From: a virus | Virus record (IMG/VR): IMGVR_UViG_3300044641_006950 | Span: 1 to 64,000 of that record | Reading direction: 5' to 3' (one strand) | DNA: 64,000 bases | Part shown: one piece after another, positions 1-64,000 of the stretch | Position numbering within the stretch: the stretch's first letter is position 1 | Layout of the letters: each line of letters opens with the position of its first letter | Translations under genes and position numbers: made by a program | Notes under the pieces: generated by a model | What the model was told of the DNA's origin: nothing | Seen by the model: only the letters and a program-made list of their open reading frames with translations | Databases searched by the model: none

Positions 1-10
1 GTTCAGTCAT
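1..10 (-). CDS. 5' end of a gene leaving the left edge
   Basis: An ATG at 10-8 overlaps the TGA stop of the next gene upstream (9-7) in the ATGA arrangement that joins most genes here. Only the first three codons (Met-Thr-Glu) lie in the window, so nothing can be said about the product. Confidence 0.4.
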
Positions 11-312
11 TTTAACCTCAACTTCAACTTTTCAACACAATCATTCCAACCACAAGCATATCTATCATCACCATCATCTTCATCAGGCAACCAATCGGCA
101 ACAATATCACAAACAGTATCACAAATTGATACTAAACCTTTATTGTAAAACATCTCATAAAGTATCGGTGGTTTTGGTTCTTCTACTTTTTGATACTTCA
201 CACCATCAATCATTATGGTTTCTTCATCAAGTTTTTGATAAACTCTCATAGTATAATCCATAGCAGAACTTCCATATTTTTTTCGTTCTACGATGATTTC
301 TGGGTTAGTCAT
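7..312 (-). CDS. Hypothetical small acidic protein, 101 aa
   Basis: I do not recognise this protein. It is soluble-looking, begins MTNPEIIVERKKYG and has a very acidic stretch near residues 75-82 (LPDEDDGDD) before a basic C-terminal helix. It ends in an ATGA overlap with the next gene and starts 2 bases before the end of the gene upstream, so it belongs to the continuous small-gene operon. The role is unknown. Confidence 0.7.
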   Translation of the reverse strand: MTNPEIIVERKKYGSSAMDYTMRVYQKLDEETIMIDGVKYQKVEEPKPPILYEMFYNKGLVSICDTVCDIVADWLPDEDDGDDRYACGWNDCVEKLKLRLK

Positions 313-313
313 T

Positions 314-460
314 TCAGTTCTTCCTCAACTTTTCATAAGCAATATTTAACTGTCTTCGCACACTATTCAATTCACTTAAAGTCGCAGATTGTGATTGAAG
401 AACATCAAACTTTTTATGTAATTCATCAATTTCAGATTGAATTTTTTGAGTTTTAGTCAT
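314..460 (-). CDS. Hypothetical coiled-coil peptide, 48 aa
   Basis: Read directly from the minus strand: ATG at 460-458 and TGA at 316-314 give a 48-residue highly charged helical protein (MTKTQKIQSEIDELHKKFDV...). Heptad-like spacing of Ile, Leu and Val suggests a short coiled coil. It fills the space between two other genes with an 8-base overlap upstream, which supports its reality. Function unknown. Confidence 0.6.
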   Translation of the reverse strand: MTKTQKIQSEIDELHKKFDVLQSQSATLSELNSVRRQLNIAYEKLRKN

Positions 461-884
461 ACTTCCCCTTCTTTACATCGTTGAACCACACACCCTCAAG
501 CAGACGATGAGTTTCACCATCAGTAATAGCAGCCATTACCACACCATCAACAGTATGCTTTCTCTTAAACCAATTATGACTTTCATCATTAAATTGAAGA
601 CGAAGATATTCTTCATCATTATAAGAGACAATCTCAAACTTCCCACCAAAATCAAACTCCATTCTGGGTTGAGATTTATGTGTCTCAATCTCTTTAAGAA
701 GGTCAAGTTTCTTTTGAAGCACTTTAATTTCTGCTTCGGTCTTTTCAATATCAGATTTGAAAGTCATTTGTTTAAAATAAGGAGTAGCATCCATCACACC
801 ATCTTTGATTGCTTGTCTAAAAGCCTCACGAAGACCATCGGCAACTTCTTCGTGTGTCTGGGGTTTTGGTTGAAAGTCAGTCAT
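453..884 (-). CDS. Hypothetical protein, 143 aa
   Basis: I chose the ATG at 884 (MTDFQPKPQTHEEVADG) over a TTG two codons upstream because MTDF-type starts are usual in this block. The N-terminal half is helical with a charged coiled coil (residues about 45-70, EAEIKVLQKKLDLLKEIE). The C-terminal half looks beta-rich. No catalytic motif is visible. The partner peptide at 314-460 is also coiled coil, so interaction is possible but not shown. Confidence 0.65.
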   Translation of the reverse strand: MTDFQPKPQTHEEVADGLREAFRQAIKDGVMDATPYFKQMTFKSDIEKTEAEIKVLQKKLDLLKEIETHKSQPRMEFDFGGKFEIVSYNDEEYLRLQFNDESHNWFKRKHTVDGVVMAAITDGETHRLLEGVWFNDVKKGKYD

Positions 885-886
885 AA

Positions 887-1060
887 TCAAAAAGGTGCGT
901 CTTTACGATAAGAAATGTGGAAGTATTCATATTCTTCTTCTGATTTTTTCTCTTCCTCTAAAACATTACGAGCACGGTCAGCAATCTGTCTCAAACTAAT
1001 GCGGGGGTCATTATAAGATGTGGGTGTCCAATTATCACACCAACTATCAAGTTCAATCAT
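887..1060 (-). CDS. Hypothetical protein, 57 aa
   Basis: A 57-codon frame beginning MIELDSWCDNWTPTSY and ending TGA two bases before the ATG of the next gene. Its start overlaps the stop of the gene upstream as ATGA. It is acidic and helical with Glu-rich residues 34-43 (LEEEKKSEEE). Function unknown. Confidence 0.6.
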   Translation of the reverse strand: MIELDSWCDNWTPTSYNDPRISLRQIADRARNVLEEEKKSEEEYEYFHISYRKDAPF

Positions 1061-1251
1061 TTCTGCTCTTCCAACTTCAAGTAATCATACTTGATTTTAC
1101 AATCCTTTGCGTTCTCAATACACAAAACAAGAGTTTCATTCACTCCCTTTTTGTATCCTTGTCCATCAACATATAACAACATACCCACAAGAGAAGAACA
1201 AAAAACGAATAAAAGAATAAGTCCCCACAAATTATCATCATTACTATACAT
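1057..1251 (-). CDS. Small membrane protein, 64 aa
   Basis: Start taken at ATG 1251, directly after the stop of the upstream gene (1255-1253); the longer frame would overlap it by over 50 bases. Residues about 8-28 (LWGLILLFVFCSSLVGMLLY) form one hydrophobic span, followed by a soluble charged tail. This looks like a single-pass inner-membrane protein of unknown role, next to another membrane protein gene. Confidence 0.65.
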   Translation of the reverse strand: MYSNDDNLWGLILLFVFCSSLVGMLLYVDGQGYKKGVNETLVLCIENAKDCKIKYDYLKLEEQK

Positions 1252-1252
1252 T

Positions 1253-1480
1253 TCAGTTTCTCCCAACAAAATCTTTGATTTGTGGAACTGTTCCACAAAT
1301 CTCATTCACTCTTACTACTGTTTGGTCTTTGAGTGCTTGACGACACTCCAAGTTCTTATTATATGTTTGTTGGAATATTAGTCGTTGTTGTTGCTCACCA
1401 TAAGTGGTAATACCACCAATAATGATTACAATAATAGGGATAATCAAAATAATAAACCAATCAAATCCATCAAGTTTCAT
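1253..1480 (-). CDS. Small membrane-anchored protein, 75 aa
   Basis: An N-terminal hydrophobic run (residues about 9-24, FIILIIPIIVIIIGGI) is followed by a polar domain with two cysteines that could pair outside the cytoplasm (LECRQA and EICGTV). It probably has a signal anchor with a periplasmic domain. It is coupled to the gene upstream by an ATGA overlap. It may affect the host envelope, but that is only inference. Confidence 0.65.
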   Translation of the reverse strand: MKLDGFDWFIILIIPIIVIIIGGITTYGEQQQRLIFQQTYNKNLECRQALKDQTVVRVNEICGTVPQIKDFVGRN

Positions 1481-1668
1481 AGTGCCTCCAATTCATCACA
1501 CAATTCTAACACATCAGCACACATAATCACACCAGGGCTTTGTTGGAGTTGGTTGATAGTTTCACGGAGACCAGCAGCAAAACGCACCCGACCCTTTGTG
1601 TAAATATCGGGAACATTAGTTATTGCTCTCCAGTAGGCATCATCTATTTTCTTTGCTTGTTCTTTCAT
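1477..1668 (-). CDS. Hypothetical protein, 63 aa
   Basis: Unrecognised helical protein (MKEQAKKIDDAYWRAITNVP). Its C-terminus (CDELEAL) is echoed by the ends of the next upstream genes (LNLEAL, GDVEAL, CDELLEL). Four consecutive genes therefore end in a similar acidic-Leu tail. It overlaps both neighbours by ATGA junctions. Function unknown. Confidence 0.65.
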   Translation of the reverse strand: MKEQAKKIDDAYWRAITNVPDIYTKGRVRFAAGLRETINQLQQSPGVIMCADVLELCDELEAL

Positions 1669-1862
1669 AATGCCTCCAAATTCAATTCAGCAAGTTTTTC
1701 TTGTGCTATTTGATAAGCACGAGCAGATGTTTCCATCCATTTTTTAGCATACTCTTCACTTGCGAGTTGTTGTTCTTTCCAATCGGGATTTGCCTGACGA
1801 TATGCTTTCATAGAATTAGCATATGCTTTGTGCCGATAAGTCAATCCATCTTCAATAGACAT
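1665..1862 (-). CDS. Hypothetical protein, 65 aa
   Basis: Helical, charged protein (MSIEDGLTYRHKAYANSMKA) ending LAELNLEAL. ATGA overlap with the next gene and a one-base TAATG-type overlap with the previous one. No known domain recognised. Confidence 0.65.
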   Translation of the reverse strand: MSIEDGLTYRHKAYANSMKAYRQANPDWKEQQLASEEYAKKWMETSARAYQIAQEKLAELNLEAL

Positions 1863-2071
1863 TAGAGTGCCTCCACATCACCAGCAATTTCATTTAGTTC
1901 TTGAGCAGTATGAGTAAGCCAAGGTTCATTTGCAAGCACTCCATCTCTATAAATTAGAGAAGAAATCACACGAATAGCAGTAGCAAGTGCTTCCTTCATA
2001 TCATCTGTTGCTGGTTGTGTAAGTTCTGCTTTGAATGCTTCCCAGATTTGGTGTGCTGTGTTAGTCATCAT
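1862..2071 (-). CDS. Hypothetical protein, 69 aa
   Basis: Unrecognised helical protein (MMTNTAHQIWEAFKAELTQP) ending GDVEAL. The first of two adjacent ATGs overlaps the upstream stop as ATGA and is taken as start. Part of the chain of four short genes with similar C-termini. Confidence 0.65.
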   Translation of the reverse strand: MMTNTAHQIWEAFKAELTQPATDDMKEALATAIRVISSLIYRDGVLANEPWLTHTAQELNEIAGDVEAL

Positions 2072-2292
2072 AGTTCTAAAAGTTCATCACAAATAGCATC
2101 AATCTCTTTGAGACATTCATCCCATCCAGCATTAAACATCACATCCAGTTCATCAGTAAAATCAATCTTATTAGTTCCTGATAGTTGCTTACGAAGTTGT
2201 TGAAGAACCTCTTGAAGCATCCAAGCAGTATTGTGTGCTTCACTTTTACAAATAACTTTTAGGAGTTCTTCTGCTCGTTGTTGGTTAGTCAT
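2068..2292 (-). CDS. Hypothetical protein, 74 aa
   Basis: Start placed at ATG 2292 (MTNQQRAEELLKVICK) because it overlaps the upstream TGA as ATGA; the longer frame adds three unlikely residues. Predicted all-helical. It ends ICDELLEL, similar to the three genes downstream, suggesting related or duplicated small proteins. Confidence 0.65.
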   Translation of the reverse strand: MTNQQRAEELLKVICKSEAHNTAWMLQEVLQQLRKQLSGTNKIDFTDELDVMFNAGWDECLKEIDAICDELLEL

Positions 2293-2555
2293 TCTTCCCA
2301 CCCATCAAAGTATTCTGTGAAAAAATTGAAACTCAAACCAACCTTACCAAGTTGAAAATCTACTCCAAATAAAGAATTAGTAAAGAATGAGAATAGGATG
2401 TGTAATCCACCATCACTAAAAACTAAACGACTGGGATTTTCATAATGAACCCAGAATAATGTTTTGTTGTTGATGATACCGAACTGCCAAGTGTAGTCGG
2501 CATCACCATCATCCCAAACTTTTTTATCGTATTGAAAGAGTTTAAGTGGTTTCAT
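2289..2555 (-). CDS. Hypothetical protein, 88 aa, paralogue of the 7069-7347 product
   Basis: Start placed at ATG 2555 (MKPLKLFQYDKKVW) because the promoter at 2577-2605 would start transcription near 2570, inside the longer frame. The C-terminal half (LFSFFTNSLFGVDFQLGKVG then LSFNFF) resembles the 92-residue protein at 7069-7347 (FSFLFSLGKIGFTFDIAGRN), so the two are probably paralogues. It looks like an aromatic-rich beta protein. Function unknown. It is the first gene after a predicted early promoter. Confidence 0.65.
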   Translation of the reverse strand: MKPLKLFQYDKKVWDDGDADYTWQFGIINNKTLFWVHYENPSRLVFSDGGLHILFSFFTNSLFGVDFQLGKVGLSFNFFTEYFDGWEE

Positions 2556-2576
2556 CGGTTTGTTTCTTATGAAGTC

Positions 2577-2605
2577 ATTATACGACAAAGGGCACCCGTT
2601 TTCAA
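2577..2605 (-). promoter_or_regulatory. Sigma70-type early promoter A
   Basis: On the minus strand: -35 TTGAAA (2605-2600), a 17-bp spacer and -10 TATAAT (2582-2577), followed by GAC. The -35 box lies in the loop of the hairpin 2588-2613. Transcription would start about 15 bases before the ATG at 2555. Confidence 0.7.
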
Positions 2606-2613
2606 GTGCCCTT
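2588..2613 (-). terminator. Hairpin after the first homing endonuclease gene
   Basis: Perfect 8-bp stem AAGGGCAC/GTGCCCTT around a 10-base loop. It lies 21 bases beyond the stop of the gene at 2634. The U-run is short (TTTG), so termination may be partial. The loop contains the -35 box of promoter A. Confidence 0.55.
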
Positions 2614-2633
2614 GTTCCAGTTTGAGAAGTGTC

Positions 2634-3299
2634 CTATGCTATTCTGCGTCTATTACTTTTTGATGTATCTATTCCTTTTCCTTTTTGATGCTGAACTACA
2701 CCAGAAGCAGTAGATACATAACCACTTATACAACATTTCCATCTTTGAGAATTAGTTATTTTAGAATTTTCAATTCTCTGTTCTTTTGATAAACCACAAA
2801 CACCGATATTTAATTCTTTCTTTTTATAACCAGTTATTCTGCCGTGTTCAATCATTTCTTCCAAACTTCTTCCACAAATTCCAGTTTTATTTTCTCTATT
2901 GCTGTTTCCACCTTTTTTACCATCTTTACTCATTTGGTCTTTACTTCTTGAATGAACCCCTAATTTAAGTTCATATGCTTTTTTTCCTGCTTTACTTTTT
3001 TGCTCTAAAGAAAAAACTCCCAAGCAACTTTCATTTAAGCACCATTTATCGGTATTATATACTGGGTTAATTAATCTCCCTTCAACTTCTTGTGCTTTGA
3101 TATATCCTTCATCACTAAACTCAAAATATTCCAATATCTGTTTCTTTGGAGTATAAAGTCCCCAACACCATTTGTTTGCTACGGGAGAACCCCAATACTC
3201 TTCATCAAAATACCTTTCTTTTTTACTACCATAATAGTAATAAGGAACTTCTTCAAAGGTAACCTTATATGTGTAAATTCTAGGACTATTTTTAGTCAT
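2634..3299 (-). CDS. GIY-YIG-like free-standing homing endonuclease with NUMOD-like repeats
   Basis: 221-residue protein. The N-terminal third (residues about 7-100) matches the general plan of GIY-YIG nucleases: paired Tyr-rich strands (IYTYKVTFEE, YYYYGSKK), EEYWGSP, a helix with Glu (AQEVEGRLI) and NPVYNTDKWCLN. Residues about 100-180 hold repeated segments with Gly-Lys-Lys and S-x-EQ/EE motifs, like NUMOD3 DNA-binding repeats. The C-terminus (WKCCISGYVSTASG then KGKGIDTSK) is shared with the protein at 9017-9631. It would cut phage DNA at a specific site to spread its own gene. The gene has a late promoter between two inverted-repeat arms just upstream. It may instead be a related nuclease with another role, but the family call is fairly secure. 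Confidence 0.75.
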   Translation of the reverse strand: MTKNSPRIYTYKVTFEEVPYYYYGSKKERYFDEEYWGSPVANKWCWGLYTPKKQILEYFEFSDEGYIKAQEVEGRLINPVYNTDKWCLNESCLGVFSLEQKSKAGKKAYELKLGVHSRSKDQMSKDGKKGGNSNRENKTGICGRSLEEMIEHGRITGYKKKELNIGVCGLSKEQRIENSKITNSQRWKCCISGYVSTASGVVQHQKGKGIDTSKSNRRRIA

Positions 3300-3324
3300 T
3301 TCTATTCTATTTGGACGGCATTAT

Positions 3325-3332
3325 TATTTATA
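3325..3332 (-). promoter_or_regulatory. T4-type late promoter TATAAATA
   Basis: Exact TATAAATA on the minus strand, 26 bases before the ATG of the endonuclease gene at 3299 and inside the inverted repeat. This is the T4 gp55-dependent late consensus. Confidence 0.75.
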
Positions 3333-3339
3333 ATAGAAA

Positions 3340-3357
3340 AGGTGCCCGAAAGCACCT
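3340..3357 (-). terminator. Terminator after 3410-3637
   Basis: Minus-strand stem AGGTGC/GCACCT with loop TTTCGG, followed by TTTCTATT. It would stop transcripts of the upstream operon before the homing endonuclease gene. Confidence 0.65.
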
Positions 3358-3409
3358 AATCTTTTGTCTGTAGAGATTGCCGTCCAAACAGACACTTCTA
3401 TTTATTCTA

Positions 3410-3637
3410 CTATTGTGGGTCTCCAATAAGTCCAGTAGGTCCAAAAGTATCAAATGTAGTATCTTCCATCCATTCCCTCAAATCAACGATTTCATACCAA
3501 TCATTACTATACTTATCTTTAGATAGTTCTTCCCATTTTTCTTTTGCTTCTTCTTCGGTAGAATAACAAGCAACCCAATCACCAGTATAAGCAGAAGGGT
3601 AGTAGTTGTCCCCAACAATCAAAAGATAAGGTTTCAT
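3410..3637 (-). CDS. Hypothetical protein, 75 aa
   Basis: Acidic, aromatic-rich protein (MKPYLLIVGDNYYPSAYTGD) with a Glu/Lys-rich helix near residues 28-42 (EEEAKEKWEELSKD). Similar short proteins with a YYPS..GDW motif occur among phages as unknowns, but I cannot assign a function. It is the last gene before a terminator. Confidence 0.65.
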   Translation of the reverse strand: MKPYLLIVGDNYYPSAYTGDWVACYSTEEEAKEKWEELSKDKYSNDWYEIVDLREWMEDTTFDTFGPTGLIGDPQ

Positions 3638-3918
3638 AGCAACTCCATTTTACATTTACCATTCACATCATAAACCACTTTGACTTGATAATCTACTGAC
3701 ATATCTGCTCTCCACATAGCATCTTTGAACTCTTGTGTTTCTTTCTCTGGGTATTTGGGAACAAGTTTGAAGTTCTCATCATACTCATTACAATTCACAT
3801 CACCAAGATAATGAAGATTTAGATAACGACGGAGTTGTTGTCTTTGTTCGTGGTCAAGTTGAATTCTTACAAATGTGACGAATTCGTTTGATACTGGGAG
3901 TTCTTCGTGGTCAGTCAT
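3634..3918 (-). CDS. Hypothetical protein, 94 aa
   Basis: Soluble protein (MTDHEELPVSNEFVTFVRIQ) with an N-terminal beta strand and a helix (LDHEQRQQLRRYLNLHYLG), then a beta-rich C-terminus. ATGA overlaps at both ends. Function unknown. Confidence 0.65.
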   Translation of the reverse strand: MTDHEELPVSNEFVTFVRIQLDHEQRQQLRRYLNLHYLGDVNCNEYDENFKLVPKYPEKETQEFKDAMWRADMSVDYQVKVVYDVNGKCKMELL

Positions 3919-4202
3919 GGTTTCACAGTTTGAATGAGAATTCGTTCTTTGGTAGTATCACGCTTTTTTGCAAGATACTCAATCGCCTCTTGATTTCGTT
4001 TGGGCAACTGATCCCATTCTACTTGCTTTTCAACATATGCTTGCGGAAGAACTTTATCCATTTTATCATAAAGTTTATCCAAAGAAATAGAAATAAAATC
4101 TACTGTTGATTGGACGACCGCAAGTGGAGCAAATGTAATAAAACGAAGAGCAAACCAATGTGGAATGTATTTGAGGTAGGGATAGGTTTTGGTTTCAGTC
4201 AT
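3915..4202 (-). CDS. Hypothetical protein, 95 aa
   Basis: Basic protein (MTETKTYPYLKYIPHWFALR). Residues about 20-40 are moderately hydrophobic (FITFAPLAVVQSTVDFISIS), possibly membrane-associated. The C-terminal half is charged and helical. ATGA overlaps with both neighbours. Function unknown. Confidence 0.65.
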   Translation of the reverse strand: MTETKTYPYLKYIPHWFALRFITFAPLAVVQSTVDFISISLDKLYDKMDKVLPQAYVEKQVEWDQLPKRNQEAIEYLAKKRDTTKERILIQTVKP

Positions 4203-4372
4203 TTGCCTGTAAGATAGTTGAGGTCACTGACGATACGTTGTGCTTCTTCTGGTGAGTTAAATTCTTCTACGATGTAACTGAAACCGTTGGAAAATGTTCG
4301 GCGGATCTTGTTGTTTTCAGCAGTGTAAGTTCCATACTTAACTGGAAACTGATTGAGGATTGCTCTGATCAT
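4199..4372 (-). CDS. Hypothetical protein, 57 aa
   Basis: Read directly from the minus strand: ATG 4372 to TGA 4199, product beginning MIRAILNQFPVKYGTYTAEN. Predicted strand-strand-helix. Both ends make ATGA overlaps, which strongly supports the frame. Function unknown. Confidence 0.65.
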   Translation of the reverse strand: MIRAILNQFPVKYGTYTAENNKIRRTFSNGFSYIVEEFNSPEEAQRIVSDLNYLTGK

Positions 4373-4527
4373 TTGATGTTCAGATAAGGTTTGTTGTAGA
4401 TCATGTGATCCAGAACTTGACCGATCATTTGTCGGTAAGTCTCATCATAGTTTTTGCTGCACTCTTCATACGCCTCATAGAGTTTGGTGTAGAGTGTGTC
4501 CCAGTGCTCTTGAGTGATGGTGGTCAT
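4369..4527 (-). CDS. Hypothetical protein, 52 aa
   Basis: Start placed at ATG 4527 (MTTITQEHWDTLYTKLYEAY): the predicted promoter -10 box at 4549-4554 lies inside the longer frame. Helical, Tyr-rich. It is the first gene after promoter module copy B. Function unknown. Confidence 0.6.
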   Translation of the reverse strand: MTTITQEHWDTLYTKLYEAYEECSKNYDETYRQMIGQVLDHMIYNKPYLNIK

Positions 4528-4604
4528 CGCTTTGTTTGAACTGAAGTTATTATATGGCAAAAAGGGCACCTGTGGAGATACCCTGTGCCAGTTCTTCAAG
4601 TGTC
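4527..4604 (-). promoter_or_regulatory. Repeated promoter module, copy B
   Basis: Minus strand: GACACTT-4-AACTGG (4604-4588), GGTGCCC (4570-4564), TATAAT (4554-4549), then ACTTCA-n-AAACAAA-n-CGATG. TATAAT begins 50 bases after the first base of GACACTT. No recognisable -35 box lies at 17 bp, unlike copies A and C, so the upstream element may matter more here. Confidence 0.55.
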
Positions 4605-4847
4605 CTTTAATACCTCACATAATGGAAAGATTTTGGTTCTGGAAATAAATCCTGGTTTTGTATATTTGTCCTTATAATCTGCTGCGAATACCTTTGCGTC
4701 TTCTCTTGTATCAAATGTTCCAAAGTATCGGTGTAGCATATCAAATCTACCACCATCAGGAGTATAAAGTCCCACTATCCACTTATGAGAATGTTCTGGA
4801 TAAGTATCGTTTTCAGCAATCCAGTCGTAGTATGCGTCCTTATTCAT
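4596..4847 (-). CDS. Hypothetical protein, 83 aa
   Basis: Begins MNKDAYYDWIAENDTYPEHS. Segment WIVGLYTPDGGRFDML and the following FDTREDAKVFAADYKDKY look like a small alpha/beta domain. The phrase GLYTP also occurs in both homing endonucleases (GLYTPKKQ, TYTPKKQ), but the rest differs. Its stop codon lies just upstream of promoter module B. Function unknown. Confidence 0.65.
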   Translation of the reverse strand: MNKDAYYDWIAENDTYPEHSHKWIVGLYTPDGGRFDMLHRYFGTFDTREDAKVFAADYKDKYTKPGFISRTKIFPLCEVLKDT

Positions 4848-5280
4848 TTACTCTCTCCATTTGAGCAAGTGGTTCGGTTCCCCATTTCATAGGTAAATCA
4901 AAATCTACTGTGATAGGCATTTCATTTCTGGAAACATTTTCATTCTCAATAATGCCCTGTTCTACTGCTCGTTCCACAGAAAGTTTCCTACGAATTACCC
5001 GATGAAGGTCATAAAGAATACCATTGCTTTCTGGAAGGTCTGGATGTCCTACTCCAAGTGAGGAAGCACCACCATCAATACCATCAATCATATGTTTGGA
5101 TAGAATTGCTCCAATAATTCTCATATCCTGATGAAATTCCTCATAGTCAATTGGTTTTTGAAGAGGTAGATTATCTTGAATTTCTCTCCACTGACCAAGT
5201 TGAACTCGTTGAAGCAAATCAGTAGCATCTACAAGTGCTCGTGCCTGCTTTTCAGTGATAGTGAGATTGTAGGTTTTCAT
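4840..5280 (-). CDS. Hypothetical protein, 146 aa
   Basis: Soluble, mainly helical protein (MKTYNLTITEKQARALVDAT). Conserved-looking segments ISKHMIDGIDGGASSLGVGH and a long charged helix follow. ATGA overlap with the gene upstream and an 8-base overlap downstream. No enzyme motif recognised. Proteins of this general type recur as unknowns in cyanophages. Confidence 0.65.
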   Translation of the reverse strand: MKTYNLTITEKQARALVDATDLLQRVQLGQWREIQDNLPLQKPIDYEEFHQDMRIIGAILSKHMIDGIDGGASSLGVGHPDLPESNGILYDLHRVIRRKLSVERAVEQGIIENENVSRNEMPITVDFDLPMKWGTEPLAQMERVNE

Positions 5281-5468
5281 TGATTTTCAATAATGGTTTT
5301 GATTTGTTTGAGGTCTTCTATTCGTTGTTTTGCTTCATCATACTGTTCACAATACCAATCAATGTCATTGTTCTCATAATTGGTTTCTTCCCTAATGTCC
5401 CATTCAAGACATTGTAGGTGCCCTTCTTGGTCTTGTATGAAGTAGTTGAGAGTATCAAGGAGTGGCAT
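5277..5468 (-). CDS. Hypothetical protein, 63 aa
   Basis: Very acidic helical peptide (MPLLDTLNYFIQDQEGHLQC) with a C-terminal coiled coil (EAKQRIEDLKQIKTIIENQ). It overlaps the upstream gene by 14 bases and the downstream gene by ATGA. Function unknown. Confidence 0.6.
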   Translation of the reverse strand: MPLLDTLNYFIQDQEGHLQCLEWDIREETNYENNDIDWYCEQYDEAKQRIEDLKQIKTIIENQ

Positions 5469-5736
5469 TTTCGGGAACAGGAGGAGGTGGTGTTGGAGCA
5501 GGAAGTACGTTAAGTTGTGGTGCTGTTTGAACTGTAGGTTGTGGGAGATTTACAGGTTCTGGAGCAACTTGAGGTTGTTGTGCTTGATCCAGTTTCTTCT
5601 CCAACTCCATAACCTTTTGGTCTAATGGACTCAGAGGAACTTCTTTTTGAGAATCTGCAAGTTTCCAACCAGTAGCACCAGCAGCAAAGATACTTGCGAG
5701 AGCAGCAAAAACAGAAACAGTCTTAGAAAAACTCAT
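5455..5736 (-). CDS. Membrane-anchored proline-rich protein, 93 aa
   Basis: Start at ATG 5736 (MSFSKTVSVFAALASIFAAG), sharing one base with the upstream TAA. The N-terminus is a hydrophobic signal or anchor (residues about 5-22). It is followed by a short coiled coil (LDQKVMELEKKLDQAQQ) and a C-terminal half rich in Pro and Ala (PEPVNLPQP, LPAPTPPPPVP). It probably spans from the membrane into the periplasm. Similar small proteins are common in cyanomyoviruses to my knowledge. Role unknown. Confidence 0.65.
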   Translation of the reverse strand: MSFSKTVSVFAALASIFAAGATGWKLADSQKEVPLSPLDQKVMELEKKLDQAQQPQVAPEPVNLPQPTVQTAPQLNVLPAPTPPPPVPENATP

Positions 5737-5948
5737 TAAATAACCTCCCAATGTGCGTCAGATTTGTCACCAAAACGGTTAGTACCAGTACGAGTACTAA
5801 CCCACATAAAGTATTTGCGATTTTCTGATGCTAAGAATAACTCACCACCAGTATCCTGTTCTACAATACAGACAGGATTGTTTTCCATAATGTTAGCAAG
5901 ACGATTCTTTGCCTTGCTAGATTTAGGTTTTACGATTACTCGTCGCAT
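5736..5948 (-). CDS. Hypothetical protein, 70 aa
   Basis: Basic N-terminus (MRRVIVKPKSSKAKNRLANI) then a beta-rich domain with GGELFLASENRKYFMWVS. It overlaps the upstream gene by 13 bases. Probably a conserved cyanophage protein; function unknown. Confidence 0.65.
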   Translation of the reverse strand: MRRVIVKPKSSKAKNRLANIMENNPVCIVEQDTGGELFLASENRKYFMWVSTRTGTNRFGDKSDAHWEVI

Positions 5949-6340
5949 TGGTCTTTCTCATCAGAGAGAACAGTTCCCATCGGACCTTTCTTCAGTCGTG
6001 CCCACTCTGCTTCTGCTTCTCGCATATCATCAAACTTCTTCTTCAAGTCCTCACCCAAAGTCAGTTCAAACTCATCAGCAACCTTACGCATATTCACTAC
6101 ACTTTTATCCTCAGCAAATGCAACACCACAAGCACCTTTCATAATGTTGACCTCATCGTGTCCCATTGCGCGAGCAACAGTTGCAAAGAAGCGAAACAGT
6201 TGATGAACATTAAGGTCTTCGGCAGGAACCTGAAAAGTGTAATGCTCTTCGGGGAGCACTGTATCATCAAAACCACTACTGTAACTAGTGGAAGTCCATT
6301 CACTATCAAACTGAACTTTCAGGGTTGCTTTGTAAGTCAT
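5936..6340 (-). CDS. Hypothetical protein, 134 aa
   Basis: Start placed at ATG 6340 (MTYKATLKVQFDSEWTSTSY); the longer frame would run through most of the upstream gene. Residues about 35-70 (QVPAEDLNVHQLFRFFATVA) and an amphipathic helix near 110 are the clearest features. The C-terminus is acidic (SDEKDQCDE). Function unknown. Confidence 0.65.
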   Translation of the reverse strand: MTYKATLKVQFDSEWTSTSYSSGFDDTVLPEEHYTFQVPAEDLNVHQLFRFFATVARAMGHDEVNIMKGACGVAFAEDKSVVNMRKVADEFELTLGEDLKKKFDDMREAEAEWARLKKGPMGTVLSDEKDQCDE

Positions 6341-6491
6341 AATCGAGTTCAACAAGAGGTTTTTTGTCTGTGATGTAATCATACAGCATCTGGGCGAACC
6401 CGTACTGGGGTCTTGTGCCAGTTTCAATACTGGATGAGGTGGCAACAGTCCACATTATATCAAGTTGTAGTTTATCAGGAAATTCTTTCAT
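6306..6491 (-). CDS. Hypothetical protein, 61 aa
   Basis: Start at ATG 6491 (MKEFPDKLQLDIMWTVATSS) which makes an ATGA overlap with the upstream stop. Short acidic protein. It overlaps the next gene by 35 bases, more than is usual here, so one of the two starts could be further in. Confidence 0.55.
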   Translation of the reverse strand: MKEFPDKLQLDIMWTVATSSSIETGTRPQYGFAQMLYDYITDKKPLVELDYDLQSNPESSV

Positions 6492-7072
6492 CAGTCCCAC
6501 CACCAGCAAAGGTTTTCAAGTGTATTAATGAACTGTTCATGATAAACAGTTCTACTAGGATTTGGTTTTCCATCCTTCATGTCTTGTAGATACTGCATTA
6601 TACCACGAACCACGGGAGTGTCTTGGAAGTATTCGTGCATTCGGTAACAATCAAACTTTTCATTATATTGAATAAAGTCATGGAGTGGTGCAGTATTGCG
6701 ACGATGAGCACGAATGAATACATCTTCATCCTTGATACCATTTTTGTTTAGAATTTGAAGTGGAGTATATTTTTCTCCATCATGTTCTTCATCAAGTTCT
6801 TCTGGATCATCAAATACAAAGTGAAGGTCTTCGTAATACTTTTCCATCAACTCAAGGTCTGGTGCTACACGAATCTCTTCATTCTCTCTCATGTAATATT
6901 CCATTCGACCCCTTGCATCTGGGTCCGTCAGACGAAATACGATGTTACCAATATAATAATCTACTGGACCACCATAAAGATGGGTGGACTCTCTCTTACG
7001 AAAGGATAGATGAATTATTTCAAATCCAGGATCTTCGTTTTCTTCTGATACTAATCCTTGTGAAATAGTCAT
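6491..7072 (-). CDS. Hypothetical protein, 193 aa
   Basis: Acidic protein (MTISQGLVSEENEDPGFEII) with a beta-rich N-terminal half (DYYIGNIVFRLTDP), an Asp/Glu-rich linker (residues about 85-100) and a helical C-terminus ending LENLCWWWD. No recognisable catalytic motif. ATGA overlaps at both ends. It is one of the larger unknowns in this block. Confidence 0.65.
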   Translation of the reverse strand: MTISQGLVSEENEDPGFEIIHLSFRKRESTHLYGGPVDYYIGNIVFRLTDPDARGRMEYYMRENEEIRVAPDLELMEKYYEDLHFVFDDPEELDEEHDGEKYTPLQILNKNGIKDEDVFIRAHRRNTAPLHDFIQYNEKFDCYRMHEYFQDTPVVRGIMQYLQDMKDGKPNPSRTVYHEQFINTLENLCWWWD

Positions 7073-7347
7073 TCCTTCACCTCTTTTACATAAAATAATT
7101 CATCACGCCAGTTACGACCAGCAATATCAAAAGTAAATCCTATCTTACCAAGAGAAAATAGGAAAGAAAATAACCTTCCATATCCCATAGAAATTTGCAG
7201 ATAGGGCCAGTCAAACCAAGAACCATAATCCCCAATATCAACTGCAACTTGAAGAAGTGCTTGCCTTTCGTTAAAGAAAAGCGTCAGGCAATATTCTTTG
7301 CCATAATCTTCTCTCACATACCATTTTGCAACTTGAAAGATTTTCAT
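7069..7347 (-). CDS. Hypothetical protein, 92 aa, paralogue of the 2289-2555 product
   Basis: Begins MKIFQVAKWYVREDYGKEYC and contains FSFLFSLGKIGFTFDI, which matches the arrangement LFSFFTNSLFGVDFQLGKVG in the protein at 2289-2555. Aromatic-rich beta protein. Both are short, belong to the same gene block and probably arose by duplication. Function unknown. Confidence 0.65.
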   Translation of the reverse strand: MKIFQVAKWYVREDYGKEYCLTLFFNERQALLQVAVDIGDYGSWFDWPYLQISMGYGRLFSFLFSLGKIGFTFDIAGRNWRDELFYVKEVKE

Positions 7348-7538
7348 TCCTCTAATTCCTGTGCTAGTTGTAGCATATCATTTTTGTCCAAAACAATCAA
7401 GTTATTTTGAGCATTATAAAACTGAATATTCTCTGCAGCAACTTTAAGAATTGCTGCAACTAGTTTCTCTTCAGTATCAGCACCAGCGTTCCGTGCTTCC
7501 CATATAGCATTCATAAATGCTTGCGATCTTTCAGTCAA
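7344..7538 (-). CDS. Hypothetical protein, 64 aa, TTG start
   Basis: I place the start at TTG 7538 (fMet-TERSQAFMNAIWEARNAG). A strong GAGGAG Shine-Dalgarno lies 7-8 bases upstream, and the TTG overlaps the end of the previous gene by 8 bases. The longer ATG frame has no good ribosome site and overlaps more. Helical protein ending MLQLAQELEE. Function unknown. Confidence 0.6.
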   Translation of the reverse strand: MTERSQAFMNAIWEARNAGADTEEKLVAAILKVAAENIQFYNAQNNLIVLDKNDMLQLAQELEE

Positions 7539-7716
7539 TTGTTTTCTCCTCTGGAAAATCAAACCATTCGTATAGAGAGTTCATGGCACCCTCTACTACA
7601 AGATCAACCACAGCATCTTCGTGTGGGTTCTCTACATGTTTATGTGCTCTATTATAACCGAAACGAACACCTTCTTCAAGTGCCATTTCTAATACTTTAC
7701 GAAAGTTGGGTTTCAT
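7531..7716 (-). CDS. Hypothetical protein, 61 aa
   Basis: Begins MKPNFRKVLEMALEEGVRFG and contains GYNRAHKHVENPHEDAVVDL, a helical protein with several His residues. Such short helical proteins with an N-terminal EGVRFGYNRAHKH motif look like conserved phage unknowns. It begins 7 bases before the start of the HNH gene end. Confidence 0.6.
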   Translation of the reverse strand: MKPNFRKVLEMALEEGVRFGYNRAHKHVENPHEDAVVDLVVEGAMNSLYEWFDFPEEKTID

Positions 7717-7722
7717 GATTAA

Positions 7723-8199
7723 TTACGAATAAGTGTATAATTTCCATTCTTGGATATTTGAACTGTGCAGAGTAAACTGCATTTTGTTTAATGGAGGTCT
7801 GGGTTTTTTTCTCAATTTCATTCCAGTTTGCTCCAATAATGTATTACCTTTTTTTGTATTACATGAACTACATGCAACTACAAGATTTTCCCAAGTATCT
7901 TCACCACCTCGACATTTTGGAATGATATGATCTATGGTTAGATTTCTGGTAGATCCACAATACTGACAAGAATTACTATCACGCTTATAGATCATCGTTT
8001 TTGATGGTCTATGTGACATAATTTTTGAAAGTGGAACTTTCACATAATCTAATAATCTGATTACTTGAGTTGAAAGAATTTGTGCTTTTTCTTTGAGAAG
8101 TAAAACTATTGCTCTCTTCCAACTTGTAATGTTAAGTGGTTCATAACTGGAATTTAAAACTAAAACAGATTTTCCAGGTTCAATTCTTAAGTAATCCAT
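7723..8199 (-). CDS. HNH endonuclease
   Basis: 158-residue protein. The nuclease core is near residues 77-125: a zinc-ribbon pair CQYCG and CSSCN, the catalytic LTIDHIIPKCRGGEDTWEN motif (D-H, then Asn) and a C-terminal KKGN. The N-terminal part (VLVLNSSYEPLNITSWKRAI) is the typical companion of a family of HNH proteins found in cyanobacteria and their phages. It should nick or cut DNA; the target is unknown. It could act as a homing endonuclease, in genome packaging or against host DNA. It sits alone between small genes with 4-6-base gaps. Confidence 0.85.
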   Translation of the reverse strand: MDYLRIEPGKSVLVLNSSYEPLNITSWKRAIVLLLKEKAQILSTQVIRLLDYVKVPLSKIMSHRPSKTMIYKRDSNSCQYCGSTRNLTIDHIIPKCRGGEDTWENLVVACSSCNTKKGNTLLEQTGMKLRKKPRPPLNKMQFTLHSSNIQEWKLYTYS

Positions 8200-8203
8200 G
8201 GAG

Positions 8204-8584
8204 TTAGTTAGACTCTACATTCTTATCTATAAATTTTTCAAGAGATTCTAAATCGTCTTTAAGTTCTTGCTCTTGCTTCTGATCATGATAATAAGACCAG
8301 AGAGCATTATGAACATCCATAAGTTCTGTCACCCAGAAACCAACAGGATAAACTCCAAGAGCATCTTGAAGACCACGATGACTAGTTCCTTCCTGTTCTG
8401 CCTTGCACATAATGTGGCAGATTGCCTGAAGCATATCAAGTTTGTCTGATTCAGAAAGCATAAAATACTTTCCTACTGCACGTTCTAGATCTTCTTGATT
8501 TTTCTTTTCCATTTCTTTGAATGAATCAGAATCCCACCACTCTTGAAGTGCTTTACCAAATTCATTGGGTTGTTGTTCAGTCAT
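8204..8584 (-). CDS. Hypothetical protein, 126 aa
   Basis: Start at ATG 8584 (MTEQQPNEFGKALQEWWDSD); the GTG three codons upstream belongs to the leader. All-helical, acidic. It contains KYFMLSESDKLDMLQAICHI and YPVGFWVTELMDVHNALWSY. It overlaps the tiny upstream gene by 8 bases (ATGACTGA). Likely a conserved cyanophage protein of unknown function. Confidence 0.65.
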   Translation of the reverse strand: MTEQQPNEFGKALQEWWDSDSFKEMEKKNQEDLERAVGKYFMLSESDKLDMLQAICHIMCKAEQEGTSHRGLQDALGVYPVGFWVTELMDVHNALWSYYHDQKQEQELKDDLESLEKFIDKNVESN

Positions 8585-8684
8585 TACCCTCACGTTTACC
8601 TACGACGTATCCTAGCACAAGACCACACATAAACGCAACAAATAAGTAAAGTTCATGAGAGGCAAATTGTATGAGATCAGTCAC
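8577..8684 (-). CDS. 35-aa membrane peptide, GTG start
   Basis: GTG 8684 to TGA 8577 encodes a peptide with a central hydrophobic span (LYLFVAFMCGLVLGYVVG) and a charged tail (KREGND). The GTGACTGA junction with the upstream gene copies the ATGACTGA junction at its other end, which argues the frame is real. Probably a single-pass membrane peptide. Confidence 0.6.
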   Translation of the reverse strand: MTDLIQFASHELYLFVAFMCGLVLGYVVGKREGND

Positions 8685-8997
8685 GCTGTCTCCAATCTTC
8701 TGGTTTTTCCTCTGTAAAGAAATCTATAATTTCATCAATACTATTAAATCTAGAAATTCCCTTGCCTTCATGCCCCAAACCACCCAAGTCCAACTGATTC
8801 ATGAAATCATCTAAGTCTCCTTCAACCATGTCAGGATTTTCTGCTTTTCTTCTTGCCTGACGGAGCATTGTACCAGCACTACGATTTGCTTTTGCAAGTT
8901 TCTCTGCCCAGATGATTTCGTTTAATTCTACAGTTTCTCCTTTTACAATTTTTTCACAGATTTCTTCCAATCTCAACCTATAAGCAGTGCTTAACAT
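8677..8997 (-). CDS. Conserved hypothetical protein, 106 aa
   Basis: Begins MLSTAYRLRLEEICEKIVKG and continues with LAKANRSAGTMLRQARRKAE, a basic helical region, then LDDFMNQLDLGGLGHEGKG and an acidic end EKPEDWRQRD. I recall similar proteins throughout cyanomyoviruses, with no known role. It lies just downstream of the second homing endonuclease; an AATAAATA late-like box in the 19-base gap may drive it. Confidence 0.7.
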   Translation of the reverse strand: MLSTAYRLRLEEICEKIVKGETVELNEIIWAEKLAKANRSAGTMLRQARRKAENPDMVEGDLDDFMNQLDLGGLGHEGKGISRFNSIDEIIDFFTEEKPEDWRQRD

Positions 8998-9016
8998 TTT
9001 TTGTTTTACCCCCGTT

Positions 9017-9631
9017 TTAGTTATTTATTTTTACTTTTTTAGAAGTATCAATACCCCTCACTTTTTGATACCTTGTAAGAGGACCTATGGTAGATACCAT
9101 ACCAGTTTCCAAACACATCCACTTTTGAGAGTTTAACTTTTTAGAAGATATTATACCACCTTTTTTTCCATTCTCAACTAATTGCTCTTTTGTTAGAGCA
9201 AATATACCAGTTTTATTTTTCTTTGCCTGTTTAACAGATTTTTTAGCAGTTTCAGTTCTTTTTTCTGAGGACATCCCAAATATTCCGATTCCCATTTCTT
9301 TACATTTTGCCGACCCCCTTTTACCTCCAACTTTTCCTGCCTCACTTCTTTTCTGTAAGGATATATACCCAGCACAATTTTCATTTAGACACCACTTATC
9401 TTTATTATAAAACTCTTTTATTATTCTTGCTTCTACTCTTTGCGCTTCTTCCCAATCAACAAAATATTCTAATATCTGTTTCTTTGGAGTATAAGTTTCC
9501 CAGCACCATCTGTTGGTTACAGGAGACCCATAATACTCTTCGTTAAAATTTTTTTCTTTATGGACCCCATAATAATAATACGGCACTTCCTCAAAGGATA
9601 TACGATAAGTGTATATGCGTAGAGTATTCAT
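9017..9631 (-). CDS. GIY-YIG-like free-standing homing endonuclease, second copy
   Basis: 204-residue paralogue of the protein at 2634-3299. Shared blocks: RIYTYRISFEEVPYYYYG, EEYYGSPVTNRWCWETYTP, KKQILEYF, a Glu-bearing helix (AQRVEARIIKEFYN) and KWCLNENCAG. NUMOD-like segments follow (GKVGGKRG, SSEKRTETAKKS, TKEQLVENGKKGG). The C-terminus (SQKWMCLETGMVSTIG then RGIDTSKK) is again common to both. Divergence is high over the middle, so the copies are not recent duplicates. It has the same upstream layout: inverted repeat, terminator and exact TATAAATA. Confidence 0.75.
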   Translation of the reverse strand: MNTLRIYTYRISFEEVPYYYYGVHKEKNFNEEYYGSPVTNRWCWETYTPKKQILEYFVDWEEAQRVEARIIKEFYNKDKWCLNENCAGYISLQKRSEAGKVGGKRGSAKCKEMGIGIFGMSSEKRTETAKKSVKQAKKNKTGIFALTKEQLVENGKKGGIISSKKLNSQKWMCLETGMVSTIGPLTRYQKVRGIDTSKKVKINN

Positions 9632-9655
9632 ACTGCTTTTTATGTGTGGTAATAC

Positions 9656-9663
9656 TATTTATA
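9656..9663 (-). promoter_or_regulatory. T4-type late promoter TATAAATA
   Basis: Exact TATAAATA on the minus strand, 25 bases before the ATG at 9631, placed between the arms of the inverted repeat. Same position as the box before the first homing endonuclease. Confidence 0.75.
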
Positions 9664-9676
9664 CGAATTACGCAGT

Positions 9677-9702
9677 AAAAAAGGGGGGGGATCCCCCCTT
9701 TT
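9677..9702 (-). terminator. Strong terminator after 9732-9971
   Basis: Minus strand AAAAGGGG... then CCCCTTTTTT: a G-rich/C-rich stem with a U-run. It separates the small-gene operon from the homing endonuclease gene. Confidence 0.75.
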
Positions 9703-9731
9703 GCTTTTAGTTACCACACATAAAAGCATTA

Positions 9732-9971
9732 TTATTTATTCTTCTTTTCCAATTCTCCCATCAGTTCTTTCGCCATCTTCATAGATTTTCTGTAAATCAA
9801 CCATTTAACTATGATATTATCTGGTGAGTGAATTATCCACCACTTTGTTTTTTCATATTGTACTTGAGCAAGTTGAGTCAGCATATAAAATGCCCTCGCT
9901 ATGGATTGATCGGTAACAATTAAGTAAGCAATACAAAAAAAGATAACAAAGTATATGTAAGTGGAACTCAT
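9732..9971 (-). CDS. Small membrane protein, 79 aa
   Basis: An N-terminal hydrophobic span (MSSTYIYFVIFFCIAYLIVT, residues about 5-19) is followed by a basic, amphipathic helical part ending KELMGELEKKNK. Probably a single-pass protein with its tail in the cytoplasm. ATGA overlap with the upstream gene. Function unknown. Confidence 0.65.
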   Translation of the reverse strand: MSSTYIYFVIFFCIAYLIVTDQSIARAFYMLTQLAQVQYEKTKWWIIHSPDNIIVKWLIYRKSMKMAKELMGELEKKNK

Positions 9972-10144
9972 TGTCTTAAAGTTTTGAGGTATTCTAACAC
10001 ATGCTCACGCACTGCCATGAGTTCATTGTAACACTTTTGATTGTGAGCACACTGACGAAGTTCTGGATCAGGTTTTAATACACTCTCCTCAAAAAGAGTT
10101 AGACCTCGATCCCATTTATCAGTTTGTGATTCATTTTGTTCCAT
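9968..10144 (-). CDS. Hypothetical protein, 58 aa
   Basis: Read directly: ATG 10144 to TGA 9968, product beginning MEQNESQTDKWDRGLTLFEE. It is helical with two Cys (RQCAHNQKCYNEL). ATGA overlap downstream and a 14-base overlap upstream support it. Function unknown. Confidence 0.6.
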   Translation of the reverse strand: MEQNESQTDKWDRGLTLFEESVLKPDPELRQCAHNQKCYNELMAVREHVLEYLKTLRQ

Positions 10145-10304
10145 TTGGTTTAATAATCAAAGGACAGGAAGGAACTACTTTTTTAAGTTCCCGAAGAATT
10201 TCTATTTTTTGTTCTGGTGTCAATAGTCTAACATTTACCAATCTATTCGCAATCAACACAATATCAGAACAAGATAAAATTGTTACGAGAAACAAAGGAG
10301 TCAT
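10131..10304 (-). CDS. Possible small lipoprotein, 57 aa
   Basis: ATG 10304 to TGA 10131, with GAGAA upstream of the start. The N-terminus MTPLFLVTILSCSDIVLIAN is hydrophobic and ends in a lipobox-like I-L-S-C, after which comes a charged domain LTPEQKIEILRELKKVVPSC. It may be exported and lipidated, though the usual basic n-region is absent. Function unknown. Confidence 0.55.
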   Translation of the reverse strand: MTPLFLVTILSCSDIVLIANRLVNVRLLTPEQKIEILRELKKVVPSCPLIIKPNGTK

Positions 10305-10328
10305 AAGTTTCTCTATGATTAAAATTAT

Positions 10329-10547
10329 TTATTGACCAAATCCACCACTCTTTACTTTTTCTTTACTTTTCTTTTTGTCCTTTACGATTATAAGATCCAA
10401 AAAATCAGGAATCTGACTGTGCTCAAACCAATACCTCTGAGTGTCCTCCCAGTTCTCAAAAATTACGTTTTTACCACTTTTAAGCACAACTTCATAGGTG
10501 TGCCTATCATAAGGAGAATCGGATGTGCAAGTAAATAATTGAGTCAT
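10329..10547 (-). CDS. Hypothetical protein, 72 aa
   Basis: Begins MTQLFTCTSDSPYDRHTYEV, a compact beta-alpha-beta looking domain, with a basic Lys-rich tail (KDKKKSKEKVKSGGFGQ). ATGA overlap with the gene upstream. Function unknown. Confidence 0.65.
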   Translation of the reverse strand: MTQLFTCTSDSPYDRHTYEVVLKSGKNVIFENWEDTQRYWFEHSQIPDFLDLIIVKDKKKSKEKVKSGGFGQ

Positions 10548-10777
10548 AGGAATTTGTCCAAAGGTCCATTAGTGTTTCTTTTGAGTGCTTTGACTTCTTT
10601 TTCAATATAGGATACGGCACTCTTATAGTTGTTTGCAGTATGCACTTGCTGTCCCTTATGAACAATAATAAATTTCTTGCCCCAAGGAATTGCTGCCCAC
10701 TCCATGTTTTTAGTCACATATCCGTTTGGACTCCCTGGAGTGGGATTTAGAATGCCTTCGTTTTGAACATTAGTCAT
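10544..10777 (-). CDS. Hypothetical protein, 77 aa
   Basis: Begins MTNVQNEGILNPTPGSPNGY. A beta-rich centre (GKKFIIVHKGQQVHTANN) is followed by a helix (YKSAVSYIEKEVKALKR). One-base TGATG overlap with the gene upstream. Function unknown. Confidence 0.65.
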   Translation of the reverse strand: MTNVQNEGILNPTPGSPNGYVTKNMEWAAIPWGKKFIIVHKGQQVHTANNYKSAVSYIEKEVKALKRNTNGPLDKFL

Positions 10778-10917
10778 CAGAATTTAACGTTCACACCAAC
10801 TACTTTAGCAGAAGGGTTTCGTGCAATTGCAGTAGCACGAGCGTCTTGTGGATTGGATGCTTGCACCTCTTCGTTAAAAACTTTGCCAGCGACGTAGAGT
10901 TGAACAACGTACTTCAT
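10777..10917 (-). CDS. Hypothetical protein, 46 aa
   Basis: ATG 10917 with a good AGGAGA ribosome site 8-9 bases upstream. The product MKYVVQLYVAGKVFNEEVQA followed by a helix and a final strand (SAKVVGVNVKF) looks like a compact beta-alpha-beta fold, of the kind often seen in cyanophage small proteins. Function unknown. Confidence 0.7.
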   Translation of the reverse strand: MKYVVQLYVAGKVFNEEVQASNPQDARATAIARNPSAKVVGVNVKF

Positions 10918-10952
10918 TTGAAAATCTCCTGTGTAAATTAATTGGAAAGAAA

Positions 10953-12179
10953 TCAGCGTCGGATAACGCTAATGGCGACATCACCTTGTTTAAAGATAAT
11001 GTCTACCACGTTTTGCACTGCCTTTGCAGTGCTAGTAGATGCCTTGTCAAAGGTGGGGCAGATCACCAATCCATAGGATTTGGTGTATGCCTCCAGATTG
11101 CCCGCCTGAAGGGCACCAGAGCGGATCCCAGCAGCGTCCTGGGGGTGAAGACGCAGAGTGCGTCCAACGGTCTGCCCGATCCCCACAACGTCCATAGAGC
11201 GCATGAATACCACTGCCTCCAGAGCAGAAATGTTGATTCCTTCTGCCAGAATGCTGTGGTGCAGAACCACAAACTTCTTGTCAGAGTCTTTGCCCCACTT
11301 GTTAATAGTGTCAAAGAATACTTCACGATTCACATGCTGTCCGTCAATAAAAGCACCATGCTTAGAAGTAATGTGCATTACAGAGTAACCCTGTTCTGCA
11401 AGTTGATTTGCAAAATCAGTTTCAGAAAGCAAACCAATAATGTGTTTAGTTGCCTTGGCACAGATCAGAATCTTATTGACAGGATGATCTGCAATCGTTT
11501 GCAGAAGATACTCACAATCACGCTGGGCAATGTCCTCACCCTTGATGGAGAGGCGCATCTCCTTCATCATAACTTTGGGGGGAATGATGTAACCACCCTG
11601 CACAAGATCTGGAGCAGGAACCTTAGCAATGATTTGACCATAAACATCAACGTCATTCATACCAGGTTTGCCAACCACAGAAGAATACTTGGGAGTTGCA
11701 GTAAAGAAGTAGCAACGCTTTGCTTCTGAAGAGAAATGCTCTACAGCAGGAAAGAAGTCACGGCGAACAGAATTGTGTGCTTCGTCAAAGTAGATAGTAT
11801 CTACGGCAATGCCTGCACGTTGCAGTTGCTGCAGAGAGTTGTAAGTGGTGAAGATCAGTTTGTGACCTTCCACTTGCTCACACCAGGCACGGATAACGTT
11901 AGGGCGAGTGCTGCTGAAGTGGTGCGTTTCACCTGTATGAACGTGCATCACATGAGCATTTGTGATAAACTCAAGGTACTCACTTGACAACTGCTCTGCC
12001 AAGAGGATGCGGGGACTAACTACAATAACAGTCTGTGATTCAAAGTTAGAAAATTGATGAATAGCATCAAAGATTCCTACATTAGTTTTTCCAGCACCTG
12101 TAGGCATCACAAGAATACCTTTAAGATGCTGAATAAGAGCATCCAAAGCATGTTGCTGGTGAGGGCGGAGTTGAAACAT
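10953..12179 (-). CDS. SF2 DEAD/DEAH-type helicase, UvsW-like
   Basis: 408 residues from the ATG at 12179. Motifs in order: Q-like RPHQQHAL near residue 5, Walker A MPTGAGKT (about 25-32), motif Ia VVSPRILLAEQ, Walker B/motif II YFDEAH (about 130), motif III FFTATP, motif IV-V region VLHHSILAEGINIS and motif VI QTVGRTLRL. It should unwind DNA or RNA-DNA hybrids with ATP, as T4 UvsW does in recombination-dependent replication and repair. It is shorter than T4 UvsW (about 500 residues) and lacks its N-terminal domain, so it may be a separate cyanophage helicase. Its base composition is richer in GC than the fibre genes. A promoter (12202-12230) lies just upstream. Confidence 0.8.
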   Translation of the reverse strand: MFQLRPHQQHALDALIQHLKGILVMPTGAGKTNVGIFDAIHQFSNFESQTVIVVSPRILLAEQLSSEYLEFITNAHVMHVHTGETHHFSSTRPNVIRAWCEQVEGHKLIFTTYNSLQQLQRAGIAVDTIYFDEAHNSVRRDFFPAVEHFSSEAKRCYFFTATPKYSSVVGKPGMNDVDVYGQIIAKVPAPDLVQGGYIIPPKVMMKEMRLSIKGEDIAQRDCEYLLQTIADHPVNKILICAKATKHIIGLLSETDFANQLAEQGYSVMHITSKHGAFIDGQHVNREVFFDTINKWGKDSDKKFVVLHHSILAEGINISALEAVVFMRSMDVVGIGQTVGRTLRLHPQDAAGIRSGALQAGNLEAYTKSYGLVICPTFDKASTSTAKAVQNVVDIIFKQGDVAISVIRR

Positions 12180-12201
12180 TGTCAATCAATTCAATAAAAA
12201 T

Positions 12202-12257
12202 ATTGTAGGGCACTCTCAATCAAAAATCAAGTCCATTATGCCAGTTCCTCAAGTGTC
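12202..12257 (-). promoter_or_regulatory. Promoter C of the helicase gene with the repeated upstream element
   Basis: Minus strand: GACACTT-4-AACTGG (12257-12241), then -35 TTGATT (12230-12225), 17-bp spacer with GTGCCC, and -10 TACAAT (12207-12202). TACAAT begins 50 bases after the first base of GACACTT, as in modules A and B. Transcription would begin about 15 bases before the helicase start. Confidence 0.65.
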
Positions 12258-12300
12258 TTAAAGAACTTAGATCCTTATCTTCAACCAGGACAAAGGTAGT

Positions 12301-12618
12301 CTACTCAGATTCCTTATTATTGTCAAGACTTAGTTGAATATTAATTTCTTCTACTTTTTTCATTCTTTCTGACCAATCAGATTTATCAACATCCCATTTT
12401 GATAATGGGCAAGACTCAATAATTGCTCTTGCTTTAGATCCTAATTTACAACCACAGGCCATACAAACTTTTTCAATGTCATCAAATTGATCACAAGATT
12501 TGCAAATACTTATTCTACTTTTATAAACTTCTTGAGAGCAATCAAGCATTTCATCATAATTAAATGCAAAATATTTAAGCAATTCCCAGGTTAAATTGGA
12601 AAAATTTTCTTCATTCAT
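12301..12618 (-). CDS. Zinc-ribbon protein, 105 aa
   Basis: Central four-cysteine ribbon: CKSCDQF (about 39-42) and CMACGCKLGSK (about 52-56), with a further Cys in ESCPLSKW. This CxxC...CxxCGC pattern is typical of small zinc-binding proteins. Small proteins with similar cores accompany fibre genes in cyanomyoviruses. The N-terminal (MNEENFSNLTWELLKYFAFN) and C-terminal parts are helical. A late-like AATAAATA lies 23 bases upstream, so it may be expressed late with the fibres. The exact role is unknown. Confidence 0.65.
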   Translation of the reverse strand: MNEENFSNLTWELLKYFAFNYDEMLDCSQEVYKSRISICKSCDQFDDIEKVCMACGCKLGSKARAIIESCPLSKWDVDKSDWSERMKKVEEINIQLSLDNNKESE

Positions 12619-12640
12619 ATTATTAAATATAATTCAAATT

Positions 12641-12648
12641 TATTTATT
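12641..12648 (-). promoter_or_regulatory. Possible late promoter AATAAATA
   Basis: One mismatch from TATAAATA on the minus strand, 23 bases before the ATG at 12618. The AT-rich setting makes chance matches likely. Confidence 0.4.
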
Positions 12649-12649
12649 T

Positions 12650-14311
12650 TCAATAAGTCCAGTTGGTTCCGGATATTTTGATTCCTGCTGTACCACCTGA
12701 CCCTGCACCTGAAACACTTTGTCCTGCTGTATTCCAAGGACCACCATCACCACCTTTAACACCATCAGTTCCACTTGTTGCTCCGCAACCACCACCAGCA
12801 CCACCTCTTGTTGGTCCAGCCATAGCACCATAATCTGGTGCTGTAATAGGTTTATCTGTTGATCCATCAAGTTGATTCCAATTGGATCCCCTGCCATGCC
12901 CACCATTACCACCTAATCCTGCTGCACCACCACTACTTGTATAGTTATTCCAACAATATACGTATGTAATCCATTTTATACATGGTCCTGGTCTTATCTC
13001 TGGTTGTTTACATACTCCTTTTGCGTTCCGTCTAAGACAAACTGTTATATACTCTGGGTCTCTTTCACAACATTTACTACTATTATCTCTACTAGATGAC
13101 GAATATCCTAATCCACTACAAATTTCTTTTGCTCTAGCAGAATCCATATTACTTGCTCTACAACGTGTAGTAGAAGTTCTATTATTTACAGCTTCATCAT
13201 ATGTATCGCAGAGACCACCAGTACCAGCAACTCCATCTTTTCCAGCACCTCCACCACCTCCACCACCACGAATTCTATTCCCTCCAGATAGTTCAACTAT
13301 TTTAATTTTGGATCCAGAAGAAAGAACACTTATAGCATGACCACCATCTTCACCATTTGTTCCTAGGCGTTCTCTTGAATAGGACCCTTGAGTTATACCA
13401 TTTATTTTAACCTGACCTCTACAAATATTATTATCAGCATCTCTCATAGAAAATCCACTAACAACTGTTCCATCTGGAATAGCAGTACTACTTTTTCCAT
13501 AGTCTGTAAACCAAGAAAGTGCTTTTTGTAAATTTGTAACATTAATACTATATGATCGGTTTGCCGTCACTGCAAGATTAATATAAAAATCTTGTTCTCT
13601 ATTTGAAGATGAACCTGATGGTCCAGGATCTACATAAACTGATTGAACACCATTATCATCTCCAAAATAAATATATCTCCATGGTCTTTTATCACCGTTG
13701 CTATAATCTCTCATTCCTGCATACATCTGCACTGTTGCAGTACCAGTTCCACTTGTCTGTAAATTTACAATTTCATTGTCTCTGTCATTATCAAATATGT
13801 TAATATTAGCACTTACATTAGAACTAACAGTTTCTGTGACTCCAGAAGCTCCTCTAACACCTCCAGCACCACCATATCCAAGAACATAACCCCTGACTTC
13901 AACTGTTAGATTATAAGTAGTTCCATCTAGAGTTAATGCATATCCATTAGAAGTTGTTCCATTAATTCTTCCACCTATATTATAAATTTTTTGAATATTT
14001 TTACCTAGATTTGAATTCCAAGAACCAACGCTAGAAAGTGAAAGATTTGTATCAGTGTCATATTGAATAACTTCATAATTTTTAAGAGTATTCCTAAAAT
14101 AGGATGCTTTCCATTGAGATGTAGAACTAGTTGGAATATTTGAATTTTCAGTAGCATCTGGTATTTTTGGATTTGTATTATTAACGTCAGTATCTCTAAT
14201 AAAATTAGAAGCTCTTAATTCTCCACTTGAAAATCCAAAACTATCTCTAATTTTACTAAATTTAATTTCACCAGACGTGAAGAGAGGTGCTAGAGCAGTT
14301 TGATGTGCCAT
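12650..14311 (-). CDS. Glycine-rich tail fibre adhesin with a cysteine-rich insert, 553 aa
   Basis: The N-terminus (GEIKFSKIRDSFGFSSGELR) carries the G-x-I-x-FS-x-IR-x-xFG motif common at the start of phage tail-tip and fibre proteins. The middle is beta-rich. The C-terminal third holds polyglycine segments (GGGGGGGAGKDG, GGAAGLGGNGGHGRGSNW, GGAGGGCGATSG), the style of T-even gp38 adhesins and similar cyanophage proteins that fold as polyglycine sandwiches. Between the glycine segments lies an insert of about 90 residues with nine cysteines (CCERDPEYITVCLRR, KGVCKQPEIRPGPC). It probably forms the receptor-binding end of a fibre. It ends with the last gene of the fibre operon. Binding target unknown. 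Confidence 0.65.
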   Translation of the reverse strand: MAHQTALAPLFTSGEIKFSKIRDSFGFSSGELRASNFIRDTDVNNTNPKIPDATENSNIPTSSTSQWKASYFRNTLKNYEVIQYDTDTNLSLSSVGSWNSNLGKNIQKIYNIGGRINGTTSNGYALTLDGTTYNLTVEVRGYVLGYGGAGGVRGASGVTETVSSNVSANINIFDNDRDNEIVNLQTSGTGTATVQMYAGMRDYSNGDKRPWRYIYFGDDNGVQSVYVDPGPSGSSSNREQDFYINLAVTANRSYSINVTNLQKALSWFTDYGKSSTAIPDGTVVSGFSMRDADNNICRGQVKINGITQGSYSRERLGTNGEDGGHAISVLSSGSKIKIVELSGGNRIRGGGGGGGAGKDGVAGTGGLCDTYDEAVNNRTSTTRCRASNMDSARAKEICSGLGYSSSSRDNSSKCCERDPEYITVCLRRNAKGVCKQPEIRPGPCIKWITYVYCWNNYTSSGGAAGLGGNGGHGRGSNWNQLDGSTDKPITAPDYGAMAGPTRGGAGGGCGATSGTDGVKGGDGGPWNTAGQSVSGAGSGGTAGIKISGTNWTY

Positions 14312-14321
14312 AATGGATTAA

Positions 14322-17300
14322 TTAGTGAAAGTTTACCCAAGCACTACCAGTCCATCCTTGGAATGTATTTGAACTAGTGTTAAAAATTACTGCTCCAGTT
14401 GCTGTATCTCCAATACCATTTCTTGCAGTATCATTTATATTTGGTAGAATTACAACTGGATAAAAATTAGCAGTATCATCGGCATATCCAAAATCTAATA
14501 CACCTCTCGGAAGATCTGTATTAAATCCTACTGAAGATTGTTTGTATATATTTACATAAGTATTATATAAATCTACACCATGATCAAAGATTTGAATATC
14601 ACCTTCTAATCCAGATGGAGTAATAAATTCAGGATCTCCGCCAGGATAGAATTTTGTGGTTGTTCCAATTCCAATATATGAACTAGAATCAACAATCATT
14701 TTACCTGATATTAATAATCCAACATCACTGTAAGTATTTTCTGTTATACCTGTTGTTCCTATACCAATTGATTGGAATAAAGCTTTTGAATTTTTAGCAT
14801 CTATATCTATTAAATTTAATAATAATCCAGTTGTAGTTGTTCCAATTCCAATGATATTTGAATGAATTGTATTAAAAGTAGAAACACCACTTGTTACATT
14901 AATGTTTTTAGTAATTATATTTGGTAAACTATCATTTGTTAAAGTAATTCCCGAAGAAAATGTTGCCGTTCCATTAACAATAAGATTTCCAGATATTGTA
15001 ACGTTATTACCAAAATAGGAATTGTCAGTAATTGAAGAAGTTCCAACAACGTCTAATGTAAACTGTGGTTCATCATTATTAACGCCAAATTTTCCATCCC
15101 AAGTAAGTGTAGCTAAATTATTGCCATAATACTCATTTTCCCAATAAAAATTGCCACTACTAATTCCGGAAAAAGCAGAATTATTTAATATAAAACTAAT
15201 ATTTCCTCTAGGATCATTACTTTTTAATGTAAAATCACCCGAAGTACTAAATCCTAATCTACCTTCTACTCCACCATTAGTAATAAATTGTATGGCAGAT
15301 TCTCCAGTACTTGAAGTTGAATATAAATCAAGTTGAGATGTAACAGTATCATAAATTAATAAATTACTATTTGGTGAAAGAACATAAGGATTTGTTGTTC
15401 CTATTCCAATTACAGAATCTGTTGCATTAATATTGATTATGTTTGATCCACCTTGAGTTTCAACAACAAATGAACCATTTACTGTTAATTCTTCAATCAC
15501 TTGTAAATTGTTATTGACAATAACTTGATCTGTGTTAGAATCTAATACTAGATTACCACCACGAGTACTAATTGTAGTCGTTCCAGCAACACCAACAGTT
15601 ATGCCATTTAAGTATGACTGTGAGAATGCTTTTGTTAAACTCCCCAAGTTAGAAGTTATATCAACATTTGGAACTAATGAAGAATTAACTGTCGTTACTC
15701 CTGATATTATTGCTCCATTTGAAACTTTTAGTTGTCCTACAAGATCAACAACTCCACTTGAAGGTGATAATTGAATATCTCCACTACTTGATGCTATTTT
15801 GTTATCAGATCCAACTCCTATATTAATGTTATCAACATAAACTTCACTAAACTTTTTAGTAGAAGATCCAAGCGGAGAAGTTTGATTATCAAATGGTAAA
15901 AATCCACTAAATGCACTTATAATTCCACTAGAATAAATGTTTCCACTTGAAACATTTAATGCACCTCCTGTTATAGAAGTAAATCCAGTTACTGTTAAAT
16001 TATCATTAACCTTAGTATTTCCAGAATTAGAGTCTAAAATTAATTCTTTTGATCTAGTTGTAATTGTATTACTAGATGCTGTTCCAATTCTTATATCACC
16101 AATATATGCATTTGTGAATGACTTTGTATTAGATCCAATATAAGAATCAAAATCTACATCTGGAACAATTCCAGTATTTAAAGTTACCTCTCCAGTTAAT
16201 GTAGAAATTCCACTTACATAAAAATTATCGCTTACGTTTACAAATCCTTCTTGAGAACTTAATATAAGATTACCATTAGTTGTATCAATTTCAGTAACAC
16301 CAGCATATCCAATTCTAATACTTGAAATATAAGCATCGGAAAATGGTAGTGCTGAAGACCCAAGATAAGCACCATTTTTAACATCTGGAACAATTCCAGT
16401 TTCAACAGTTACTGATCCTTGAAGTGTGCTTATGCCAGTGACAATTAATCTATCATCAATTCTTACTGTTCCAGAATTTGAATCTAAAACTAATTCTCCA
16501 CTTACAGTGTCAATTTCCGTATTCCCAGAAACTGCGATTTGAACATTACTAACATTGATTTTAGAAGCAGTTGATATTCCAATATTTGAATAGGTCGCCG
16601 TTGAAAATCCTACAGTTGCAATTCCAATGTTGGCATACTCGGATGTTAAAGAACTTGTAATTCCCGACTGAATATACAAAGTACTGATTGTAGCAACTCC
16701 TATGTTTGCGTGAGTTGCTGTAAAAATTCCAACAGTTCCAACACCACTGTTTGAAAATGTGGAAGTTAATGAGGTAACAATTCCAGAAACTACAGTTAAA
16801 TTTGTTACTATTCCAGTAGTGGTTACTGATTTTTTGGAAGTTATAGTTTCACCAATAGAAACCAAAGTAGAACTAAAGTTAACTATTGTGCCAATTCCGG
16901 AGTAAAGATTTGAAATTGTAGAAAATCCTACAGTTGCAACTCCCAAATAAGCATTGGTTGCTGTTAAAAATCCAATTGTTGAAACACCACTTAAAAAGTT
17001 AGTCGCTGATACAAATCCAACTAATATATTAGATGGTAATCTAGAATTACTTATGGTTCCAGAAGAAATATTACTTGCATTTAAGTTTGTTAAGGAAGAT
17101 CCATCACCATCAAAATAAGATGATGTGATAATTCCAGAAGCTCTAATATTTCCAATTGAATTAATTCCAACACCAGACTGTCCTAATTCTGGTCTCCCTC
17201 CAATTTGAAGTGAATTAATCCTTGAAGGATTTGTTGTAGCAATACCAACATTTCCTGCAGCGTATATGCTAGTAAATCCAAGTCCAACGTCAACGTCAAC

Positions 17301-17606
17301 CCATTGTGAAGTTGGGACACCAAATAAATTTGATCCATCGCCATAAAAAGTGGCACTAATAATACCAGTATTACCGTAAATAGTGATACCAGTTCCAATG
17401 ATTACTTCTGTGAATGATGCTATTCCAGAAACAACTAAATTTTTACTTGTAATAAGTCCTACTACATTTGTATTTCCATAAACATCTAAATCATATCTTG
17501 GAATTGTTGTTCCAATTCCAACCAATCCAGTGGAAGCAACTAAAAAATTATCTTCATCAACTTGTACACCATTCCTAAAATTAAATGACTTATTATAATT
17601 TGCCAT
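14322..17606 (-). CDS. Long tail fibre, repeat-rich, 1094 aa
   Basis: Begins MANYNKSFNFRNGVQVDEDN. It then has repeated VGIGTTxPxYxLDVxGN-type and FYGDGSNL/FDGDGSSLTNL motifs seen in large fibre proteins. The middle holds at least four copies of a unit of about 90 residues beginning near GIVPDV..YLGSS..PFS.AYI..I.IG and ending with a LILDSNSG..-type strand. The C-terminus (ATGAVIFNTSSNTFQGWTGS) is the typical end of cyanophage fibres. Thr, Ser, Ile and Asn dominate, as in trimeric beta-structured shafts. It probably contributes to host binding. No chaperone domain is visible. It begins 16 bases after the stop of the next fibre upstream, consistent with co-transcription. Confidence 0.75.
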   Translation of the reverse strand: MANYNKSFNFRNGVQVDEDNFLVASTGLVGIGTTIPRYDLDVYGNTNVVGLITSKNLVVSGIASFTEVIIGTGITIYGNTGIISATFYGDGSNLFGVPTSQWVDVDVGLGFTSIYAAGNVGIATTNPSRINSLQIGGRPELGQSGVGINSIGNIRASGIITSSYFDGDGSSLTNLNASNISSGTISNSRLPSNILVGFVSATNFLSGVSTIGFLTATNAYLGVATVGFSTISNLYSGIGTIVNFSSTLVSIGETITSKKSVTTTGIVTNLTVVSGIVTSLTSTFSNSGVGTVGIFTATHANIGVATISTLYIQSGITSSLTSEYANIGIATVGFSTATYSNIGISTASKINVSNVQIAVSGNTEIDTVSGELVLDSNSGTVRIDDRLIVTGISTLQGSVTVETGIVPDVKNGAYLGSSALPFSDAYISSIRIGYAGVTEIDTTNGNLILSSQEGFVNVSDNFYVSGISTLTGEVTLNTGIVPDVDFDSYIGSNTKSFTNAYIGDIRIGTASSNTITTRSKELILDSNSGNTKVNDNLTVTGFTSITGGALNVSSGNIYSSGIISAFSGFLPFDNQTSPLGSSTKKFSEVYVDNINIGVGSDNKIASSSGDIQLSPSSGVVDLVGQLKVSNGAIISGVTTVNSSLVPNVDITSNLGSLTKAFSQSYLNGITVGVAGTTTISTRGGNLVLDSNTDQVIVNNNLQVIEELTVNGSFVVETQGGSNIININATDSVIGIGTTNPYVLSPNSNLLIYDTVTSQLDLYSTSSTGESAIQFITNGGVEGRLGFSTSGDFTLKSNDPRGNISFILNNSAFSGISSGNFYWENEYYGNNLATLTWDGKFGVNNDEPQFTLDVVGTSSITDNSYFGNNVTISGNLIVNGTATFSSGITLTNDSLPNIITKNINVTSGVSTFNTIHSNIIGIGTTTTGLLLNLIDIDAKNSKALFQSIGIGTTGITENTYSDVGLLISGKMIVDSSSYIGIGTTTKFYPGGDPEFITPSGLEGDIQIFDHGVDLYNTYVNIYKQSSVGFNTDLPRGVLDFGYADDTANFYPVVILPNINDTARNGIGDTATGAVIFNTSSNTFQGWTGSAWVNFH

Positions 17607-17622
17607 TTCCTATAGTTTTTAA

Positions 17623-20600
17623 TTATTTATCTGTTAATTTTTGTTCAATATCTTGAACCTTAATGTTCAGTTCTTTGATTGCCTCAATTAACAGGGGAAC
17701 AAGTTTTTCATATTTAACCGCAAGGAAACCATTATCTCTTTCAGTTACAACTTCTGGTAAAACTTTCTCAATTTCTTGTGCAATAACACCTGCTTCACGA
17801 ATATTTTGATCTTTGCCTATTGCTAAATCATTCCAATTATAAGTTACACCAGAAATCTCAGAAACTTTTGTTAGTGCATTTTCAATTAATGAAATATTTG
17901 TTTTTAATCTTTCATCTGAGCTGTAGTATGCAACAATATCACTTGTTGATCTAATTTCTCCACCAACTGTTAAGTTTGTTCCATCAAAAGTTAAATTACC
18001 AGAAGTTGTTGTTGAGTCAGTTCCGCTATTATATAATATTCTACCACTGCCGCCTGAAACATTTGTAGCTATAGTGGCAGACGCAGCATTGCCAGTAAAT
18101 GTAGTTGCCGTAACTGTTTGACCAGCGGCATCAATCCCACCAGCAGATACAGTTAAACCACCAGTAGTTACTGTCAAACCATTGCTTGCTGTTATTCTAT
18201 CTGCTGCTGCTAAAGTTCCACCGACAAAAAGTTTTTTAGCAATTGAACCGCCACCAGAAGTATAGAATGAAGCGTTAGTATCTGTAGAGCTACTAGAATC
18301 TGTAGTATTTGTTATACCAAGTTTTCCATTAAGTGTGAGACCACCATTAAGAGTTAAAGTTCCTTCAATTATTGTATTTCCAGTATCAGAAGCAATACTA
18401 AATTTACTAGATGATGAACTATCTTTTACACTAAATGTTTTAGCAGATCCTTGAATAATAACATTATCATTAAAAGTAGCAACATTATCAACATTTAGAT
18501 TTCCTTTAATATTGATATTATTACTAAAGGCATCAATGTTTAAATCACCACTGGAAGTTGTAATTGTATTGTCATCTCCAACCGCTGTTCCCTCTGCTAT
18601 TCGAATGTTTCCAATGAATGCAGAAGAGAATGGTCGTGCGTTTGATCCAAGATAAGCTGCGTCTCCTGCAGTATCTGGAATAATTCCAGTTTCTACTGTA
18701 ACTTCACCTACAAAATTAGAAGTACTCTGGAAGTTAGCATGACCTTCAACGTCAATTGGAGAATTAATATCAATAATACCAGTTCCATTTGCGTCAAGAA
18801 TAATATTTCCATTTGAATCTGTTGAAGTAATGCTATTTGTATCTAATCTTAAATTGTCTGCATTTAGTTGTCCAACAACAGTTAAAGTTGAATTATCACC
18901 TGAGGTTCCAAAGTTTACGTCATTAACAGTTTCTACAACACCAGTTCCATTTGCACTGAACGTAATATTTCCATTTGTGTTTGTAGAGCTTAATGTATTT
19001 CCATCAAGTTTTAGATTATCAACAAATGCTTCTGAGAATGATAGTGGTAATGATCCAAGAGGAGCACCAGAATCTGTTAATGGGAAGAATCCAGTGGAAG
19101 ACGTAGTTACACCAGTTACATTTAAATTAGATTTTGCGGTTAATTGACTATCAACAACAACAGAACTTCTGAATGTTGCTATTCCTACAGTTTCAAGGGT
19201 GTTGGTTATCTTAACATTATCAAATTCATGAGGAGCACCATTAATTGAAGATAATACAAGAGATCCTGCTGGTGATAAAGTTATAGAAGCAGTTTTTCCA
19301 ACAGCAATAGTGTTTGAAGATCCATCAATAGTAATTGAAGTTCTTCCTACAGTTAAAATACCTGCAATAATTGCATTATTTTCTGCATAAAAACTTGTAT
19401 TTTCTATTCTGACAGAAGTTCCAGCACCTATACTATTCAATACTAAATCACCAGTCCAACCAGTAATTCTCCTATCTTCAATTTCTGTTCCACCAGGAGT
19501 TCCCTCTGTTGAAATTCCAATTCCACCAAACCAACCAGAAGCCCATGGTTTAGTAGAAGAACCAACATAAGCATCTTCTATAGAATCTGGAACAAGACCT
19601 GTGTTAAATTGAACTTGACCATTAAATGTTGCTGTTCCAGAAATACTTACATTACCACCAACATTTAAGTTTCTTAAAATTCCAACTCCACCTTTTGAGA
19701 CAATTGAACCATTATTTACAGCAGTAGAATCTGTATTATTATTCTGTCTTAAAATATTAGATAGAATAACTTCACCATTAATTTTAGTTTCACCATTCAA
19801 GATTGCATTGTTGTTGAATGTAGTTGGTCCGTCAAATTGTGAAAGAATTTGTTTTGATTTGCCACCTTCTACAAGAATTCTTTCCTTAACAATAACTTCG
19901 TCAAATACAACACTAAGTCTTGAAGGATCTTGTCCAGTGACAGTTGGAATTGGAATATCAAAAGTTGTTTGTTGACCAGAAGCTGAAGAGTATTTGGTAT
20001 TTCCAATGAAGAAGTCTCCATCACTGTTCATTCCAGTATAAACAACACTTCCACAAGATCTTTCCTGAGATTGTGATAAGAAATCTTCTCTTTCTGTCAG
20101 GGTCTTAACTTGAATTTGTGGTAAACCAGTTGAATAGTTTCCAGGACCATAACCAAGATATTCAAAAGTATGACCAGATGCTCTTAAAATTGAAGGTCTG
20201 CGTAACTCAATTGCAAGTGGTTTAATCTTTTTAATTAAAGAATTTGCTAAGTGAGTTTCTTTTTGAGTTCCCAAATAACCACGAAGAACTGTAATTTCAT
20301 TGTTTCCAGAACCAGTCAGGGTACTTTTTGAAACCCTCATAATTTCATTGTCAACTTGAATGAAACTACCAATTGGGAATCTAGTTACAGTTGAAATACC
20401 AGAATTGACTAATCTAATTGGGAAAGTTGCAATTCCTGATGTAGTATCTGTTGCTATGTCTGTTATAAGAATAGCAGACTCATTATCGTAGAAGGAAATT
20501 CCTCTTGCTGCTAAGTTTTCACTTCCAGCATCAGAAATTAAATTATTTGAAGATAATCCATGCTTTAGAATTCTGGTAGAATTTGTGTTAACACTTCCAG

Positions 20601-23600
20601 AAACTGTAAAGGTAGTTACACCTACAGTATCATTTACAATATGATCTCCTAGATTATTATTATTAGTATCTAAAACTCTAAACCTATTGCCAGCAACTAA
20701 TCCATGAGCAGAGAAACACGTAATAGTGGAAATTCCAACAGTAGAATTATAAACAACACTTGTTATTTGAGTGCTTGGTGCAACATTAAATACATATTGA
20801 TTTGGATTAATTGCTGGATCTCCAGTTGTTCTTGCAATTGCAATTTGATTCTTTGAAGGAACTCTAATAACTCTATACAGTCCGTCAGTTGCAGTTCCAA
20901 GTCCTGTTATCTGTAAAGAATTATCATTTAAATATGAAATTGTCGTGGTTGTAATTCCAATTGTAGATCCACTGAATCCATCTACTTTCAAAGAAACACC
21001 ATCATTATATCCAGATCCAGGTGAAGTTACATTGAGAGAAGTAATTGAATTTGCAACTCCAGAAATAACAACTGTTGCTCTTGCACCATTCCAACTATCG
21101 TCCGAATTTAAAAGTTTAACATTATAATATGTTCCACTATTATATCCAGTTCCACTTGTTAATGTAGCAAATCCAACTACGCCATTAAATCCATGTTCAC
21201 GAGTAGTTGTAACTGTTGTTACACCTGCAATTAGAGGAGATACACTTTGAATTATTGGAGTAACCCCAAGTTTTTTGACAAGAGAATCTACAGTTTCTCT
21301 TGTAATACTTTTCTTAAGATCATTGGTTACCACATCTCCAATTGGAGATCTTTTTGCAAAAGTTACGGCAGATGGTGGATTATCATCATAATTATCTCTA
21401 TCTTGCTGTGGATAAAGATCTACGATATTTTGATTATATTTGTAATCTGTAAAATGATCTGGTACTGCATTATCAGATTTTAGAACATAAGCATGATAAA
21501 TACCGTCTTGAACATTGAAAATATATGGGGAAATAGTTTCCGATCTGTAAATAAAGAAATTAGATTGTAAGTCATTTCTTTCAAATCTAGGTAACGTAGT
21601 GCTTCTAGATGTTGGACCAGAAAAAATACCAACATTATGTATTATTGAATTATAATCGGTTGTAGAATAACTAAAAGTATTTGCATCTGGGACACTAGAA
21701 ACAATAAAATCACCGTTAAAACCAGTTACTCCAACTCCAGATAAATTAGTAGAAGACTTGACATTTTTAATTAATACTCTATCGCCTTGAGTTAAATTAT
21801 GTGGAAGTTCAGTAATGACAGTTACTGTTCCACTTGATTCTGTGCATGTACTAATAAATCTATAATTTCTCTGGAAATTGTAATTACTAGTATCAATTGA
21901 ACTCAATGAAAAATCAGAATCAGTAATAGCTCCAGTAGTACTTGATTCTTGAATTACAAATCCGTCTTGTGGATCTTTACCATTAGGTGCTTCTTTTGGA
22001 ATTACAATTCTAACCTTATAAATTTTTTCATCTAAACTACGAGAATCTGCAATTCTGCTGAAGTAAGATACGCCTGTTCTGGGTTCTTCAAACCCTACAA
22101 CACCAAGAGAAGCAATAGAACTGTATATATCATTATCTCTTTCAACATATACAAACCAATTATTATGATTTGGGTCGAATTGAATTGGAGATCCTAATTG
22201 TCCAGCATCTCTATCAGAAACTCTACTTTGAATTTTCAGTTGAGATCCACCATACATTTTTAATGAAACATTATTTTGTGCGTTAGTAAATGAAGATGCT
22301 AATTTAATTCTAGTATTATCTACTACAATTGTGTAATATGTTTTATTTTCTGTTATGTTTTCTGGAAGGTCTCCAGTATCACTAATAATAATTATTTTTT
22401 CGCCATTTTGTAATTTATGTGTTGTGGTAAATTGAATGGTATCGTAATTAGGTGCAGAGGTTAAACTTCCAACTACGTATTCTTTTACTGCAGAGTTAGT
22501 TCCACTCACAGTAGATGAACCACCAGATACAAGTGTAGTATCTGTCATTAAAATTTTAGCGGATTTTATATCTCTATTAGGAAGTTCAAGATATAATTTA
22601 TCTTCTTTTCTTGCACCTACTCGATATCCTTGTATAAGATTTGGTGGAACATTATCTTGAGAATTAAATCCAAAAAGATATAAATGACTTGAAATTCCAA
22701 CTGAAGTTGTTAATCCAACATCAATTGGAATCCAATCAATTTTTGACTCTGGAGATATAACTGATCTTGGAGTAATAATAGAAGTAATATAACCATAATC
22801 ATCTTTACTAAATGCTTCTTTTTTAAATCCACTTGCAGATAAAGAAATTTGTCCAAAGTTTGAGTTAGAGTTGGTAATAGATTGGTCACCACCAGATTCT
22901 GCAACAAAATGTCTATTAAATCCAATTGCAAAAACAGAAACTACCTGAATGACAGAATCATTAGAACATTTAATGTGTGAAGTTTCCCATCCTGTTCTAT
23001 AAATTGCATCAGCATCCAAGTGATAAATGGTATCATTATCTGTAGACGAAGATCCAGATGAGAGAAGTGTCCCAAGAGTTTTTGTAACCGGAATTCCCGA
23101 ATAAGTTCTCGTAATTGGATTATACTTTACAAAAGCCCTGTCATCTTTTTGAAGGGAAACTGCGGTGAATTGTGCGACAACCATGGAACGGAATCCAGAC
23201 GCCTTGCTTCCATCGGCGTGCATTCCGTTCATACCATAAACAGAACGTAAAGAAATATTAAAGATATATGGTGAAGAACCTTTTACGGTATCAGTTTCAA
23301 TAGTAACTGACGCAGATCCACTTGGATTTGCATTAAGATCGCTTCTTACAAATGGTAAAAGATAAGTAAAACTCTTTGGTCCAATAACAGTTTGTACAGT
23401 CGTTGTTATATTATAATCCTTAACATTTGCTCCTCTAATCTTAATAGGAGTTCCTGCAGTTAATTCGTGATCAGTAAGAGTATTTACTGTTACAATAGGA
23501 CTTGGTGTTGCAGAGTCTCCAGAAAATAGACTAGATATGATAATTGGATCTGATCCAAATGCACCAACAATTTCCCATTCTGGACGTTCTTTGGAGAAAG

Positions 23601-24420
23601 CTTGTGGTGCTAATGGGAATTTTTGAGCAGCAGGAATTTGTCTTCCAGAACCTTCATTAAAGGCATTACTAATTTTTGCATAATACATATCCAAGTCAGT
23701 AATATCATATCCAGTTGGTACATTGACACCATCCGCATATTCGAAACAAGTTAGTTTATGATGAGAAAATGTTGGGGTTGATTGATTTCCAGTACCGCTG
23801 GTAAAAATTCTATTATTAGTATAAACTAGTTCACTTTCACTTGCGTCAAAGAAAGAGAAATTCCAGAAGTAACAATTACCAGTAATTCTGAATATAGAAG
23901 ATGATGGTACATCAGAATCTGTTGGGTTTGGAACGTATTTTGGTCTAATTTTAGTCTTTCTAAGGTCTAATCCTACAATAGAAGTTCCTCTTGGTAGAAT
24001 AACACCACCATTAACACTATTAAATTTATAAAGTATATTATCCTCTTGTGTTAAATCAAAATTAGATTCTAATGTTAATGTGAGTTCGTCACTTGCTGGT
24101 ATTGTTACCGATCCATCTGGAGCAACAGATTGTGCTAAAGCAGTGCCAATTTTTTTAATGCCATAACCAGGTCTATTGTCAATTACATGCTCACCTGGAT
24201 ATACTAAAATTGTAGTTCTATCGTTCCTATCGTTGTTATTCCCAGCAACAAATGAAAATCTTGCAGACTCAAGAAGTGCTCTCTGAATAGTCTTAAAAGG
24301 TTTTGTAAGAGAGTTACCCTGATTGGTGATACTATCAGTTGCGTCAAGATCATTTGAATTAACATAAAGAATTCTACCTTCATAGTTCTTTATAAAGTTC
24401 TCTAACTTATTAAGAGGCAT
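17623..24420 (-). CDS. Giant tail fibre with C-terminal S74-type intramolecular chaperone, 2265 aa
   Basis: The N-terminal 600 residues begin MPLNKLENFIKNYEGRILYV and look like a virion-attachment region (phrases such as RALLESARFSFVAGNNNDRN and LVYPGEHVIDNRPGYGIKK recall right-handed beta-helix fibres). The central part holds repeated SGIATFxxxVxV strands and units of the GIVPDSIEDAYVGSSTKPWA type, also seen in the 1094-residue fibre. The last 105 residues (SDERLKTNISLIENALTKVS, then EAGVIAQEIEKVLPEVV and VKYEKLVPLLIEAIKEL) are a clear Peptidase_S74 chaperone of endosialidase type. That domain guides trimer folding and is normally cleaved at the conserved Ser of its SDERLK motif. It is one of the largest genes here and probably the main long fibre. 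A weak late-like ACTAAATA lies at 24453-24460. Confidence 0.85.
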   Translation of the reverse strand: MPLNKLENFIKNYEGRILYVNSNDLDATDSITNQGNSLTKPFKTIQRALLESARFSFVAGNNNDRNDRTTILVYPGEHVIDNRPGYGIKKIGTALAQSVAPDGSVTIPASDELTLTLESNFDLTQEDNILYKFNSVNGGVILPRGTSIVGLDLRKTKIRPKYVPNPTDSDVPSSSIFRITGNCYFWNFSFFDASESELVYTNNRIFTSGTGNQSTPTFSHHKLTCFEYADGVNVPTGYDITDLDMYYAKISNAFNEGSGRQIPAAQKFPLAPQAFSKERPEWEIVGAFGSDPIIISSLFSGDSATPSPIVTVNTLTDHELTAGTPIKIRGANVKDYNITTTVQTVIGPKSFTYLLPFVRSDLNANPSGSASVTIETDTVKGSSPYIFNISLRSVYGMNGMHADGSKASGFRSMVVAQFTAVSLQKDDRAFVKYNPITRTYSGIPVTKTLGTLLSSGSSSTDNDTIYHLDADAIYRTGWETSHIKCSNDSVIQVVSVFAIGFNRHFVAESGGDQSITNSNSNFGQISLSASGFKKEAFSKDDYGYITSIITPRSVISPESKIDWIPIDVGLTTSVGISSHLYLFGFNSQDNVPPNLIQGYRVGARKEDKLYLELPNRDIKSAKILMTDTTLVSGGSSTVSGTNSAVKEYVVGSLTSAPNYDTIQFTTTHKLQNGEKIIIISDTGDLPENITENKTYYTIVVDNTRIKLASSFTNAQNNVSLKMYGGSQLKIQSRVSDRDAGQLGSPIQFDPNHNNWFVYVERDNDIYSSIASLGVVGFEEPRTGVSYFSRIADSRSLDEKIYKVRIVIPKEAPNGKDPQDGFVIQESSTTGAITDSDFSLSSIDTSNYNFQRNYRFISTCTESSGTVTVITELPHNLTQGDRVLIKNVKSSTNLSGVGVTGFNGDFIVSSVPDANTFSYSTTDYNSIIHNVGIFSGPTSRSTTLPRFERNDLQSNFFIYRSETISPYIFNVQDGIYHAYVLKSDNAVPDHFTDYKYNQNIVDLYPQQDRDNYDDNPPSAVTFAKRSPIGDVVTNDLKKSITRETVDSLVKKLGVTPIIQSVSPLIAGVTTVTTTREHGFNGVVGFATLTSGTGYNSGTYYNVKLLNSDDSWNGARATVVISGVANSITSLNVTSPGSGYNDGVSLKVDGFSGSTIGITTTTISYLNDNSLQITGLGTATDGLYRVIRVPSKNQIAIARTTGDPAINPNQYVFNVAPSTQITSVVYNSTVGISTITCFSAHGLVAGNRFRVLDTNNNNLGDHIVNDTVGVTTFTVSGSVNTNSTRILKHGLSSNNLISDAGSENLAARGISFYDNESAILITDIATDTTSGIATFPIRLVNSGISTVTRFPIGSFIQVDNEIMRVSKSTLTGSGNNEITVLRGYLGTQKETHLANSLIKKIKPLAIELRRPSILRASGHTFEYLGYGPGNYSTGLPQIQVKTLTEREDFLSQSQERSCGSVVYTGMNSDGDFFIGNTKYSSASGQQTTFDIPIPTVTGQDPSRLSVVFDEVIVKERILVEGGKSKQILSQFDGPTTFNNNAILNGETKINGEVILSNILRQNNNTDSTAVNNGSIVSKGGVGILRNLNVGGNVSISGTATFNGQVQFNTGLVPDSIEDAYVGSSTKPWASGWFGGIGISTEGTPGGTEIEDRRITGWTGDLVLNSIGAGTSVRIENTSFYAENNAIIAGILTVGRTSITIDGSSNTIAVGKTASITLSPAGSLVLSSINGAPHEFDNVKITNTLETVGIATFRSSVVVDSQLTAKSNLNVTGVTTSSTGFFPLTDSGAPLGSLPLSFSEAFVDNLKLDGNTLSSTNTNGNITFSANGTGVVETVNDVNFGTSGDNSTLTVVGQLNADNLRLDTNSITSTDSNGNIILDANGTGIIDINSPIDVEGHANFQSTSNFVGEVTVETGIIPDTAGDAAYLGSNARPFSSAFIGNIRIAEGTAVGDDNTITTSSGDLNIDAFSNNINIKGNLNVDNVATFNDNVIIQGSAKTFSVKDSSSSSKFSIASDTGNTIIEGTLTLNGGLTLNGKLGITNTTDSSSSTDTNASFYTSGGGSIAKKLFVGGTLAAADRITASNGLTVTTGGLTVSAGGIDAAGQTVTATTFTGNAASATIATNVSGGSGRILYNSGTDSTTTSGNLTFDGTNLTVGGEIRSTSDIVAYYSSDERLKTNISLIENALTKVSEISGVTYNWNDLAIGKDQNIREAGVIAQEIEKVLPEVVTERDNGFLAVKYEKLVPLLIEAIKELNIKVQDIEQKLTDK
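17624..17631 (-). promoter_or_regulatory. Possible late promoter GATAAATA
   Basis: One mismatch from TATAAATA, overlapping the stop codon of the upstream fibre gene and 18 bases before the ATG at 17606. Confidence 0.4.
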
Positions 24421-24455
24421 TGGATTATATGAACAAAAATATTTCTATGTTTTAT

Positions 24456-24761
24456 TTAGTTCAGCAAATCCTCTTCGTCAAAAATGTAATAGTCTTCGTC
24501 TGGCATATCTTCAGGGTTTTCTAACTCAATTGGGAACAAACAAGGATGGCATTGTTCGTCAATTAAATAGAATGAAGATTTGTATAAATCTTCTGGTTCA
24601 AATGTTCTTTCTCTGTCCGCTGCCCTACAAAGATCGTGATCATACAAGTGTCCGTCTGGCATTTCATCAAAAGTAAAAGGAACATGATTTATGAAATACA
24701 TTTTCACAATCATACTGCCATTGTCATACCAACAGTATGCGTGATCGATACGATAAGACAT
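24456..24761 (-). CDS. Conserved hypothetical protein, 101 aa
   Basis: Start placed at ATG 24761 (MSYRIDHAYCWYDNGSMIVK), because the longer frame begins in the 3' end of the tRNA gene region. Very acidic C-terminus (PDEDYYIFDEEDLLN). It lies between a tRNA pair and the giant fibre gene; an AATAAATA box is 21 bases upstream. Beta-rich N-terminus; function unknown. Confidence 0.65.
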   Translation of the reverse strand: MSYRIDHAYCWYDNGSMIVKMYFINHVPFTFDEMPDGHLYDHDLCRAADRERTFEPEDLYKSSFYLIDEQCHPCLFPIELENPEDMPDEDYYIFDEEDLLN

Positions 24762-24781
24762 AGGGATTTTCCCATATCTTA

Positions 24782-24789
24782 TATTTATT
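24782..24789 (-). promoter_or_regulatory. Possible late promoter AATAAATA
   Basis: One mismatch from TATAAATA, 21 bases before the ATG at 24761 and just beyond the 3' end of the tRNA gene. Confidence 0.35.
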
Positions 24790-24792
24790 TTA

Positions 24793-24865
24793 TGCTCCTT
24801 GCGTGGATCGAACACGCCTCAGGCGAATTATGAGTTCGCTGCATTCACCAGATTGCTAAAGGAGC
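24793..24865 (-). tRNA. tRNA with anticodon CAT (Met, or Ile2 if modified)
   Basis: 73 bases. Acceptor stem GCTCCTT/AAGGAGC, discriminator A, no encoded CCA. Anticodon arm GCGAA-CTCATAA-TTCGC with anticodon CAT, variable loop CTGAG, T arm GCGTG-TTCGATC-CACGC. It could read AUG, or AUA if the C is changed to lysidine. It lies two bases from the second tRNA gene. Confidence 0.9.
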
Positions 24866-24867
24866 GA

Positions 24868-24939
24868 TGGGAATACTGGGAGTTGAACCCAGACTAAGCC
24901 CTTATAAGGAGCCCGCTCTAACCATTAAGCTATACTCCC
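24868..24939 (-). tRNA. tRNA-Ile with anticodon TAT
   Basis: 72 bases. Acceptor GGGAGTA pairs with TATTCCC (one G-T), discriminator A. Anticodon arm GGCTC-CTTATAA-GGGCT with wobble pairs gives anticodon TAT, which reads the AUA codon. T arm CTGGG-TTCAACT-CCCAG. AUA is frequent in the AT-rich late genes here, so the tRNA could help late translation. Confidence 0.85.
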
Positions 24940-24944
24940 AAAAA

Positions 24945-24961
24945 ACCCCGTTTATCAGGGT
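24945..24961 (-). terminator. Terminator overlapping the end of the Phd-like gene
   Basis: Minus-strand ACCC-TGATAAACG-GGGT-type stem followed by TTTTTT (24945-24940). It overlaps the stop codon of the Phd-like gene and lies one base before the tRNA-Ile 5' end, so it is either a weak terminator or a tRNA processing spacer. Confidence 0.5.
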
Positions 24962-25128
24962 GCTTCGTTATTTAGTTCTGTGTGTATTCGTATGAGTTCG
25001 TCATCTGCGGGCATCATAACTGCTGCTTGCCCATTCTCGTTAATTATACCTAATTTTTCTCCATTCTCAACTCGTTCTATAAGTTCATCGAAACGTTCTT
25101 GAAATTCTTCCACGGTAAAAACTTCCAT
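24955..25128 (-). CDS. Phd/YefM-like antitoxin or small regulator, 57 aa
   Basis: ATG 25128 to TGA 24955. The product MEVFTVEEFQERFDELIERV continues with ENGEKLGIINENGQAAVMMP, the beta-helix-helix-beta-beta pattern of the N-terminal Phd/YefM DNA-binding fold. Phd proteins bind their own promoter and neutralise a toxin with a disordered tail. Here the tail is short (about 15 residues). No known toxin gene lies next to it; the neighbouring 63-aa gene is not a recognised toxin. It may be an orphan antitoxin that counters a host toxin or a transcription regulator. It is transcribed from the consensus promoter at 25349-25377. Confidence 0.7.
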   Translation of the reverse strand: MEVFTVEEFQERFDELIERVENGEKLGIINENGQAAVMMPADDELIRIHTELNNEAP

Positions 25129-25131
25129 TTT

Positions 25132-25323
25132 TCAAAAAGGACTACTGTATGCAAGACAATCTTCGCTTACTTGAGTGCGTACCACTTCCAGTACATTCAT
25201 AAACTGCTCAACAGTTTCACACTCTACAACTCTTTCACCACCTTCACTTGAATAAAGATAAAATTTACGAGCAAGAGTATCAATGACACAACGTGACAGA
25301 TATTCTTCAGTGTTGGAAGGCAT
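25132..25323 (-). CDS. Conserved hypothetical protein, 63 aa
   Basis: Begins MPSNTEEYLSRCVIDTLARK and continues FYLYSSEGGERVVECETVEQ. I recall close relatives in many cyanophages, without function. Predicted alpha-beta-beta-alpha fold. It is the first gene after the strongest promoter in the window and precedes the Phd-like gene by 3 bases, so the pair is co-expressed. Confidence 0.7.
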   Translation of the reverse strand: MPSNTEEYLSRCVIDTLARKFYLYSSEGGERVVECETVEQFMNVLEVVRTQVSEDCLAYSSPF

Positions 25324-25348
25324 TCGGGATTTTTTTGATTACCCCGTC

Positions 25349-25377
25349 ATTATAGGGAGTCTTGACGATTCTGTCAA
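25349..25377 (-). promoter_or_regulatory. Consensus sigma70 promoter
   Basis: Minus strand TTGACA (25377-25372), 17-bp spacer, TATAAT (25354-25349), followed by GAC. Both hexamers are perfect. The -35 box is the left arm of an inverted repeat TTGAC-6-GTCAA that overlaps the stop codon of the upstream gene, a possible operator or weak terminator. Confidence 0.9.
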
Positions 25378-27020
25378 GCGTATCCGAATCCTTCTTTGTC
25401 TGCATCGAAGTTTCTTAACACTTCCACATCACTTAATGCTTTTTTATAAATTCTAACAACTCCAATATTTCCAGAGAAATATTGACTTATGTGTGTGCCA
25501 GCATAACCAATTTGCATTAAACCTGGTGTGGTAATTACGCTTAATCCAGCAGTTGTAGAGGAACTAGTAATACCAGAATTTACATAAATCCTACTATTTA
25601 CATTTTTCTCACGAACTGCAACGACATGATACCAAGTATCTAAAGATAATGTTATTCCAGCGTCAATGCTTCCACTATCACGAGATCCAAAATTAACCGT
25701 AAGACCTGAACTCGGTTTATAAACTTGCAATCCTATTCCGTGAATAGAATTGATTCCAACAATAGCAGCACCTCCAGAAGTAGGTGAAGTTGACAGATTT
25801 GAGTCGCTTAATACTTTAAACCAAGATTCAATACTATAAGAAGTATCTCCATCTGGTATTCCATTAACATCACTAATATAATCTTTATCGATTACAAAAT
25901 ATTGATTGGTGCCATTTAGATTGACCGAAGGAACTGTAATTCCTGTTGTTTGTTCAGAAAATCCAACGTAAGTTGGATTGTTAATTGCAACAGGAGAAGA
26001 TCCTTCTTTGCTTAAATTTAAAAAACTACTTACAATTCCAACACCAGTTGTGTTTTGAACATAATAAGTAATACCATAATCTTTAGTTGCATTTAAATGA
26101 ATAACTAAATCTTCCGAAACTATATTATCCAAGTATTTTCTTATATTATTAATTTGACGAGTTAATTTCTTTTTAGCAGACTTGGCATTATTTTTTTGCC
26201 TATTAGCTCCCCAATCAACTATTTCCTCAGAAGTTTTATCTTCTTTTAAACTGTTAATTTCTGATATAAGAGAATTTCTTTTTGATCTTAAATCAACTAA
26301 TTCTTGAGCAATATTTACAATAGAAACTCCATATCCAGCACAGGTTTGTCGTTGAGCAGTTGTTAATAGTGGGAATGATAAGAAAATGTGTAAATTTGGA
26401 TCTTCTGGGATATAGTAATAATCCCCAACAGAACCTCCAGAATTGTTTTTATACGTGTTTTCAAATCCCTTTGTAAACAATGAAGGTTCTAATGGTTCTG
26501 TTTTTCTTTTAAATATTTTAGAAGCAGGTGCAGAATCTCGTGTTAAATTTGGATAATAAGTTACAGATGCAGAATCGTTGTAAATTGTTGATCCAATTCC
26601 ACAGGCAATTCCCCCAATATTTCCAGCATCCCCTGGAAGATATGTGCAACCAGAAGATATTGCAGTATTTACTAATGATATAATTAATGATTTTTTGCTA
26701 TTAATTTCTTGATTAAGATTATAAAATTGCTCGTCAAAAGGTCTAAGAATTTTTTTGTACTGTTTTATATTATCATCTATTTCATCAACAACACCTTTAT
26801 ATAATGAAGTTGGTGAAGTAAATGGTTTTGGATCATCTGCAGTCACCATATTCCAACTACCATTGGAATTTTGAGTTACATCTCTTTTTCTAACAACTTC
26901 TGGTAAAGTAGTATTAGTTTCTGCTAAAGTATCTCTATCTTGGTTATCATATTTTGTATATTGATTTTCTAAATTTTTTAATAAATTAAAAGCTGAAGCT
27001 TGATTTACGTCTACTGGCAT
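25374..27020 (-). CDS. Virion protein with C-terminal LamG/concanavalin-like domain, 548 aa
   Basis: The N-terminal half is helical with coiled coils (residues about 230-300, RSKRNSLISEINSLKEDKTS and KKKLTRQINNIRKYLDNIVS). The C-terminal 200 residues have the LamG/laminin-like plan: PSVNLNGTNQYFVIDKDYIS, SIESWFKVLSDSN, LSLDTWYHVVAVREKNVNSR, IYVNSGITSS and GNIGVVRIYKKALSDVEVLR. Such domains bind sugars or proteins, so the protein may be an adhesin or a structural tail component. Its stop codon overlaps the promoter of the following operon. A TCTAAATA late box lies 26 bases upstream of its start. Confidence 0.7.
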   Translation of the reverse strand: MPVDVNQASAFNLLKNLENQYTKYDNQDRDTLAETNTTLPEVVRKRDVTQNSNGSWNMVTADDPKPFTSPTSLYKGVVDEIDDNIKQYKKILRPFDEQFYNLNQEINSKKSLIISLVNTAISSGCTYLPGDAGNIGGIACGIGSTIYNDSASVTYYPNLTRDSAPASKIFKRKTEPLEPSLFTKGFENTYKNNSGGSVGDYYYIPEDPNLHIFLSFPLLTTAQRQTCAGYGVSIVNIAQELVDLRSKRNSLISEINSLKEDKTSEEIVDWGANRQKNNAKSAKKKLTRQINNIRKYLDNIVSEDLVIHLNATKDYGITYYVQNTTGVGIVSSFLNLSKEGSSPVAINNPTYVGFSEQTTGITVPSVNLNGTNQYFVIDKDYISDVNGIPDGDTSYSIESWFKVLSDSNLSTSPTSGGAAIVGINSIHGIGLQVYKPSSGLTVNFGSRDSGSIDAGITLSLDTWYHVVAVREKNVNSRIYVNSGITSSSTTAGLSVITTPGLMQIGYAGTHISQYFSGNIGVVRIYKKALSDVEVLRNFDADKEGFGYA

Positions 27021-27045
27021 TATTTTCTCAAATCAAGATTTTAAA

Positions 27046-27053
27046 TATTTAGA
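27046..27053 (-). promoter_or_regulatory. Possible late promoter TCTAAATA
   Basis: One mismatch from TATAAATA, 26 bases before the ATG at 27020 in a 70-bp intergenic gap. Its CTAAATA core equals the boxes between 49543 and 49580. Confidence 0.45.
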
Positions 27054-27090
27054 ATTAACTTTTTATAACTTTAAATTTATTTGGATAAAA

Positions 27091-28287
27091 TTAATATAAT
27101 GCTTGGTTAATTTCGTGAAGAAACCCATTACTAGAAAAACTACTACTAGTAGTAACATTTCTAGAAAGTGCGACAATTGTTGATTGATCTCTAAGCATTT
27201 TAATTCCAATTCTTTTATTACCTCCAGAAACAGTTACATCTAAACTGGTTGACAATGTGGCAGATGATAATTGCCAAGCGGTTCCTAAATTATATTGTTG
27301 TATTCTATTATTTGTTGTTGCAAATGTAAATAATTTTGTACCAGTAGAATTGAAAGTGAATGCATTTACCGAATAATCATTTGGAGTAACAGTGAGTGAA
27401 GAAGTATTTAAAGATAATACGTCAGTTCCAAGTCCAGTTCCAAATCCCAATCGCCATGCAGAGGATAAAGAACCTTGATAAATGATATCATTTGATAAGT
27501 AATAAAATATGAGTCCATCAGGGTGCATAAAAGTATCTTTAATTCTATGTCCTGCAGCACCCGTTGGACCATTTGAAATATCGGAATCATCAATGGGAGT
27601 TGAAGAAGGATTATCTCCATTCACATTAATCACAAAATATTGTGGCCATACTCCTGTTCCTCCATTTCCGGTAATTAATTGTCCAGGAACGGTAGTAGAA
27701 GAAATAAGATTTGTTAGATCGAAAGCAAATCCTAGAGTCCAAAGATAAAAAATACTCCCATAATATGTACTAGTACCACTAAAATCTCTTCTTAATGTGC
27801 CAGCTCCGAATAATCTTAACCCATCAGATCTAAACGTCATACCCTGCATATTGGGATAATAATTACTGCTATTGGTGGAGAGTCTCCAAAGTAACGATCT
27901 TTGTGCTAGTGAAACTGAGTTTAAATTTCCTGCTGTTCTGAGAGTTATCTCATTTACATCATAACCAGTAGATCCAAATGTATCACTACGTCCGCTTATG
28001 CCATATATAACTCTATCATTTGGTCGTACTTCTAATCCAGATGGTTGCAATGAACTATAAGACAAATTATTTGTTGCAGAGGAGAAAAAAGATTGAAGAT
28101 CTCCCTTATAATATTGTTTAGTACCATTATCTTCTGGTCTAAAAACTCCAGATTTTCTAGTTCTTGTGGATGTAGAAGTTCTATTGGCAGTTAATCCTAG
28201 AGTGCTTTGCTCAAGTCCACTAACCCCAATTTTGGCAGTTCGATTAAAAATTGAACCAGAGGTATATCCAAGTAAACCTAATTTCAT
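27091..28287 (-). CDS. Beta-propeller-like virion protein, 398 aa
   Basis: Repeated phrases such as MQGMTFRSDGLRLFGAGTLR, DTFMHPDGLIFYYLSNDIIY and FTFNSTGTKLFTFATTNNRI, each about 50-60 residues apart, are the blades of a propeller. Each blade carries a P/S-D/T-G-x-x-L/I-F turn. It is coupled by an ATGA overlap to the small protein upstream and sits in the fibre operon. It may be a tail-tip or capsid-surface decoration. Binding partner unknown. Confidence 0.6.
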   Translation of the reverse strand: MKLGLLGYTSGSIFNRTAKIGVSGLEQSTLGLTANRTSTSTRTRKSGVFRPEDNGTKQYYKGDLQSFFSSATNNLSYSSLQPSGLEVRPNDRVIYGISGRSDTFGSTGYDVNEITLRTAGNLNSVSLAQRSLLWRLSTNSSNYYPNMQGMTFRSDGLRLFGAGTLRRDFSGTSTYYGSIFYLWTLGFAFDLTNLISSTTVPGQLITGNGGTGVWPQYFVINVNGDNPSSTPIDDSDISNGPTGAAGHRIKDTFMHPDGLIFYYLSNDIIYQGSLSSAWRLGFGTGLGTDVLSLNTSSLTVTPNDYSVNAFTFNSTGTKLFTFATTNNRIQQYNLGTAWQLSSATLSTSLDVTVSGGNKRIGIKMLRDQSTIVALSRNVTTSSSFSSNGFLHEINQALY

Positions 28288-28661
28288 AATTGTTCAAAAA
28301 TGTCTTCATATGAAATAGTTACGGCAATATCATTTGCAACAGATGCCTGTGCCTTTATAGAACAGTTCTCTTGCAAATAAAAATATGTTTCTTTTGTTGA
28401 TATAACCTGCGTAGAATCTGGTGGAACTTCAATAGTGTATGCTAGGTATATGTCTGATGCAGCACCGTTGTAATTTATTGCAATACTTATTGAAGCTGCA
28501 GTTATGCCGTCAATATTAGCCGCAAAAATACTATTAATTTTAAAAACTTTTCCACTATTTGCTAGATTTGATAATACTGTAGTTAAATTTGTTGTAGTTA
28601 AAGTAGTTCCTGTAGTATTACCAACAATAAAGCTTGGATTTCTGATATTTGGTGCTGTCAT
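28284..28661 (-). CDS. Small beta-sandwich virion protein, 125 aa
   Basis: Begins MTAPNIRNPSFIVGNTTGTT and continues with an Ile/Ala/Ser/Thr-rich beta pattern (GKVFKINSIFAANIDGITAA, VPPDSTQVISTKETYFYLQE). It resembles the 115-residue protein at 30997-31344 in size, beta content and position directly after a collagen-like fibre. Probably a tail-tip or fibre accessory protein. It has a late-like AATAAATA 25 bases upstream. Confidence 0.6.
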   Translation of the reverse strand: MTAPNIRNPSFIVGNTTGTTLTTTNLTTVLSNLANSGKVFKINSIFAANIDGITAASISIAINYNGAASDIYLAYTIEVPPDSTQVISTKETYFYLQENCSIKAQASVANDIAVTISYEDIFEQL

Positions 28662-28685
28662 TTTTCAAATAAATCTTATTAATTT

Positions 28686-28693
28686 TATTTATT
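28686..28693 (-). promoter_or_regulatory. Possible late promoter AATAAATA
   Basis: One mismatch from TATAAATA, 25 bases before the ATG at 28661, in the 42-bp gap after the collagen-like gene. Confidence 0.4.
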
Positions 28694-28703
28694 TGTTTAT
28701 TTT

Positions 28704-30986
28704 TCAAAATAACATAGCCAAAATAACTAAACTCACATCATCAGAACCTGCAGTTCCTTGGAGCCTTGTTCCCTGAAGACCTTGATTACCTTGAAGACCT
28801 TGAGTGCCTTGATTACTTAAACCTTGATTACCTTGAAGACCTTGGGTTCCTTGATGTCCTTGAAGACCTTGATTACCTTGAAGACCTTGATTACCTTGAA
28901 GACCTTGGGTTCCTTGATGTCCTTGAAGACCTTGATTACCTTGAAGACCTTGATTACCTTGAAGACCTTGAAGACCTTGATTACCTTGATGTCCTTGAAG
29001 ACCTTGATTACCTTGAAGACCTTGATTACCTTGAAGACCTTGATTACCTTGAAGACCTTGAGTACCTTGAAGACCTTGTGTTCCTTGAGTACCTTGAAGA
29101 CCTTGATTACCTTGAAGACCTTGATTACCTTGAAGACCTTGGCGACCTTGATTACTTAAACCTTGAAGACCTTGTGTTCCTTGATTTCCTTGAAGACCTT
29201 GCGTTCCCTGAGTTCCTTGATCTCCCTGAAGACCTTGAACCCCTTGATGTCCTTGAAGTCCTTGAGTGCCTTGATTACTTAAACCTTGAAGACCTTGGAT
29301 TCCTTGATGTCCTTGAAGACCTTGATTACCTTGAAGACCTTGGCGACCTTGAAGACCTTGGCGACCTTGAAGACCTTGAGTACCTTGAAGACCCTGATTT
29401 CCCTGTAATCCTTGGTTTCCCTGAAGACCCTGATTTCCCTGTAATCCTTGGTTTCCCTGAAGACCTTGTGTTCCTTGAAGACCTTGAGCTCCCTGTAATC
29501 CTTGAAGTCCTTGAACACCTTGAAGTCCTTGAACACCTTGAAGTCCTTGAACACCTTGAAGTCCTTGAGTGCCTTGATCACCTTGAAGACCTTGATTGCC
29601 TTGAAGACCTTGATTGCCTTGAAGACCTTGAGTTCCCTGTAATCCTTGGTTCCCTTGAAGTCCTTGATTACCTTGAAGACCTTGATTGCCTTGAAGACCT
29701 TGAGTTCCCTGTAATCCTTGGTTCCCTTGAAGTCCTTGATTGCCTTGAAGACCTTGATTGCCTTGAAGACCTTGATTGCCTTGAAGACCTTGATTGCCTT
29801 GAAGACCTTGGGTTCCTTGATGTCCTTGAAGACCTTGATTTCCCTGTAATCCTTGAACCCCCTGTGTTCCTTGACTACCTAAAGAAGAAAATACATGCCA
29901 AGTACCAGTTCCACCTTCATCTTCATAAATTATATCTAAAATAGTATTTGAAATATCAATAATTAAATCTTCAGAATAACCCTCAATAGTGCTTCCATTT
30001 CTATCTAATGTTAGATTATTTACAAACCAATTTCCACCATCAGCTATTCTCACTATTGCTCCAGGTGGAGGACTAAGTGGTAACTTTAAGGTAAAAGATC
30101 CAGAAGTTGTATCCGATATTACTTGACTACCATCTACTAATAAATCATTATCATTTAAAATAGTTTTTCTTACCCAAGAAGCTGGTTGTCCACCTATTCC
30201 CTGTGTTCCTTGAAGACCTTGTGTTCCTTGAGTACCTTGATCTCCCTGAAGACCTTGAGCACCCTGATCTCCCTCAGTTCCAGTTCCTCCTGCGAATCCT
30301 TGAAGACCTTGTGCTCCTTGAAGACCTTGAGTACCTTGAAGTCCTTGAGTGCCTTGAAGTCCTTGAAGACCTTGATTACTTAAACCTTGAAGTCCCTGAT
30401 TACCTTGAAGACCTTGGATTCCTTGATGTCCTTGAAGACCTTGATTGCCCTGAGACCCACCACCCTGAAGACCTTGAGTACCTTGAAAACCTTGAGTACC
30501 TTGAAGTCCTTGAGTACCTTGATTACTTAAACCTTGAAGACCTTGATTACCTTGAAGACCCTGATTTCCCTGCAATCCTTGGTTCCCCTGAAGTCCTTGG
30601 GTTCCTTGAGTACCTTGATCTCCCTGAAGACCTTGAGCACCCTGATCTCCCTCAGTTCCAGTTCCTCCTGAGAATCCTTGAAGACCCTGATTTCCCTGTA
30701 ATCCTTGGTTTCCCTGAAGTCCTTGTGATCCTTGGAGACCTTTTAAATCAATTCCAGAACCTTCTTCAGAAATGGGCAACCAATATCTTTTTCCAACATG
30801 CCCATCAACAGCAGCCAAGATAAAAGTTTGACCAACTGGTTTTGGATTTACAGTAGTAGATGCAATACCAACTTTAGGATCACCTAAATCTGGTTCTGCT
30901 TGTTCTAATGATAAAAACTCATATCTATCAGAAGTTATTCCAGTTTGATCAAATCTTCTTACTCTACCAGAATTATATTTTACCAT
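28704..30986 (-). CDS. Collagen-like fibre protein, 760 aa
   Basis: Residues 1-85 (MVKYNSGRVRRFDQTGITSD...) form an N-terminal head. Gly-X-Y triplets, mostly GLQGNQ and GTQGLQ, fill about residues 85-265 and 375-745. A beta-rich insert separates them (residues about 265-375; LLVDGSQVISDTTSGSFTLK, WFVNNLTLDRNGSTIEGYSE). The triplets almost lack Pro, so the helix would depend on Gln, Asn and Thr. It should form a stiff trimeric rod in the virion. The C-terminus stops about 18 residues after the last triplet (TAGSDDVSLVILAMLF) with no obvious trimerisation domain, which is unusual. It lies between two small beta proteins. Confidence 0.75.
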   Translation of the reverse strand: MVKYNSGRVRRFDQTGITSDRYEFLSLEQAEPDLGDPKVGIASTTVNPKPVGQTFILAAVDGHVGKRYWLPISEEGSGIDLKGLQGSQGLQGNQGLQGNQGLQGFSGGTGTEGDQGAQGLQGDQGTQGTQGLQGNQGLQGNQGLQGNQGLQGLSNQGTQGLQGTQGFQGTQGLQGGGSQGNQGLQGHQGIQGLQGNQGLQGLSNQGLQGLQGTQGLQGTQGLQGAQGLQGFAGGTGTEGDQGAQGLQGDQGTQGTQGLQGTQGIGGQPASWVRKTILNDNDLLVDGSQVISDTTSGSFTLKLPLSPPPGAIVRIADGGNWFVNNLTLDRNGSTIEGYSEDLIIDISNTILDIIYEDEGGTGTWHVFSSLGSQGTQGVQGLQGNQGLQGHQGTQGLQGNQGLQGNQGLQGNQGLQGNQGLQGNQGLQGTQGLQGNQGLQGNQGLQGNQGLQGTQGLQGNQGLQGNQGLQGDQGTQGLQGVQGLQGVQGLQGVQGLQGLQGAQGLQGTQGLQGNQGLQGNQGLQGNQGLQGNQGLQGTQGLQGRQGLQGRQGLQGNQGLQGHQGIQGLQGLSNQGTQGLQGHQGVQGLQGDQGTQGTQGLQGNQGTQGLQGLSNQGRQGLQGNQGLQGNQGLQGTQGTQGLQGTQGLQGNQGLQGNQGLQGNQGLQGHQGNQGLQGLQGNQGLQGNQGLQGHQGTQGLQGNQGLQGNQGLQGHQGTQGLQGNQGLSNQGTQGLQGNQGLQGTRLQGTAGSDDVSLVILAMLF

Positions 30987-30996
30987 TTTATCTTTA

Positions 30997-31344
30997 TCAC
31001 TGTTTTGCAGTTTCTAAAACACTTAATACTAAAGTTAAGGCGTTATTTTCACTCGCTTGAACTTTGAAAATATCATTAGTTTCTAAAACAAGTCTGCCGT
31101 CAGAAACTATATTATAACCGTCTTTTGGTGGTATTGGAACCTGAGCACTTAAACTAGTATCACTTGGAGACTCTGAAGTTCTAGAATGATATGCAGTTAC
31201 TGATACAATACCCGAAGAAGTATTTGATACTTGAGATAAAATAATAATCGATGCTACTCCAGCGGGACATGTATATATTCCAACATTTGCGGTTGTTAAA
31301 TTATATCTTATTGTTCTAAATTTATTAAGTGCAACTACTGCCAT
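30997..31344 (-). CDS. Small beta-sandwich virion protein, 115 aa
   Basis: Begins MAVVALNKFRTIRYNLTTAN and has a beta-rich, Val/Ile/Thr-rich sequence (YTCPAGVASIIILSQVSNTS, LETNDIFKVQASENNALTLV). This pattern occurs in small tail and fibre-tip proteins of cyanophages. It follows the 1495-residue collagen-like gene by 1 base and precedes the 760-residue one by 10 bases. It resembles the 125-residue protein at 28284-28661. Confidence 0.6.
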   Translation of the reverse strand: MAVVALNKFRTIRYNLTTANVGIYTCPAGVASIIILSQVSNTSSGIVSVTAYHSRTSESPSDTSLSAQVPIPPKDGYNIVSDGRLVLETNDIFKVQASENNALTLVLSVLETAKQ

Positions 31345-31345
31345 T

Positions 31346-34300
31346 TTATATTCCTAATGCAATAATTAAAGGTGTTACTGTATTTAACAAACTTTGATTG
31401 AACGCTCTTCCACTGATTGTTCCCGTAAGCTGATTTATAGTTACGTCTGGTCCGATTCTAAAGTTTCCAGATTGATTTGTACCAGTAAATATAATTTTAC
31501 CACCATCTAACATTACAAATTCATTTTCTGGAATTGTAACACCACCTAAAGAAGGTTTTGCAGTATTAATATCAATTCCGCTACCAACCCACTCTAAAGA
31601 AATTGTAGTTGCAAGTTGTAAACTTAATCTTGAAAAATAAACAGTAGTTCCAGTACTGACTGTATTATTTAGATTCTGTTGTAAAACTACAGTAGAAATT
31701 CCAGACACTGGCAATGAAGCACTTTCTATTCCATAAAAAATTGGGTATAGAGTTGTTGTAAATGCGAGACCAACTCCACCATTATGATTAATGGAGTATC
31801 CTGGATTCATTAGATATTGGGAACCAGTATTATTAACGTCTATTGAAATAATCGTTCCATTATTAGAAACATTCACAGAAGCTTCTGCAGTAAGTCCATT
31901 TTCTCCTGTCGGATTTGAAAATACAATGGTTGGGGGATTTGTTGGCGAATATCCAGAACCATTATTTGTAACTTGAATTGATTGAACCTGATAATATAGT
32001 TTATCAAAATATATTGCCTGACCATCATACGGACGATTATTTCCAACCCCAGAAATTACAACCGTATCTGAATTATCACTATCAAATATTACTTCATTTA
32101 CTACATTTCCAGTATAACGATAAATTGATCTAGATTCTGCATCACCGACTCCATTAGAAACTAAACCTTTATTTCCAAAAGAACAATTTGAGTTTGTAAT
32201 ATCACATTGTCCACCACCAGAAGTCCAGTGCCCTATATCATTACATATCGTGAAAATTGAAACTAACTGAGCATAAGCGCCGTTTGTAATTGAAACGCCA
32301 ATTCCACCCTGATTATATTGAGTATAAGAGTCAACGGACATGGATCCTGTGACACCAAAATCATCCAAATCTCCAGGTTCTGCGTGAAATCCGTCAACTT
32401 TCAGTCCAATACTATTTGGTATAAAGTTTGTACAGTTTCTTACATAAGGGCCTTGTGTGATATTTCCAACCCCAGGAGAGTAAGTTGTCAATCCAATTTT
32501 ACTTAAGGACCAATTATTTCCAGTTTGACCGTCATAATCTGACGGATATGTTGTATTAATTCCAGAACCAGATAATCCATCTCTGATAATCGTAGTGACA
32601 ACACCGACACAAGTATGGACTGCAGAAAGAACATTAGAACAATTTAATAAATTATAATTTGTTGCTCCATCAGATTGAATACTTAAATCTCTTATTTGAG
32701 TATTCACACTTTGATGATTTCCAGTCCATAAAACATTATTAATACACGAGAAGGCAATTCCAATCGCATATTTTAAAGTATCAATTGTTGCGTCTTTAAC
32801 ACTATAACCATTCGTATCTGTTCCAGTAATATGAAGAAGAGTTGCACCATTATAATAAGACTTTCCAGCACCAACACATTTTGAATTTCCACCTCTTGTA
32901 ATGTCATGACAGACTGCTCTGAACACATCTTTTACATCATCTTTACAATCATTTGGATTTCCTGTTGGGACAACAAACGCTGGATTTTTATAATTTGTAC
33001 TTGTTAAATATCCAACTGCTTCGGAAGCAATGAAATCTAGATTCATACGAATCATTCTTGCGCCGTCAAAAAATCTATCAGAAGAAACTCCTGCCAACGG
33101 TTGGAAAGCAACAATTGCCGCACCATTAGTTGATTCTGGACCAACAAAACTTAAATCTGTTAAATGACAACCATTATTAACATAGAACAAATCTAATCCA
33201 GAATTTTGTGGAGTAATCATACAATTTCTAAGTTCTGTTCCTTCAACAGAAACTGTTTTTTGTAAGATTACTGGATTATCTTCAACATATACACCTGGAA
33301 AAACTTTAATCGTATCGCCAGAACTTGCAATTCCTGCTGCATTTTTAATCGTTCTTTTTGGATGATTTTCTGCTAGTCCAGTGTTACTATCATTTCCAGT
33401 TTGAGAAACATAAATGGTTTTTCCAATTGGTTTATAAGAGGTTATTGATACTTTACCTTTACCATTAGTTGGATTAAGATCAATGCCTATTCCAGAAACT
33501 AATTGAGTTACAATTCCAACTAATCCAGATCCATCACCAAGATAATTTGTAGCAGTTGCAGTTCCAACAACAGTTAATGAAGTGTTTGAATATGGACTAG
33601 AAGTTCCTACTCCAAGACTACCAGATGAAGGTATGAATGTTAATTTTTCCGAAGAAGTGAATATTGTTGATATAGATCCACTACTTTGTGTTAAAAATCC
33701 AACATATTTTATTTCATTACTTGTAAGGTCATTAAAAATTTTATCGAATCCTGCTCCCTGAGTTCCTTGTTGTCCCTGTAATCCTTGGTTCCCCTGAAGA
33801 CCTTGGGTTCCTTGATGTCCTTGAAGACCTTGATTACCTTGAAGACCTTGATTACCTTGATTACCTTGAAGACCTTGAGTACCTTGAAGTCCTTGAGTAC
33901 CTTGAAGACCTTGAGTGCCTTGAAGACCTTGAGTGCCTTGAAGACCTTGAGTGCCTTGAAGACCTTGAGTACCTTGAAGTCCTTGAGTACCTTGAAGACC
34001 TTGAGTGCCTTGAAGACCTTGAGTGCCTTGATCACCTTGAAGTCCTTGGAGACCTTGTGTTCCTTGATTACTTAAACCTTGAAGACCTTGAGTACCTTGA
34101 AGACCTTGAGTGCCTTGAAGACCTTGGGTTCCTTGATTACTTAAACCTTGAAGACCTTGAGTGCCTTGAAGACCTTGAGTACCTTGAAGTCCTTGAGTAC
34201 CTTGAAGACCTTGTGTTCCTTGATTACTTAAACCTTGAAGACCTTGATTACCTTGAAGACCTTGAGTACCTTGAAGTCCTTGAGTACCTTGAAGACCTTG

Positions 34301-35833
34301 TGTTCCTTGATTACTTAAACCTTGAAGACCTTGATTACCTTGAAGACCTTGATTACCTTGAAGTCCTTGAAGACCTTGATTACCTTGAAGACCTTGAGTA
34401 CCTTGATCACCCTGAAGACCTTGTGTTCCCTGAGTTCCTTGATCACCCTGAAGACCCTGATTTCCTTGTAATCCTTGAGTACCTTGATGTCCTTGTAATC
34501 CTTGATTTCCTTGTAATCCTTGGTTCCCCTGAAGACCCTGATTTCCTTGTAATCCTTGGTTCCCCTGAAGACCCTGATTTCCTTGCAATCCTTGAGTACC
34601 TTGATTACCTTGAAGACCTTGGGTTCCTTGATGTCCTTGAAGACCTTGATTACCTTGAAGACCTTGATGTCCTTGAAGACCTTGGGTTCCTTGAGTACCT
34701 TGATCTCCCTGAAGACCTTGTGTTCCTTGAGTGCCTTGATCTCCCTGCAATCCTTGGTTTCCCTGAAGACCTTGAGTTCCTTGATGTCCTTGAAGACCTT
34801 GATTACCTTGAGTTCCTTGATCTCCTTGAAGACCTTGATTGCCTTGAAGACCTTGGGTTCCTTGATGTCCTTGAAGACCTTGATTACCTTGAAGACCTTG
34901 ATTACCTTGAAGACCTTGGGTTCCTTGATGTCCTTGAAGACCTTGATTACCTTGAAGACCTTGAGTACCTTGTGCCCCTTGAAGACCTTGGGTTCCTTGT
35001 GCCCCTTGAGTACCTTGAAAATTACTTAAAGATCCTTGAAGACCCTGTGCCCCTTGAGTACCTTGAAAATTACTTAAAGATCCTTGAAGACCCTGAAGTC
35101 CTTGATTTCCTTGAAGTCCTTGATTTCCTTGAAGTCCTTGATTTCCTTGAAGTCCTTGATTTCCTTGAAGTCCTTGACGACCTTGAGTTCCCTGTAATCC
35201 TTGGTTCCCTTGAAGTCCTTGATTACCTTGAAGACCTTGATTACCTTGAAGACCTTGATTACCTTGAAGACCTTGATTACCTTGAAGACCTTGGGTTCCC
35301 TGTAATCCTTGGTTCCCTTGAAGACCTTGAGTACCTTGAAAATTACTTAAAGATCCTTGAAGACCCTGAAGTCCTTGATTTCCTTGAAGTCCTTGATTTC
35401 CTTGAAGTCCTTGAGTACCTTGAGTTCCTTGAAAATTACTTAAAGATCCTTGAAGACTCTGTGCCCCTTGAGATCCTTGGCGTCCTTGTGCTCCTTGGAG
35501 TCCTTGTGTTCCTTGAAAATTACTTAAAGGTCCTTGAGTTCCTTGAAAATTACTTAAAGATCCTTGAAGTCCTTGAGACACCTGTAAACCACCACCTCCT
35601 CCACCACCAGAGAAAAGAGTGCCATTTTGATAAAGACTACCAGAAAAATTAATGTCTCCACCAACATCTAAATTATAACGTGGAAGAGTAGATCCAATAC
35701 CAACAGATCCGCCAACACCAGTAATAGAAGTTCCACCAATACTAATAGTACCACCAACACTAATTGTGTTGACTTCTAAGTCATTAATTTCCTCAGGTGG
35801 TCTATCTGTATAATAGATTCTAATTCTGGTCAT
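31346..35833 (-). CDS. Collagen-like fibre with C-terminal beta-helix domain, 1495 aa
   Basis: Three parts. Residues 1-85 hold a VGIGSTLPRYNLDVGGDI strand motif and a polyglycine hinge (SGGGGGGGL). About residues 88-694 are Gly-X-Y triplets (GLQGNQ, GTQGLQ, GHQGTQ), interrupted eight times or more by SLSNFQG and GLSNQGTQ kinks. The last 800 residues form a pectate-lyase or right-handed beta-helix-like domain (KTIYVSQTGNDSNTGLAENH, FPGVYVEDNPVILQ, VEGTELRNCMITPQ), the DUF1565 style of tail spikes, which may bind or cleave polysaccharide. It is ATGA-coupled to the gene upstream. It probably is a long receptor-binding fibre. Confidence 0.75.
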   Translation of the reverse strand: MTRIRIYYTDRPPEEINDLEVNTISVGGTISIGGTSITGVGGSVGIGSTLPRYNLDVGGDINFSGSLYQNGTLFSGGGGGGGLQVSQGLQGSLSNFQGTQGPLSNFQGTQGLQGAQGRQGSQGAQSLQGSLSNFQGTQGTQGLQGNQGLQGNQGLQGLQGSLSNFQGTQGLQGNQGLQGTQGLQGNQGLQGNQGLQGNQGLQGNQGLQGNQGLQGTQGRQGLQGNQGLQGNQGLQGNQGLQGNQGLQGLQGSLSNFQGTQGAQGLQGSLSNFQGTQGAQGTQGLQGAQGTQGLQGNQGLQGHQGTQGLQGNQGLQGNQGLQGHQGTQGLQGNQGLQGDQGTQGNQGLQGHQGTQGLQGNQGLQGDQGTQGTQGLQGDQGTQGTQGLQGHQGLQGNQGLQGHQGTQGLQGNQGTQGLQGNQGLQGNQGLQGNQGLQGNQGLQGNQGLQGHQGTQGLQGNQGLQGDQGTQGTQGLQGDQGTQGLQGNQGLQGLQGNQGLQGNQGLQGLSNQGTQGLQGTQGLQGTQGLQGNQGLQGLSNQGTQGLQGTQGLQGTQGLQGTQGLQGLSNQGTQGLQGTQGLQGTQGLQGLSNQGTQGLQGLQGDQGTQGLQGTQGLQGTQGLQGTQGLQGTQGLQGTQGLQGTQGLQGTQGLQGTQGLQGNQGNQGLQGNQGLQGHQGTQGLQGNQGLQGQQGTQGAGFDKIFNDLTSNEIKYVGFLTQSSGSISTIFTSSEKLTFIPSSGSLGVGTSSPYSNTSLTVVGTATATNYLGDGSGLVGIVTQLVSGIGIDLNPTNGKGKVSITSYKPIGKTIYVSQTGNDSNTGLAENHPKRTIKNAAGIASSGDTIKVFPGVYVEDNPVILQKTVSVEGTELRNCMITPQNSGLDLFYVNNGCHLTDLSFVGPESTNGAAIVAFQPLAGVSSDRFFDGARMIRMNLDFIASEAVGYLTSTNYKNPAFVVPTGNPNDCKDDVKDVFRAVCHDITRGGNSKCVGAGKSYYNGATLLHITGTDTNGYSVKDATIDTLKYAIGIAFSCINNVLWTGNHQSVNTQIRDLSIQSDGATNYNLLNCSNVLSAVHTCVGVVTTIIRDGLSGSGINTTYPSDYDGQTGNNWSLSKIGLTTYSPGVGNITQGPYVRNCTNFIPNSIGLKVDGFHAEPGDLDDFGVTGSMSVDSYTQYNQGGIGVSITNGAYAQLVSIFTICNDIGHWTSGGGQCDITNSNCSFGNKGLVSNGVGDAESRSIYRYTGNVVNEVIFDSDNSDTVVISGVGNNRPYDGQAIYFDKLYYQVQSIQVTNNGSGYSPTNPPTIVFSNPTGENGLTAEASVNVSNNGTIISIDVNNTGSQYLMNPGYSINHNGGVGLAFTTTLYPIFYGIESASLPVSGISTVVLQQNLNNTVSTGTTVYFSRLSLQLATTISLEWVGSGIDINTAKPSLGGVTIPENEFVMLDGGKIIFTGTNQSGNFRIGPDVTINQLTGTISGRAFNQSLLNTVTPLIIALGI

Positions 35834-36726
35834 TTATTGTTTCTCCTGTCGTAGTTCCATCCTGCAAGAGAGTATTCGCTATTATCTCCTGGGTAATCAT
35901 TGGGAGTTTTCCCTTCATATTCAACAATTAATTTTTCACCTAAACGATCTGCCCAAACTTGATAATAACAATTAATGGCAGTTCCATTTCCAGATTTAAT
36001 TCTTATTCTTTTTCCCCATTCAATTGATTCTACAATTAAATCTTGACTATGCCCAATTTGTGTCAAATTAACGCTGATAGTTTCTGGATCAATTAAACCT
36101 TCCCAGTAGTCTGGCAATTCAATAACATTTTTTCCTTGTAATTTTCCTCTTATATAAATTGCAGATTCTGGACCTTCTACACAAATGTGTCTCAATCTAT
36201 GATTAGGTTTATTTGGGTGAGGAATATCAAATCCTTTTTTACTATTGATAGCAGTTGCTAAATCTGCACCAATTCCGTCAATAAAAACAAATCCACTAAT
36301 TGTGGTTATTTCACTATTAATGGTAGTTGCTGGAGCAGTAATTTCATTCGATCCAGCTGCTGTGATTGAATTATCTCCACCAGAAGTTACTGAAAATGAA
36401 GCTCCAAGAAAAGAATTATCTGTGCATATTGATTTAAATGAAACACCATCACACAAAGTAGTTCCATCATGAACAACTGCACCTTTTACATTATGAAATC
36501 CAAAAGTATCTGATATTCCATATACTGTCAAACTAACTGGAGCCGTAGGACCTGGTTTAATAGTAACAGATGAAAAATCCATTCCAGTATGTCCCATGCC
36601 AAAATATGCTTGGTATATACTTGCAGTTCCTGGTTGCCTAAAAACTTGAGGTAATTCTAAGGAAGTACCAAATAATCCGTGAATAACGTCTAGTAAACCT
36701 GCGCCTGCTCCATCTGAAGATGCCAT
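35830..36726 (-). CDS. Virion protein with C-terminal fibre-associated domain, 298 aa
   Basis: The N-terminal half is Gly- and Thr-rich beta (MASSDGAGAGLLDVIHGLFG). The C-terminal half begins KKGFDIPHPNKPNHRLRHIC then VEGPESAIYIRGKLQGKNVI and LPDYWEGLIDPETISVNLTQ, a module that I recognise from many phage and bacterial fibre or structural proteins (often described as an auto-chaperone-like end). In neighbouring phages it sits near collagen-like fibres. It could fold or attach the adjacent fibre. The exact role is unknown. Confidence 0.65.
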   Translation of the reverse strand: MASSDGAGAGLLDVIHGLFGTSLELPQVFRQPGTASIYQAYFGMGHTGMDFSSVTIKPGPTAPVSLTVYGISDTFGFHNVKGAVVHDGTTLCDGVSFKSICTDNSFLGASFSVTSGGDNSITAAGSNEITAPATTINSEITTISGFVFIDGIGADLATAINSKKGFDIPHPNKPNHRLRHICVEGPESAIYIRGKLQGKNVIELPDYWEGLIDPETISVNLTQIGHSQDLIVESIEWGKRIRIKSGNGTAINCYYQVWADRLGEKLIVEYEGKTPNDYPGDNSEYSLAGWNYDRRNNK

Positions 36727-36737
36727 ATAATTTCTCC

Positions 36738-37322
36738 TTACTTACATGAATTAGATAGTCCTTGCAATATTGATCCCCAATTTCCAGCAAGGACACTAGA
36801 AATTAAACTTCCAGTAGAAGCAACTCCACCGTCAATCACTTTACCTGCATTTTTTATAAAAGCTGGTGACGATATTGTGACTCCACCTTCACCATGAATG
36901 CAAACATTTTTACCTCCAGCTAATTTTATTTGATCACCAGTGGCAAGTATTATTTGACCATTTGCAGAAGCTAAAATATTACCAGATCCAGACGGGCCGC
37001 TTGTCTCTATGTAAATATTTTTTGCTTTTAATCTAATGCTTCCGTTTTCGGCAATTAATGCAATATCTCCATTTTTTGCACAAATAGATCGTGCTATTCC
37101 ACCATTTTCTTCAGGATCTGTTTGATGTCCACAAGTCTCATAATTACTACGCATTATATGTTCAACTTTATTTCCACTTTTACCATACACCACTTGAGAA
37201 TCAGCAGAGGTGATGATTGTTAAATCTCTACCATCGTCGATTGATTCTGGTCCAATGGGCCCACAATGCATAAAACAATGCGAGTTATTTGCAATAGTAT
37301 AGTCTGGGGCTGACTGTGGCAT
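36738..37322 (-). CDS. Spike-like beta-helix protein, gp5 C-terminal or DUF2345-like, 194 aa
   Basis: Start at ATG 37322 (MPQSAPDYTIANNSHCFMHC), one base into the upstream stop (TAATG). From residue 80 the sequence repeats short strand units, for example NGDIALIAENGSIRLKAKNI, NGQIILATGDQIKLAGG and VCIHGEGGVTI, like the needle-shaped beta-helix of T4 gp5 or VgrG. The gp5-like OB-fold gene lies at 41206-41694 and carries no such tail, so this may be the missing spike portion. It would be part of the tail tip. Confidence 0.6.
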   Translation of the reverse strand: MPQSAPDYTIANNSHCFMHCGPIGPESIDDGRDLTIITSADSQVVYGKSGNKVEHIMRSNYETCGHQTDPEENGGIARSICAKNGDIALIAENGSIRLKAKNIYIETSGPSGSGNILASANGQIILATGDQIKLAGGKNVCIHGEGGVTISSPAFIKNAGKVIDGGVASTGSLISSVLAGNWGSILQGLSNSCK

Positions 37323-40300
37323 TATCTGGAAACGCAATCTATAATTCGTACAAGTTTAGATGGATCAACTGATTCTAAATTTTTATCACGTAAAAATTGA
37401 TCTAATGGAATAAATTCCAAATTTACTCGCAATTTAGCACCTAAACCTTCTCTACTATTTATTTGCAATTCTGGTATTCTTGTAAATCCATATCCTGGAT
37501 TTACTACAGTAACTCCGCCAATAGAACCAGATGGAGTGATTATTGGTTTCAAAATTGCGCCCCCAGGGGCAGTTATTGTTGTTCCTGCTGGATATCCGCT
37601 TCCAGGAGCAATTACGAGAACTGAACCAATTACAGCTATTGCTGGCGTTCCAGGAGGACTGAGGGAGGTATCCTTTATAGTTATTGAACCACTTGTTGCT
37701 TGATAGAAAGAATCTTTTAAATCTCTTTTTATAACTAATTGGAATTCTTCCGTTCCCTCTGTTAAAGCATCATTGGAAATAGTTTTACTTATAGTTCCTT
37801 TATTGCTTGTAATTGTAAATGATCCACTTAAAATAAGGTCAGTAAAATCGGAGGCAGTAACAGATCCTGCCAAAGGTATTATTTGATAATAAAATATACC
37901 ATTATCTGCTGGATCTGTTGTAGTTACATCAAAATCTATCGTATCTCCCTCATTGGCAAGTCTTGTACTTGGAGTACATGTAAACTTAGATAAAGCTCCT
38001 GGAGCAATAGGAGTAGAAGATGTATCATTTATTATTATTCCTCCACTAGTTGCAACAAATGCAGATAGTAATGGATCTCTTTTTATGAGTAAGTTAAATT
38101 GTTCTACTCCTTCAGTAAGCAAGTCATTGGAAATAGTTTTACTTATAGTTCCTCTATTTCCCGCAATTGTAAATGATCCTGTTAAAGTATTATCACTAAA
38201 ATCTGAGTCAGTTACTGATCCAGATATAGAAATTATTTCATAATAAAAAGTTCCATTGTCTGCGGGATCAGTATTAGTAACTGTAAAATTCACAGTATCA
38301 CCTTCATTAACAATTGTTGCACTTGGAGTACAAACAAAGGGATTTGCGATAGGAGGAACTGGACCTGGAGCTGGTGCTGCTGGTCCTGGACCTGGCGCTG
38401 CTGGTCCGGGAGGTGCTGGTGTGGGGCTAACTGTTATAGAAATCTTATCAGTATCTGTTTTAGCACCTGAAGCATCTGGATTAGTTGCAATTAATTCATA
38501 TTCAATGGTAGCATCTCCTCCAGCAGGAAATGGAATATCTGAAGGCATAACAAAACTCAATGTTCCGTCTTCCGGAATAGAAGAATATCCTACCAAAGGA
38601 GCTTTAAATCCTGTTGCAGATAATGAAGCAAATTTAGCATCAGTGGTTTCCCAGGTTATGTTTACAACTTGCCCAACAGAAAGTTTTGTTGGATTTGCAT
38701 CAAATCTATCTATAGTTGGTGTATTTGTATTTAATACTGGAGGTACGTTTTTAAATCCACTAGCCGCAAAAGGTTTGTTAACAGTAAGAATAAAATCTTT
38801 TGTAACTGTATAAGGAGTTGAACTTGGTTGATTATTAGTAGCGGTTATAGTATATGTAATTGTTGTTTGATCTTTTCCTACTGGAAATGTAGGGTTTACA
38901 AGAATGCTTGCATTTCCAACTAATGGAATATTATTAAATCCTGGTACATTTAAAGAAGCAGACGTAGCATTTAGTATGGACCAAGATAAGGTAATTGTAT
39001 TATTTGTATCAACTGGATTTGGAGATCCAGTAAAAACTTGAATTACTGGGGATCCATTAGATGAGGAATTACTATAATTACTTCCAGGATTGTTTAAACC
39101 AATACTACAAACTGATCTTTTTCTCTTTGATGATTTTGCCTTTTTCTTTGAATTTGGAGAAGTATTATAGGTCTCAAAAAATCCATGATTGGTGGAAAGA
39201 ATATAATCATCCCAATCATCACCACCTTTTTCAATAACTACAGATGTGTTAGATAAAGATCCACTGGATGATATTTTAGCAACTTTTTCATTTCCGACGT
39301 ATAATTTTCCAGATCCAGAAGATATTGAAAGAGGTCCATAAATTTTTCCAGGAACTAAACTAACTGATCTTTGTATCCGGTTTCCAGGAAATCCAGGACC
39401 AGTCAAAGTTTGCTTCGTTGTTTTTGAAATTGGTAAATCTACAGAATATCCGACTTCACTTCCAGTTGTAGTAAATATAACATTTATTGGAGCAGTGCTT
39501 GTAGTAGTTGTTGTTGGTGCTGGAGGTGGCGTAGAGTATGAGGCAAAAAACCCTCCGTTTGTTGAAATAACATAATCATTCCAATCGTCACCACCTGTCT
39601 CAACCACAATGCTTGTGTTCGTTAATGATCCACTATTGATAACTCCAGCAACAACTTGATCCCCAACATACAATGTTCCAGGATCACCTGTTTTAACAAT
39701 TGGTCCATAAATTTCACCAGCTTTTAAATTCATAGATATTTGCACTGGAACATTATCTGCTGAGGGATATGGGAGAGGTGGAATTTTAGCTCCACTAATT
39801 GTAGTTCCAGGAATACTAACTGAATATACAAATAATGCTGATTTGGTCAAAGTAAATGTTACAACAACTGTTCCTACAGAATCAATTGGAGTTGCAGAAG
39901 TTAAATCTAAATAAATTCCTGCACCATTCCATCCAGTAACAACTGTTGAAGATTTAGCACTTATTAAATTTAAGTAAATGCCAGGACCACGATATCCACT
40001 AACAACAGAAGACTTAGATGTTGAAGACGGTGGGCACAATATGGCAGTTGCACTTGCATTAATCCCACAACCACCTGGATCAACTATAGAAACAAAAGGA
40101 GGGGAGGTATAACCAGATCCACCATCTAATAAATTAACTCCAATAACTTCTCCAATTGCATTCACAACTGCATTTGCAGCTGCTCCTGATCCACCTCCAC
40201 CAAATATAACAACTTGAGGCAATCCACATTTAAACGTTCCAGTATAACATGCTCCAGGGGATTGTGATGTGTTTGAATCTGGACCAAAAAAGTCTGCTAA

Positions 40301-41203
40301 CCATTCTTCTGCTTTTGTCGTTGCAGTATCAACAAAACCAGTAGGAGAAGCTGTAAATTTTGAAAAGTTTGCAATTGCAGAAGGAGTTGGTCCTCCCCAA
40401 ATACTTGCTTTAAAGTTTTTTACCTCTGGACATTCTGGGCGAGCACAGAAAAATGCTTCATATCCAAGAATTTTATTAATAATACTATCTACTTGTCCAA
40501 CAATACTTAAAGCTTGTCCTAAAACATCATTTAATTGATTTAAAAATGGTTGAATAGAATCTTCAATGTCAGATGAAAGTCTATTCAACATTGCATTTAA
40601 GTAATTTTCAACTGCACATAATGGTGTTTGAATGATTTGTCCGACTAATGCATATAAAAAGTCTCCAACAAAATCAACTAATCCATCAATAATATCGTCA
40701 AAAGAACATGCAAGTTGCTCTATTATTTGTTGTAAAAGACCTTCTTTTATTTGTCTTGTTCTAGGAGTTAAAAGAGACTCTAATGCTTTGTCAATTAACT
40801 CCCTAATTTTATTTAATATCCAGTTTCTAACTCTTTGAATTAAAGTTTTTAAAATTGCTGCAATTGCTTCGGATACTTTGGATATTTCTGCAGCAACATT
40901 TTGGATCATATTAATTGATCCTCTAATATAAGTACTACTATATTGCTGTATGCCTCTTAAAAAAGTAAAAAAGTTGTTTAAATTTACACTTAATTCTCCA
41001 AGTGTTCCTTCTCCACAAGGATCACCTAAATTCCATTCATATTCTGAAAGAATTTTAAACTGTTCATATGAAGCAGTTGTATAATAATGCTGGGTTTTTC
41101 CATAAAAAGTTTCGTCTATCTTGACATTAAAATCAATCCCACTTAGATCTTTCCAATAATTTGGAAGATCTGAATTAAGTGCATTTGGGATTAATTCTGC
41201 CAT
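37322..41203 (-). CDS. Large virion protein with Calx-beta-like domains, 1293 aa
   Basis: The first 330 residues are helical and amphipathic (AAEISKVSEAIAAILKTLIQ, ALESLLTPRTRQIKEGLLQQ), perhaps the structural core. A proline-rich linker follows near residue 950 (PGPAAPGPGPAAPAPGPVPP). Around residues 960-1180 are two Calx-beta-like repeats with the same frame (FVCTPSATIVNEGDTVNF and FTCTPSTRLANEGDTIDF, each with TISKTISNDxLTEG). Earlier GGDDWNDYVIST and GGDDWDDYILST repeats are also paired. Calx-beta domains bind calcium. The protein belongs to the baseplate hub cluster of T4-like cyanophages, but its T4 counterpart is unclear. Confidence 0.6.
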   Translation of the reverse strand: MAELIPNALNSDLPNYWKDLSGIDFNVKIDETFYGKTQHYYTTASYEQFKILSEYEWNLGDPCGEGTLGELSVNLNNFFTFLRGIQQYSSTYIRGSINMIQNVAAEISKVSEAIAAILKTLIQRVRNWILNKIRELIDKALESLLTPRTRQIKEGLLQQIIEQLACSFDDIIDGLVDFVGDFLYALVGQIIQTPLCAVENYLNAMLNRLSSDIEDSIQPFLNQLNDVLGQALSIVGQVDSIINKILGYEAFFCARPECPEVKNFKASIWGGPTPSAIANFSKFTASPTGFVDTATTKAEEWLADFFGPDSNTSQSPGACYTGTFKCGLPQVVIFGGGGSGAAANAVVNAIGEVIGVNLLDGGSGYTSPPFVSIVDPGGCGINASATAILCPPSSTSKSSVVSGYRGPGIYLNLISAKSSTVVTGWNGAGIYLDLTSATPIDSVGTVVVTFTLTKSALFVYSVSIPGTTISGAKIPPLPYPSADNVPVQISMNLKAGEIYGPIVKTGDPGTLYVGDQVVAGVINSGSLTNTSIVVETGGDDWNDYVISTNGGFFASYSTPPPAPTTTTTSTAPINVIFTTTGSEVGYSVDLPISKTTKQTLTGPGFPGNRIQRSVSLVPGKIYGPLSISSGSGKLYVGNEKVAKISSSGSLSNTSVVIEKGGDDWDDYILSTNHGFFETYNTSPNSKKKAKSSKRKRSVCSIGLNNPGSNYSNSSSNGSPVIQVFTGSPNPVDTNNTITLSWSILNATSASLNVPGFNNIPLVGNASILVNPTFPVGKDQTTITYTITATNNQPSSTPYTVTKDFILTVNKPFAASGFKNVPPVLNTNTPTIDRFDANPTKLSVGQVVNITWETTDAKFASLSATGFKAPLVGYSSIPEDGTLSFVMPSDIPFPAGGDATIEYELIATNPDASGAKTDTDKISITVSPTPAPPGPAAPGPGPAAPAPGPVPPIANPFVCTPSATIVNEGDTVNFTVTNTDPADNGTFYYEIISISGSVTDSDFSDNTLTGSFTIAGNRGTISKTISNDLLTEGVEQFNLLIKRDPLLSAFVATSGGIIINDTSSTPIAPGALSKFTCTPSTRLANEGDTIDFDVTTTDPADNGIFYYQIIPLAGSVTASDFTDLILSGSFTITSNKGTISKTISNDALTEGTEEFQLVIKRDLKDSFYQATSGSITIKDTSLSPPGTPAIAVIGSVLVIAPGSGYPAGTTITAPGGAILKPIITPSGSIGGVTVVNPGYGFTRIPELQINSREGLGAKLRVNLEFIPLDQFLRDKNLESVDPSKLVRIIDCVSR

Positions 41204-41205
41204 AA

Positions 41206-41694
41206 TTACTTACCAGGAAATAAATTTTCAGGTGGAACAAGAGGTTTATCGGAAGGTTTTTGACCAGAAGCTAAATGATATGGTTGCGCTACTATTGAAC
41301 CCCAATATGATAATGTTGTTTTAAACTCTGTACTTTTTTGAGATTGTTGATCAGAAAGGGTGCATTCATATCCAGGATTAGATCTTCCAATTACACCTAT
41401 AATTAAAGGTCTTTCACAATCGTCATCTAGAAAAATACCAACTACCCATTCACCACCTATAATAGCGGTTGATCCTCTATTTAGTGTACCTTGGGAAGAG
41501 GGTTTTAAAATAATTGCCCAAGGGAGATCTTCATCTGGAAGAATATTACCCTCCATTGGATGATATCCAACTATTCTAACTTGAACTCTGTCTCCCCATT
41601 TTATAGATTCCGTTTTATTATCAGTCTGTCCCAATGGAACCTGACCAATCCACCATCTTGGGGGGTTTTTACCAAAAAATCCTGGTTTAAACAT
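41206..41694 (-). CDS. 5: Baseplate hub/spike protein, gp5 OB-fold type, 162 aa
   Basis: Residues about 10-110 follow the OB-fold of T4 gp5 and VgrG: WWIGQVPLG, WGDRVQVRIVGYHPMEG, LPWAIILKPSSQG, IIGGEWVVGIFLDDDCERP and LIIGVIGRSNPG. T4 gp5 continues with lysozyme and beta-helix domains; this protein ends soon after the OB-fold. It should sit at the tip of the tail tube with gp27. Its gene is next to the gp27-like gene, as expected. Confidence 0.8.
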   Translation of the reverse strand: MFKPGFFGKNPPRWWIGQVPLGQTDNKTESIKWGDRVQVRIVGYHPMEGNILPDEDLPWAIILKPSSQGTLNRGSTAIIGGEWVVGIFLDDDCERPLIIGVIGRSNPGYECTLSDQQSQKSTEFKTTLSYWGSIVAQPYHLASGQKPSDKPLVPPENLFPGK

Positions 41695-41699
41695 TATTT

Positions 41700-43007
41700 T
41701 TATATTTTCCCTCCACTTGTATATATTCCATATGTATCTCGAACTAAAGTAAGTGAAGTAAAAGATCTATTTGGATCAAAATTATGACACAAATGAAGAA
41801 TTAAATATTTTCCACTTTGAGATTCATCTATTGATCCAGAATTTTTACTGCTCGGTGTTATCTTTTCAAATTCACAGTTAATTACATTTCCTGCTTTTAA
41901 ATTAGGATTGCATGGTACAATGACATTTAAAACTTGACTTATTGTAATATTATATTTCATAGCAGAAACTGCAAGATACTGACGAGGATCATTATTAAGT
42001 TTTGTACTTAATTCCTTTTCCATATTACCAGTATCTAAAATAAAATGATTAGTTCTACTAAACACTTTTTTATCAGAAGTTGGATATAAATTTGAAGAAT
42101 ATTCTTGATTTCCACCAAGAACCTTGATTCCAGATCCACTTATATTTGTAAATATCTCTTCATATTTTCCTGTAGAAAGATCTAGAAAAATATTTTTTGA
42201 TCTTAATGTTCCAGATCTCAGCAAATCAAGAAGATTTTGATCTTTTACAAATTGTGGTTGAGTTAAAATTCTATAATCATTATCGTCATTATCCAAACTT
42301 GCATTTCCAACATTATAATATTGATAAGTTTCAACTGCAGGAGAAGAAACTAAACTATCAATTGATCTAAAATTGAATCCTTCTTGAGTTTCCCAAAAAA
42401 AGTATCCAGCACTTCCATCTATTGGTATTGATTTTGGACACAATGATATTATAACGTCAAATGCTCTTCTTGAATTTCCACTAAATGCATTTGAATTTTT
42501 TGTCGTTTCTATTTGAGATATTTTAGTAGAAGGAATTTTTAAATCATTAGTAATTATTTGTTTTACGGAATCTGATATGCTATTGTAATATTTGGAGTAA
42601 ATATTAGTATTTTCATTATCAATCGCATATTTTGAAACTAAATTCAATGTAACAACTTGTCTGGTAGATTCTTGTGCTGGAGATGGTTTAGAATTTATTA
42701 TCAATGGATAAGAAGTAAAATCTAAATTGCCAAGTTTGCTTTCTATTTTAAAAGAAACTTCTTCATCTCCACTTCCTCTTACTGGTAATGAAGATACTAT
42801 TGTTCCATATCTTTCTTGAGTATCATATTTTTTTTCTGCCTGCAATGCATTTCCAGAATCTACAAAAACTATTTTTGCAGTTATATGTGGAGAAAGTAAA
42901 CTCTCATAGTAACTAAAACTAACCGTCCTACCTTCTAAGGAAACTTCTTTACCATTTTTATTAATTTTAATTTCAGAATATCTGGAAGATTTTGAAGCAT
43001 TTAACAT
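41700..43007 (-). CDS. 27: Baseplate hub protein gp27-like, 435 aa
   Basis: Begins MLNASKSSRYSEIKINKNGK and contains SFSYYESLLSPHITAKIVFV, then NTNIYSKYYNSISDSVKQII and FFWETQEGFNFRSIDSLVSS, the typical layout of gp27-type hub proteins with two beta-barrel domains. T4 gp27 trimers fit between the tail tube and the gp5 spike. The adjacent gp5-like and tape-measure-like genes agree. It has no visible signal peptide, and length is close to T4 gp27 (391). Confidence 0.75.
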   Translation of the reverse strand: MLNASKSSRYSEIKINKNGKEVSLEGRTVSFSYYESLLSPHITAKIVFVDSGNALQAEKKYDTQERYGTIVSSLPVRGSGDEEVSFKIESKLGNLDFTSYPLIINSKPSPAQESTRQVVTLNLVSKYAIDNENTNIYSKYYNSISDSVKQIITNDLKIPSTKISQIETTKNSNAFSGNSRRAFDVIISLCPKSIPIDGSAGYFFWETQEGFNFRSIDSLVSSPAVETYQYYNVGNASLDNDDNDYRILTQPQFVKDQNLLDLLRSGTLRSKNIFLDLSTGKYEEIFTNISGSGIKVLGGNQEYSSNLYPTSDKKVFSRTNHFILDTGNMEKELSTKLNNDPRQYLAVSAMKYNITISQVLNVIVPCNPNLKAGNVINCEFEKITPSSKNSGSIDESQSGKYLILHLCHNFDPNRSFTSLTLVRDTYGIYTSGGKI

Positions 43008-43008
43008 T

Positions 43009-45501
43009 TTATACTAAACCCCTTGCTACTAAAGATTCTGGATTATATGATACTGTATTTGAAGAAGATATAGTTTTTTGAACAACTGGATATGGCATTG
43101 GTATTGGTTGTCCAGGAAGATAAATTGGTTGCTGAGCAATCAAAATATTAGAAGATCCATCTTCCTCTTCCATTTGCAAATTATTTCTTTCAAGTTGTTT
43201 TACATCAAATGGAACAGAAGAACTAGAAATTAAATTGCTATTTTTCTTTGCTTTCTCAAGTCTATTATAAAACTCATCCTTTGTTATTGGTTTTCCACTA
43301 TCATCAAAATATTTGTCTTCTGGCATTCCGAATACATTTGTTCCTCGTATGTAAGTTCCAACCCCATCTATATTTACTGATTTTTTACTTCCAGGTTTAG
43401 ACTGAATTACTGTTTTTAACTTATCTAATTCTTGTTGTTTAACTGTTGATACTATTTTTGGTTTTTGTTGCTGTGGTTGTGTTATTCCTCCTCCACGATA
43501 ATCAAAATGCCAAGGTTCTTTTTGTGAAAAATTCATTCCAGAATTATACCAACCATATTTAAGACAATTTTTTTGTGCCCAAGGAATTCCATCTCTAAGA
43601 TCAATAGCAATTCCTCTTTCATGATCGGATGAACCAGGAGGAGCTGCCAGATTTCCCAATCCTCTTATGAATAAATCATAAAGATATGCTTGGACACTAC
43701 TATCTCTCCAAGCAGACTCTAAACTAATATTTACACCTTCTTTTTTAGCATCTGCTTTCATTCTCTTATATGCAGCAGCAGCATCTGGTCTTAATCTAAA
43801 CTCACCTTCGACAACAACAGTTTTATCTTTTGATATTATATCACCCTTTTGCTTTGGTGGTGGTGCAGTTGGTGTTACAGTTCCTCTGACTTGTTTGTTA
43901 ACAACAGCTGGTTGTAATTTTCCTTGTCTAAACTTTTCAATTTGCGCTCCACCAGGCTCAAATCCAAAAATATGACCATCTCTTTTAACTTCAGTGTCAT
44001 TTGCTAATTGATCATACTTTATATTTTCGCTTGTTGTTGCTCTAAAACTGTCTCTTGGTCCAACAAATGTTCTTGCAGAAGATTGTCTACTAGAATCCAA
44101 TAAAGCAGAAGATACTGTTTCTAACTGTTTTTTATTTTTCCCATTTTTTTCAACAAACTCCACCGCAGATTTTTTATCAACTATTTTTCCCCAAGCAGAT
44201 GGTCCACCATAATTGCTCACGGGAGTATATTGACCAGGATCTAAAAGAGCAGTTCTTATACTACCACCAGTTTTCCAAGGATCACCAGGTGCGGCAACTC
44301 TATTATATGTTGCTTGTGCAACATCAGCAGCTCCTTGTGGACTTGATCTTTCAAATAAAGCAACGGTAGATAGTAACCAAAAATCTGGACTATCACTTGA
44401 AACACTTACTTCACCCTGATAATCTCCGCCACTAGGACCACCACCGCCGCCGCCACCTCCACCACCTTTTGTATCCTTATCTCCTTTTAATGATTTTAAT
44501 TGTCTAAATTTTTCAATCAAACCTTCAAAAAGATTATTATTATCTTTTTGAACTTTTATGTCAGTTAATTTATTTACAGTATTTGATTTAAATTTTTCAA
44601 AAGATTCTGTGGATTTTATTGCCTTTCTCCCACTTGGTGTTCCTCCAGGTTTACTGAATGGTGATTTTTTAGTTTGAGAAGAAACTTTTCCTCGTGATTT
44701 TACATTTGAAGAAACTGGTTGAACTGTTCCTCCTTTTGCAAAAGACTGAATTGGTAGTGCAGGTGGAGCTACAGGTGATGGTAAAGAAGGTGCAGGAGTT
44801 GGTGCTCTTGGACCAGAATTAAACCTAGAAATATTCTGCTGTCCTTGTTTAATAACTTGAGAAACTGATCTTCCTTGTTTAACAGATGCTTTTCCTCCAC
44901 CAGCAACAAAACTAGAATAATTAGGACTATTTACAGTTGGAGGTGGAGGTCCCATAATGGCATTCCCAACTAGACCTATTAATCCATTTTCAATATTAGT
45001 AAGAAGAGAATCAATATTATTAATTAATCCTTCAATTTCGTTTCTATTTCTTGCCACAAATTTATATGTTGGTTCTGCTATCATTTGAACAACTTCAATA
45101 AGTTTAGATAATCCAATTCCAACATTATTAATCGTTTCTTTTATTCCAGTTATAATCCATGGATTATCACCAAAAAACTTCTGCAATCCTTTAATAATTC
45201 TTGGAAGATTGCTAATTAACAATCCTATTAAAACAACACCAAAAAATTCTTTAATTTTATCAAAAATACTAATAGGTGCGCTAAGTAATCTTGATTTTGC
45301 AAATTCAATTGCTGTTGATAATCTTGACGGTTTTTTTTCTATGTTTTGCTCTTTTTCTGCTCTTTTTTGTTTTATTAATTCATTTCTTGCAAAAGAAGAT
45401 TGATCTAATCTAAGTTTCTTTAAACTCTTATTATAAGAGAATAAAGTACTTCGAATATTAGTAACGTTTAATTTTAGTTTTTTAACTGATTTTAAGTCCA
45501 T
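43009..45501 (-). CDS. Hub/tape-measure-like protein with peptidoglycan hydrolase domains, 830 aa
   Basis: N-terminus: charged coiled coil (KLRLDQSSFARNELIKQKRA) then a hydrophobic span (FFGVVLIGLLISNLPRIIKG), the layout of the next gene. Residues about 375-490 resemble SleB-type cell-wall hydrolases (LLSTVALFERSSPQGAADVA, QATYNRV). Residues about 580-665 are a VanY/D-Ala-D-Ala carboxypeptidase-like zinc domain with ligands in SSDHERGIAIDL and EPWHFDY. It should degrade peptidoglycan during injection, a role the lysozyme domain of T4 gp5 plays. The two domains are fused to a tail protein, which is less usual. Proline- and glycine-rich linkers connect them. Confidence 0.7.
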   Translation of the reverse strand: MDLKSVKKLKLNVTNIRSTLFSYNKSLKKLRLDQSSFARNELIKQKRAEKEQNIEKKPSRLSTAIEFAKSRLLSAPISIFDKIKEFFGVVLIGLLISNLPRIIKGLQKFFGDNPWIITGIKETINNVGIGLSKLIEVVQMIAEPTYKFVARNRNEIEGLINNIDSLLTNIENGLIGLVGNAIMGPPPPTVNSPNYSSFVAGGGKASVKQGRSVSQVIKQGQQNISRFNSGPRAPTPAPSLPSPVAPPALPIQSFAKGGTVQPVSSNVKSRGKVSSQTKKSPFSKPGGTPSGRKAIKSTESFEKFKSNTVNKLTDIKVQKDNNNLFEGLIEKFRQLKSLKGDKDTKGGGGGGGGGGPSGGDYQGEVSVSSDSPDFWLLSTVALFERSSPQGAADVAQATYNRVAAPGDPWKTGGSIRTALLDPGQYTPVSNYGGPSAWGKIVDKKSAVEFVEKNGKNKKQLETVSSALLDSSRQSSARTFVGPRDSFRATTSENIKYDQLANDTEVKRDGHIFGFEPGGAQIEKFRQGKLQPAVVNKQVRGTVTPTAPPPKQKGDIISKDKTVVVEGEFRLRPDAAAAYKRMKADAKKEGVNISLESAWRDSSVQAYLYDLFIRGLGNLAAPPGSSDHERGIAIDLRDGIPWAQKNCLKYGWYNSGMNFSQKEPWHFDYRGGGITQPQQQKPKIVSTVKQQELDKLKTVIQSKPGSKKSVNIDGVGTYIRGTNVFGMPEDKYFDDSGKPITKDEFYNRLEKAKKNSNLISSSSVPFDVKQLERNNLQMEEEDGSSNILIAQQPIYLPGQPIPMPYPVVQKTISSSNTVSYNPESLVARGLV

Positions 45502-45502
45502 A

Positions 45503-47776
45503 TTAAGTTATCATACCGTATTCATATGGAGTCCAAGATACATAAAAATTGTTAGGATCAAAGGAAGATATTGAAGGAACGTCTGTTGCAGAACCACTAG
45601 AAGGATCTGGCATAGAACCTTTCATATTATTTTGTACATTCCCTGCCAAATTAATTGGTGGCATTTGGAATGGTAAAATATTAGTTTTCTTAACTGGTTT
45701 TTTAAAAGTTTCTGGAGATATTTGCTTTGATTTTGCAGTAACAAATTTATTTACAGTTTGATCAACATTTATAAAAGATTGTTCCTGTGATTTATAAGGT
45801 ATAACTTGAAGTGGCTGAGGTTTTACTGGTTCTAATGGTGTTTGTGGAGGGGTTGGTTGGAAAACTGTAGGAATTCTTGGTGTTGGTTTTGTAGAAGGTT
45901 CTTGTGATTGTCTGGATTCTCCTGTAGGTTGAGTATTGGTTGGGGAAGGAGAAGGTGAAGAAGAAGGAGAAGGAGTTGATGGAGAAGTAGTTGGTGAAGG
46001 TAAAGGGGAATCTTTACTTACTGGTTCAATTAATTCGTTTAATCTAGAATCTCCTGGCGGAATATCAGATGGTCCTTCCTTTCCAGTTCCTTCTTGTGCT
46101 GGAATATTACCAGTTTTTCCTGGACCAAAAATACTTGAATTGTTTTTTAATTCTTTAACTTTTTCTTTTTGAATTAAACCTTTTAATTCTTTATTAAAAG
46201 CATCTAGTAATTTATTAAATTTTTCAGTAGTTGAAAGTTGAGAAAAATTATTTCTTTCTTGTAGGTCAATAGCAGACTGAAATGCCTGCCACATTCTACC
46301 AGCGTTATCATTAATATCTTTCAATAGTGGTCTGAATAACATTGCAGCAGAAGTACGAATAACCTCTTCACCAGGAGCAAGCATAGTTGGAACACTATCT
46401 ACATTTCCAGATCCTGGACCACCCACTGTTCCTCCTTGGGAGAAAGTTGGTAATAATGAACAAGTATCACACTTTTTCTTTGGTGCTTCTTTTGGTATTG
46501 TTCCACCTTTTGACGCAGCAACTGCCATGCCGCGTCTTGTCATTACCTGAATTAATTTTGGTAATATCCTTAATAGATTTCCTACGGCAAGGGGGTCACC
46601 AAATGGAACTGGTCCGTCTAGAAAAGTTAATAAAGCAGATGTTTTTAGAATTACTTGAATTTCCGGATCATTTGATAATGATCTAACTTGATCCCATGTT
46701 TTTGATAGTTGCTGAGAACTTTGTGCGGGAGTTGATCCTGCTGCCTGCTGGGCCGCTTGCACGTTTGTTGCAGAATAACCACCAGCAGGAGCACCTTGCC
46801 TTGATTGACGATATTGTTGTTGTAATGTTGGTCTTTGAGTTGTAGGTGGTACTACTGGCGGAACAGCAGGTATTGGAGTTGGAGGTGCTGGAACAAGTAA
46901 TCCTTTTGCTACATTTTTAATATGATTTGTTAATTGCTGATTAGCAATAAATGCTGCGATTGAAGCAGCAACAAATCTAGCAGAGAAAGCAGGATTTCCC
47001 ATGCACTGTAGTAATGGTCTACAAGGATCACCTCCTCCACCGCCACCAGGACCACTAGTTTTTTTACTTTTATTAAGAAGATCCCAACCTTTCCTTAATA
47101 AATCAACACCTTTTTTAAGACCACTTACAACTCGATAAACTTTATATAAAAATCCTAATAATTTACCAAGAACTAATACTCTAACAATCCATCTCCAGTG
47201 CTCTGCAATAAAACTGAAAAATTTTCCTACTTTTTCACGATTTTTTGGATCTTGTAACCATTTCCAAGCACTATTAACGAGTATTCCAGTAAGAAGAATA
47301 CTAAAAAATTCAAGTATTTTACTAAATATAGATCTTGCTGGTGCAGTTACTTTACTAAAAGCTTTTCCAATTATTTGATTAATTTTATTTGGTTCTTCAA
47401 TACTCTGTTCTTTTGCTCCTATTCTTCTTTTTTTAGCGGAAGCTTTTGACGCAGCGAGTGCTTGTTTCTTTTCTGCTTCTATTGATGAAAAATATGAGAA
47501 AAGTTGTTTTTGTACTCCTTCTAAAACTCTATTTGTTATTGTTAAAGTAGAATTTATAATTCCATCATTTTTTGTAGATTGTTCTACTTTAGTTTGCAAT
47601 AACTCAGTTTGAGCAACAATATTTTGTTGCTTTGGTTGAAGAAATCTAAAAGGTGATATTTTAAATTTCTGCTCTACTTGTTGAGAAACGTTGGAAAACA
47701 CAGAAGAAGAAACTGTCTTCTTCCCCATTTTAGGTACTGATGGTGCTTTAAAAAATGGTTGTTTTCCTATTGCCAC
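45503..47776 (-). CDS. Tape-measure-like tail protein (gp29-like), 757 aa, GTG start
   Basis: GTG 47776 with a GAGG ribosome site inside the end of the previous gene. The N-terminal third contains Lys-rich helices and one clear hydrophobic segment (residues about 150-175, KILEFFSILLTGILVNSAWK). A Pro/Gln linker and a conserved GxxxEVIRTSAAMLFRPLLK helix follow, then a long proline-rich tail (SPSPSPTNTQPTGESR). Tail tape-measure proteins in myophages have such helical and membrane-active regions. It may be the T4 gp29 counterpart, although length and motif are not decisive. Confidence 0.6.
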   Translation of the reverse strand: MAIGKQPFFKAPSVPKMGKKTVSSSVFSNVSQQVEQKFKISPFRFLQPKQQNIVAQTELLQTKVEQSTKNDGIINSTLTITNRVLEGVQKQLFSYFSSIEAEKKQALAASKASAKKRRIGAKEQSIEEPNKINQIIGKAFSKVTAPARSIFSKILEFFSILLTGILVNSAWKWLQDPKNREKVGKFFSFIAEHWRWIVRVLVLGKLLGFLYKVYRVVSGLKKGVDLLRKGWDLLNKSKKTSGPGGGGGGDPCRPLLQCMGNPAFSARFVAASIAAFIANQQLTNHIKNVAKGLLVPAPPTPIPAVPPVVPPTTQRPTLQQQYRQSRQGAPAGGYSATNVQAAQQAAGSTPAQSSQQLSKTWDQVRSLSNDPEIQVILKTSALLTFLDGPVPFGDPLAVGNLLRILPKLIQVMTRRGMAVAASKGGTIPKEAPKKKCDTCSLLPTFSQGGTVGGPGSGNVDSVPTMLAPGEEVIRTSAAMLFRPLLKDINDNAGRMWQAFQSAIDLQERNNFSQLSTTEKFNKLLDAFNKELKGLIQKEKVKELKNNSSIFGPGKTGNIPAQEGTGKEGPSDIPPGDSRLNELIEPVSKDSPLPSPTTSPSTPSPSSSPSPSPTNTQPTGESRQSQEPSTKPTPRIPTVFQPTPPQTPLEPVKPQPLQVIPYKSQEQSFINVDQTVNKFVTAKSKQISPETFKKPVKKTNILPFQMPPINLAGNVQNNMKGSMPDPSSGSATDVPSISSFDPNNFYVSWTPYEYGMIT

Positions 47777-47947
47777 TTACTGCCTCTGCTTTGCGTTTTC
47801 TTCTTCAATATATTGTTGAAGGAGAGATACATAAACTTCTCTTTCCCAAGGAATCATGTTATCAAGTTCTGTCAAAGAGTATTTATGATGCTGCATCAAG
47901 GAAAAATTAATTCTATAATATGCCTCAAGACTAGTATGAGACATCAT
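47777..47947 (-). CDS. Small baseplate-hub-cluster protein, possibly gp51-like, 56 aa
   Basis: Read directly: ATG 47947 (or 47944) overlaps the TAA of the gp26-like gene as TAATG. The product MMSHTSLEAYYRINFSLMQH continues with HKYSLTELDNMIPWEREVYV and ends EEENAKQRQ. This PWERE motif peptide follows gp26 in several T4-like phages, where it is annotated as gp51-like (hub assembly). T4 gp51 itself is about 250 residues, so the match is uncertain. It was recovered because its reading frame fits exactly between two genes. Confidence 0.55.
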   Translation of the reverse strand: MMSHTSLEAYYRINFSLMQHHKYSLTELDNMIPWEREVYVSLLQQYIEEENAKQRQ

Positions 47948-48669
47948 TAGCTGAAAAAACTTGCTAACCCTTCCAATACGATTTCATTGTCCTTTTTAGT
48001 TTTGGGATTTTTAATTACTACCTTATGAGTTAACTTTGGCATAGTTGTAAAGAAAGATTCAATTTCTTTAAACTGTTTGGTATTCATTTGCTCTACAAAT
48101 TCTACCAATTCTTTCTTGGTACAATCAGAAGCCGACCAACACTCCTCTGGTGTATATACCATATCAATGCAAGAAACAATCATATTCAAAGATTTATCTA
48201 CATCAATATTAGATTCTTGAAATTCAAAATTATTTTCAACAAATTGTTCCAATGAAGGATACTTCATCTTCATTGACAATTCATCGTCTATCTTAATGAT
48301 ATTAGAATGATTTTTTTCTTTGTGAACTTTAATCGTATCTAAATCAATTTCAGTAGATACTTGTGTTTCTCCATCGTCTGGACAGGTTACATTAACTTCT
48401 ATTTTTTCACCAATTGATTTTGCTCTAACGTTTAAGAAAATGTATTCAATATCAAAAGTTGCAAGTTCTGATATACTTATACCTTTTGTTTGAATACATT
48501 CGCTTAGTATCTGGACAATAGAATCTGTGATTGATTTCATATCTTCAGATTCTAATGCCATGATTAGAATTTTTTCTTCTCTTACCAAAAAAGGACGATA
48601 TTTAATCTTTTTTCCAGTAGAGGGAATTTCCAACTCATAAGTTGGTGTTGTAATTTTTGGTAAAGGCAT
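47947..48669 (-). CDS. 26: Baseplate hub protein gp26-like, 240 aa
   Basis: N-terminus MPLPKITTPTYELEIPSTGK then KIKYRPFLVREEKILIMALE, which is the signature of T4 gp26-type baseplate proteins. A core with ELATFDIEYIFLNVRAKSIG and a Cys (VTCPDDGETQ) follows. gp26 helps to assemble the hub in T4 and lies in the same cluster. A CATAAATA late promoter is 27 bases upstream. Confidence 0.75.
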   Translation of the reverse strand: MPLPKITTPTYELEIPSTGKKIKYRPFLVREEKILIMALESEDMKSITDSIVQILSECIQTKGISISELATFDIEYIFLNVRAKSIGEKIEVNVTCPDDGETQVSTEIDLDTIKVHKEKNHSNIIKIDDELSMKMKYPSLEQFVENNFEFQESNIDVDKSLNMIVSCIDMVYTPEECWSASDCTKKELVEFVEQMNTKQFKEIESFFTTMPKLTHKVVIKNPKTKKDNEIVLEGLASFFS

Positions 48670-48695
48670 AATTTCCTACACAAATCAGTTGCAAT

Positions 48696-48703
48696 TATTT
48701 ATG
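48696..48703 (-). promoter_or_regulatory. Late promoter CATAAATA
   Basis: One mismatch from TATAAATA on the minus strand, 27 bases before the gp26-like ATG and overlapping the stop of the upstream gene. Confidence 0.55.
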
Positions 48704-49541
48704 GTACTGGTGGTAAAGCATATTTAGTCTGATATACCGTATTGCTTACTGTTTTAGTAATAACATCTCCAGCAATGATAAGTTGAACTGTCCAAGTTCC
48801 ATCAGAATTTTTAAGAGCACCACCAACAACTGGCGGTCCTGCAATTTCTCTATACAATCTATAACGATCATAATTCATTGTTACCGTTACTTTCATAACT
48901 TCTGCTTCACCATAAGTAACAGGAATAGAGGCAATAGATTTTGGAAATGCATTAATTAATTGATATGTTATATTTGTGGTTCCTTCAACATCCCAGTTAT
49001 TTTCAAACTTTTTAATATAAACTCCAGATTGATTTTTATAAAATTTTGGATAATTAAATCTTCTATAATAAGGATTAATATTATTATCGTATAAACTTGG
49101 TTCATCTGGAACAGGATCTCCAGTTGATGGATCCTTTTTGCTATTTCCTCCAGAAACATAATCCATCCATGCCTCAAAAAATGTTAAAACATAATAGTTA
49201 CTATCAACATAAAAACTAAAATCAATATCGGTATTAATTCTAGTATGTGCAAATTCTTGAGCAACTCCCATAAAATTATCTTTTACTTCTGCAGTTGCAT
49301 AAGTAGAGGCAGGAAGATTTGCGTCAAAACACAATAAAGAAAGTTTTTTCTTAAATGTTGCAGTCCAATCAATTCCATAATACAAAGTGGTATTTTTTAG
49401 GTGTTCTAAAAAAGGTGTTGTAGAACCACTAGTTCCCCATCCATTTTCAATAAAAACTTGAAATTGATTAGTTCTCGCAACGTTGCCAAATTGCTCTCTA
49501 CCACTTAGCATTGTGAGAGCATTAATTGACGGGATTGGCAT
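48699..49541 (-). CDS. 54: Tail-tube initiator-like baseplate protein (gp54-like), 280 aa
   Basis: Begins MPIPSINALTMLSGREQFGN and has the beta-rich composition of tail-tube type folds (LSLLCFDANLPASTYATAEV, TDIDFSFYVDSNYYVLTFFE, YQLINAFPKSIASIPVTYGE). gp54 and gp19 share this fold in T4-like phages. The position in the hub cluster and the presence of a separate gp48 candidate on the plus strand make gp54 the best call. gp19-like tail-tube protein is the alternative. Confidence 0.6.
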   Translation of the reverse strand: MPIPSINALTMLSGREQFGNVARTNQFQVFIENGWGTSGSTTPFLEHLKNTTLYYGIDWTATFKKKLSLLCFDANLPASTYATAEVKDNFMGVAQEFAHTRINTDIDFSFYVDSNYYVLTFFEAWMDYVSGGNSKKDPSTGDPVPDEPSLYDNNINPYYRRFNYPKFYKNQSGVYIKKFENNWDVEGTTNITYQLINAFPKSIASIPVTYGEAEVMKVTVTMNYDRYRLYREIAGPPVVGGALKNSDGTWTVQLIIAGDVITKTVSNTVYQTKYALPPVP

Positions 49542-49542
49542 T

Positions 49543-49550
49543 TCTAAATA
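49543..49550 (+). promoter_or_regulatory. Late promoter TCTAAATA, plus strand
   Basis: One mismatch from TATAAATA on the plus strand, 30 bases before the gp4 ATG. It lies inside the leader of the divergent minus-strand gene. Confidence 0.45.
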
Positions 49551-49572
49551 CCTAATATTGGTCTATTAATGT

Positions 49573-49580
49573 TATTTAGA
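49573..49580 (-). promoter_or_regulatory. Late promoter TCTAAATA, minus strand
   Basis: The same octamer on the minus strand, 32 bases before the gp54-like ATG and overlapping the gp4 start codon. The two octamers face each other across 22 bp. Confidence 0.45.
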
Positions 49581-50017
49581 TGTCATATAAAGGAAAATAT
49601 AAACCAACATATCCCAACAAATACGCTGGAGATCCCACAAATATTATATACAGATCTTTGTGGGAAAGAAAATTCATGGTCTATTGTGACACAAATGAAA
49701 ATGTTTTAGAATGGTCTAATGAAGAAATGTTTGTTTGGTATAGATCTCCATTAGACAATAAACCTCATAGGTATTTTCCAGATTTTCTTATTAAAGTAAA
49801 AGAAGAAAATAGTTCAATTAAAAAGTATATGATTGAGATTAAACCAAAAAAGCAAATGACTCCTCCACCAAAACCAAAAAGACAAACAAAAGGATACTTA
49901 TATGAAGTTTATGAATATGCAAAAAATCAAGCAAAATGGGAAGCGGCAAAAGACTGGTGTTTAGATCGTGGATACGAATTTAAAGTTTTAACCGAAAATG
50001 AATTAGGTATTAAATAA
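49580..50017 (+). CDS. 4: Head completion protein gp4 (gp50/gp65)
   Basis: 145 residues, close to T4 gp4 (150). The motif GDPTNIIYRSLWERKFMVYC, then LEWSNEEMFVWYRSPLDNKP and HRYFPDFLIKVKEENSS is the nuclease-like fold described for gp4. It completes the DNA-filled head and allows tail joining. First gene of the plus-strand block; it ends with a TAATG coupling to the next gene. Confidence 0.85.
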   Translation: MSYKGKYKPTYPNKYAGDPTNIIYRSLWERKFMVYCDTNENVLEWSNEEMFVWYRSPLDNKPHRYFPDFLIKVKEENSSIKKYMIEIKPKKQMTPPPKPKRQTKGYLYEVYEYAKNQAKWEAAKDWCLDRGYEFKVLTENELGIK

Positions 50018-50412
50018 TGCCAAGAAAAACTTTAAAAGAAAGAAATAATCCAACTGACGATAAAAACAATCGTCTTCGTAAAAATTATGACGATCTAATT
50101 GGCACTGAAGATCCTGATGATATAATGTTAAGTTTATTAGAAGTCCTTAAAGAAACAACAACAAGTCCAAGTGTAGGAAAATTTTACACGTTTGTATATC
50201 GCCCCAAAACTTCAAACATTAGATATGACGAATATCCACTAGTTGCAATTACTGAATTGTTTCAATGGGGATTTAAAGGAATTAATTTTCATTGGGGGGG
50301 ACATAGACAATATACATGGAACGAAATAATTGGTCCTTTGCATATAATTTATCCAGAAGAACTAAAAGACGCACAAGCTCTTCCTTTTAAAAAAATCAGA
50401 CTAAATAATTAA
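50017..50412 (+). CDS. Conserved hypothetical protein in the gp4-gp48-gp53 block, 131 aa
   Basis: Begins MPRKTLKERNNPTDDKNNRL, helical and charged. A beta-rich C-terminal part carries FYTFVYRPKTSNIRYDEYPL, then FQWGFKGINFHWGGHRQYTW. This looks like a conserved small structural or assembly protein of cyanomyoviruses, possibly a tail or neck component. The start overlaps the gp4 stop. I know no T4 equivalent. Confidence 0.65.
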   Translation: MPRKTLKERNNPTDDKNNRLRKNYDDLIGTEDPDDIMLSLLEVLKETTTSPSVGKFYTFVYRPKTSNIRYDEYPLVAITELFQWGFKGINFHWGGHRQYTWNEIIGPLHIIYPEELKDAQALPFKKIRLNN

Positions 50413-50421
50413 AAAAGGATA

Positions 50422-51372
50422 ATGACTACTGTTCTAAGATATCCTTACGAAGCAATAACCGAAACAACAGATTATTTGCAAATTGCAATTAAAAAATACG
50501 TTGCTGGAGGATTACCTACACTAACAAGTCCTAGTTCTAGAAGAAGAATAGGAAAAGCGACAGATGTTGGAGCAACTGCTTCGTCTGTAGCAGAATTAGT
50601 TGATGACGGAATTATTTTATTGCCTATGCCTTCAAATATTCAAGATAGTAATTCTGTTGGATATGGTGACGATACTATAAATTCTTATGCAGCAGCAGCA
50701 GCAGGATTGGTTAGTAAGACTATAAATGAAGGAAACATTATAGCTCCAGAAAAATTAGTCGATCAAATAGGAGCAAATGCTGGTCTTACATTAAATACTC
50801 TTATTGAAGATGATGATGCAAGATTAGCAGTTAACAGATATTTTGCCTCTCAAGCGGTAAATGTTTTTGGTGCAAATGTTTCACCGGATCAAATATTAGC
50901 AAGATCGGTAGGTAGAATATTTAATCCAAATATGGAGTTACTTTTTAACAATGTAACTCTTAGATCTTTTAGATTTTCTTTTAAAATGACTCCAAGAGAT
51001 GAAAATGAATCTCTTCAAATAAAATCTATCATAAGATCTTTTAAAAGAAATATGGCACCAAAAGTTTATGCTGCATTTTTAGAAACTCCAAATATTTTTG
51101 AACTTACTTATAGAAAAGGAAATACTGATCATCCATTTTTAAATAAATTTAAAGAATGTGCTTTAACTGATATGGGTGTAAACTACACTGGTGAAAATGT
51201 TTATGCAACTTATGCAGATGGAACTCCAATCTCTATAATTATGGATTTGACATTTAAAGAACTATCTCCAATTTATGATAGTGATTATAACGATGAAGCA
51301 ACAGATAAACCAATTTCTGGAACAGACTTAACGTATAAGAGGTCTGGTGGAACAAAAGGAGTAGGATACTAA
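50422..51372 (+). CDS. 48: Baseplate tail-tube cap gp48-like, 316 aa
   Basis: Begins TTVLRYPYEAITETTDYLQI, resembling the N-terminus of the gp48 tail-tube cap proteins. The C-terminal half is beta-rich (ELLFNNVTLRSFRFSFKMTP, IFELTYRKGNTDHPFLNKFK, SIIMDLTFKELSPIYDSD) and matches the tail-tube-like fold. T4 gp48 has 364 residues. The location before gp53 fits the baseplate set, so the assignment is probable. Confidence 0.7.
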   Translation: MTTVLRYPYEAITETTDYLQIAIKKYVAGGLPTLTSPSSRRRIGKATDVGATASSVAELVDDGIILLPMPSNIQDSNSVGYGDDTINSYAAAAAGLVSKTINEGNIIAPEKLVDQIGANAGLTLNTLIEDDDARLAVNRYFASQAVNVFGANVSPDQILARSVGRIFNPNMELLFNNVTLRSFRFSFKMTPRDENESLQIKSIIRSFKRNMAPKVYAAFLETPNIFELTYRKGNTDHPFLNKFKECALTDMGVNYTGENVYATYADGTPISIIMDLTFKELSPIYDSDYNDEATDKPISGTDLTYKRSGGTKGVGY

Positions 51373-51373
51373 A

Positions 51374-52075
51374 ATGGGATACTTCAGAGAACTTCCAGAT
51401 TTAGAATATCTCTCACCTTTATCTGATAGAAATTCTTCTTCAGAATATATTACTGTAAAAAATATATTTAAAAGAGTTAAAATTAGAGAAGATATTCAAA
51501 ACTATATAACTGCATTTAACAAGTATATAATCAGAGACGGAGATCGTCCAGATAATGTTGCAGAAGAATTATATGGAGATTCTGATCTTGATTGGGTGGT
51601 TTTAATTAGTGCAGATATTCGCAATATTCGGGATCAATGGCCTTTATCAGACAAGGATATTTTTCTTTACGCTGAAAAAATTTATGGCAATTCTTTAAAT
51701 GATGCCAGATTCTATGAGACAATAGAAGTAAAAGATTCTAAAGGTAGATTAATTTTACCAGAAAAATTAATTGTAGATAAAAACTTCAAATCTCCAAGAC
51801 CATCGACTGATATTGAACCAAATACTTCTTATGTGAAATTTTATGATAGTGGATTAAAAACAATCATAACAAAATATAATGTTACCACTTTAGTTACAAA
51901 CTATGAGCATGAAGTTAGAAAAAATGACGATAAAAGAAATATATTTGTTTTGAGAAGAGAATATCTACAACAATTTTTAAATGATAGTAGAAAATTAATG
52001 TTATATTCCGATTCAACTCAATATGTTGATGATAGATTAAAAAGAGCAGATAATATTAGAATTAAATCACCATAA
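51374..52075 (+). CDS. 53: Baseplate wedge protein gp53-like, 233 aa
   Basis: The region DGDRPDNVAEELYGDSDLDW followed by VVLISADIRNIRDQWPLSDK is the gp53 signature of T4-like phages (a region related to LysM). gp53 joins the wedges to the hub. Length is near T4 gp53 (196). The gene starts one base after gp48 ends and overlaps by 9 bases with the convergent Mom-like gene. Confidence 0.8.
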   Translation: MGYFRELPDLEYLSPLSDRNSSSEYITVKNIFKRVKIREDIQNYITAFNKYIIRDGDRPDNVAEELYGDSDLDWVVLISADIRNIRDQWPLSDKDIFLYAEKIYGNSLNDARFYETIEVKDSKGRLILPEKLIVDKNFKSPRPSTDIEPNTSYVKFYDSGLKTIITKYNVTTLVTNYEHEVRKNDDKRNIFVLRREYLQQFLNDSRKLMLYSDSTQYVDDRLKRADNIRIKSP

Positions 52076-52654
52076 GAGTTCTAGATTCTTATCAAAAACC
52101 ATCACATATCGGTGCTTGCGGGAGCGGTCTTTCCATTCTCCTTCAGCACCTTTAATTTTGCCTCTAGAGTGTTTAGTTCCGTCTGCATAGTAGAAATCTT
52201 TTTTTGCGTCTGTGAGTCCACAATACTTAAAGTTACAAGCGCGATAGATTGTACCATTATGGAAATCACTATCAGCGTAAGAGATGATTGCTTTAACTTC
52301 AGTATCCTTCCGTAACTGTCTAATCGATCTTGAAATAAACCAAGAAGTGATATTATACTCGTTTCCTTGAGTTTCGGGGTGGATGCAAAGTCGTGAAAGT
52401 TCAAATAATCCTTCTTGCTCATTTCTTTCTAATCCAAATGCTCCTTGTGCTACTTCAGGTACTGGAAGTCCAGTAAAAATACAAACACCCAACAATCCAC
52501 CAATGTTTAGGGGTGAAAACTCATTCTTCTTAAAGAGACCGTAGTTATAACCAGACTTAAATCCCTTAGAAAAATCTTTTAGATAATGATAAGTTAGTAG
52601 AAGTTCTTCTGCCTGCTTTTTTGCGATACGGTCAATATAATAGTCAGATTTCAT
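52067..52654 (-). CDS. Mom-like DNA-modification protein
   Basis: 195 residues. YIDRIAKKQAEELLLTYHYL, GLLGVCIFTGLPVPEVAQGA, LSRLCIHPETQGNEYNITSW and ISYADSDFHNGTIYRACNFK are the order and style of the phage Mu Mom family (GNAT-like fold). Such proteins make an unusual base modification in phage DNA that blocks restriction. The gene has no Shine-Dalgarno: its ATG follows a terminator U-run by one base. Whether this copy makes momylated adenine cannot be read from sequence. It is the only modification gene seen in the window. Confidence 0.75.
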   Translation of the reverse strand: MKSDYYIDRIAKKQAEELLLTYHYLKDFSKGFKSGYNYGLFKKNEFSPLNIGGLLGVCIFTGLPVPEVAQGAFGLERNEQEGLFELSRLCIHPETQGNEYNITSWFISRSIRQLRKDTEVKAIISYADSDFHNGTIYRACNFKYCGLTDAKKDFYYADGTKHSRGKIKGAEGEWKDRSRKHRYVMVFDKNLELLW

Positions 52655-52681
52655 AAAAAAAGGGGAGACCGTTGCCTCCCC
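52655..52681 (-). terminator. Terminator after gp32, against the Mom-like start codon
   Basis: Minus-strand stem GGGGAG/CTCCCC (52681-52676 with 52667-52662) followed by TTTTTTT (52661-52655). The Mom-like ATG starts at the next base. Confidence 0.85.
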
Positions 52682-52684
52682 AGT

Positions 52685-52713
52685 ATTATAGCAGATAATC
52701 AGTCTTCTGCCAA
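52685..52713 (-). promoter_or_regulatory. Sigma70-type promoter inside the end of gp32
   Basis: Minus strand TTGGCA (52713-52708), 17-bp spacer, TATAAT (52690-52685). Transcription would begin about 52678 and meet the terminator hairpin at once, just before the Mom-like gene. Confidence 0.6.
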
Positions 52714-53619
52714 GCGAGCGAAGTAGGAAAGTGCATCATCATCCTCATTATCTTCTACGGGTGCAGTAGCACGACGGGTAGGTTGAAGATTGTTAAGTTC
52801 TGCACGAAGATCATCATCAAGTTCTTTTGTAGAACCACGATAATCATCTTCATCTTCAACTTCTTCAGCAATACGTGTATTCTTGGTTCCAAGGACAGAA
52901 CTAAGACGCTTTTTCAGTTCCTCATAAGTCTTGAATTCACTAGGAGACATGAAATCTGCGAGAGAATACTGCTTCTTCCAGATTGCTTCCATTGCGTCAT
53001 CATCATCAAGAAGAGCACTTTGAGAAGCAAATTCACTGGAATCATAGTTACGATAACCAGCAACGTTCTTTGCCTTCAGTTTGAAGTTAGCACCTTGCCA
53101 GAAGTCAAAGGGATCAATGGGAGATTCATCTTCAAACTCAGGTTGCATTGCTTCGGTAATCTTATCAAAGATTTTCTTACCGTACTTGAAGAGGAACACC
53201 TTACCCTCATTGGAAGGATTAGCAGGATCCTTTACCACATAGATGTTAGACACATAGGTCAGTTTGCGCTTCTGCTTACGAGCAACTTCTTTACCAGCAT
53301 CAGTACCATTGTTCCAGAGACCAGAGTTGTGCTCACAGACGGGACACTTTTGATTGATACTTGTCAGGCAGTTGTCAATCAACCAACCACCAGGACCTTG
53401 GAATGCGTGAGAATAAACCTTCACAAAAGGAAGATCTTCTCCATCGGGAGCAGGAAGGAATCGGATTACTGCATATCCATTCCCACTCTTATCACAGTCT
53501 AACTTCCATACACGTTCGTCGGAAGAACTGCCAGAACTATTCATTTTTTCGACTTCTTTCACCAGTTTTTCGGTGAGAGAACCAAGTTTAGATTGCTTTT
53601 TAAGATCGGCAAATGCCAT
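52699..53619 (-). CDS. 32: Single-stranded DNA-binding protein gp32
   Basis: 306 residues, T4 gp32 is 301. The N-terminus MAFADLKKQSKLGSLTEKLV matches the basic cooperativity domain (LAST-like). The core has FLPAPDGEDLPFVKVYSHAF and the zinc site NCLTSINQKCPVCEH with a His nearby (about residues 70-95). The acidic C-terminus (VEDNEDDDALSYFARLAED) mediates protein contacts in T4. It coats single-stranded DNA in replication and recombination. Own sigma70-type promoter at 53662-53690 and a GAGG ribosome site. Confidence 0.95.
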   Translation of the reverse strand: MAFADLKKQSKLGSLTEKLVKEVEKMNSSGSSSDERVWKLDCDKSGNGYAVIRFLPAPDGEDLPFVKVYSHAFQGPGGWLIDNCLTSINQKCPVCEHNSGLWNNGTDAGKEVARKQKRKLTYVSNIYVVKDPANPSNEGKVFLFKYGKKIFDKITEAMQPEFEDESPIDPFDFWQGANFKLKAKNVAGYRNYDSSEFASQSALLDDDDAMEAIWKKQYSLADFMSPSEFKTYEELKKRLSSVLGTKNTRIAEEVEDEDDYRGSTKELDDDLRAELNNLQPTRRATAPVEDNEDDDALSYFARLAED

Positions 53620-53661
53620 TTAGATACCTCGGATAGTTTGGATTCGGGGGATTACTCGGAT

Positions 53662-53690
53662 AGTATAACAGGATTTGGGGGATCAGTCAA
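53662..53690 (-). promoter_or_regulatory. Sigma70-type promoter of gp32
   Basis: Minus strand TTGACT (53690-53685), 17-bp spacer, TATACT (53667-53662). It overlaps the end of the DUF1825 gene. Starts gp32 as a separate transcript. Confidence 0.75.
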
Positions 53691-54012
53691 GGTACTTCTT
53701 GAGGGATTCAATTGTTTTTGTCATACTAGTGAATAAAACTTGCATATCAGTTTCAGGGGAAAATCCCATGATTGCAACTGATTTGCGTAGATTCTCTTTC
53801 ATCTCAACCGCTTTAGGGTCGTCTGAGAGAGATAACCTAGTATACATCACTCTCTGCTTTTCTAGCAAGAGGGACAGTTTTTCAATGTGTTCCAGTTTGT
53901 CTTCACGGGGCATTATACCGAAAGTGAGAATACTTCCGTAAATCTGTTCTTGTAACTTGTTAATTTCTTTCAGTTCTTCTTGAATAATATCAGAATCAAA
54001 AAAGTTACTCAT
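53683..54012 (-). CDS. DUF1825-family protein, 109 aa
   Basis: Begins MSNFFDSDIIQEELKEINKL and continues MPREDKLEHIEKLSLLLEKQ then RVMYTRLSLSDDPKAVEMKE, the pattern of the cyanobacterial DUF1825 family (FFDSDxVQEE near the start, then a helical core). Helical protein of about the family's usual length. Function unknown. It lies between gp32 and gp59, overlapping gp59 by 8 bases, which suggests a role in replication or late transcription, perhaps replacing a host regulator. Confidence 0.75.
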   Translation of the reverse strand: MSNFFDSDIIQEELKEINKLQEQIYGSILTFGIMPREDKLEHIEKLSLLLEKQRVMYTRLSLSDDPKAVEMKENLRKSVAIMGFSPETDMQVLFTSMTKTIESLKKYLD

Positions 54013-54601
54013 TTACAATTTCCCGTAAAATGCGTTTAAATTGGAATACGTCTATATTTAGAAAAGGAGAATATTTTTTGATTTTTAAACTTACGGTTTC
54101 CCATACTGGGTCAAGAAGATTTTTATCAAAATCTGTTGAGAAATGGAATATTTTTTCGTAGATAGTTAAAGTTTCTAACGACAACTTCCCGCTTAGAAAT
54201 CTTTTGAGAACTGGTGGATGTCCTTTGGAACAGTTCAAGACATCCTCTAATTTGATCTCCGAGAACAATTCGTTGCTTTGCTCTTTGAACAAGTAAGTCA
54301 AACTCTGTTGTCTCCGCATCCAATCTGCGTAAGTCCTTTCTCCAGAATTGATAATTTCTCCAATCCATATTTGATTTACGCTAGTAGATTCTACAAAGTT
54401 TGCAACCAAGAAATTAACAATTTCTTCGTCCTTATACTTGCGACTTGTTTTTTCAAACCAGTATTTGTCACGACGCTTGTTGAACGAAGTGATACTGGCA
54501 CGAGTCTTAGCACCATATTTAAAGAAGTCGTATTTTGGATTTGTAAAATGATTTTTGAGTGACAAATAATGTTGATAAGTTTCAAAAGGAGTCACAATCA
54601 T
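54005..54601 (-). CDS. 59: Helicase loader gp59
   Basis: 198 residues, T4 gp59 is 217. MIVTPFETYQHYLSLKNHFT, then YDFFKYGAKTRASITSFNKR and RRDKYWFEKTSRKY, matches the gp59 family, including the basic fork-binding region. It loads the gp41 helicase onto gp32-coated DNA. ATGA-type overlap with gp33, and close to gp32, a typical T4 order. Confidence 0.85.
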   Translation of the reverse strand: MIVTPFETYQHYLSLKNHFTNPKYDFFKYGAKTRASITSFNKRRDKYWFEKTSRKYKDEEIVNFLVANFVESTSVNQIWIGEIINSGERTYADWMRRQQSLTYLFKEQSNELFSEIKLEDVLNCSKGHPPVLKRFLSGKLSLETLTIYEKIFHFSTDFDKNLLDPVWETVSLKIKKYSPFLNIDVFQFKRILREIVNE

Positions 54602-54858
54602 AAAGGCAATTTAGCACGCGATGTTTTTTTCATAAAGTTAAGACGAGTTGCGTCCCACTTTAACCTTTCTTTTAAAGGTTTTGAAATAAGTTTTGCAACA
54701 GACTCCACATCAAGAGTGTTAAGTTCGCAGTAATGAACTATAGCGTCAATGTAATTAATATTTTCTTCAGACACTATTTTTTCAATTTCTAGTGCAAATT
54801 TTGAAGGCGTTAAAAACTTATTATCTATTGCTTGTTCTAATTCTTTATTATGTTCCAT
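54598..54858 (-). CDS. 33: Late transcription coactivator gp33
   Basis: Start at ATG 54858 (MEHNKELEQAIDNKFLTPSK), 86 aa; the longer frame would extend 110 bases into the nuclease gene. The segment INYIDAIVHYCELNTLDVES followed by VAKLISKPLKERLKWDATRL and LNFMKKTSRAKLPL matches cyanophage gp33. It links RNA polymerase with gp45 and gp55 for late transcription in T4. Shares 11 bases with the upstream stop. Confidence 0.8.
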   Translation of the reverse strand: MEHNKELEQAIDNKFLTPSKFALEIEKIVSEENINYIDAIVHYCELNTLDVESVAKLISKPLKERLKWDATRLNFMKKTSRAKLPL

Positions 54859-55525
54859 ATGATTCCAATTTATCTCTAACAAACTCTCTAATATATTGGG
54901 TGAGTAGTTTGATGTACTTTGATTTGTCTCTTTCTTCATAAACGACGCATTCTCCATTTTCGCAAGCCATAATAATTACAAGTTTTTTTACGGGAATTTC
55001 AGTAAGTTCATAGAACATACATGCATAAGCAACACACTGAACAAAATAATGTTCAATCCATTCCCGTGGTTTTGGTTTTTTAGATGTTTTAAAGTCTATT
55101 ATTGCTAATTCACCGTCAAACTCTGCAATACAATCTACAGTTCCTGCTACTCCAAGAATTTTGCTGTATAAGGAACTTTCAAGAGCATAAACATTATTTA
55201 TACGATTTAAATCTGGTTTAGAAATTTTAAACAAAAATTCTGACAGTGGTTGAACATCTGGTAAATTTTCATTCTTAAGGTGGTGTTCTACCAAAGTATG
55301 CATATCAGTACCACGACTAGTTGCTTGTTTGGTAATTTTATTTGCTTCTTCCTCACCCACTTTTTTACGCCAGTTAGCAAAAAACTGGCGATTTTTATGA
55401 CTGGTTACTGAAGTAATTGAAACAAGCCTAAGTAGTTGTTCAAGATCTGGTACTTTATAATAACGAACACCGTCTATAGTCTCCCTCTCAAGTTGAGGTA
55501 AATTCAAATCAATATGTTTAAACAT
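54848..55525 (-). CDS. PD-(D/E)XK nuclease, RecB/Cas4-like, 225 aa
   Basis: The catalytic core is about residues 75-160: HTLVEHHLKN (helix with His), GVAGTVDCIAEFDGELAIID (Asp), then DFKTSKKPKPREWIEHYFVQ (Asp-Phe-Lys and downstream helix), which is the PD-(D/E)XK plan. Such genes are common and unnamed in cyanophages, probably a DNA exonuclease in recombination, repair or host DNA breakdown. It is one base from the PhoH stop and overlaps gp33. Confidence 0.8.
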   Translation of the reverse strand: MFKHIDLNLPQLERETIDGVRYYKVPDLEQLLRLVSITSVTSHKNRQFFANWRKKVGEEEANKITKQATSRGTDMHTLVEHHLKNENLPDVQPLSEFLFKISKPDLNRINNVYALESSLYSKILGVAGTVDCIAEFDGELAIIDFKTSKKPKPREWIEHYFVQCVAYACMFYELTEIPVKKLVIIMACENGECVVYEERDKSKYIKLLTQYIREFVRDKLESYGT

Positions 55526-56280
55526 TAAAATCCCGACTCAATTTTTGCAATAATGTATTCCTTAACAAATCCAGAACGTACAATATCATCTACACCAAAT
55601 TCAATAATGTCGATTGAAGGCATAGATCTTAAAACTTTCATAAAATCAATAATTCCATTTCGCTCATTAGTTTTTTGCAAATCTGATTGAGTGGCATCAC
55701 CACAGAAACAAATTTTGCTATTTTCACCAACACGAGTAATTATACTATCAAGTTCATGAAAATTCAAATTTTGAAATTCGTCTACAATAATAATTGCATT
55801 ATCTAAGGTTGTTCCACGAAGAAAAGAAGTTGACCAAAATTTAATTGTTTCTTGCGATTTAAGATTTCCATAAAGCATTTCAAATTCTGCATCAGAAGGC
55901 ATTTGGAACATATATTTCACCATATTCTTATAAGGAATTTGGTAAATATCTGCCTTATCGTCGTGTGTTCCGGGAAGGAATCCAATCTCTCTTGTAGCAA
56001 CTAATGAACGAACCAAATAAACTTTTTCATATGGGGTCCTTTCATCAAGAACATCCATTAAAGCATTGTAAAGAGTAATGAATGTTTTTCCTGTTCCTGC
56101 ACAACCGTATGCAACTAAATGTTTTCCTTGAGAATATGAATCAAAAAGACGTTTTTGATTCTCTGTAAGAGGATCAATATCAATCAACATATCATTATTG
56201 ATTGGTTTTTTTCTTCTCATTTGCTTGGCAGTCATACCAATTCCAATTGGAGATTCGTTCTTTCTCTTTCTAGTTGCCAT
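55525..56280 (-). CDS. phoH: PhoH-like ATPase
   Basis: 251 residues. Walker A GCAGTGKTFITLYNALMD near residue 60, Walker B IIIVDEFQNL near 168, and sensor-like FCGDATQSDLQ. PhoH-family proteins are near-universal in cyanophages; links to phosphate starvation exist but the activity is not settled. The basic N-terminus KRKNESPIG, then MRRKKP, may bind nucleic acid. It stops one base into the nuclease gene. Confidence 0.9.
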   Translation of the reverse strand: MATRKRKNESPIGIGMTAKQMRRKKPINNDMLIDIDPLTENQKRLFDSYSQGKHLVAYGCAGTGKTFITLYNALMDVLDERTPYEKVYLVRSLVATREIGFLPGTHDDKADIYQIPYKNMVKYMFQMPSDAEFEMLYGNLKSQETIKFWSTSFLRGTTLDNAIIIVDEFQNLNFHELDSIITRVGENSKICFCGDATQSDLQKTNERNGIIDFMKVLRSMPSIDIIEFGVDDIVRSGFVKEYIIAKIESGF

Positions 56281-56286
56281 ATTTTA

Positions 56287-56535
56287 TTAGAGTTTTTTTA
56301 CGGTTGATTTTGGTGCTTTACTTGCTTTTGCAAGAACATCATTCCACCCAGGATGTTTGTTGACAAGTTTATCTCTCCACTCACCAACTTCTCCAGGAGA
56401 AGGGCAAGTAGAAGGATCCGACCAGTCACGAATCCATTCCGGATTATCTATTTTCCACTGATCCCAGACGTGGATACTCATTTCCACTTGTTTCTGTTCG
56501 CCAGTTTTTGTATTCACTATGGGGTATATAGGCAT
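56287..56535 (-). CDS. Conserved hypothetical protein, 82 aa
   Basis: Begins MPIYPIVNTKTGEQKQVEMS with the shape of the phage FmdB-like small protein family (MPxYxxxNxxTGExxxxxMS), but without the zinc Cys pairs. The C-terminal half is basic (NDVLAKASKAPKSTVKKL). Late promoter GATAAATA lies 24 bases upstream, unlike the neighbouring replication genes. Function unknown. Confidence 0.65.
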   Translation of the reverse strand: MPIYPIVNTKTGEQKQVEMSIHVWDQWKIDNPEWIRDWSDPSTCPSPGEVGEWRDKLVNKHPGWNDVLAKASKAPKSTVKKL

Positions 56536-56558
56536 AAAGTTATAAATTCAAGATAATT

Positions 56559-56566
56559 TATTTATC
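56559..56566 (-). promoter_or_regulatory. Late promoter GATAAATA
   Basis: One mismatch from TATAAATA on the minus strand, 24 bases before the ATG at 56535 and overlapping the thyX stop. Confidence 0.5.
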
Positions 56567-57317
56567 AGGGACTCAACCGTGCTCTATGAAGACGCTTCTC
56601 TTCATAATACTTCCAAATATTTGGTGCCCAATTTTGGAGGTGTGGAACAAACTGTTCGCATAATGCTTGAATTTCTAGTTGTGCGTCCATTTTTGCTCGC
56701 AAATCCATAATGTGAAGAACAGAGCGTAAATTAAAAGAAACCACAAAGTTCTGACGAATTGCTTGTGCAAGATAGTCCCTAATGTGCTCTTCACACATTC
56801 CTTTTTCGTATTTTGTTGCATAACGCTTACAACCCTCTACAATCCAGTTAAGTTCGTCTTGATAATCTTCCTGAGTCCAATCATACTTCTTACCATAACG
56901 ATTAGTATAGAAACCTGGAGGACGAACAAAGAAGACATCTTCTGGTTTCAATTCACCACTTGCCACTTTGATCACACGTTTTCCAGTATAACGTTGCGAT
57001 TGAACATCAAAACTTACACCTACTCTATGAGTCCTTGCTTGCATTGCAACGTTATGAACGTACCCAGAAACTGAAAAAGTAATCGCAGGGTGTTCTAGCG
57101 GTCCCCAGTGCCCTTTCTCATTACTTAACAAACGCTCTACAACCCATTCACCACACTCATTTGTATTAGGAGTTGTTTGCGTATGAATTGGCGTTTCTGA
57201 ATAATCACATTTACCTGCCTGATAAATTACCTTTTCAGGTTCAGAATAACATTGAAGCATTACTACTTCAAGATTTTTATCAAGTTCAAGAAGATCTTTT
57301 GCTTTAATAGGTTTCAT
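56565..57317 (-). CDS. thyX: Flavin-dependent thymidylate synthase ThyX
   Basis: 250 residues. The motif RTHRVGVSFDVQSQRY corresponds to the ThyX signature RHRxxSxNxxSxRY with conservative changes. YCEEH-like EKGMCEEHIRDYLAQ and NLRSVLHIMDLR follow the fold. It makes dTMP from dUMP with FAD and methylenetetrahydrofolate, supplying thymidine for phage DNA. ATGA-coupled to the 55-aa gene upstream. Confidence 0.95.
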   Translation of the reverse strand: MKPIKAKDLLELDKNLEVVMLQCYSEPEKVIYQAGKCDYSETPIHTQTTPNTNECGEWVVERLLSNEKGHWGPLEHPAITFSVSGYVHNVAMQARTHRVGVSFDVQSQRYTGKRVIKVASGELKPEDVFFVRPPGFYTNRYGKKYDWTQEDYQDELNWIVEGCKRYATKYEKGMCEEHIRDYLAQAIRQNFVVSFNLRSVLHIMDLRAKMDAQLEIQALCEQFVPHLQNWAPNIWKYYEEKRLHRARLSP

Positions 57318-57481
57318 TTCTTTCCAAATCCTTTTGATGTTTTTGCTTCAAGTTCTGCAAGTTCTTCCTTTACCACTCGCAATTGTTTTTTCATATCTAT
57401 CAGTTGCTCAGCAGAATAAAGGTGCTCTTGTTTGGTTAATTTCTCAAGCAACTTTACTAGTTCTTGTGCTCTATTGGTCAT
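57314..57481 (-). CDS. Coiled-coil peptide, 55 aa
   Basis: Found by direct reading: ATG 57481 to TGA 57314, MTNRAQELVKLLEKLTKQEH then a heptad-like helix to the basic end SKGFGKK. ATGA overlap with thyX and 11-base overlap upstream support it. Function unknown. Confidence 0.65.
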   Translation of the reverse strand: MTNRAQELVKLLEKLTKQEHLYSAEQLIDMKKQLRVVKEELAELEAKTSKGFGKK

Positions 57482-57647
57482 CTAAATCAGAATCCTCAAA
57501 AATTTCGTCGTAATCTAAAATTGGTCTTTTTCTTACTTCTGGTTCTGTATATTTGTAAACAGTTTTATCAGAATAAACCTCTGCTTTGAGAGAATCAACC
57601 AAGAGTTCAAGATTACGGACAATCAGTTTTAGTTTGTCTCTGTCCAT
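57471..57647 (-). CDS. Hypothetical protein, 58 aa
   Basis: ATG 57647 to TAG 57471, MDRDKLKLIVRNLELLVDSL followed by a charged linker and acidic end LDYDEIFEDSDLDD. First gene after promoter 57669-57697. Helical N-terminus; unknown role. Confidence 0.65.
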   Translation of the reverse strand: MDRDKLKLIVRNLELLVDSLKAEVYSDKTVYKYTEPEVRKRPILDYDEIFEDSDLDDQ

Positions 57648-57668
57648 AAGTTATTATTCTCTTCAGGT

Positions 57669-57697
57669 ATTTTAACATAAAAAAATGAGGGGATCAA
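57669..57697 (-). promoter_or_regulatory. Sigma70-type promoter upstream of the thyX operon
   Basis: Minus strand TTGATC (57697-57692), 17-bp spacer, TAAAAT (57674-57669). The -35 box is inside the terminator hairpin 57689-57703. First gene start is about 22 bases downstream. Confidence 0.6.
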
Positions 57698-57703
57698 GTC
57701 CCC
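57679..57703 (-). terminator. Terminator of the probable internal head protein gene
   Basis: Minus-strand stem GGGGA-CTTGA-TCCCC (57703-57689) followed by TCATTTTTTT. It lies 9 bases after the stop of the gene at 57712. Confidence 0.75.
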
Positions 57704-57711
57704 CCAATATA

Positions 57712-58395
57712 CTATTGAACTCCGTAGGTGCCATCAGATCGTTTAACTACTGGTTTAACGCCAGTGCTTTGAGTAAGTCTTTCATTTTTAAATTGTGTTT
57801 GAAGAGATCTCATTGCTTGATAGTCTTGTCCAGCTTGTGCTCTAATTGCTGGGTCAGGTGAATCTGATGCTAGTTGACCTGCACGTTCAATAGAACCAGG
57901 ATAAGGATTATTTCTATCGTCAGTATATCCTCTAGCAGTCAGACTAGGAACTGTTGGTTTCTGTGATGGTTTCTCTACGACTGGTGGAGTTGGTTTTGTT
58001 GGAGGTTGTATTTTTTGTCCTGATTGTGGTTTTATTGGTTGTGTAGGTGGTTTTGGTACTGGTTTTGGTGCTGGTTTCGGTGCTCCACCACCACTTACAT
58101 TAGCACTTAATGATCCAAAAGCACCTTTTCTAATTGTTGAAGTACTTGCTGCTTGTCCAGGATTTTCTATAGCTTTAGTTATACCTTGATTTATTTTATC
58201 GCCTTGACCAGATACAGTCCCCCTACCCAAAGTTCCTGTTGCAGAAACCTGAGTCCCTCCAGGTCTTCCACCTTGAACAGAACCAGTAACTGCTGTAGAT
58301 CCTGGAAGTCCACTACTTCCGAGTCTTTTAGTAAACATTAAATTAGCACCAGTCTGTTGCTCTAAAATATAAACAAATTCTTTATAGGTCCTCAT
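57712..58395 (-). CDS. Proline/glycine-rich protein with capsid-targeting-like N-terminus, 227 aa
   Basis: Start placed at ATG 58395 (MRTYKEFVYILEQQTGANLM); the longer frame would read through the terminator and a late promoter. The first 13 residues resemble the capsid-targeting sequence of T4 internal proteins (MKTYQEFIAE type), and ILE just before the next residues fits the (I/L)xE cleavage rule of the T4 prohead protease. The rest is low-complexity: Gly/Thr/Ser-rich (GSVQGGRPGGTQVSATGTLG), then Pro/Lys-rich (KPAPKPVPKPPTQPIKP). Such basic disordered proteins can be packed inside the head with DNA. A CATAAATA late promoter lies 20 bases upstream. No match to a named protein. Confidence 0.6.
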   Translation of the reverse strand: MRTYKEFVYILEQQTGANLMFTKRLGSSGLPGSTAVTGSVQGGRPGGTQVSATGTLGRGTVSGQGDKINQGITKAIENPGQAASTSTIRKGAFGSLSANVSGGGAPKPAPKPVPKPPTQPIKPQSGQKIQPPTKPTPPVVEKPSQKPTVPSLTARGYTDDRNNPYPGSIERAGQLASDSPDPAIRAQAGQDYQAMRSLQTQFKNERLTQSTGVKPVVKRSDGTYGVQ

Positions 58396-58414
58396 TATTC
58401 TTGATCTTTTTAGA

Positions 58415-58422
58415 TATTTATG
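58415..58422 (-). promoter_or_regulatory. Late promoter CATAAATA
   Basis: One mismatch from TATAAATA on the minus strand, 20 bases before the ATG at 58395, right after a terminator U-run. Confidence 0.6.
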
Positions 58423-58425
58423 AAA

Positions 58426-58449
58426 AAAGGAGGGAATCAACCCTCCTTT
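58426..58449 (-). terminator. Terminator after the small-gene pair 58453-58682
   Basis: Minus-strand AAAGGAGGG / CCCTCCTTT stem with loop TTGATT followed by TTT. It lies four bases after the stop of the 33-aa gene. Confidence 0.85.
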
Positions 58450-58452
58450 ATA

Positions 58453-58554
58453 TCAAGCAACTTGAGGTTGCTTTGCCATATTCAGTTGTGCAATTTTGAG
58501 AAGGGTTTCCTTCTTTGCTTTTTTCTTTAAGTAACGAACGAAGTAAGTGTTCAT
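58453..58554 (-). CDS. 33-aa basic peptide
   Basis: ATG 58554 with a strong GGAGGGG ribosome site 5 bases upstream. Product MNTYFVRYLKKKAKKETLLK, ending NMAKQPQVA. ATGA coupled to the DUF4278-like gene and followed by a terminator, so it is likely translated. Function unknown. Confidence 0.65.
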   Translation of the reverse strand: MNTYFVRYLKKKAKKETLLKIAQLNMAKQPQVA

Positions 58555-58682
58555 TTGTGCCCCTCCTTTACAAACTTAACACCGCGATAGGTTTCGTTGT
58601 ATTGTTGAGGTTGTTGCTGCGCTTGCTCTTGCTTACGCACTTCGGTGTCATATTCAACACCACGATATACTACTTTTGACAT
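58551..58682 (-). CDS. DUF4278-like peptide with two YRG motifs, 43 aa
   Basis: ATG 58682 with AAGGAGAA upstream. Product MSKVVYRGVEYDTEVRKQEQ continues to a second motif TYRGVKFVKEG. The repeated YRGV-x-(Y/F) motif is that of the DUF4278 family in cyanobacteria and their phages, with unknown function. It is read first in a short operon from the promoter at 58818-58846. Confidence 0.7.
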   Translation of the reverse strand: MSKVVYRGVEYDTEVRKQEQAQQQPQQYNETYRGVKFVKEGHK

Positions 58683-58737
58683 TAGGGTTCTCCTTAATGG
58701 TTTAGGTTAAAGAGCGTTCCTTCAGTCGGCGTTTGCG

Positions 58738-58759
58738 TTCGCTATTTGCAAATAGCGAA
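58738..58759. repeat. 22-bp perfect palindrome in a leader
   Basis: The segment TTCGCTATTTG and its reverse complement form a 22-bp perfect palindrome. It lies in the 130-base leader between the promoter (58818-58846) and the DUF4278-like gene, in a patch richer in GC than its surroundings. In RNA it makes a stable hairpin without a U-run. Confidence 0.75.
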
Positions 58760-58817
58760 TGAACGATCCGTTCCGCGTCGGCTTACTTCCGTCTGATTTC
58801 CAGATGAACGTAAGGTC

Positions 58818-58846
58818 ATTATAGACCTATTGCATTTATATAGCAA
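58818..58846 (-). promoter_or_regulatory. Sigma70-type early promoter
   Basis: Minus strand TTGCTA (58846-58841), 17-bp spacer, TATAAT (58823-58818), followed by GAC. The -10 box is framed by AGGTC and GACCT, a perfect 5-bp inverted repeat. It serves the DUF4278-like operon. The intergenic region 58683-58949 otherwise holds only the palindrome and a C-rich stretch near 58910. Confidence 0.8.
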
Positions 58847-58949
58847 GGTTTAATTGTAATATTTGTTACAATTTTATAAAATCTTAGGGGATTGAAATTT
58901 TTGCCGAAAATTTTTCCCCCTATCCGGAAAACTAAAAGTGAATTTTGTT

Positions 58950-59276
58950 TTAACGTTCAATATAACTTAAAGTGTGACGTGAAGAGTTAAGTTGTTCAAT
59001 AATAATATCACATCCAATTTTAGGATTGCAATCTCCACAGGTATACACATCACAAGCAGCTTTACCTTCTTCTGGCCAGGTATGAATACTAATGTGACTC
59101 TCGGACAATAAACAAATTACCGTTACACCTTGGGGATCAAACTTCTTAAAAATAGTTTGACAAACAGTTGCTCCACTGGCAATCGCAGCGTTTTCTAATA
59201 GATCAATAAGAAAATGCTCATCGTTTAAATGAACGAATGAGCATTCATAAAGATTAAGAAGATAATGCTTACCCAT
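58950..59276 (-). CDS. speD: S-adenosylmethionine decarboxylase SpeD
   Basis: Start at ATG 59276 (MGKHYLLNLYECSFVHLNDE), one base after the upstream stop; the longer frame is unlikely. 108 residues, small like bacterial SpeD/SpeH. LLSESHISIHTWPEEGKAAC holds the pyruvoyl-forming serine in the SES-H motif, and CDVYTCGDCNP carries the catalytic Cys. It would provide decarboxylated AdoMet for spermidine, which can neutralise packaged DNA. Common in cyanophages. It lies after the 119-aa gene and is the last gene of this operon. Confidence 0.9.
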   Translation of the reverse strand: MGKHYLLNLYECSFVHLNDEHFLIDLLENAAIASGATVCQTIFKKFDPQGVTVICLLSESHISIHTWPEEGKAACDVYTCGDCNPKIGCDIIIEQLNSSRHTLSYIER

Positions 59277-59277
59277 T

Positions 59278-59637
59278 CTATTTTCTTTTTTTCTTCTCTG
59301 GCGCTCGGTATCCCCAAATTTTTGGGTTTGTCCTACCATAACCAAAATCGATTTTTTGAATTACACTAGGACCAAATTTATCATAATAAAGATCAAAAAT
59401 TTTGGATCTTGTTCCTCTACAAAGATCCAAATATTCTTTACTATCAACCATATACCAAATTAAGTATGCGTCATTAGGAAAAGAAGAATCTTTTGCTTGT
59501 TCAATTGTAGTTTTTTCTAATAAAATTTGACAACCATATCTGGGAGGTAAATTTTGTTTTTCTTCTGGAGTCCATTCCATGGATATTTCAGTTCCTCCCA
59601 TTTGAGCAGATTTAATTACATTCTCCAATTTATTCAC
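59278..59637 (-). CDS. Conserved hypothetical protein, 119 aa, GTG start
   Basis: I prefer GTG 59637, which makes a GTGA overlap with the upstream stop, over the ATG 15 bases earlier. The product (VNKLENVIKSAQMGGTEISM) is charged, with ILLEKTTIEQAKDSSFPNDA, LIWYMVDSKEYLDLCRGT and a basic tail APEKKKRK. I recall similar unknown proteins beside speD in cyanophages. Function unknown. Confidence 0.6.
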   Translation of the reverse strand: MNKLENVIKSAQMGGTEISMEWTPEEKQNLPPRYGCQILLEKTTIEQAKDSSFPNDAYLIWYMVDSKEYLDLCRGTRSKIFDLYYDKFGPSVIQKIDFGYGRTNPKIWGYRAPEKKKRK

Positions 59638-60227
59638 GAACGCCCACCCCATTTAATGTCGGGATAAGCTTCAGAGACAAGTTCTTTAGTTATTTTATAT
59701 TTATTTTGAAGTTTTTTATCTTTTACAAGACAAAGAATTTCCGATTCAAGAGGATGAAGTCCTTGAAGGATATTAATAAACATAGTTTCTCTACGAAGAG
59801 AACTTAAAGTATCATTTCCACCCTTAATAAAATTATAAAACATTTTATATTCTTTACGTATTGTAGAATATCCTTGATCTGTTGCTCCTAAAGATGAGCT
59901 GCCAAGTTCATTCATTTTAGATACAGCATCATTAATTTTTTCACTTAATGTTCCACTAAATGAATTTTGCTCACCTACACTCGAATATGGAACCTCTCCA
60001 GGAGGAAGTACTGAAATAATAGTATCATCAAAATTCCAAATAAAAACAGCCTTTATTGAAGGGTGCTCATACTTTTTCAAAATTTCTAATTTTTTTGCAT
60101 TTGATCTTTGTTTCGAAATTAAGTTAAAAATTTCAAACAAAAAAGGATTTGCTGGTAGATTTTGTAGTTGAGATTCAACTGTTTTTGTTGTGTTATTCTT
60201 CGTCTTCTGTTGCGTCGTCGTTGTCAT
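59634..60227 (-). CDS. DUF6433-family protein, 197 aa
   Basis: Start at ATG 60227 with GAGAA six bases upstream. FLFEIFNLISKQRSNAKKLE, EILKKYEHPSIKAVFIWNFD and RRETMFINILQGLHPLESEI, then YKITKELVSEAYPDI, match a family common in T4-like phages and known as DUF6433 as far as I recall. It is mainly helical and probably has a role in replication or DNA metabolism; no function is known. It precedes the 119-aa gene by GTGA overlap. Confidence 0.75.
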   Translation of the reverse strand: MTTTTQQKTKNNTTKTVESQLQNLPANPFLFEIFNLISKQRSNAKKLEILKKYEHPSIKAVFIWNFDDTIISVLPPGEVPYSSVGEQNSFSGTLSEKINDAVSKMNELGSSSLGATDQGYSTIRKEYKMFYNFIKGGNDTLSSLRRETMFINILQGLHPLESEILCLVKDKKLQNKYKITKELVSEAYPDIKWGGRS

Positions 60228-60420
60228 AATAGTTCTCAAAATTAAATGCAATTACCTCGTCAGGTATTAAATTACCTTGCGAATCAAACATTTCGGGATG
60301 AGGTCTAGGAATTTCCCGATAGTTCATCATATATTCCCTTGCTACCCAACCACTTATAATGCCCACTATAAAAAATAAAACTGTTAGAAATGAACCGAAA
60401 ACTAAACTAACTGCTAACAT
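60193..60420 (-). CDS. Small membrane protein, 75 aa
   Basis: N-terminal hydrophobic span (MLAVSLVFGSFLTVLFFIVG, residues about 2-24) and an acidic cytoplasmic tail ending NDDATEDEE. Start has GAGG ten bases upstream. It overlaps the next gene by 35 bases. Common unnamed protein type in cyanophages. Confidence 0.65.
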   Translation of the reverse strand: MLAVSLVFGSFLTVLFFIVGIISGWVAREYMMNYREIPRPHPEMFDSQGNLIPDEVIAFNFENYYDNDDATEDEE

Positions 60421-60658
60421 TTTTTTTACCTCGGGAAACTACTTTTCTTTTCCTAGATTTAAAGGAAAATTCAAAATAAACGGTTACTTCCCGATTGAGA
60501 AAGCAAACCATTTTTTCAAAAATAATATGAAATGGTTGAGTTTGCTTTCTTTTACCTCCATTAAGAATAAATTCAACACCACGGTTTCTGTGGTTTTCTT
60601 TTTTATTTAGGTTATGATTTAATGATTTGTTGTTCCTTGAGGAATTTGATTGTGTCAA
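60407..60658 (-). CDS. Doubtful basic protein, 83 aa
   Basis: An open frame from a TTG at 60658 that overlaps the glutaredoxin gene by 47 bases. The only ATG further in is at 60511. The middle (RGVEFILNGGKRKQTQPFHI, then IFEKMVCFLNREVTVYFEF) could be a real basic protein. The frame also spans a large RNA hairpin (60480-60550 region, arms GAAAGCAAAC and GGTTTGCTTTC). I include it only as a candidate. Confidence 0.3.
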   Translation of the reverse strand: MTQSNSSRNNKSLNHNLNKKENHRNRGVEFILNGGKRKQTQPFHIIFEKMVCFLNREVTVYFEFSFKSRKRKVVSRGKKNVSS

Positions 60659-60854
60659 CTGATCCTCCTATTTTTTTATCGTTACAAACAACTTGTGGAA
60701 ACGTAGATCCCTCTCCAAATTCTGCGTAAAATTCTTCTCTACTAAAATCTTCGTCAAGAGTATAAGTAACGTATTTTTGTTTTGTCAATTCTAACACGTT
60801 TTTAACTTTATCGCAATATGGGCAGCCTTGTTTTGAATAAATTGTAAAATTCAT
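60612..60854 (-). CDS. Glutaredoxin
   Basis: 80 residues. The active site CPYC is at residues 11-14 (YSKQGCPYCDKVKNVLE), the cis-proline at TFPQVV and the GG motif at KKIGGSVDTI; this is a classic glutaredoxin (T4 nrdC analogue). It should supply electrons to ribonucleotide reductase. Good length and no missing residue. Confidence 0.95.
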   Translation of the reverse strand: MNFTIYSKQGCPYCDKVKNVLELTKQKYVTYTLDEDFSREEFYAEFGEGSTFPQVVCNDKKIGGSVDTIKFLKEQQIIKS

Positions 60855-60859
60855 AATTG

Positions 60860-61615
60860 TTAAAATCCTAAATGTTTTCTACGAATAAATTTTAAATCAT
60901 ATGAAGTATCAGAAATCGAAACATTGGGATTATTAAATGGAAACTTATATGGGTTACTAATATGCCATGGAGAATCGTCAATATCTGGATTATATCCCCA
61001 TTTATTAACAATATAATACATATTAGATTCATTTGAATATGAAAGTCTTTTTTCTAAAGACCTTTCTTTCCTCCAAGTTTGACTTCCTTCATTATTAATT
61101 CTATTGTGTCCTATTTTAACTTTAGAGATTGGAATTTTTTTACTTTTTAATCTAAAAAAATAATCAACATCTTCACAGTAAGCAGGATAAAAATTTTCGT
61201 CAAATAAACCACACTCTTGGATAAGAGTATCTCTGATTGCAAACCACTCCCAACTTTTTTCATAATTTAAAAATTTAATATTAGGATCTTGCATTTTTTC
61301 AAAGACCTCCATAAGAAGTCCTGGAGAAAAAGAAATATCATGAGAACAAATAATCCAATATGGACATGTCATATAACATTTTATGATTAAATTCCAAGAT
61401 CCAGAACAACCAAGATTTGAAGGTAAATGAGAAACTTTTATCTTGTTTATATATTTGTGACTTTTTTTAGATATTTCATCTAATTCTTGATCAATTTCTC
61501 CTCTACCATTATTGTTAATAATAAACAAATGATTTACAGGATAATCAATACTTTCAATCAATTTTTCAAGGAGATAAACTCCATTAACAATAGGAACACC
61601 AATAACTGGTATCAT
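60860..61615 (-). CDS. Family 2-like glycosyltransferase, 251 aa
   Basis: The N-terminal strand (IPVIGVPIVNGVYLLEKLIE), the region LPSNLGCSGSWNLIIKCYMT, the Asp-rich CSHDISFSPG and LFDENFYPAYCEDVDYFFRL (metal-binding and acceptor region) follow the GT-A fold of GT2 proteins. It transfers a sugar from a nucleotide sugar, probably to phage or host surface or DNA. Coupled to the 710-residue gene by an ATGA overlap. Confidence 0.75.
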   Translation of the reverse strand: MIPVIGVPIVNGVYLLEKLIESIDYPVNHLFIINNNGRGEIDQELDEISKKSHKYINKIKVSHLPSNLGCSGSWNLIIKCYMTCPYWIICSHDISFSPGLLMEVFEKMQDPNIKFLNYEKSWEWFAIRDTLIQECGLFDENFYPAYCEDVDYFFRLKSKKIPISKVKIGHNRINNEGSQTWRKERSLEKRLSYSNESNMYYIVNKWGYNPDIDDSPWHISNPYKFPFNNPNVSISDTSYDLKFIRRKHLGF

Positions 61616-63732
61616 ACCTCAACACCCATCTTAGCAAGATTATTGATCAGAATATCCTTATCTTTTTCGGAAACTGTATATTCTTTTAAAATATTTAGAA
61701 GTAAAGATCTAGATTCTTCAACTTTACCCCACCACCATCCAGAAACACCCTTTGCAAATAAAATTCCCTGTTTACCAGGATATTCAACATCGGTTTTTAA
61801 TGGTGGAAGATTAAAATCACAATGAATTAATGCAAGTTCGGCAGTTGAATAACAATCTTGCCACCACTCACGCTTTTGAGCAAATCTTGCCAGTAAGAAA
61901 TATGCTTCTGGGCGACTTGGTAAAAACATTTGTGCTTGCCATAATAATGATCTTGCACTACCGTCTCTTGTACCTTGTTTATCATAACAATAAGATGCAC
62001 GAATTAATGCCTCATATGCAAGAGTAGGATCAGAGTTTGTTGCTCTTTCAGCGCACCTTAGAAAATATGAGAGAGCTGGGGCAGTGTGTCCTTGATTTTC
62101 ATACCAAACTCCAAGATTAAAATTATGATCTGGATTTTCTGTATCTAAAGAATATGCTTCCAAAAGATTTTCAAGTTCTGTTTTTTCAGCAAGAGAACTA
62201 ATTTTGTTTTTAGATTTCCAATATTCTAATACAGATTTACTTGCATGATAATGATTTCTTTTTTGTCCGACATTAACGTCATTATCTTGTTCTTTTGTAA
62301 ATGTAGATTCTAATTCAACTTCTTCTACAAAAAGAGGAACAGTATAACATTTACCCAAAGTAGTAAATAATATATTTTCAATTAAAGGCATCACATTAGA
62401 ATTAGGTATCTCTAAAAAGTAAACATCACCTTTAATATAATTGTCTATTATTTTTTTAGCATAATCCCTTGTTATGATATAGGCGGTAGCACTCCAATCG
62501 TCCCAATATCTTTCTCTTACTTTAAAGTTCCCAAAGTCTTCCCGAATAGTAACCAACTGAACAACATCCCAATCATTAGGGAGATTTTTTATAAATTCTT
62601 CCCAAGTAAAGTCCCAGTATTGAACGGTCTCTAAACTAAGATCATCCTCACAAAAAAATGCATATTCGTCTTCAGTTTCATCATACCATTTTTTAATTGC
62701 TTTCAAATGAGAAACACAACAACCTGCAGTGCCAGAATTTAATTGGAAAAGATATTTTCCGACAACAGTATCATTAGATTCTGAAAATCTTTTTGAAATT
62801 ACTGGAGTAATCTTTATTCCATATTCTAAAAATTGATTTTTAATATTTTTTTGCCTTTCTGCACTTTCCTCCAAAGTCATAAAATATGCTTTGGGGAATT
62901 TATTTAACTTATTATTTAAATTTTTTGAAGCAATATAAAATTGATCCGTAACTTTTTCTAAATTCCAAACAATATCAGATTTAAAATAATAACTTGCAAT
63001 TTCGGACAAAGATTTCTGTCGATTTATTTCAATGTGCTGTTGAGCAAGAACATACTCAATTTGCCATTCAAGTTCATCACCTTTATAGTAAGAAGAAAGC
63101 ATATTGCGAACATTCATTTCTAAGTTCTTATCCGTATGATAAGCTTCAAAATTTTCTAGTCTTTTTTTATCAGGATGAGGAATATGAATAATATTATGAT
63201 TATATTCTACTTTATGTTTTTTTAATCCAAGAAGTTCTAAACGATGAGATATTTCGTCATCCTCATAAGCATAATATTGAGTATGAATTTCATTAAAACC
63301 ACCTACTTTTAAATAATTTTCTCTACTAATGTAAAGAAGACCTCTTAAATATTTAAAATATGGACTTGAATTAATTTCTACTTGCTCATAATCATTCTGT
63401 CCACACAAAAAAGATTCATTATCAATCTTGTAATGTTCAAAAAAATTAAAGTAAGGATTTAAAATATAATCAGTGTCTACCTTAAGTATATAATCCCCAG
63501 TTGCAACATTGGCAGCAAGGTTTAATGGTTGTGGTTGATTAAAATAAGTTTGATTAGGAACATTAATGACTTTAATTCTTTCGTCCCAATCAGTTAATTC
63601 CCTAAGAGATTCGTCAGAACTCCAATCAACAATAATAATCTCTGTTATTTCTTTAAATAACAACCAAGAGGAAAGAGAAATTTTAAGTGGTGCATTTCTA
63701 TTTTTACATGCACAAATTAGTGAAACATTCAT
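61612..63732 (-). CDS. Three-part protein: GT2 domain, GT25-like domain and TPR-like repeats, 706 aa
   Basis: Start at ATG 63732, which makes an ATGA overlap with the upstream gene. The first 270 residues are a GT-A glycosyltransferase (ICACKNRNAPLKISLSSWLL, ILKVDTDYILNPYFNFF, GGFNEIHTQYYAYEDDEISH). Residues about 285-480 resemble LPS/collagen-type GT25 (AYFMTLEESAERQKNIKNQF, GTAGCCVSHLKAIKKWYDET, EDEYAFFCEDDLSLETV). The last 200 residues are TPR-like helices (NFNLGVWYENQGHTAPALSY, LARFAQKREWWQDCYSTAEL). The fusion may move sugar in two steps. Its target is unknown. Confidence 0.7.
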   Translation of the reverse strand: MNVSLICACKNRNAPLKISLSSWLLFKEITEIIIVDWSSDESLRELTDWDERIKVINVPNQTYFNQPQPLNLAANVATGDYILKVDTDYILNPYFNFFEHYKIDNESFLCGQNDYEQVEINSSPYFKYLRGLLYISRENYLKVGGFNEIHTQYYAYEDDEISHRLELLGLKKHKVEYNHNIIHIPHPDKKRLENFEAYHTDKNLEMNVRNMLSSYYKGDELEWQIEYVLAQQHIEINRQKSLSEIASYYFKSDIVWNLEKVTDQFYIASKNLNNKLNKFPKAYFMTLEESAERQKNIKNQFLEYGIKITPVISKRFSESNDTVVGKYLFQLNSGTAGCCVSHLKAIKKWYDETEDEYAFFCEDDLSLETVQYWDFTWEEFIKNLPNDWDVVQLVTIREDFGNFKVRERYWDDWSATAYIITRDYAKKIIDNYIKGDVYFLEIPNSNVMPLIENILFTTLGKCYTVPLFVEEVELESTFTKEQDNDVNVGQKRNHYHASKSVLEYWKSKNKISSLAEKTELENLLEAYSLDTENPDHNFNLGVWYENQGHTAPALSYFLRCAERATNSDPTLAYEALIRASYCYDKQGTRDGSARSLLWQAQMFLPSRPEAYFLLARFAQKREWWQDCYSTAELALIHCDFNLPPLKTDVEYPGKQGILFAKGVSGWWWGKVEESRSLLLNILKEYTVSEKDKDILINNLAKMGVEV

Positions 63733-64000
63733 ATTAAAATCCATTCATCAGGACAAACATCTTTTGATTCCCAAACAGTACCATCTTCATATGGATTCCA
63801 AGTAAGTTGCGATATTTCATGCCATTCTTTAGTATTATGGACATAATCAGTATACCATTTTTTTGGAGCAATAACTTTGTTACTGTCCGATAACCAAGCG
63901 CCCCACCAAGCAAAGGTACTGTTTGAGATTATATGGTATTTACACATGGTCATCATACACAAATCTACAAAATGACTTGAAGACTGTGAAAAAGAAAATC
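63729..64000 (-). CDS. 3' part of a GT11-like fucosyltransferase
   Basis: The frame stays open to the right edge, so the 5' part is missing. SSSHFVDLCMMTMCKYHIIS, then NSTFAWWGAWLSDSNKVIAP, is the C-terminal motif of alpha-1,2-fucosyltransferase (GT11) and its relatives. The rest (KWYTDYVHNTKEWHEISQLT) is variable. It is the first of three linked sugar-transfer genes seen here. Confidence 0.75.
   Translation of the reverse strand, partial: FSFSQSSSHFVDLCMMTMCKYHIISNSTFAWWGAWLSDSNKVIAPKKWYTDYVHNTKEWHEISQLTWNPYEDGTVWESKDVCPDEWILI

Follow-up and report, generated by a model that had tools for sequence, protein, structure and literature searches.

The T4-type genes I-TevI, segB, mobE, e and soc rely on a late promoter located inside a hairpin (PMC2988022, PMC3014915). 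Small phage RNAs that pair with, or are antisense to, a region of a phage gene are exemplified by sar of P22 and by CfrI of S-PM2, an RNA of ~225 nt that runs on the opposite strand across psbA and a nuclease gene. In bacteria, type I toxin-antitoxin RNA pairs place a private RNA brake beside a harmful gene, occur in multiple copies and are largely orthogonal to one another.

The window analyzed here, a 64-kb stretch of an 85,710-base virus record related most closely, among annotated phages, to T4-like cyanophages including S-SRM01 and B23, carries a free-standing, homing-nuclease-like gene on its minus strand (2634..3299; 221 aa, ATG start). Judging from the parts of the region upstream of this gene (3297-3406, minus strand), and from comparisons that reveal covarying pairing, near-private arms, spread over unrelated nucleases and empty sites, we consider it probable that a mobile cassette controls the gene, with a late small RNA acting in trans to repress the nuclease mRNA and with the arms that mediate this pairing also silencing read-through transcripts in cis. 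We infer the existence of the transcripts, their timing, and repression rather than stabilization, the last from the position of the duplex; a search of the literature found no transcriptome of a cassette-carrying phage.

Read along the gene strand, the cassette consists of an upstream late promoter (P1), a 5' stem-loop, a terminator with its U-run, a second late promoter (P2), a complementary leader and the ATG. P1 (AATAAATA, 3406-3399) agrees at the motif level with NATAAATA, the published late-promoter consensus of cyanophages (PMC2984593). From its predicted +1 at the foot of the 5' hairpin, a G at 3393, to the end of the U-run at 3335 extends a segment that looks like a complete ~59-nt small RNA (3335..3393), with a predicted two-hairpin fold of -23.3 kcal/mol. 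The 5' stem-loop, TGTCTGT-TTGGACGGCAATCTCT-ACAGACA (3394-3365), holds the antisense sequence in its loop, and the terminator-like hairpin, AGGTGC-TTTCG-GGCACCTTTTCT (3357-3340), is again recognized at the motif level. P2, an exact TATAAATA (3332-3325), would drive the nuclease mRNA from a predicted +1 G at 3319, giving a leader of ~20 nt (3300..3319) with no clear Shine-Dalgarno sequence. A scan with Rfam covariance models returned no match near the gathering score.

The initial annotation had described an 11-bp inverted repeat here (3310-3320 and 3378-3388), enclosing a terminator and an exact late promoter, and each of these elements is indeed present, the hairpin and promoter on the minus strand. 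The 11-bp arms are exact reverse complements, and ungapped extension lengthens them to 15 nt (3306..3320 and 3378..3392; 93% complementary). The single DNA mismatch in the extended arms becomes a G.U pair in RNA, so that RNA pairing would be continuous. The arms lie 57 nt apart, and neither exact nor one-mismatch matches to the arm occur elsewhere in the window. The distal arm is the antisense segment of the predicted small RNA, and the proximal arm is the 5' end of the predicted P2 mRNA together with the one preceding base; this 15-nt stretch is complementary to both the 5' strand and the loop of the stem-loop. The loop of the small RNA appears to be antisense to its putative target across the first ~15 nt, forming a duplex predicted to end ~7 nt before the AUG. 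This duplex has a computed energy of -26.4 kcal/mol, compared with a mean of -9.0 and a minimum of -20.5 for shuffled leaders across all elements. P1, the 5' stem and a second cassette at 9740-9629 had been missed by the initial annotation. A third exact TATAAATA lies at 55195-55202 on the minus strand, outside any cassette; the window holds 3 such sites, against 7.5 predicted by shuffles.

In computed folds, the leader of the P2 RNA, which lacks the distal arm, is open when this RNA is folded alone. Either the small RNA or the read-through context closes it: the mean probability of being unpaired drops from 0.81 to 0.05 for leader nt 1-12, and for the -15..+6 region it goes from 0.58 down to 0.36. 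The earlier proposal that read-through RNA buries the start-proximal leader, by the hairpin and late-promoter logic used by T4 homing nucleases (PMC2988022), therefore holds as far as masking is concerned. As in T4 I-TevI, I-TevII and segB, Aeh1 mobE, e and soc, an inverted repeat covers the start region, a late promoter lies between its arms, the late RNA lacks the distal arm, and the gene is, as often in those systems, a homing nuclease. The design differs, however. In the 160 nt examined, T4 I-TevI and I-TevII have a compact hairpin whose arms contain or flank the promoter, one late promoter and no separate RNA, and P1, a competing 5' stem and an internal terminator were all absent, whereas the arms of the window cassette flank a terminator, and its second late promoter would make a distinct RNA. 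The cassette would thus work partly like the T4 switches, on a different plan.

We weighed whether it could nevertheless work in cis alone, like the switches of T4 I-TevI, segB, e and soc, with read-through RNA folding on itself, P2 RNA being freely translated, and no functional small RNA. The pairing of the arms over the leader in read-through RNA, the co-directional upstream gene found at 67/69 related loci, and a well-studied precedent (PMC2988022, PMC3014915) all speak for this reading. Yet it leaves unexplained a P1 that is conserved at the distal arm, a 5' stem that covaries and is in competition with the cis hairpin, and a terminator-like hairpin present in every one of the 56 elements aligned below, and the single late promoter of I-TevI and I-TevII sits inside a compact hairpin; we regard it as unlikely. 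It is in not accounting for these three features that the initial reading falls short. Trans action accounts for all of them, and we conclude that the arms may have a double role: in the terminated RNA they would repress in trans, and in read-through RNA they would silence in cis.

As would be expected of an antisense small RNA, the predicted RNA has its own promoter and an intrinsic terminator, both at the motif level, and its complementarity to the target is conserved and covaries. It resembles P22 sar and S-PM2 CfrI as a small phage RNA directed at a phage gene region, and CfrI further in that a homing-nuclease gene is involved. Unlike CfrI, it is predicted to come from the same strand, upstream of the gene, from one of two tandem promoters, and to carry an inverted-repeat code that differs between copies. 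The arrangement recalls type I toxin-antitoxin pairs in that it would set a private, multi-copy and largely orthogonal RNA brake beside a harmful gene, and it departs from them in other respects: both RNAs would be made from the same strand by tandem late promoters, the guarded genes are selfish nucleases rather than membrane toxins, and silencing in cis would operate as well.

To ask how widely this arrangement occurs, we scanned viral contigs for the protein, obtaining 188 relatives, of which 80 were kept; no relatives of the 221-aa protein were found in cellular genomes. This yielded 72 non-redundant upstream regions, gathered by protein homology alone, 69 of which could be parsed automatically and two others (L002 and L100) by eye. 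The layout of P1, hairpin, terminator, P2 and complementary leader lies upstream of 71/72. P2 is present at all 72 loci (an exact TATAAATA at 68), and a TAAATA occupies the place of P1, just above the distal arm, at 71; P1 equals NATAAATA in 60 of the 69 automatically parsed loci. After both promoters, T stands at -1 in 91%, and a purine at +1 in 92% (P1) and 100% (P2). Seven loci (L033, L048, L057, L063, L067, L069 and L086) have a tandem P2, for example TATAAACTNTTATAAATA, perhaps a doubled late promoter.

A covariance model built on the cassette recovered 109 copies from 47 phage records, 42 of them positive; these 47 were chosen for carrying a relative, an empty site or a neighboring gene and are not a random sample. 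There are six copies in S-SRM01 and three in B23; the cassette was sought and not found in S-PM2, S-B05, S-PRM1 and S-8S53, and is absent from the T4 regions tested. A 15-base DNA pattern used to scan viral contigs gave mostly chance matches, and we reused this set as a check on specificity, in which the model produced 9 hits in 738 kb, all scoring at least 66 bits. Such recurrence counts are inflated by relatedness, though hardly any pairing position is invariant among the arms. With more than 100 copies and clear covariation, the cassette is a strong candidate that could be tested in isolated phages, and, if the proposal is true, it would represent a widespread RNA brake on the selfish nucleases of freshwater cyanobacterial viruses.

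Different yet complementary arms are found at 56 distinct loci, and covariation was computed on an alignment of these 56 rows. In the arm helix, 94.2% of cells are paired, compared with 31-46% when the partner is slid, and the covariation score is 0.762, compared with at most 0.147. Changes on both sides occur in 13 of the 15 arm pairs. The terminator-like hairpin lies between the arms in all 56 elements and is built from 28 different stems, and the predicted fold of 5' hairpin plus terminator is conserved throughout. The 5' stem (UGUCUGU/ACAGACA) is likewise kept through paired changes, among them UGUCUGU/ACGGACA, UACCUG/CAGGUA and UGCUUUUA/UAAAAGCA. Cognate arms have a mean duplex energy of -23.1 kcal/mol and non-cognate arms -10.2 kcal/mol, the best of 10,000 permuted means being -12.5 kcal/mol.

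The mismatches that do occur bear on whether the repeat might act as DNA. Across the first 11 bp there are 21 G.U and 3 A.C, counts that are not independent because the sequences are related; this asymmetry is strand-specific and therefore fits RNA of this strand, not a DNA site or cruciform. An operator for the nuclease or another protein has some appeal, since I-TevI represses its own late promoter (PMC2988022) and the proximal arm lies just below P2. However, the arms vary at nearly every position while complementarity is kept, and identical arms precede unrelated nucleases. We rejected an operator on the G.U/A.C asymmetry, and consider autorepression of this kind very improbable. The pairing of the arms thus appears to be under selection, and to be selected as RNA.

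How could such pairing control the nuclease? Late in infection, the late sigma machinery of the phage would use both tandem promoters. Transcription from P1 would give the ~59-nt RNA, ending at the internal terminator and presenting its antisense loop on the 5' hairpin, while P2 would give the nuclease mRNA, whose first ~15 nt form the exact target. Pairing could begin between the loop GGCA and the mRNA 5' UGCC and then spread as the 5' stem opens, and the resulting 15-bp duplex, stopping ~7 nt short of the AUG, would block ribosome entry. The manner in which initiation is blocked is an assumption, as the mRNA has no clear Shine-Dalgarno sequence. Transcripts that run past the terminator, whether begun at P1 or coming from genes upstream, would be silenced in cis by the same arms. 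Because P1 and P2 would share one activator, the nuclease may on balance be made at a low level or in a short pulse, tracking late transcription.

The small RNA could instead activate, if its pairing covered the mRNA 5' end and so protected the message from 5'-dependent decay. Pairing does begin at the predicted first nucleotide of the mRNA, where it would shield the end. But the duplex reaches to within ~7 nt of the AUG, inside the expected ribosome footprint, and every control of a T4 homing nuclease covered in a review is negative (PMC2988022), and we therefore give activation little credence and favor repression.

The position of P1 raises a separate question, namely whether it belongs to the cassette at all. 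In 36 of 67 loci, P1 supplies the stop codon of the upstream gene; in the other 31 the stop lies at or before P1, and P1 is still kept. Part of the conservation of P1 could be due to this role. Where P1 (TAAATAA or TAAATAG) serves as the stop, as in L112-L113, one motif ends a protein and is predicted to start an RNA. P1 might then be a late promoter or stop codon left over from the host gene at the insertion site, with the RNA as a by-product. This would fit the frequent location of the stop within P1, and also the second site in the window, where AATAAATA is already present at the stop codon of the upstream gene when the locus is empty. Against it, P1 is not needed as a stop in 31/67 loci, the hairpin and terminator downstream of it are conserved, and the first site tells a different story: eight contigs have a gene-free junction there, with overlapping flanking genes and no P1-like sequence, so P1 probably arrived with the insert. 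A leftover P1 thus seems most unlikely to us, and we retain P1 as the promoter of the putative small RNA.

One locus, L098 (upstream of 1501), appears as a chimera with a small-RNA half like that of L078 and a leader like that of L001. It is the locus in which P1 is absent, and its arm pairing is weakened to -14.1. L098 is a natural broken copy, and therefore the device is not indispensable.

Both window sites are known in occupied and empty form, as expected of mobile elements. At the second (window 9629-9740; also L113 and L172), three phages carry three different elements, and many others are empty. In the window this site holds a paralogous nuclease gene (9017..9631, minus strand; 204 aa) with its own cassette upstream (9740-9629, minus strand), comprising P1 (AATAAATA, 9740-9733, motif level), a predicted small RNA from P1 to terminator (~9727-9677) and P2 (TATAAATA, 9663-9656), with the leader starting at 9650. 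The arms are unrelated in sequence to those of the first copy, and the computed energies follow suit: -26.4 and ~-23 kcal/mol for copies 1 and 2 with themselves, and -5.4 and -6.8 kcal/mol for the crosses. Genomes with 3-9 copies show mostly weak cross-pairing too. In one of them (G030), however, one arm pair is an exact duplicate and another a near-duplicate, with crosses of -20.9 and -20.2, and the arm code is therefore not fully private. Such largely orthogonal loops would amount to a natural set of RNA regulators.

The 221-aa protein pairs a GIY-YIG-like N-terminal domain with modular DNA-binding repeats at its C-terminus. An AlphaFold model of the N-domain (pLDDT 87.6, 55 sequences) adopts a GIY-YIG fold and matches Seg-like/GIY-YIG homing nucleases in BFVD (TM 0.77); neither a fold nor a sequence search of the PDB gave a significant match, and a full-length model from 12 sequences was poor. 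Like free-standing Seg/GIY-YIG endonucleases, the protein has this N-domain fold, modular repeats and empty sites in relatives. Unlike them, it belongs to a divergent family, here called YYYYG, that falls below Pfam thresholds: Pfam gave no GIY-YIG match, Pfam and PHROG searches yielded nothing useful, and profile comparison with canonical GIY-YIG was weak and not significant. Kinship is thus visible in the predicted fold, not in sequence profiles. Y9, Y11, Y21-G24, E73 and N89 are invariant in the family, and the position of the GIY-YIG catalytic Arg is probably taken by Lys27 in nearly all members. Residues 90-221 align with an HNH protein (E 7e-28) and a GIY-type protein (E 2e-23), indicating a C-terminal module common to all three. 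An HNH endonuclease gene in the window (7723-8199, minus strand; Pfam HNH 2e-16) has no cassette upstream.

The cassette is likewise spread over different nucleases. Among 78 copies examined together with their genes, 70 precede five nuclease groups (three GIY-YIG types, the YYYYG family and an HNH type), and the remainder include further HNH-like genes, a T5orf172-like protein recognized by eye, TnpB (Pfam OrfB_IS605, 4e-29) and three coiled-coil proteins. Over 95 nt the first-site cassette does not differ from one that precedes an HNH gene, and its arms recur before two further GIY-YIG types. The same cassette therefore serves expression rather than one protein, and a private RNA-protein partnership was rejected on this ground. 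It seems to be mobilized as one piece, extending from a point just below P1 to the start codon. On balance, we lean towards a small-RNA cassette that is mobile and independent of the nuclease. Any selfish nuclease (several GIY-YIG types, HNH, T5orf172-like, TnpB) could acquire this unit of tandem late promoters; each copy would have its own antisense code, copies within one genome would be under largely independent control, and together they would form a trans-acting regulatory RNA family that stands guard over selfish genes in T4-like phages. An exchangeable regulatory module would then be common to unrelated selfish nucleases, including TnpB, a point relevant to the tolerance of phages for numerous homing genes.

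The TnpB copy, L280, lies on the minus strand of a cyanophage contig (G002:C1:33200-34650), where a cassette with an arm duplex of -21.3 kcal/mol stands before the gene for this RNA-guided nuclease. The coiled-coil proteins are small (147-190 aa), have no Pfam match and are not recognizable as nucleases; the cassettes before them (L247 2111; L252 42, reverse; L269 79) have strong arm pairing (-26 to -27).

Follow-up and report, generated by a model that had tools for sequence, protein, structure and literature searches.

A candidate two-promoter antisense RNA cassette preceding homing endonuclease genes of T4-like cyanophages

Two related homing endonuclease genes are carried on the minus strand of the window (the whole 64,000-nucleotide stretch analyzed, part of an 85.7-kb IMG/VR virus record whose near relatives are the T4-like cyanomyoviruses, Kyanoviridae). 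The first-pass annotation had noticed that both are preceded by inverted arms enclosing a strong terminator and a late promoter, and that the arm sequences differ completely between the two copies. This raised the question of whether such a repeated layout is maintained by selection and what kind of control it may exert over the endonuclease.

Anatomy of the two cassettes in the window

The product of the second gene (P0001, 204 aa; 9017..9631, minus strand) matched PHROG 314 'homing endonuclease' with residues 6-203 (E = 6.6e-10), and its relative P0002 (221 aa; 2634..3299, minus strand), the product of copy 1, shares 52% identity with it. No Pfam match above the cut-off was obtained for P0001, its AlphaFold model (pLDDT 64) was too poor to class the catalytic fold, and the fold search returned no significant match. 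Both window copies contain a GIY-YIG motif-like IYTY...YYYYG and a conserved E, with only a weak hhalign alignment to a classic family. No bacterial relatives were detected in the genome contigs searched. A 158-aa protein with the HNH-like CxxC...H pattern is encoded 0.8 kb downstream of copy 2 (7723-8199), without a late box or arms upstream.

The copy 2 cassette, read on the minus strand, leads in its first half from a late promoter (P1) through a 5' hairpin presenting arm 1 in the loop to an intrinsic terminator, and in its second half from another late promoter (P2) through arm 2, which begins where the P2 mRNA is predicted to start, and the leader to the ATG. The predicted P1 is a late-promoter-like box, AATAAATA (9733..9740), overlapping the stop codon of the upstream 79-aa gene. 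In T4, late transcription starts 6 nt past the late box. By this rule, the P1 transcript would start at 9727, exactly at the base of the hairpin GCTTTTATGTGTGGTAACTAAAAGC (9727-9703), and the P2 transcript at 9650, the first position of the loop complement. The resulting antisense RNA of approximately 51 nt (9677..9727, predicted +1 at 9727) would comprise the hairpin, with arm 1 or the address, GCTTTTATGTGTGGTAA (9727-9711), partly in the loop, and the terminator AAAAGGGGGGATCCCCCCCCTTTTTT (9702-9677), a GGGGGG/CCCCCC hairpin followed by six Ts; its predicted fold has an energy of -25.1 kcal/mol (z = -3.96 versus shuffles). P2 is an exact late box, TATAAATA (9663-9656), 25 nt from the ATG at 9631. 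Arm 2, TTACCACACATAAAAAGC (9652-9635), is complementary to arm 1 and occupies the 19-nt leader of the late mRNA (9632..9650) from the predicted +1 at 9650, with ACCACACATAAAAAGCAGT immediately 5' of the ATG.

The arms of copy 2 are complementary, as previously noticed, at 17 of 18 positions; one base is bulged, and 15 bp of the duplex are unbroken. A perfect 15-bp arm pair appeared in none of 300 dinucleotide shuffles of the 9500-9800 region (the largest had 13 bp) and in 2 of 300 segments of 301 nt drawn at random from the window. The TATAAATA box occurs only three times in the 64 kb, fewer than the 7.5 occurrences that chance would give; two of these stand at the endonuclease genes. A search of the window against Rfam at curated thresholds returned two tRNAs and no other family; at the cassette loci only sub-threshold matches at the chance level were seen.

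Copy 1 has the same anatomy, again on the minus strand: a P1 box AATAAATA (3399..3406), a predicted antisense RNA of approximately 60 nt (3332..3393) consisting of a 5' hairpin (3393-3366) and a terminator (fold -24.0 kcal/mol, z = -5.15), a P2 box TATAAATA (3325..3332) located 26 nt from the ATG at 3299, and a leader with arm 2, GCCGTCCAAATAGA (3300..3319), which pairs with the arm 1 of the same copy over 15 nt without interruption. Direct reading thus confirmed that in both copies the arms enclose a terminator and an exact late box at nearly the same distance from the ATG, and that the arm sequences are unrelated. The duplex predicted for copy 1 arm 1 reaches -26.4 kcal/mol on its own leader versus -5.1 kcal/mol on the leader of copy 2.

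Two features were noted at the borders of the cassettes. The late-box sequence AATAAATAA is present at both ends of the copy 2 cassette (9733-9740 and 9016-9026), at the stop codons of the upstream and the endonuclease genes. Behind the endonuclease stop codon of copy 1 (2560-2637) and in the 3' flanks of many other cassettes, GGACACTTnnnAAACTGGnACA is followed by a GGGCAC...GTGCCC hairpin and TATAAT, a module that looks like a terminator and an early promoter for the next gene.

Conservation of the layout and selection for pairing of the arms

A search of IMG/VR with a profile built from 15 relatives retrieved 188 relatives; 80 of these were retained and, together with other loci, gave a set of 83 distinct homologous genes with at least 110 nt of upstream sequence. 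The order arm–terminator–late promoter–arm was found in all 83. P2 was likewise present in 83/83, 18-50 nt 5' of the start codon (exact TATAAATA in 79), and P1, in the form [A/C]TAAATA, preceded P2 by 61-95 nt in 82/83; upstream conservation starts abruptly at the P1 box. In all 82 homologues with P1, the leader has its complement in the RNA that separates the two boxes.

Among 150 distinct cassettes, a terminator-like stem with a T-rich tail was detected in every one by a loose test, and arm 1 lies within a 5' hairpin with a stem of at least 4 bp in 145. P2 is exactly TATAAATA in 145/150 cassettes and P1 in 30/150; this more frequent departure from TATAAATA suggests that P1 is the weaker promoter of the two. 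The leaders are 17-25 nt long overall and 18-25 nt, most often 20 nt, in the homologues, and have no strong Shine–Dalgarno sequence. The duplex spans +1 to +7-15 and leaves 3-16 nt free before the ATG; at most 6 nt remain free in about a third of the cassettes (51/150) and up to 16 nt in others.

The covariation of the arms was counted in two ways. In the set of 66 distinct cassettes, for which the register was picked to maximize pairing, mRNA positions +1 to +7 were paired with arm 1 in 66/66 through many different pair types, and positions +8 and +9 in 64/66, whereas about 30 to 60 of 66 were expected under independence, depending on the position. No covariation signal was seen at position -1 (60 observed versus 59.3 expected); the signal runs from +1 to about +11 and fades beyond, so it ends at the predicted +1 of P2 as expected if the partner of arm 1 is the P2 transcript. 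The mean duplex energy was -21.6 kcal/mol for own pairs versus -8.4 kcal/mol for foreign pairs, and the own RNA was the best partner for 61/66 leaders. The second count used a fixed register and 36 distinct members of one class, selected only by the TCT start: 98.0% of the alignment cells were paired versus 31-48% with partners slid by 1-3 columns. In this class there were 79 double-sided changes versus 21.5 in shuffles, 8 of the 14 pairs changed on both sides, and the covariation score was 0.530 versus 0.200 in shuffles; the shuffle tests are inflated by the kinship of the sequences, whereas the slid control is not. A chance origin of the arms was ruled out by the shuffles and the slid controls. 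The covariation shows that pairing of arm 1 with the mRNA from the predicted +1 is under selection. The comparison of homologues proposed in the first-pass annotation, with the layout in 83/83 and very strong covariation of the arms, hence supports its claim that a layout repeated with unrelated arms is under selection.

Spread across nuclease families and the pool of addresses

A scan for two late boxes plus complementarity matched 281 of 359 box pairs, as opposed to 10 when the antisense stretch was reversed. It yielded 197 distinct cassettes, which precede homing endonucleases of several unrelated kinds. After clustering of the nucleases on their N-terminal domains (repeat motifs otherwise join all families), 79 cassettes were assigned to the family of the window, 65 to the classic GIY-YIG/NUMOD3 family, 28 to T4 MobE-related HNH proteins, and nine to another GIY-YIG family; further cassette-bearing genes encode an HNH protein, a possible PD-(D/E)XK protein, and the small unclassified protein. 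When an arm-blind motif (terminator tail plus late box) was used instead, arms were found at 97 of 99 places and a P1-like box at 98 of 99.

The cyanophage late promoter has been described as NATAAATA (PMC2984593). In the complete genome of cultured S-SRM01, 6 of 97 such boxes are accompanied by a cassette, all six stand before nuclease-like genes, and the six addresses differ, with own duplexes of -16 to -24 kcal/mol and foreign ones of -1.8 to -13.8 kcal/mol. The P2 boxes of these six cassettes lie at 18023, 48505, 51316, 56028, 62479, and 192488 of this phage, which infects Synechococcus KCZYC6. None of 224 TAAATA boxes of T4 has arms of at least 9 bp placed as in the cassette. B23 also carries a cassette and marine MA01 an imperfect one; in marine S-B05 and Sf-CH5, the arms are kept, the P1 box is absent, and the terminator is weak or absent. 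No cassette was found in S-N03, RN05-S, or at the inspected ACG-2014f gene, where the genes lie inside operons; they are a minority, representing distant marine relatives of a neighboring nuclease family. Several GIY-YIG/NUMOD3 genes (S-SRM01 62515-63273, B23 41542-42165, Sf-CH5 156271-156693) carry the label 'translation initiation factor 2', which probably reflects an error in the database.

About 100 versions of arm 2 were distinguished across the cassettes, and 15 of the 100 addresses are common to different nuclease families. Within single loci, none of 72 foreign pairs fell below -15 kcal/mol, compared with 5.9% between loci. Address non-overlap within a genome is not strict, since the large contig G001 carries the same address twice, and strict enforcement was therefore rejected. 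The scarcity of tight foreign pairs within a locus and the sharing of addresses across families lend weak support to a speculative and rather doubtful idea that addresses define immunity or incompatibility groups: a resident RNA would silence an incoming element with the same address, new addresses would spread and diversify, and the cassette would be shuffled among unrelated nucleases. The repeated address of G001 counts against it.

Some observations concern the origin of individual cassettes. S-SRM01 and S-SKS1, which have no cassette at the matching site, show one late-box copy there. The cassette may insert at late promoters, and P1 may be either a part of the cassette or the late promoter of the insertion site. 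Loci L012 and L001 share the same upstream gene end (..EEKNK*) followed by different cassettes, addresses, and endonucleases, which indicates that the site was occupied more than once. The cassette of L219 (also L036, minus strand near 14353) has no P1 box, its arm 1 and arm 2 come from different address classes with a 2-nt bulge, and it looks like a recombinant. An extra TATAAA-like box (TATAAACTTTTATAAATA) stands just before P2 in L154, L184, L188, L190, L207, and L221.

The proposed antisense control, its rivals, and known systems

We propose, as the probable reading, that the arrangement is a self-contained RNA control cassette in which an antisense RNA from P1 binds the late endonuclease mRNA at its 5' end by base pairing and likely represses it. 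P1 would direct synthesis of an RNA of approximately 50-60 nt ending at the intrinsic terminator, with the address displayed in the loop of the 5' hairpin; P2 would produce the endonuclease mRNA, the first 9-14 nt of which are the complement of the address. A separate small RNA is a well-supported prediction, to which four sequence features point: the late box in a constant position ahead of arm 1, the terminator behind it, the local hairpin that presents arm 1 in its loop, and the complementarity that begins with the first base of the P2 transcript. Action in trans is inferred from the P1 box, the terminator, and the start-site register; we also infer that P1 is active, that the RNA is a molecule of its own, and that its effect is repression. 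Because the RNA and its target are encoded on one strand, every copy of the element present in a cell could supply mRNAs on which the RNA acts. Duplex formation at the start of the ~20-nt leader would most likely hinder ribosome loading or lead to mRNA decay, so that endonuclease output would be kept low while the phage genomes multiply (an incoherent feed-forward loop). The terminator would stop read-through from upstream genes, and in any transcript that passes it, the arms would fold together in cis. The layout seen in the first-pass annotation stands; the locus is better described as a two-transcript cassette of antisense RNA and target leader than as one hairpin control. P1, the position of arm 1 in its own hairpin loop, that of arm 2 at the P2 start, and the other gene families were missing from that account.

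The strongest competitor, to which we give perhaps a quarter of our belief, is control in cis alone: transcription entering from early or middle genes upstream would yield RNA with both arms, whose pairing would hide the endonuclease start; the terminator would merely lower the read-through; and the P2 transcripts starting inside the repeat would lack arm 1 and hence be translated. Such cis-hairpin control, in which the position of the late promoter lets late RNA avoid the hairpin, is known for I-TevI, I-TevII, I-TevIII, segB, and Aeh1 mobE of T4-like phages (PMC2988022), and the cassette shares with I-TevI, I-TevII, segB, and mobE the late promoter inside an inverted repeat before the start codon of a homing endonuclease (PMC2988022). 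P2 lies between the arms directly before the endonuclease in 83/83 homologues. The cis reading stays alive since the minimum-energy structure of the read-through RNA contains the long-range arm-to-arm fold in 150/150 cassettes and the variants of S-B05 and Sf-CH5 retain arms and P2 without a P1 box. It leaves unexplained why 82/83 homologues have a late-type box in a constant position ahead of arm 1, why a local hairpin competes with the arm-to-arm fold, and why the covariation ends exactly at the P2 +1; moreover, the duplex keeps its register with the 5' end of the mRNA and not with the start codon, and the P1 box and terminator count against regulation confined to a single transcript. I-TevII itself differs in that its arms overlap the promoter, and in the sequence examined it has neither a terminator nor an upstream late box.

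The antisense RNA may, with a rather small probability, be an activator that shields the mRNA from 5'-end-dependent decay. FasX protects streptokinase mRNA in this way, by pairing with its 5' end. Since the gap of 3-16 nt between the duplex and the ATG means that the ribosome-binding region is not always covered, there is room for such protection, and the pairing from the predicted +1 often stops short of the AG-rich stretch that precedes the ATG. Against this, the nucleotides left free in about a third of the cassettes are so few that the duplex would cover the ribosome-binding region, and it is not obvious what an activator that is always co-expressed would offer beyond a plain 5' hairpin. 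We favor repression through the leader as the first choice and 5'-end protection as the second. We regard as very improbable that the repeat acts as DNA, being a site of endonuclease binding or recombination such as an I-TevI-like operator or mobility ends, even though I-TevI represses its own late promoter via an operator resembling its homing site (PMC2988022) and late-box sequences flank the window cassette. The arm sequence is free to change if both arms change together, the same address precedes different nuclease families, and the register is tied to the transcription start with the terminator included. An RNA-guided nuclease was considered and rejected: the address complement belongs to the mRNA of the element itself, at a constant spacing from the promoter, and the same addresses occur with unrelated nuclease folds.

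Among known antisense designs, the c4 RNA seems the closest. It lies upstream on the strand of its own target, is processed out of a shared transcript, and keeps an antirepressor of temperate phages in check. The predicted cassette RNA has the same layout, being upstream, on the same strand, and complementary through its loop to the start region of the target. In bacteriophages P1 and P7, c4 uses complementary loop stretches and a target near the translation start, and differing specificities result in heteroimmunity (PMC12197685). In contrast to c4, the cassette RNA would have a late-type promoter and a terminator of its own; it accompanies homing endonucleases of lytic cyanophages and has no Rfam match. 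CfrI of the T4-like cyanophage S-PM2 is likewise a non-coding RNA associated with a homing endonuclease, but it is ~225 nt long, runs on the opposite strand across psbA and the endonuclease gene, and has no separate address (PMC2984593); no other antisense RNA associated with a cyanophage endonuclease was found in the literature searched. Type I toxin–antitoxin systems, e.g., zorO-orzO, resemble the cassette in that an adjacent small RNA pairs with the mRNA of a harmful protein and represses it (PMC3919570). They differ in that the cassette protein is a nuclease of ~200 aa (P0001 and P0002 are charged proteins of 204 and 221 aa), not a small hydrophobic toxin, and in that the RNA and mRNA run in the same direction. 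No description of the cassette arrangement was found in the literature searched, with most subscription journals and preprints lying outside the search, and the words promoter and terminator are absent from the text of the S-SRM01 paper.

The question is directly testable since the cultured phage S-SRM01 carries six cassettes. If the proposed antisense control is true, it would represent a dedicated RNA regulator of homing endonucleases, one cassette placed before several unrelated nuclease families. It would also provide about a hundred naturally matched RNA pairs, a ready-made and mostly non-cross-reacting antisense set, and a concrete test of how lytic phages restrain selfish nucleases when hundreds of genomes share the cell.
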